A DNA stretch of 12,634 nucleotides, from assembly GCA_003246035.1 (NCBI GenBank), contig QKBP01000068.1:1-12634 (forward strand), in the 5' to 3' direction. Below, piece after piece: positions 1 through 12,634 of this stretch. The DNA comes from Desulfuromonadaceae bacterium (lineage in GTDB: Bacteria; Desulfobacterota; Desulfuromonadia; Desulfuromonadales; SZUA-401). Made by a program: the position numbers and the translations under genes. The notes beneath the pieces are model-generated. The model ran no database searches, was not told where the DNA came from, and was given only the letters and a program-made list of their open reading frames with translations. The first letter of the stretch is position 1, and each line of letters opens with the position of its first letter.

Positions 1-2
1 GC

Positions 3-611
3 TCCTTCGGGCGGGCGCTGGCAGGTCTCGACCACCTGCACGCCGCCGGGGTGCGCAGCACCATGAGCACCGTGATCTCGCGCCTCAACTACCGGCACCT
101 CGAAGAGGTGCTGGACGTGGCCCGCGCCCGTAGTGTGGCGCAGGTCTACTTGCACAACTTCAAGTGCAGCGGGCGTGGCTTCAAGAACCGCCAGGAGCTC
201 GACCTGAGCGCCGAGGAGTGGCGGGATTTCTACGTCGAGGCCCTCGAGGTCAAGGCGCGGACCACGGACCTGACCATCTCCTTCGATGACCCGGTGATCG
301 CCTCGCTCCCCGGCTACGCGGAGAGTGCCCTGGTCAAGGGGAGCACCTGCGGGAAACTCTCTTTGCACCTGCGCCCCAACGGCGACATCACCCCCTGCGG
401 TTTCATCCCGGTCGTCGTTGGCAACATCCTGAAGGACGATTTCTCCGAGTTGTGGCACGAGTCGCCGGTGCTTAAGGCGATGCGCCACAAGGAGGCCCAG
501 GGGAAGTGCCAGTCGTGCGGCGCCTTCGGCGACTGCCTCGGCGGCTGCACGGCGCGCGCCTTCGCCACCACGGGAGATTTCAATCAGCCCGATCCCCATT
601 GCTGGAAATAA
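3..611 (+). CDS. Radical SAM/SPASM protein, C-terminal part (GeoRSP-type peptide maturase), truncated by window edge
   Basis: The reading frame is open from base 3, so the N-terminal radical SAM core with its CxxxCxxC cluster lies outside the window; 202 residues are visible. The C-terminus is a textbook SPASM domain. Cysteine codons start at 348, 396, 507, 516, 534, 546 and 600, giving C-x15-C (ending NGDITPC), then C-x2-C-x5-C-x3-C and a last Cys three residues from the end. In known SPASM enzymes these bind auxiliary 4Fe-4S clusters and the enzymes modify peptides or proteins by radical chemistry. The GTG at 51 is only an internal codon, because residues before it (ALAGLDHLHAAGV) continue a typical TIM-barrel helix. 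A tiny peptide gene follows after 30 bases and a second SPASM gene after that. This arrangement matches the GeoRSP system I recall from Geobacter and relatives. Family assignment to radical SAM/SPASM is strong; the GeoRSP subfamily is inferred from context. Confidence 0.9.
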   Translation, partial: SFGRALAGLDHLHAAGVRSTMSTVISRLNYRHLEEVLDVARARSVAQVYLHNFKCSGRGFKNRQELDLSAEEWRDFYVEALEVKARTTDLTISFDDPVIASLPGYAESALVKGSTCGKLSLHLRPNGDITPCGFIPVVVGNILKDDFSELWHESPVLKAMRHKEAQGKCQSCGAFGDCLGGCTARAFATTGDFNQPDPHCWK

Positions 612-627
612 CCGTCAACCCCAACCC

Positions 628-635
628 GAGGAGGT
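628..635 (+). promoter_or_regulatory. Strong ribosome binding site of the tiny peptide gene
   Basis: GAGGAGGT lies six bases before the ATG at 642. It is among the best Shine-Dalgarno matches in the window, better than those of the larger genes tsaD, rsmA or the cysteine desulfurase. A strong site in front of an 18-codon frame argues that the frame is translated, and at a high rate. Confidence 0.7.
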
Positions 636-641
636 ACGATC

Positions 642-698
642 ATGAAGCGTTACAGCAAACCCCGTGTGGTCGGATCGTCGAACGTCCACCCCTGCTAA
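642..698 (+). CDS. Candidate RiPP precursor peptide, 18 residues
   Basis: The frame encodes MKRYSKPRVVGSSNVHPC and stops at TAA (696-698). It sits between two SPASM-domain genes, has a near-ideal ribosome binding site, and is followed six bases later by a perfect hairpin with a T-run. The N-terminal half is basic and carries Y4-x-x-P7-x-V9 and G11. This resembles the YxxPxL leader motif that discrete PqqD-like recognition proteins bind in lasso peptide precursors. The remaining short tail, GSSNVHPC, would be the core, with Ser, Asn, His and a C-terminal Cys as plausible modification or metal-binding residues. I do not recognise a named family for this peptide. The role as substrate of the flanking radical SAM/SPASM protein is inferred from position, translation signal and motif. 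It could alternatively be a short leader peptide controlling the hairpin behind it, although the Cys-terminated composition and lack of codon repeats do not suggest amino-acid attenuation. Confidence 0.6.
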   Translation: MKRYSKPRVVGSSNVHPC

Positions 699-703
699 CC
701 GTG

Positions 704-735
704 GAGGGAGCATCGTCGATGCTCCCTCGCCTTTT
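704..735 (+). terminator. Rho-independent terminator or attenuator after the peptide gene
   Basis: GAGGGAGCATC (704-714) pairs perfectly with GATGCTCCCTC (718-728) around a three-base loop, an 11-bp stem. It is followed by GCC and TTTT (732-735). The structure begins six bases after the peptide stop codon and ends 33 bases before the next start. It probably terminates most transcripts after the peptide while letting some read through to the second SPASM gene, as seen for other RiPP precursors made in excess of their enzymes. The T-run is short, so termination is likely incomplete. Confidence 0.72.
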
Positions 736-768
736 ACAGCGTAGGGCAGAACTGGAGACGAGCACGTC

Positions 769-1692
769 ATGCAGGAATTCGATACCCCCCTGAGGTTGAC
801 CTGGGAGATCGCCGGGAAAGGTGCGCATCTCGATGCGCCCCGCCTGCTCAAGGTGGCCGACGCGATCGCCGAGGCCGGTGTCCTGTTCGTCACCCTGGAA
901 GGGGATCCCCTCCACCACCCCGCTGCAGCCCAGCTGCTGGAACGGCTCGCGGCCGGAGGGTGCCAGGTGACCGCGGTCGTTGCCGACCCTGACGGCCTCG
1001 ACGCAGGACTTCCTCTGGCCGAGGTGGCCCTCGACGCCGGCCCCCGGCTGGGCCCCGAATCTAAAGGGCTCGGTGGCCTGGCCGCGGTCCTGGAAGAGGT
1101 CCGCGGTCGGGGCTTCGAGCCGCTCCTGTGGCTCGCGCCCTACAAGTCCTATCTGACTGAAATAACGAAGCTATTCAGGTTTTGCGCGGAGTGCGGCGTG
1201 GGGAGATTTAAGTTGTCAAACCTGCCGATAAGTGCTAGCTTTGCACGACTCGTCCCGGCGGAAATACCGCGTCCCGAGGACCTGCAGCCCCTCGCCACCG
1301 AACTGCGTGAGGCTGCCGGGGAGGTGCGCGGGCGGGTGCGCCTCGAGGTGCACGACCGTTTCCTCTGGGAGACACTGGCGGAACAGAGCGCCAGCCTGGC
1401 CGAGTATGGCGGTTGCCAGGCGGCCAACAGCCTGGCCCACGTCGACGCAGGGGGGAACGTGCACCCCTGCAGTTCCTGGCCTGAGCGGCTCGGCAACCTC
1501 CTTGTTTCGTCCTTCGAGGAACTCTGGCGTTCAGAACCGCGCCGCTCGATCCGGCAGCGGATCGCCGAAATGCCGGACAGCTGTGCCGGCTGCCGCGATT
1601 ACCAGGAGTGTTTTGCCGGCTGTCGCGGCCTGAGCGCCTGCTGTGATTTCGCCAACGAGGGACGCGATCCGCTGTGCGGCGGACGGCGTTGA
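769..1692 (+). CDS. GeoRSP-type SPASM domain protein with degenerate radical SAM half
   Basis: This 307-residue protein has a complete C-terminal SPASM cysteine set: C216, C234, then C272-x2-C275-x5-C281-x3-C285, with C291, C292 and C303 at the end. The N-terminal half resembles a radical SAM barrel (PLRLTWEIAGKG, then VTLEGDPLHHP where active enzymes have a GGEPL-like motif). The cluster loop, however, reads WEIAGKGAHLDAP and has no CxxxCxxC. It should therefore bind auxiliary Fe-S clusters but not perform SAM cleavage, consistent with a binding or electron-transfer partner for the upstream radical SAM protein. This matches what I recall as the GeoRSP system SPASM domain protein. An extra pair, C139-x2-C142, lies mid-protein. 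The start has GGAGA at 754-758, ten bases upstream. Codon use between about 1141 and 1270 differs clearly from the rest. The stop is followed 13 bases later by the cysteine desulfurase gene. Confidence 0.82.
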   Translation: MQEFDTPLRLTWEIAGKGAHLDAPRLLKVADAIAEAGVLFVTLEGDPLHHPAAAQLLERLAAGGCQVTAVVADPDGLDAGLPLAEVALDAGPRLGPESKGLGGLAAVLEEVRGRGFEPLLWLAPYKSYLTEITKLFRFCAECGVGRFKLSNLPISASFARLVPAEIPRPEDLQPLATELREAAGEVRGRVRLEVHDRFLWETLAEQSASLAEYGGCQAANSLAHVDAGGNVHPCSSWPERLGNLLVSSFEELWRSEPRRSIRQRIAEMPDSCAGCRDYQECFAGCRGLSACCDFANEGRDPLCGGRR

Positions 1693-1705
1693 CCCATAGA
1701 ACGCA

Positions 1706-2857
1706 ATGACCCTGTATCTCGACAACGCGGCAACCTCATTCCCCCGACCCGAAGCGGTCTACCGGGCCGTCGATTCGACCCTGCGTCAGGTCGGCGCGAG
1801 CCCCGGCCGGGGAGGGTACCGCATGGCGGTCGATGCGTCGCGGCTGGTCTTCGAGGTCCGCGAACAGCTCGCGACGTTTTTCTCCATCCCTGACGCCTCC
1901 CGCCTGGCCTTTACTTCGGGGTGTACCGAGGCGCTGAACCTGGCGCTGTTCGGTGTCCTGGAACCCGGTGACCGGGTGGTGACCACCGGCATGGAGCACA
2001 ACGCCGTATGTCGCCCCCTCCAGGCCCTCGCCAGTCGCGGGGTCGAGGTGGTCCGGGTCGTGCCCGATCCCGACGGCTTCGTGTCGCCAGACGCGCTACG
2101 AAAAGCCTGCACACCGGGGACACGCATGCTGGTGATGACCCATGCCTCGAACGTGACCGGGACGGTCCAGCCGCTCGAAGAGATCGGCCCCTGGTGCCGG
2201 CAGCAGGGGATTCTGCTGCTGGTCGATGCCGCCCAGAGCGCCGGACTGCTGGAGATCGATGTCGAAACGCTCGGTATCGACCTGCTGGCGGTCGCCGGGC
2301 ACAAGGGGCTGTTCGGTCCCCCGGGAACCGGGGCCCTCTACGTACGCGAAGGGGTGGAGCTGGCTCCGCTGATCTATGGCGGTACCGGCAGCGGTTCCGA
2401 ATCGCTGGAACCTCCGCAGCAGATGCCGGAACGGTTCGAAAGCGGCACGCTCAATACCCCTGGGATCGCCGGACTGGGCGCCGGTATCAGCTTCATTCAG
2501 GAGCAGGGTGTGGCGAGCTTCGCGGTGCGCAAGCGCGAACAGGTCCAGGCCCTGCTTGACGGTCTCGGCCGGATTGAGCGGGTAAGGCTTTTCGGTCCTC
2601 GTGACGCGACCCGTCATGCCGGGGCGATCTCCTTCGTGCTTGAAGGTCAGGACCCTTCGGAGACGGGTTTCAGGCTCGACCACGAGTACGACATCGCCTG
2701 CCGGGTGGGTCTCCACTGTGCTCCCGAGGCACACCGCGCCATCGGGACCTTCCCCTCCGGGACGGTCCGGGTGAGCCCCGGTTTCGAGACCACCCCGGCC
2801 GATATCGAACGGTTTCTTGCTGCAGTCAATGACCTGGCGGCCAGGTTGACCCCCTGA
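1706..2857 (+). CDS. Cysteine desulfurase family protein (class V aminotransferase)
   Basis: This is a PLP enzyme of 383 residues, the usual length. It begins MTLYLDNAATSFPRP, the standard N-terminus of the family, so the start is secure although no good ribosome binding site precedes it; translation may be coupled to the gene ending 13 bases upstream. Visible motifs are FTSGCTEALNLAL, THASNVTGT, VDAAQSAG, and AGHK with the PLP-binding Lys at K200. GLHCAPEAH carries the probable catalytic Cys, C338. Such enzymes release sulfur (or selenium) from cysteine or selenocysteine as a bound persulfide or selenide. The pattern is closest to the EF2568-like branch of SufS/NifS relatives that I recall, whose physiological acceptor is generally unclear. 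Its position suggests sulfur supply for the Fe-S-rich SPASM proteins or for peptide modification, but a housekeeping role is equally possible. Family call is strong, acceptor unknown. Confidence 0.88.
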   Translation: MTLYLDNAATSFPRPEAVYRAVDSTLRQVGASPGRGGYRMAVDASRLVFEVREQLATFFSIPDASRLAFTSGCTEALNLALFGVLEPGDRVVTTGMEHNAVCRPLQALASRGVEVVRVVPDPDGFVSPDALRKACTPGTRMLVMTHASNVTGTVQPLEEIGPWCRQQGILLLVDAAQSAGLLEIDVETLGIDLLAVAGHKGLFGPPGTGALYVREGVELAPLIYGGTGSGSESLEPPQQMPERFESGTLNTPGIAGLGAGISFIQEQGVASFAVRKREQVQALLDGLGRIERVRLFGPRDATRHAGAISFVLEGQDPSETGFRLDHEYDIACRVGLHCAPEAHRAIGTFPSGTVRVSPGFETTPADIERFLAAVNDLAARLTP

Positions 2858-2882
2858 GCTGCTCTGAACGAAGGAGTGACCC

Positions 2883-3164
2883 ATGCATACCCTTTCCCGC
2901 TGGATTCTGGCCGTGCTGCTGCTCAGTTTTAGCGCCTGCTCGCTCCCCCCGACCAAGCCGATCACCATCGACGAGCTGATGGCCACCAAGGTTTTCCGCA
3001 TCTACAAGATCGACGAGTCGCCCGAAGACGTCCTGCGGGTGCTCAACCGCGACGGCGAAGTGATCGTCAAGGGGGAACGGACGTTGCGGGGCAAGACGAT
3101 CCCGGTCTACGTGAAGATTCTCGCCGCCAGCGATGGTATGGAAATCGCCGACTACGAACGTTAA
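2883..3164 (+). CDS. Small putative lipoprotein of unknown function
   Basis: The product has 93 residues. The N-terminus shows a short charged region, a hydrophobic stretch (WILAVLLLSFSA) and the lipobox-like FSAC with the acylated Cys at position 19. The next residues, Ser-Leu, are not an inner-membrane retention signal, so an outer-membrane, periplasm-facing location is likely. The mature part is about 74 residues, soluble and mixed alpha/beta in character, with KPITIDELMATKVFRIYKID and a basic middle (VIVKGERTLRGKTIPVYVKI). It contains no further Cys. AAGGAG at 2871-2876, six bases before the ATG, supports the start. It lies 25 bases after the desulfurase and 18 bases before phoH. I do not recognise the family. 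Secretion and lipidation are well supported by the motif; function is not. Confidence 0.75.
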   Translation: MHTLSRWILAVLLLSFSACSLPPTKPITIDELMATKVFRIYKIDESPEDVLRVLNRDGEVIVKGERTLRGKTIPVYVKILAASDGMEIADYER

Positions 3165-3182
3165 CCCTCCGAAAGGACCATC

Positions 3183-4508
3183 ATGCCCCGCAAAATTTAC
3201 ATTCTCGATACCAATGTATTGCTGCATGACCCGCGGGCCCTGTTCCGTTTCCAGGACAACCTGGTCATTGTCCCGATCACGGTGATCGAGGAGGTCGACC
3301 GCTTCAAGAAGGAGCTGAGCGAAACCGGGCGCAACGCCCGGCAGATCTCACGCATCATGGACCAGCTGCGCGGCCAGGCCAAGCTGATCGACGGCGTCCC
3401 GCTCGAGGACGGCGGGGAGCTGCGGGTCGAGATCTACCAGGAGCACTACCTCAAGGCGCTCCCCCCCGAGCTGCAGGTCGACCATGGCGACAACCGCATC
3501 CTGGCGATCGCGCTCGCGATGAAGGAGCAGACCGAGGGGCCGGTGACCCTGGTCACCAAGGACACCAACCTGCGCATCAAGTCCGACGTCATCGGACTGA
3601 TGGCTGAAGACTACGAGTCGGACAAGGTCTCCATCGAGGAGCTCTATTCCGGCACCTACGACCTGCTCCTCGAGCAGGAGGAGATCGACCGCTTCTTCGG
3701 CCAGGGCTACCTCGCGCAGGGGGAGGACACCCCCCTGTACGCCAACCAGGGGGTGACGCTGGTCGACAGCGCCAACCCCTCGCACTCGGCGCTGGCCCGT
3801 TACAATGCCGCGGCCCAGCGCCTGCTGCCGCTGATCCGCGCACCGAAGGAGGGGCTGTGGGGGATCCACCCCCGCAACCGCGAGCAGCAGTTCGCCATCG
3901 ACCTGCTGCTCAATGACGATATCCAGCTGGTGACCCTGGTCGGCAAGGCCGGGACCGGCAAGACCCTGCTGGCGATCGCCGCCGGCCTGCACATGGTGAC
4001 TGAGGCCGCTAGTCACAGCCGCCTGCTGGTCTCCCGCCCGGTCTTCCCCCTCGGTCGGGATCTCGGCTTCCTCCCCGGCGACCTCGAGGAGAAGCTCTCG
4101 CCGTGGATGCAGCCGATCTTCGACAACGTCGAACTGCTGCTCGGCGCGGTCGACGAGCGCGGCAAGCGCAAGCGCGGCTACCGCGAACTGGTCGACATGG
4201 GGATTCTCGAGATCGAGGCGCTGACCTACATCCGCGGTCGTTCGATCCCCAAGCAGTTCATGATCGTCGACGAAGCCCAGAACCTGACTCCCCACGAGAT
4301 CAAGACCATCATCACCCGGGCCGGGGAGGGGACCAAGATCGTGCTGACCGGCGACCCGTACCAGATCGACAATCCGTACATCGACTCGTCGAGCAACGGC
4401 CTGACCTACGTGGTCGAAAAGTTCAAGGGGCAGGAGATCGCCGGGCACGTGACCCTTTCCAAGGGAGAGCGTTCCTGCCTGGCCGAGCTGGCCGCCAACC
4501 TGCTCTAG
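3183..4508 (+). CDS. phoH: PhoH family ATPase with N-terminal PIN domain (PhoH2/YlaK type)
   Basis: The protein has 441 residues and two domains. Residues about 4-140 form a PIN-like nuclease fold beginning YILDTNVLLHD, with acidic candidates D9, E36/E37, D103 (HGDNRILA) and D127 (VTKDTNLRIKS). Residues about 230-441 form the PhoH P-loop ATPase, with Walker A GKAGTGKT at 254-261 and Walker B MIVDEAQN at 360-367. RPVFPLGRDLGFLPGDLEEK and LTGDPYQIDNPYID are also characteristic PhoH stretches. PIN-PhoH proteins are linked to ATP-dependent RNA unwinding and cleavage, so a cytoplasmic role in RNA turnover is likely. All catalytic residues appear intact. The start is supported by AAAGGA at 3172-3177, five bases upstream of the ATG. 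It stands between a lipoprotein gene and a hairpin-rich gap before tsaD, and may be the last gene of its transcription unit. Confidence 0.93.
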   Translation: MPRKIYILDTNVLLHDPRALFRFQDNLVIVPITVIEEVDRFKKELSETGRNARQISRIMDQLRGQAKLIDGVPLEDGGELRVEIYQEHYLKALPPELQVDHGDNRILAIALAMKEQTEGPVTLVTKDTNLRIKSDVIGLMAEDYESDKVSIEELYSGTYDLLLEQEEIDRFFGQGYLAQGEDTPLYANQGVTLVDSANPSHSALARYNAAAQRLLPLIRAPKEGLWGIHPRNREQQFAIDLLLNDDIQLVTLVGKAGTGKTLLAIAAGLHMVTEAASHSRLLVSRPVFPLGRDLGFLPGDLEEKLSPWMQPIFDNVELLLGAVDERGKRKRGYRELVDMGILEIEALTYIRGRSIPKQFMIVDEAQNLTPHEIKTIITRAGEGTKIVLTGDPYQIDNPYIDSSSNGLTYVVEKFKGQEIAGHVTLSKGERSCLAELAANLL

Positions 4509-4564
4509 GGAGGGCTCCTCCCCGTGTGTTCTGGTGCCGCTGCTCCTCACGGAGCCAGCGGCAC
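4508..4564 (+). other. Paired hairpins in the phoH-tsaD gap
   Basis: Two stems fill the 91-base gap. GGGAGG (4508-4513) pairs with CCTCCC (4517-4522). A larger stem joins GTGCCGCTGCTCC (4534-4546) to GGAGcCAGCGGCAC (4551-4564) across a TCAC loop with one bulged C, 13 base pairs in all. No T-run follows (TGTCGTCG), so this is not a classic intrinsic terminator. It may be a weak terminator, an mRNA 3'-end stabiliser or a leader structure for tsaD. GGCTCC (4513-4518) could also pair with GGAGCC (4551-4556), which would disrupt both hairpins. Confidence 0.55.
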
Positions 4565-4599
4565 TGTCGTCGAAACCCTAACCGTCTGCGGGCAACAGC

Positions 4600-5640
4600 A
4601 TGGTGTTGTTGTGTCTTGAATCTTCCTGTGACGAAACCTCCGCCGCCGTGGTCCGCGACGGGCGCGAGGCGCTCTCGAACGTGATCGCCTCCCAGGTCGA
4701 CGTGCATCGCCGTTACGGCGGGGTGGTCCCCGAGCTCGCCTCGCGGCGTCACCTCGAGGCGATCCTCCCGGTGGTCCGCGAGGCCCTCGACAAGGCCGGT
4801 GTCGGCCTCGACCAGATCGAGGGGGTCGCCGTGACCCGCGGCCCGGGGTTGGTCGGTGCACTGTTGGTGGCCCTCTCCGCCGGCAAGGCGATCGCCTACG
4901 CGCGCCGCCTTCCGCTGGTCGGCGTTCATCACATCGAGGGGCACCTGCACGCCATCCAGCTCGAGCAGAAGGTCGCCTATCCGTATCTGGCCCTGGCCGT
5001 CTCCGGGGGGCACACCCACCTCTACCGCGTCAACGGTGTCGGCGACTACGAAGTGCTCGGCATGACCCTCGACGATGCCGCCGGCGAGGCCTTCGACAAG
5101 GTCGCCAAGCTGCTCGGGCTCGGTTACCCCGGCGGTATCGAGGTCGATCGCCTGGCCCGTGGGGGTGATCCGAAGGCCTTCGAATTCCCGCGTCCGATGC
5201 TCCACAGCGGCGATCTGCGCTTCAGCTTCAGCGGCCTCAAGACCGCCGTATCGCAGACCGTGGCAGGTCTCCCGTCTCCGCCGGAAGGGGCGATTTTGAA
5301 CGACCTCTGCGCGAGCTTCCAGGCCGCGGTCGTCGAGGTCCTGGTGCGCAAGACGCTCTCCGCCGCGCGCGTGCATGCGACCCACAGGCTGGTCATCTGC
5401 GGCGGGGTGGCCTGCAACAGCGCGCTGCGTGAAGCGTTCCGCCTGGAAGGGGAGGCAGCCGGGATCGAGGTTCACGTACCGTCGCCGCTGTTGTGCAGCG
5501 ACAACGCCGCGATGCTCGGGGTCCCCGCCGAGAGTTACCTGCGCGCCGGCTGCCGTAATGCGCTCGACGTGAATGCCGTGGCCAGCTGGCCCCTCGACCA
5601 GGCCGGTCGCGAGATTCTCGCCACCGCGGGAGGGGCGTGA
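4600..5640 (+). CDS. tsaD: tRNA N6-threonylcarbamoyladenosine synthase subunit TsaD
   Basis: TsaD (formerly Gcp/YgjD) transfers threonylcarbamoyl from its AMP ester to A37 of ANN-decoding tRNAs, working in the cytoplasm with TsaB and TsaE. The 346-residue length is normal. The N-terminus LLCLESSCDETSAAVV is the ASKHA-fold signature. HHIEGHLHA supplies the metal ligands H111 and H115, SGGHTHL (135-141) is the nucleotide-binding loop, and CSDNAAML near D301 gives the third metal ligand. RYGGVVPELASRRH is another conserved family stretch. The ATG at 4600 fits the family N-terminus, but no good ribosome binding site is visible; GTG 4603 or TTG 4606 would also be possible. The stop lies one base before the next start. 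No sign of damage or transfer. Confidence 0.96.
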   Translation: MVLLCLESSCDETSAAVVRDGREALSNVIASQVDVHRRYGGVVPELASRRHLEAILPVVREALDKAGVGLDQIEGVAVTRGPGLVGALLVALSAGKAIAYARRLPLVGVHHIEGHLHAIQLEQKVAYPYLALAVSGGHTHLYRVNGVGDYEVLGMTLDDAAGEAFDKVAKLLGLGYPGGIEVDRLARGGDPKAFEFPRPMLHSGDLRFSFSGLKTAVSQTVAGLPSPPEGAILNDLCASFQAAVVEVLVRKTLSAARVHATHRLVICGGVACNSALREAFRLEGEAAGIEVHVPSPLLCSDNAAMLGVPAESYLRAGCRNALDVNAVASWPLDQAGREILATAGGA

Positions 5641-5641
5641 C

Positions 5642-6124
5642 ATGTGGCGTCGTTGGGGGATGGCCCGCCAGGCGAAACTCAACCTGCTCCGTTTCATACG
5701 CCTGCGGGGGACGCCTGACGAGATCGCCAAGGGCTTCGCCTTAGGCATCTTCATCGGCATGACCCCGACCTTCGGCTTCCAGATGGTCCTTGCGGTCTTC
5801 TTCGCGTTCCTGTTGCGTGAAAACAAGCTCGCCGCAGTCATCGGGGTGTGGATCACCAACCCCGTGACGGCTCCGTTTATCTATGCCGCCGAGTATGAGT
5901 TCGGGCGGCGGCTGCTCGGCATGGAGAGGGTCTCCTTCCATATCGATTTCACCTTCGACTCCCTGATGGCGCTGAGCTGGGACGTGCTTATCCCGTTGAC
6001 GATCGGCAGCCTGGTCTTCGGCGTGCTGTGTACCTGGATCAGCTATGCCGTGGTGTTGCGCATGATCCCGTCCCTCAAGAAGCTGCGGGTGCCGCGCTGG
6101 CCCAGGCGTCGCACCCGGCGATGA
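5642..6124 (+). CDS. DUF2062 domain membrane protein
   Basis: The product has 160 residues from the ATG at 5642, which follows the tsaD stop after one base and is preceded by GGGAGGGG inside the end of tsaD. A longer in-frame start (GTG 5573) would overlap tsaD by 68 bases and is unlikely. Features typical of DUF2062 are GTPDEIAKGFALGIFIGMTPTFG near residues 23-45 and WITNPVTAPFIYAAEY near 70-85. Hydrophobic membrane segments lie at about 33-58, 63-82 and 114-141, and the C-terminus is strongly basic (RWPRRRTRR), suggesting a cytoplasmic tail. The inner-membrane location is well supported; the function of the family is not established. Its stop codon overlaps the rsmA start in an ATGA, so the two are probably translated together. 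Confidence 0.88.
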   Translation: MWRRWGMARQAKLNLLRFIRLRGTPDEIAKGFALGIFIGMTPTFGFQMVLAVFFAFLLRENKLAAVIGVWITNPVTAPFIYAAEYEFGRRLLGMERVSFHIDFTFDSLMALSWDVLIPLTIGSLVFGVLCTWISYAVVLRMIPSLKKLRVPRWPRRRTRR

Positions 6125-6954
6125 CAATCGGCATGAACGATTCACGGCACCGTTTCAAGAAACGCTTCGGCCAGAACTTTCTCCAGGATCCCCAGGTCAT
6201 CGAACGGATCCTGTCCGCCGCGGAACTCGCCCCGGACGACCAGGTGGTAGAGGTCGGCCCCGGCCGCGGCGCACTGACCGTCCCCCTGGCTGCCGCTGCC
6301 CGAAGGCTGCTGGTGTGCGAGGTCGACACCGACCTGATCGACTACTGGCGCCAGCGCGAACTCCCCGGCCTCGAGGTCCTGGCGGGGGACGTTCTCGAGC
6401 TCGACTGGGAGGAGGCGTTTACTCCCGGTCCGTTCGTGATGGTGGCCAATCTCCCCTACAACATCTCGTCCCCCATCCTCTTCAAGCTGATCGAGCATCG
6501 CACCCTGTTTCGCCGCATGGTCCTGATGTTTCAGCGCGAGGTCGGCGAGCGCCTGTTGGCCTCCCCGGGGGGGAAGGACTACGGGATCCTCTCGGTCCTG
6601 CTGCGGGTCTGGTATGATATTGCGAAGGTCGTTGTGGTCCGGCCCGGGGCCTTCTATCCGCCACCCAAGGTCGAGTCGATGGTCCTGCGCTTCGATCCGC
6701 TCCCGGAACCGCGGGTCCCGCTCCAGGGCTGGAAGCATTTCGGCACGGTCGTCAAGGCGGCCTTTGCCCAGCGACGCAAGACCCTGCGCAACACCCTCGG
6801 GAGCGGAGGCTGGAGCCGCGAGGAGGTCGTCACGGCACTCGCCGCCTGCGGCATCGACCCGGCGCGGCGCGCCGAGACCCTCGACCTCGAGGAGTTTTCC
6901 CGGTTGGCGGGGGCTTTGCCTCCCCGCAGCCCTGAAACGGAGCCGAATCGATGA
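6121..6954 (+). CDS. rsmA: 16S rRNA dimethyladenosine transferase RsmA (KsgA)
   Basis: RsmA dimethylates two adjacent adenines in the 3'-terminal hairpin of 16S rRNA using SAM, late in small-subunit assembly. From the ATG at 6121 the protein has 277 residues, normal for the family. The motifs are RFGQNFLQD (16-23), the SAM-binding EVGPGRGALT (44-53), acidic E67 in CEVDTDL, the catalytic NLPY at 110-113 followed by NISSP, and PPPKVESMVLRF plus AFAQRRKTLRNTL near the C-terminal domain. The ATG overlaps the preceding stop as ATGA. The ATG at 6133 (MNDSRHRF) is an alternative start, and neither has a clear ribosome binding site. The 3' end overlaps the next gene in a second ATGA. Confident assignment. 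Confidence 0.96.
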   Translation: MTIGMNDSRHRFKKRFGQNFLQDPQVIERILSAAELAPDDQVVEVGPGRGALTVPLAAAARRLLVCEVDTDLIDYWRQRELPGLEVLAGDVLELDWEEAFTPGPFVMVANLPYNISSPILFKLIEHRTLFRRMVLMFQREVGERLLASPGGKDYGILSVLLRVWYDIAKVVVVRPGAFYPPPKVESMVLRFDPLPEPRVPLQGWKHFGTVVKAAFAQRRKTLRNTLGSGGWSREEVVTALAACGIDPARRAETLDLEEFSRLAGALPPRSPETEPNR

Positions 6955-7823
6955 ACGAGCCCGTGGCCCGCGTCAACGGGAGCCCGATCACCCGCTACGA
7001 ACTGAACACCGTGCTGCAGGAGTTTGCCCTTCAGCAGCGGGATACAGTGAAGGATGAGGCGGAATCACGCCAGCGACTCCAGGCCCTCGCCCTCGAGAGG
7101 CTGGTGGCGCGCGAGTTGATCTATCAGCATGCTCTCGCCAGCGGTGTCGTTGCCGGCGAAGAGGCGGTGGCCGCCGAGTGTCGCCGGGCCGTGGAGGGCT
7201 TCCGCCGGGAATCGGAATTCCTCGAGGCCCTGGAGAAGGCCGGCGGGGACGTCGCCGCCTTCCAGCGCGCGATCCGCAAGGACGTGACGGTCGCCCAGAT
7301 GAGTGAGCAGATTCTGGCCCAGGTCTCTCCTCCCGGAGACCAGGACGTCGAGGCGTTTTACCGCAATCACCCCGAACGCCTCAGCCTTCCCGAGCGTTAC
7401 ACCCTGCGCCAGCTGCTGTTGCCGTGCGAGGAGGGGGAGCGGGAGGCGACCCGCAAGAGGATCGATGCGATCCGCACGGAGCTCGAAGGGAGCGATTTTT
7501 TCTCCCTGGTCCGCCGCTACTCGGAGTGCCCCAGCGCCCAAAACGACGGGGTGCTCGAGGGGGTCACGGCCGGACAGATGGCTCCCGAGATCAAGGCAGC
7601 CCTCGATGCTCTCGAGCCCGGCGAGGTCGGGGGACCTGTCGAAACCCCGACCGGCTTTCACCTGGTCGAAAAGCTCGCCGTGGTTCCCGGCGGGGTACGC
7701 CCTTTCGAGGCGTGCCGCGACGAGATTCGCGCCTTCCTGCTGCGCGACGCACGTTCCCGGACGCTCGAAGCCTGGGTAGATCAGCTGCGTGCGTCCGCGC
7801 GGATCGAAATACTGCTCACCTGA
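6951..7823 (+). CDS. Parvulin-type peptidylprolyl isomerase, apparently cytoplasmic
   Basis: The protein has 290 residues. Residues about 5-145 are a helical SurA/NifM-like chaperone region (VARVNGSPITRYELN, then helices to FYRNHPERLSLPERY). Residues about 149-242 form a PpiC-type rotamase domain (YTLRQLLLP, DFFSLVRRYSECPSAQNDG, PVETPTGFHLVEKL). A C-terminal helix follows. It should catalyse cis-trans isomerisation of prolyl bonds or act as a chaperone. Unlike SurA or PrsA it starts directly with the chaperone region and shows no signal peptide or lipobox, so I infer a cytoplasmic location. The stretch RRYSECPSAQNDGVLEGVTAGQM recalls NifM, the nitrogenase maturation isomerase, but there is no nif gene here. 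The ATGA overlap with rsmA supports the start and translational coupling. Domain call strong, client unknown. Confidence 0.88.
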   Translation: MNEPVARVNGSPITRYELNTVLQEFALQQRDTVKDEAESRQRLQALALERLVARELIYQHALASGVVAGEEAVAAECRRAVEGFRRESEFLEALEKAGGDVAAFQRAIRKDVTVAQMSEQILAQVSPPGDQDVEAFYRNHPERLSLPERYTLRQLLLPCEEGEREATRKRIDAIRTELEGSDFFSLVRRYSECPSAQNDGVLEGVTAGQMAPEIKAALDALEPGEVGGPVETPTGFHLVEKLAVVPGGVRPFEACRDEIRAFLLRDARSRTLEAWVDQLRASARIEILLT

Positions 7824-7829
7824 ACAGGT

Positions 7830-7850
7830 CGGACCGGCCGTGCCGGTCCG
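7830..7850 (+). other. Perfect 9-bp hairpin between the isomerase and glutamate dehydrogenase genes
   Basis: CGGACCGGC (7830-7838) pairs perfectly with GCCGGTCCG (7842-7850) around a CGT loop. It begins six bases after the isomerase stop and ends just before the ribosome binding site at 7853-7859. There is no T-run, so it is more likely an mRNA processing or stability element, or a translational modulator, than a terminator. Confidence 0.55.
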
Positions 7851-7867
7851 CCAGGAGGGTCGACGGC

Positions 7868-10800
7868 ATGGCCAAGAAATCGACGTCTGCACCACCGACC
7901 GGCGGCGGGACCCGGCGACAGTTCGAGGAGATCGCCGCGACGATTGAACGGGGCGTCGCGCCGGAGCGCGCCGAGCTGCTCCTCGCCCTGCACGAACTGA
8001 TGCTGGTTCGCGCCCCGTATTCACCCCTGCTTGAAGCTCCCATCGATAAAGTGATCGACGTCCTCGAGTTCGGTGTCGCAACCCTCACCGGTCGCACTGA
8101 GACCGTGTACGTCCAGTTGCGTCCAGGCGGGGAGGGGGGAAAACCGCTGCTCGCCACCAGTACCCCCGATGTTCCGTTCCTGCTCTCCTCGCTGCTGGTC
8201 TACCTGCGCAAGCAGAACGTCCACCATCAGGTGCTCGGTCACCCGATCCTGGGCGTGGTCCGTGACAAGAATAGCCTGCGTCAGCTTCTCCCCCTCGACA
8301 GCGAAGCCCCCCGTGAATCGCTGATCCTGCTCGAGCTCGACTTTGTCCCGGAAGGGCTCGAAGAGCGGCTTCCGGTCGAGATCGAGGATCTGCTGGCCAA
8401 GGTTCATGCCGTTGCCGCCGACCAGGTGGGGCTGCTCGAACAGATGCAGCTCATGGCCGGACGGACAGGGCTCGACGGGTACCAGGAGTTTATCGACTGG
8501 CTGGAAGCGGAGAATTTTCACCGTTTCGCCTACCGCTGCCTCGAGGTGTCTCCCGAGGGGGGGGTACGCCTGGCCGACGAGGCCCTCGGTCTCCCGATCG
8601 AGGAAGGGGGCAGCGACAAGGAGGTGCCGCTCGCCAAGGTGCCGCGCCCGCTCCGTTCCTGGCTGCGCCGTCAGGACCCGGTGCTGGTCGAACAGTCTCC
8701 CTGGCAGAGCCCCCTGTATCGCGACGAGCCGCTGACCTACCTCGGTTTCCGCGAGCCCCTCTCCGGCGGGGGTTTCAGGGAGCACGGCTTCTTCGGGCTG
8801 TTTACGCCCCAGAGCGTCGACGAGCCCTCCTTCGACGTCCCCTATCTACGGCTCAAGATCGAAGCCGCCCTCGACACCATGGAGATCCCTCCCGACAGCT
8901 ACGATCGCCGACTGAGCATCGAGATCCTGAACACCTTCCCGAAAGTCGAGCTGTTCCTGATGAGCGCCGAGGAGCTCTGCCGGGTGATCCGGTCGTTCCT
9001 CTCCCTGCAGCGCCGCGATTCGGTCCGCGTGGTCACTGCGCGCCGCCTTTCCCTCGAGGGGCTGGCGCTGCTGGTGGTCATGCCGAAGGAATTTTTCAAC
9101 AGCGACAACCGGCGCCGAATGGAAAACTACCTGCGCCGGGCCTTCCGTTCAAAGACCGCAGAGGTCCGCCTGATTCATGTCTACGGCGAGTTTTTCAGTG
9201 CCCTGGTGCGCCTGCAGCCGAAGGGGGGGAAGCTCGAGGTCGACAGCTACGCCCTCGAGGGGGTGTTGACCCGACTCCTGCAGAGCTGGGACAACAAGCT
9301 GCTGCACGCCCTCGAGCGGCTCTGCGGCATGGTGCGGGGGCAATCGCTCTGGCACAGCTACGTCAGCCGCTTTGCGCTCGATTACCGGCGCATGGTGCAT
9401 CCGCGCTATGCCGCCCGGGATGTCCTGGCGATCGACGAGGTGCTCAAGGACGGCAGGGCCCGTTTCGACATGTGGGGCCCGCGGCCGGGGAGTCGGGATT
9501 TCGTCCTGCAGTTCTACGCCCTGACCCAGAGTTATCTCAACGAGCTGATGCCGCTGCTCGAGAACCTCGGCCTGTGCGTGGTCGAAGAGGTCGACTTCAA
9601 TGTCGAGGCCGGCGAACGTACCGTCTACCTGAAGAGCTTCGTCCTGCACGACCGCGGAGACGGGCTCGATATCGGCAGCCAGCGCGGCAATTTGCTGGAG
9701 ACCCTCGACGCGCTGTGGCACGGCACGGTGGAGAACGACTATCTCCACCTGCTGCAGCTCAAGACCGGCCTCGACTGGCGACAGGTCGACGTGTTCCGCG
9801 GCTACCGCAACTACTATTTCCAGCTCGGATCTCCCTTCACCAAGAAACGGGTCGCCTTCGCCCTGGTCCAGAACGCCGAGGTGGCGCGCCTGCTCTACGA
9901 CTACTTCGAGGCGCGTTTCAACGACCGTCCGGAATGGCGCGATCCGGAGCAGCGCGAGGAACAGGCGCTGATGCCGCTGCGTATGCAGCTGATCGAGGCG
10001 CTTGAGCAGGTTAGCGACGTTAACGAGGACCGGATCCTCAGGACCTTCTTCAACCTGATCGATTCGACGGTCCGCAGCAACTTCTACCTGCGCAGGGAGA
10101 GTGACGACTACTTCTTCGCCTTCAAGATCAGCGCGATCGGGATCATCGACATGCCGTTCCCACGCCCGCGCTTCGAGGTCTATGTCCACTCGGCGCAGAT
10201 GGAGGGTATTCATCTGCGCGGCGGGCTGGTGGCGCGCGGCGGGATCCGCTGGTCGGATCGTCCTGACGACTTCCGCACCGAGGTCCTCGGCCTGATGAAG
10301 ACCCAGATGACCAAGAACACCGTGATCGTACCGGTCGGCTCCAAGGGGGGGTTCGTGGTCAAGACCCCCTTTACGCGGCGCGAGGAAGGGGCGGAGCTGT
10401 CCCGTGCGGCCTACATCACCCTGATGCGCGGTCTGCTCGACCTGACCGACAACCGCGTCGGCGGCGACGTGGTTCACCCCGAAGGGCTGGTCTGTTATGA
10501 CGGCGACGACTCCTACCTGGTCGTGGCCGCCGACAAGGGGACGGCCCATCTCCCCGACACCGCCAATGGGGTCTCCCTCGACTACCGGTTCTGGCTCGGC
10601 GACGCCTTCGCCAGCGGAGGCTCCCACGGTTACGATCACAAGAAGCTCGGGATCACCGCGCGCGGGGCCTGGGAGAGCGTCAAGCGTCACTTCCGAGAGC
10701 TCGGGCGGGACATTCAGAGCGAACCGTTCACGGTGGTCGGGGTCGGCGACATGAGCGGCGACGTGTTCGGCAACGGCATGCTGCTTTCCCCGCACATCCG

Positions 10801-12604
10801 CCTGCGCGCCGCTTTCGATCACCGCCACATCTTCATCGACCCCGACCCTGACGCGGCGACATCGTTCCGTGAGCGGCAGCGGCTGTTCGACACTCCACGC
10901 TCTTCCTGGGACGACTACGAGCGAGCGCTGATCTCGACGGGGGGCGGGGTGTGGCCCCGGGCGAGCAAGGACATTCCCCTCTCCGCCGAAGTCCGTGCCT
11001 GGCTCGGGATCCGGCATGCCTCGCTCGACGGCGAGGGGCTGATCCGCCTGCTGCTGTGTGCTGAAACCGACCTGCTCTGGAACGGCGGGATCGGAACCTA
11101 CGTCAAGTCATCGCTGGAGAAGAATGAAGAGGTCGGTGACAGAGCCAATGACGCCGTCCGTGTCGACGCCGGCCATCTCAAGGCACGGGTGGTGGGGGAG
11201 GGGGGGAACCTCGGCTTTACCCAGCGCGCCCGCATCGAATACGCCCTTGCCGGCGGGCGGATCAACACCGATGCCATCGACAACTCCGCGGGGGTCGACA
11301 CCTCGGACCACGAGGTCAACCTGAAGATCCTCATGCAGCTGCTGTGCGACGAGGGGAGGCTGCGGGACGACACGCAGCGCAACCGTCTCCTCGAACAGCT
11401 GACCGATGACGTCTGCGCCAAGGTCCTGTACAACAACTACTCCCAGAGCCTCTGCCTGGCGCTCGACGAGATGCGTTGTCGCATCGCCCCGGAGCGCTTC
11501 TTCGATCTGGCCGATCGCCTGGTGAATGCCGGCCTGCTCGACCGCCAGGGTGAATTCCTCCCCGGCCGCAAGGAGGTGCTGGCCCGCGACCCGGTCGGCT
11601 TCACCCGCCCGGAACTCTCGATTCTGCTGGCCTACACCAAGATGCACGTCTTCAACGCCCTGCTCGAAAGCGACCTCCCCAACCAGCCGTCGGTCACGGG
11701 GCTGCTCAAGGGGTATTTCCCGGAGCGTTTGCGGAAGGAATTCTCCGGGGATATCCTCCAGCACCCGCTGGCCCGGGAGATCGTGGCCACGGTGATCAAC
11801 AACCGGGTCATCGACCAGGGGGGGTGTACCCTGGTGCATTCCCTGGCTCAGGAGACGGGGACGTCGCTCGTCGACGTGGTCGGGAGCTATCTTGCTTTTG
11901 AAGAGCTGCTCGATGCCGACAGGTTGCGCGCCACCCTCTATGCTCTCGACAACCGTGTCGCCGCGAGTATTCAGTCGGAGTTGCTGCTGCTGCTTGAAGA
12001 CAGCCTGCGCACCCTGTGCCGCTGGGAGCTCGAGAACCGGGAGGCCCAGAGCCTCGAAAAGGACTCCGGGGATGAACTCCGTCGCCAGCTCGGGACCTAC
12101 TTCAAGGACCTTGCCGGCATCCTCCCCGACGTCGAACGGCAACGCAGCGAGGCCTTCCAGCAGCGCATGCACAAGGCGGGAGTCCCCGAGGAGGAGCTGT
12201 CCGCGTTTCTCCCCTTGCTGCACATCCAGGATTTCCTGCCGCTGGTCGCCCTGTCCCGCCGTGCCCGGGTCAATCTCTATTCGGCAGCCGTGACCCTGAT
12301 GGACGTTCGCCGCAGTTTCGAGATCGGCCTTTTGGCCGACGGCATGTCGAGGGTGCCGCTGCGCGATCACTGGGACCGGGTCGCCGCTCGCGACCTCAAG
12401 CGTTCCCTCGAGGACGTCGCCTATCGCATGGTCGAGAGAGTGCTGATCGACCACGACGGCAACCTCGAGGCCTTCGTCAATCGCCGTCGCCGGCGCGTCG
12501 GCGCGTACCGGGAGCTCTGTGCGCGCCTGCGTGCCACCACGCCGGTCAACCTTCATCCGCTGGCGGTCAGCATCGAGTCCCTGCGGGAACTGCTGCACGA
12601 CTAG
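7868..12604 (+). CDS. gdhB: NAD-specific glutamate dehydrogenase, large 180-kDa class
   Basis: The enzyme interconverts glutamate plus NAD and 2-oxoglutarate plus ammonium plus NADH, usually in the catabolic direction, in the cytoplasm. The 1578-residue length is typical of this class (about 1600), far larger than hexameric GDHs. The N-terminal half (about 1-690) is the regulatory, ACT-like region. The catalytic core follows, with GGIRWSDRPDDFRTEV at 791-806, VGSKGGFVVK around K826, the dinucleotide-binding GVGDMSGDVFGNGML at 958-972, NGGIGTYVK, and GEGGNLGFTQRARIEYA starting at 1110. The C-terminal region from about 1200 is mostly helical. The ATG at 7868 was chosen because AGGAGGG lies eight bases upstream; the frame stays open upstream to 7424, but that part overlaps the isomerase gene. 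No frameshift or missing catalytic residue is seen. Symbols vary between organisms (gdhB, gdhZ). Regulation may involve the hairpin just upstream. Confidence 0.96.
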   Translation: MAKKSTSAPPTGGGTRRQFEEIAATIERGVAPERAELLLALHELMLVRAPYSPLLEAPIDKVIDVLEFGVATLTGRTETVYVQLRPGGEGGKPLLATSTPDVPFLLSSLLVYLRKQNVHHQVLGHPILGVVRDKNSLRQLLPLDSEAPRESLILLELDFVPEGLEERLPVEIEDLLAKVHAVAADQVGLLEQMQLMAGRTGLDGYQEFIDWLEAENFHRFAYRCLEVSPEGGVRLADEALGLPIEEGGSDKEVPLAKVPRPLRSWLRRQDPVLVEQSPWQSPLYRDEPLTYLGFREPLSGGGFREHGFFGLFTPQSVDEPSFDVPYLRLKIEAALDTMEIPPDSYDRRLSIEILNTFPKVELFLMSAEELCRVIRSFLSLQRRDSVRVVTARRLSLEGLALLVVMPKEFFNSDNRRRMENYLRRAFRSKTAEVRLIHVYGEFFSALVRLQPKGGKLEVDSYALEGVLTRLLQSWDNKLLHALERLCGMVRGQSLWHSYVSRFALDYRRMVHPRYAARDVLAIDEVLKDGRARFDMWGPRPGSRDFVLQFYALTQSYLNELMPLLENLGLCVVEEVDFNVEAGERTVYLKSFVLHDRGDGLDIGSQRGNLLETLDALWHGTVENDYLHLLQLKTGLDWRQVDVFRGYRNYYFQLGSPFTKKRVAFALVQNAEVARLLYDYFEARFNDRPEWRDPEQREEQALMPLRMQLIEALEQVSDVNEDRILRTFFNLIDSTVRSNFYLRRESDDYFFAFKISAIGIIDMPFPRPRFEVYVHSAQMEGIHLRGGLVARGGIRWSDRPDDFRTEVLGLMKTQMTKNTVIVPVGSKGGFVVKTPFTRREEGAELSRAAYITLMRGLLDLTDNRVGGDVVHPEGLVCYDGDDSYLVVAADKGTAHLPDTANGVSLDYRFWLGDAFASGGSHGYDHKKLGITARGAWESVKRHFRELGRDIQSEPFTVVGVGDMSGDVFGNGMLLSPHIRLRAAFDHRHIFIDPDPDAATSFRERQRLFDTPRSSWDDYERALISTGGGVWPRASKDIPLSAEVRAWLGIRHASLDGEGLIRLLLCAETDLLWNGGIGTYVKSSLEKNEEVGDRANDAVRVDAGHLKARVVGEGGNLGFTQRARIEYALAGGRINTDAIDNSAGVDTSDHEVNLKILMQLLCDEGRLRDDTQRNRLLEQLTDDVCAKVLYNNYSQSLCLALDEMRCRIAPERFFDLADRLVNAGLLDRQGEFLPGRKEVLARDPVGFTRPELSILLAYTKMHVFNALLESDLPNQPSVTGLLKGYFPERLRKEFSGDILQHPLAREIVATVINNRVIDQGGCTLVHSLAQETGTSLVDVVGSYLAFEELLDADRLRATLYALDNRVAASIQSELLLLLEDSLRTLCRWELENREAQSLEKDSGDELRRQLGTYFKDLAGILPDVERQRSEAFQQRMHKAGVPEEELSAFLPLLHIQDFLPLVALSRRARVNLYSAAVTLMDVRRSFEIGLLADGMSRVPLRDHWDRVAARDLKRSLEDVAYRMVERVLIDHDGNLEAFVNRRRRRVGAYRELCARLRATTPVNLHPLAVSIESLRELLHD

Positions 12605-12619
12605 CGTCAACACCCTTAC

Positions 12620-12624
12620 AGGAG
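12620..12624 (+). promoter_or_regulatory. Probable ribosome binding site of a gene beyond the window
   Basis: AGGAG lies 16 bases after the glutamate dehydrogenase stop, with ten further bases visible and no start codon among them. It suggests that another + strand gene begins at or just after the window edge and is cotranscribed. No terminator is visible between them. Confidence 0.4.
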
Positions 12625-12634
12625 TAACCGCTTC

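What the first reader, a model, noticed from the sequence alone, without database searches (positions are those of the whole stretch)
642..698. An 18-residue gene between two SPASM genes looks like an overlooked RiPP precursor
Seen: MKRYSKPRVVGSSNVHPC has a GAGGAGGT ribosome binding site six bases upstream, lies between a radical SAM/SPASM gene and a SPASM-only gene, and is followed at once by a terminator-like stem. It is far below usual gene-calling length limits. Known: radical SAM/SPASM proteins commonly modify small peptides encoded next to them, often with a PqqD-like chaperone. Inference: this is the substrate of the GeoRSP-type system, and the product may be a very small modified peptide or cofactor with core near GSSNVHPC. 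I do not know a described product for such a system.
Basis: partly seen in the sequence, partly recalled or inferred. Interest (0 to 1): 0.82.

Follow-up and report, generated by a model that had tools for sequence, protein, structure and literature searches.

The report
Tiny peptide partnering giant secreted cytochromes
An overlooked 18-residue gene belongs to a family of tiny, strongly conserved peptides that occur together with one peptide-modifying enzyme system and often lie, in several copies per genome, beside genes for large secreted multi-heme cytochromes and other surface proteins in relatives of Desulfuromonas.

Summary
MKRYSKPRVVGSSNVHPC (642-698) is a real gene: a peptide of this family follows the radical SAM gene in 42 of 48 related loci, with synonymous change well above nonsynonymous. 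In 277 genomes of one class, 82 of 84 with the GeoRSP-type radical SAM gene carry the peptide, against 13 of 193 others (kinship not corrected). Genomes hold 1-6 copies, many far from the enzyme genes. Of 96 dispersed copies with at least 1.2 kb upstream, 44 lie within 500 nt after a same-strand gene with at least five CxxCH motifs, against 11 of 202 control ORFs; 79 of 113 adjoin a recognised secreted-protein family and 34 do not. The SPASM-only protein is a radical-SAM paralogue without the cluster motif. The maturation locus usually also encodes PqqD-, YedE-, PhnD- and beta-helix-type proteins. Best reading: dispersed RiPP-type precursors for one maturase, whose product serves co-encoded secreted proteins. 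Translation, modification and function are not shown.

The parts
3..611 (+). C-terminal 202 residues of the GeoRSP-type radical SAM/SPASM enzyme (its N-terminus lies before the window)
   Evidence: TIGR04303 2.3e-86, 290 bits on model positions 125-325; full-length relatives pass the cut-off of 400, e.g. 447.6 bits in G002
628..635 (+). ribosome binding site GAGGAGGT, six bases before the ATG
   Evidence: sequence; RBS-like stretch before 118 of 121 distinct copies then held, generous pattern, no shuffle control
642..698 (+). 18-residue precursor peptide MKRYSKPRVVGSSNVHPC, stop included
   Evidence: family member after the radical SAM gene in 42 of 48 related loci; synonymous excess; co-occurrence with TIGR04303
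704..735 (+). terminator-like hairpin (704-714/718-728) and short T run (732-735)
   Evidence: not listed by the stricter scan; terminator-like site within 90 nt after the stop in 78 of 119 copies, 4 of 119 after one simple shuffle each
769..1692 (+). SPASM-only partner: pseudo-radical-SAM paralogue that keeps SPASM cysteines and has no N-terminal CX3CX2C
   Evidence: TIGR04304 102.5 bits, below its cut-off of 300; alignment; paralogy of the two proteins of L060, 4e-14; model pLDDT 81, pTM 0.84, nearest solved folds PqqE and SuiB
1706..2857 (+). cysteine desulfurase family protein (aminotransferase class V), probable accessory gene of this branch
   Evidence: TIGR01977 466 bits, cut-off 377; in 35 of 35 Desulfuromonas-type loci with enough flank, in 0 of 19 Geobacter-type and 0 of 14 other loci

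Best explanation
This is one gene of a family of precursor peptides of about 17-21 residues (M-K-x-Y-x-K-P-R/K-V-V-G-S-x-x-V-H-P-C) that serve one GeoRSP-type maturation machine. Inferred order of steps: the PqqD-type protein binds the Y-x-K-P half; the radical SAM/SPASM enzyme, helped in most lineages by its pseudo-radical-SAM paralogue, modifies the C-terminal SxxVHPC half, most probably at the Cys; the envelope proteins of the locus (YedE-type transporter, PhnD-type binding protein, TPR and beta-helix proteins) supply a sulfur/selenium species or move the product; the product then works outside the cytoplasm with the large secreted protein (multiheme cytochrome, FG-GAP, fn3, NosD-like or carboxypeptidase-regulatory protein) beside whose gene the peptide is usually encoded. 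Shown here: reading frame, conservation, co-occurrence, gene order, dispersal next to secreted proteins. Inferred: translation, modification, export, partnership.
For: After the radical SAM gene in 42 of 48 Desulfuromonas-type loci and in 9 of 16 genomes outside the class (8 of 15 new ones plus G005). Co-occurrence in one class: 82 both, 2 radical SAM only, 13 peptide only, 180 neither of 277 (Fisher 1.7e-53, not corrected for kinship); of the 13, four have only pieces of a strong radical SAM match, cut or split (G020, G048, G071, G072), nine have only weaker matches. In a phylum-wide draw of 395: 25 both, 1 radical SAM only, 3 peptide only (10 of the 26 radical SAM genomes are also in the class set). 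Of 29 genomes searched because no peptide was found at the radical SAM gene (one of them, G085, because the contig ends there), 27 have a match elsewhere at E <= 1e-4. Coding: pS 0.77 against pN 0.34 at positions the search pattern left free. Partners: 44 of 96 dispersed copies within 500 nt after a same-strand gene with at least 5 CxxCH, against 11 of 202 distant ORFs; 22 of 55 in the first set and 22 of 41 in a second set fetched afterwards. Locus content.
Against: No protease or peptide exporter was recognised among the L060 locus proteins that I annotated. Modification cannot be shown from sequence. 34 of 113 dispersed copies had no recognised secreted family on the same strand within 500 nt; some of these are contig ends, cut cytochrome genes or antisense ORFs picked by the simple gene caller, but in three the neighbours look alike and, in the one tested (L248), are an HD-domain gene and a Bax-inhibitor-like gene. 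G184, G228 and G448 have the radical SAM gene and no recognisable peptide. G471 and G625 have a peptide and no radical SAM hit at 1e-20, G515 only a weak one. Partners differ widely and share no obvious tail, so one partner chemistry is not evident.
Confidence: 0.72

Rival explanations
1. A PQQ- or mycofactocin-like diffusible redox cofactor: all copies feed one shared pool, and copies sit in cytochrome operons only to match cofactor supply to cytochrome expression.
For: Constant C-terminal end in an HMM-based listing; PqqD-family protein and a SPASM enzyme whose paralogue folds closest to PqqE; up to six copies per genome.
Against: No dehydrogenase was recognised among the representative partners I annotated, and several (FG-GAP, fn3, Ig-like) carry no known redox centre; the defining residues of PqqA and MftA, as I recall them, are absent.
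Confidence: 0.25
2. A free secreted RiPP (metal chelator such as a chalkophore, signal or antibiotic) not tied to particular proteins; C-terminal His-Pro-Cys would be the metal-binding part.
For: NosD-like beta-helix proteins recur in the locus and next to some copies; His-Pro-Cys ends 87 of 88 rows.
Against: Placement within 500 nt after multiheme cytochrome genes in 44 of 96 copies is not expected of a free product; no exporter, immunity gene or protease was recognised among the L060 locus proteins annotated; the sequence is very constant for an antibiotic.
Confidence: 0.15
3. Sulfur or selenium carrier: the peptide's C-terminal Cys takes up S or Se with the cysteine desulfurase and YedE-type protein and passes it on.
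For: TIGR04112 seleno_YedE (397 bits, cut-off 200) and TIGR01977 in the locus; selenate-type binding-protein similarity, below cut-off.
Against: The desulfurase is absent from the 19 Geobacter-type and 14 other loci, and YedE from 5 of the 19; does not explain secreted partners; YedE as selenium transporter is itself putative.
Confidence: 0.1
4. Not a precursor but a regulatory leader or ribosome-arrest peptide with an attenuator.
For: Short frame, conserved C-terminus and a hairpin right after it look like an attenuator leader.
Against: The next downstream ORF of at least 150 aa within 500 nt is convergent in 42 of the 92 copies that have one (heuristic ORFs, some may be spurious), so the hairpin often ends the operon; the peptide follows the secreted-protein gene and co-occurs with the radical SAM gene; codons vary freely.
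Confidence: 0.04

Closest known systems
GeoRSP system of NCBIfam (TIGR04302 PqqD family, TIGR04303 radical SAM/SPASM, TIGR04304 SPASM protein)
   Same: Radical SAM gene of the relatives passes TIGR04303's cut-off; PqqD-family and SPASM proteins in the same order.
   Different: The peptide and four variants hit no NCBIfam model; in this branch PqqD (95 against 100 in L060) and SPASM (102 in the window, 82 in L060, against 300) fall below their cut-offs; precursors are dispersed beside secreted proteins.
PQQ biosynthesis (PqqA, PqqD, PqqE)
   Same: Very short precursor, PqqD-type chaperone, SPASM-type enzyme; pseudo-radical-SAM model closest to PqqE. PqqA likewise has a K-P motif near its start (recalled).
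   Different: No Glu-x3-Tyr core (recalled feature); C-terminal Cys; dispersed copies; extra envelope genes.
Mycofactocin (MftA, MftB, MftC)
   Same: One small precursor class feeding one radical SAM/SPASM maturase; the radical SAM part scores 88 bits with TIGR03962, cut-off 265.
   Different: MftA ends in Val-Tyr (recalled), here Val-His-Pro-Cys; I did not search for mycofactocin partner genes.
Thio(seleno)oxazole RiPP system SbtA/SbtM (TIGR04082)
   Same: Radical SAM/SPASM maturase with a possible selenium link (YedE, desulfurase).
   Different: Radical SAM part scores 38.6 bits with TIGR04082, cut-off 350; the peptide matches no NCBIfam family.

Membership tests
GeoRSP system | radical SAM/SPASM protein over the TIGR04303 cut-off (400 bits) | tested here: inconclusive
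   Window holds only the C-terminal 202 residues (290 bits); Desulfuromonas-type relatives that are not cut by contig ends score 430-467.
GeoRSP system | SPASM partner over the TIGR04304 cut-off (300 bits) | tested here: not met
   102.5 bits for the window protein, 82.1 for L060. Hence called GeoRSP-type, not a member.
GeoRSP system | PqqD-family protein over the TIGR04302 cut-off (100 bits) | tested here: inconclusive
   Outside the window; 95.2 bits in L060; PF05402 64.5 bits, cut-off 23.4.
RiPP | genetically encoded small precursor linked to a modifying enzyme | tested here: met
RiPP | leader-binding (PqqD/RRE) protein | tested here: met
   By homology in relatives: 35 of 35 Desulfuromonas-type, 18 of 19 Geobacter-type, 14 of 14 other loci with enough flank; binding not tested.
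RiPP | post-translational modification of the peptide | not testable with these tools
   Needs mass spectrometry.
PQQ precursor PqqA | Glu-x3-Tyr of the PQQ core (recalled) | tested here: not met
   Absent from the window peptide and from the 100 variants printed; no NCBIfam hit.
Mycofactocin precursor MftA | C-terminal Val-Tyr (recalled) | tested here: not met
   Window peptide ends in Pro-Cys, as do all 88 rows of the HMM-based listing.
Transcription attenuator leader | co-directional regulated gene after the terminator | tested here: not met
   Not met as a rule: convergent next ORF in 42 of 92 copies, co-directional in 50. In the window itself the next gene is co-directional.

The most novel reading that the evidence does not exclude
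A ribosomal peptide is turned by one central radical-SAM machine into a prosthetic group, cap or tether for secreted giant multiheme cytochromes and other surface proteins: each secreted protein is encoded together with its own copy of the precursor. It would be a new RiPP-derived protein modification or cofactor of the extracellular electron-transfer apparatus of these bacteria.
Probability: 0.35. Interest if true: 0.93.

Novelty: new variant of a known kind. Interest (0 to 1): 0.82.

Why it matters
The GeoRSP enzymes have names in NCBIfam, but no NCBIfam or Pfam family recognised the peptide, and the paper listings I saw described no substrate (open-access library only, titles and starts of abstracts). 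This gives the enzymes a probable substrate, one that is very small for a RiPP-type precursor, and ties a peptide-modifying system to large multiheme cytochromes in a group known (recalled, not tested for these genomes) for metal reduction and electron transfer out of the cell. It makes direct tests possible: look for the modified peptide on or with those cytochromes.

Tried and rejected
Chance ORF: rejected. RNA element only: rejected, synonymous changes dominate and the frame is kept. Attenuator: see rivals. A Geobacter-type peptide in the maturation locus itself: looked for by small-ORF scans, none found; the output was cut. The HMM then found copies elsewhere. A broader HMM (28 variants) did not find a peptide in G184, G228 or G448. 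A common C-terminal sorting tail in the partners: many cytochromes end in W-N-x-x-T-P-W, but FG-GAP, fn3 and Ig-like partners do not. My first HPC* scan outside the class missed two peptides because of a length filter; corrected. The genome of the window is not held, so its own dispersed copies were not counted.

Limits of the counts: gene calls are longest-ORF heuristics and can pick antisense ORFs; the 202 control ORFs are distant ORFs of the same fetched stretches, not a random genome sample; the co-occurrence tests ignore kinship. The search pattern fixes Y/F, P, V/I/L, H/Y, P and C, so constancy at those places in these calls proves nothing; pN 0.20 over all 15 codons is lowered by that, and 0.34 is the fair figure. 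Set A came from 60 fetched regions, not from every dispersed hit (short contigs and some weaker hits were left out). Set B (40 regions) took hits from the capped listing, roughly in listed order, skipping those beside the radical SAM gene, those already fetched, and many with little contig upstream.

Full report
Observation. The frame 642-698 encodes MKRYSKPRVVGSSNVHPC with GAGGAGGT six bases before the ATG. An 11-bp hairpin begins five bases after the stop, although the stricter terminator scan listed none there. The gene before it is the C-terminal part of a GeoRSP-type radical SAM/SPASM protein and the gene after it is SPASM-only; then comes a cysteine-desulfurase family gene.

Conservation next to the enzyme gene. 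Five relatives of the SPASM-only gene were found in named genomes. L002, L003 and L004 (Deltaproteobacteria bacterium IMCC39146, Desulfuromonas sp. BM103, a Desulfuromonadales MAG) showed MKKYIKPRVVGSSNVHPC or MKKYSKPRVTGSSNVHPC in the gap; L001 (a Desulfuromonadaceae MAG) carries it too; L005's SPASM gene lies apart from its radical SAM gene, where the peptide is (L006). Of 49 Desulfuromonas-type loci one ends at the contig edge (L093); of the other 48, 42 have the peptide within about 260 nt after the radical SAM gene. In the six exceptions the SPASM gene follows almost directly. In the 35 Geobacter-type loci the peptide is absent from the stretches held, some of them short; in the eight that I read closely the SPASM gene also follows almost directly. 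Outside the class, 9 of 16 genomes have it next to the radical SAM gene, including MKTRYVKPRVTGQSSVHPC and MKKIPYVKPRIAGTSSVHPC.

Dispersed copies. An HMM of 16 variants was run on 34 genomes: 28 with no peptide found at the radical SAM gene, one (G085) whose locus is cut by the contig end, and five positive ones. Of the first 29, 27 have a match at E <= 1e-4; G184 has none and G448 no credible one; several genomes have four to six. Over the class 95 of 277 genomes have a match at E <= 1e-3, 229 matches, 1 to 6 per genome, 65 genomes with at least two. Radical SAM gene and peptide: both 82, radical SAM only 2 (G184, G228), peptide only 13, neither 180; Fisher p 1.7e-53 without correction for kinship. 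Of the 13, four (G020, G048, G071, G072) have pieces of a strong radical SAM match, cut or split; the other nine have only weaker matches, 1e-21 to 1e-43. A draw of 395 genomes across the phylum, sharing 10 of its 26 radical SAM genomes with the class set, gave 25 both, 1 radical SAM only (G448), 3 peptide only; of these three, two showed no radical SAM hit at 1e-20 and one a weak hit.

Coding signal. A pattern search of all loci held gave 171 distinct contexts and 103 entries, 100 of them printed, three of these without a Met start in the printed stretch. The pattern fixes six places, so I rest constancy of the end on the HMM-based listing: all 88 rows end in Pro-Cys and 87 in His-Pro-Cys, with some rows repeating one copy. 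Conserved residues use many synonymous codons, e.g. Pro at -12 CCC/CCG/CCT/CCA, Gly all four, His CAT/CAC. At the nine places the pattern left free pS is 0.77 and pN 0.34; over all 15 codons 0.75 and 0.20. Of 121 contexts then held an RBS-like stretch precedes 118 (generous pattern, no shuffle), and a terminator-like hairpin follows 78 of 119 against 4 of 119 after one simple shuffle each.

Neighbours of dispersed copies. In the first set many copies lie behind a same-strand gene for a large exported-looking protein: multiheme cytochromes, most with 10 to 83 CxxCH motifs in the part held, FG-GAP/UnbV_ASPIC proteins, fn3/beta-propeller proteins with over 1,900 residues in the part held, Ig/invasin-like proteins (the one tested has a C-terminal Biotin_lipoyl domain), carboxypeptidase-regulatory-like proteins; NosD-type beta-helix proteins lie after some copies. 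A second set of 46 copies, fetched afterwards, gave the same picture. Together 113 distinct copies: of 96 with at least 1.2 kb upstream, 44 have a same-strand gene with at least five CxxCH ending within 500 nt upstream (22 of 55 and 22 of 41), against 11 of 202 ORFs more than 2.5 kb from any copy (Fisher 4.6e-16); 79 of 113 have at least one recognised family on the same strand within 500 nt, 34 do not. For scale, cytochromes of any kind make up 1.7-2.6% of ORFs in the five Geobacter genomes whose lines I saw (PMC2825233, passage only). The next downstream ORF of at least 150 residues within 500 nt is convergent in 42 of the 92 copies that have one and co-directional in 50.

The maturation locus. 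Representative proteins of L060 are, in order: beta-helix/NosD-like, PhnD/selenate-type binding protein, TPR-like protein (weak Pfam matches), YedE-type putative selenium transporter (TIGR04112, 397 bits, cut-off 200), PqqD family (TIGR04302, 95 bits, cut-off 100), radical SAM, peptide, SPASM-only, cysteine desulfurase (the desulfurase family was assigned on the window protein). Counted by tblastn similarity among loci with at least 3.6 kb before and 1.2 kb after the radical SAM match: all seven accompanying genes in 35 of 35 Desulfuromonas-type loci; in 19 Geobacter-type loci PqqD 18, SPASM 19, PhnD, TPR and YedE 14 each, beta-helix 8, desulfurase 0; in 14 others PqqD 14, PhnD and YedE 13 each, beta-helix 10, TPR 4, SPASM 3, desulfurase 0. 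A CX3CX2C pattern is present somewhere in the radical SAM match of 140 of 143 loci (duplicates of one genome included); the other three are contig-cut pieces. The SPASM-only protein of L060 aligns with the radical SAM protein of the same locus over about 290 residues (4e-14), while the aligned SPASM-only proteins show no N-terminal CX3CX2C; the model of the window protein (pLDDT 81, pTM 0.84) is nearest to PqqE and SuiB, with SkfB further down the list. It is therefore most likely a pseudo-radical-SAM partner.

Mechanism. The simplest account is a divided RiPP-type system: one central maturase, many tiny precursors, each encoded beside a secreted protein. The Y-x-K-P half resembles leaders bound by PqqD-type proteins (recalled); the C-terminal half is the most constant and holds the invariant Cys, so it is the likeliest site of modification. 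A product that acts with the co-encoded exported protein explains the gene order; a shared cofactor pool, with copies as dosage, explains it nearly as well. Nothing here shows translation, chemistry, export or binding.

Prior knowledge. NCBIfam names the three enzymes; no NCBIfam or Pfam family matched the peptide or the four variants tried. Paper searches, of which I saw listings with titles and starts of abstracts: GeoRSP gave one irrelevant paper; combinations with Geobacter, SPASM, PqqD, RiPP, multiheme cytochrome, YedE and extracellular electron transfer gave no paper or no listing that described this peptide (one showed 10 of 34, 92 showed 10 of 12). I saw passages only of PMC2825233, PMC3543383 and PMC4289311, none of which mentions it. 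Subscription papers are mostly not in the library.

Noticed in passing
L183:5946-9140 (-); similar proteins in L172 and L174: A secreted-looking Ig/invasin-like protein of 1,064 residues carries a C-terminal Biotin_lipoyl-type domain (PF00364); similar tails end the proteins before the peptide in L172 and L174.
   Followed up: partly
L214, and the cytochrome partners: Very heme-dense ORFs (83 CxxCH in the 1,958 residues held in L214), and a recurrent C-terminus W-N-x-x-T-P-W in many of the cytochromes.
   Followed up: no
L284, L180, L190, L185: Paired or triple peptide copies: two 103 nt apart in L284, two about 1.2 kb apart in L180 and L190, three within 2 kb in L185 near an ORF with a CX3CX2C stretch (that ORF was not tested against a family library).
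   Followed up: no
L248, L252, L274: In three genomes a peptide copy lies between similar neighbours, in L248 an HD-domain gene and a Bax-inhibitor-like gene, which fit no secreted-partner pattern.
   Followed up: partly
G184, G228, G448: Radical SAM gene present but no recognisable peptide found in the genome: a diverged substrate or loss.
   Followed up: partly
window 2883-3164: Conserved 93-residue frame after the desulfurase, with relatives in 24 of the loci compared (cluster 10), no Pfam or NCBIfam match.
   Followed up: no
window 7424-12604: A 1,726-residue frame that looks like a large NAD-dependent glutamate dehydrogenase (recalled likeness, not tested).
   Followed up: no
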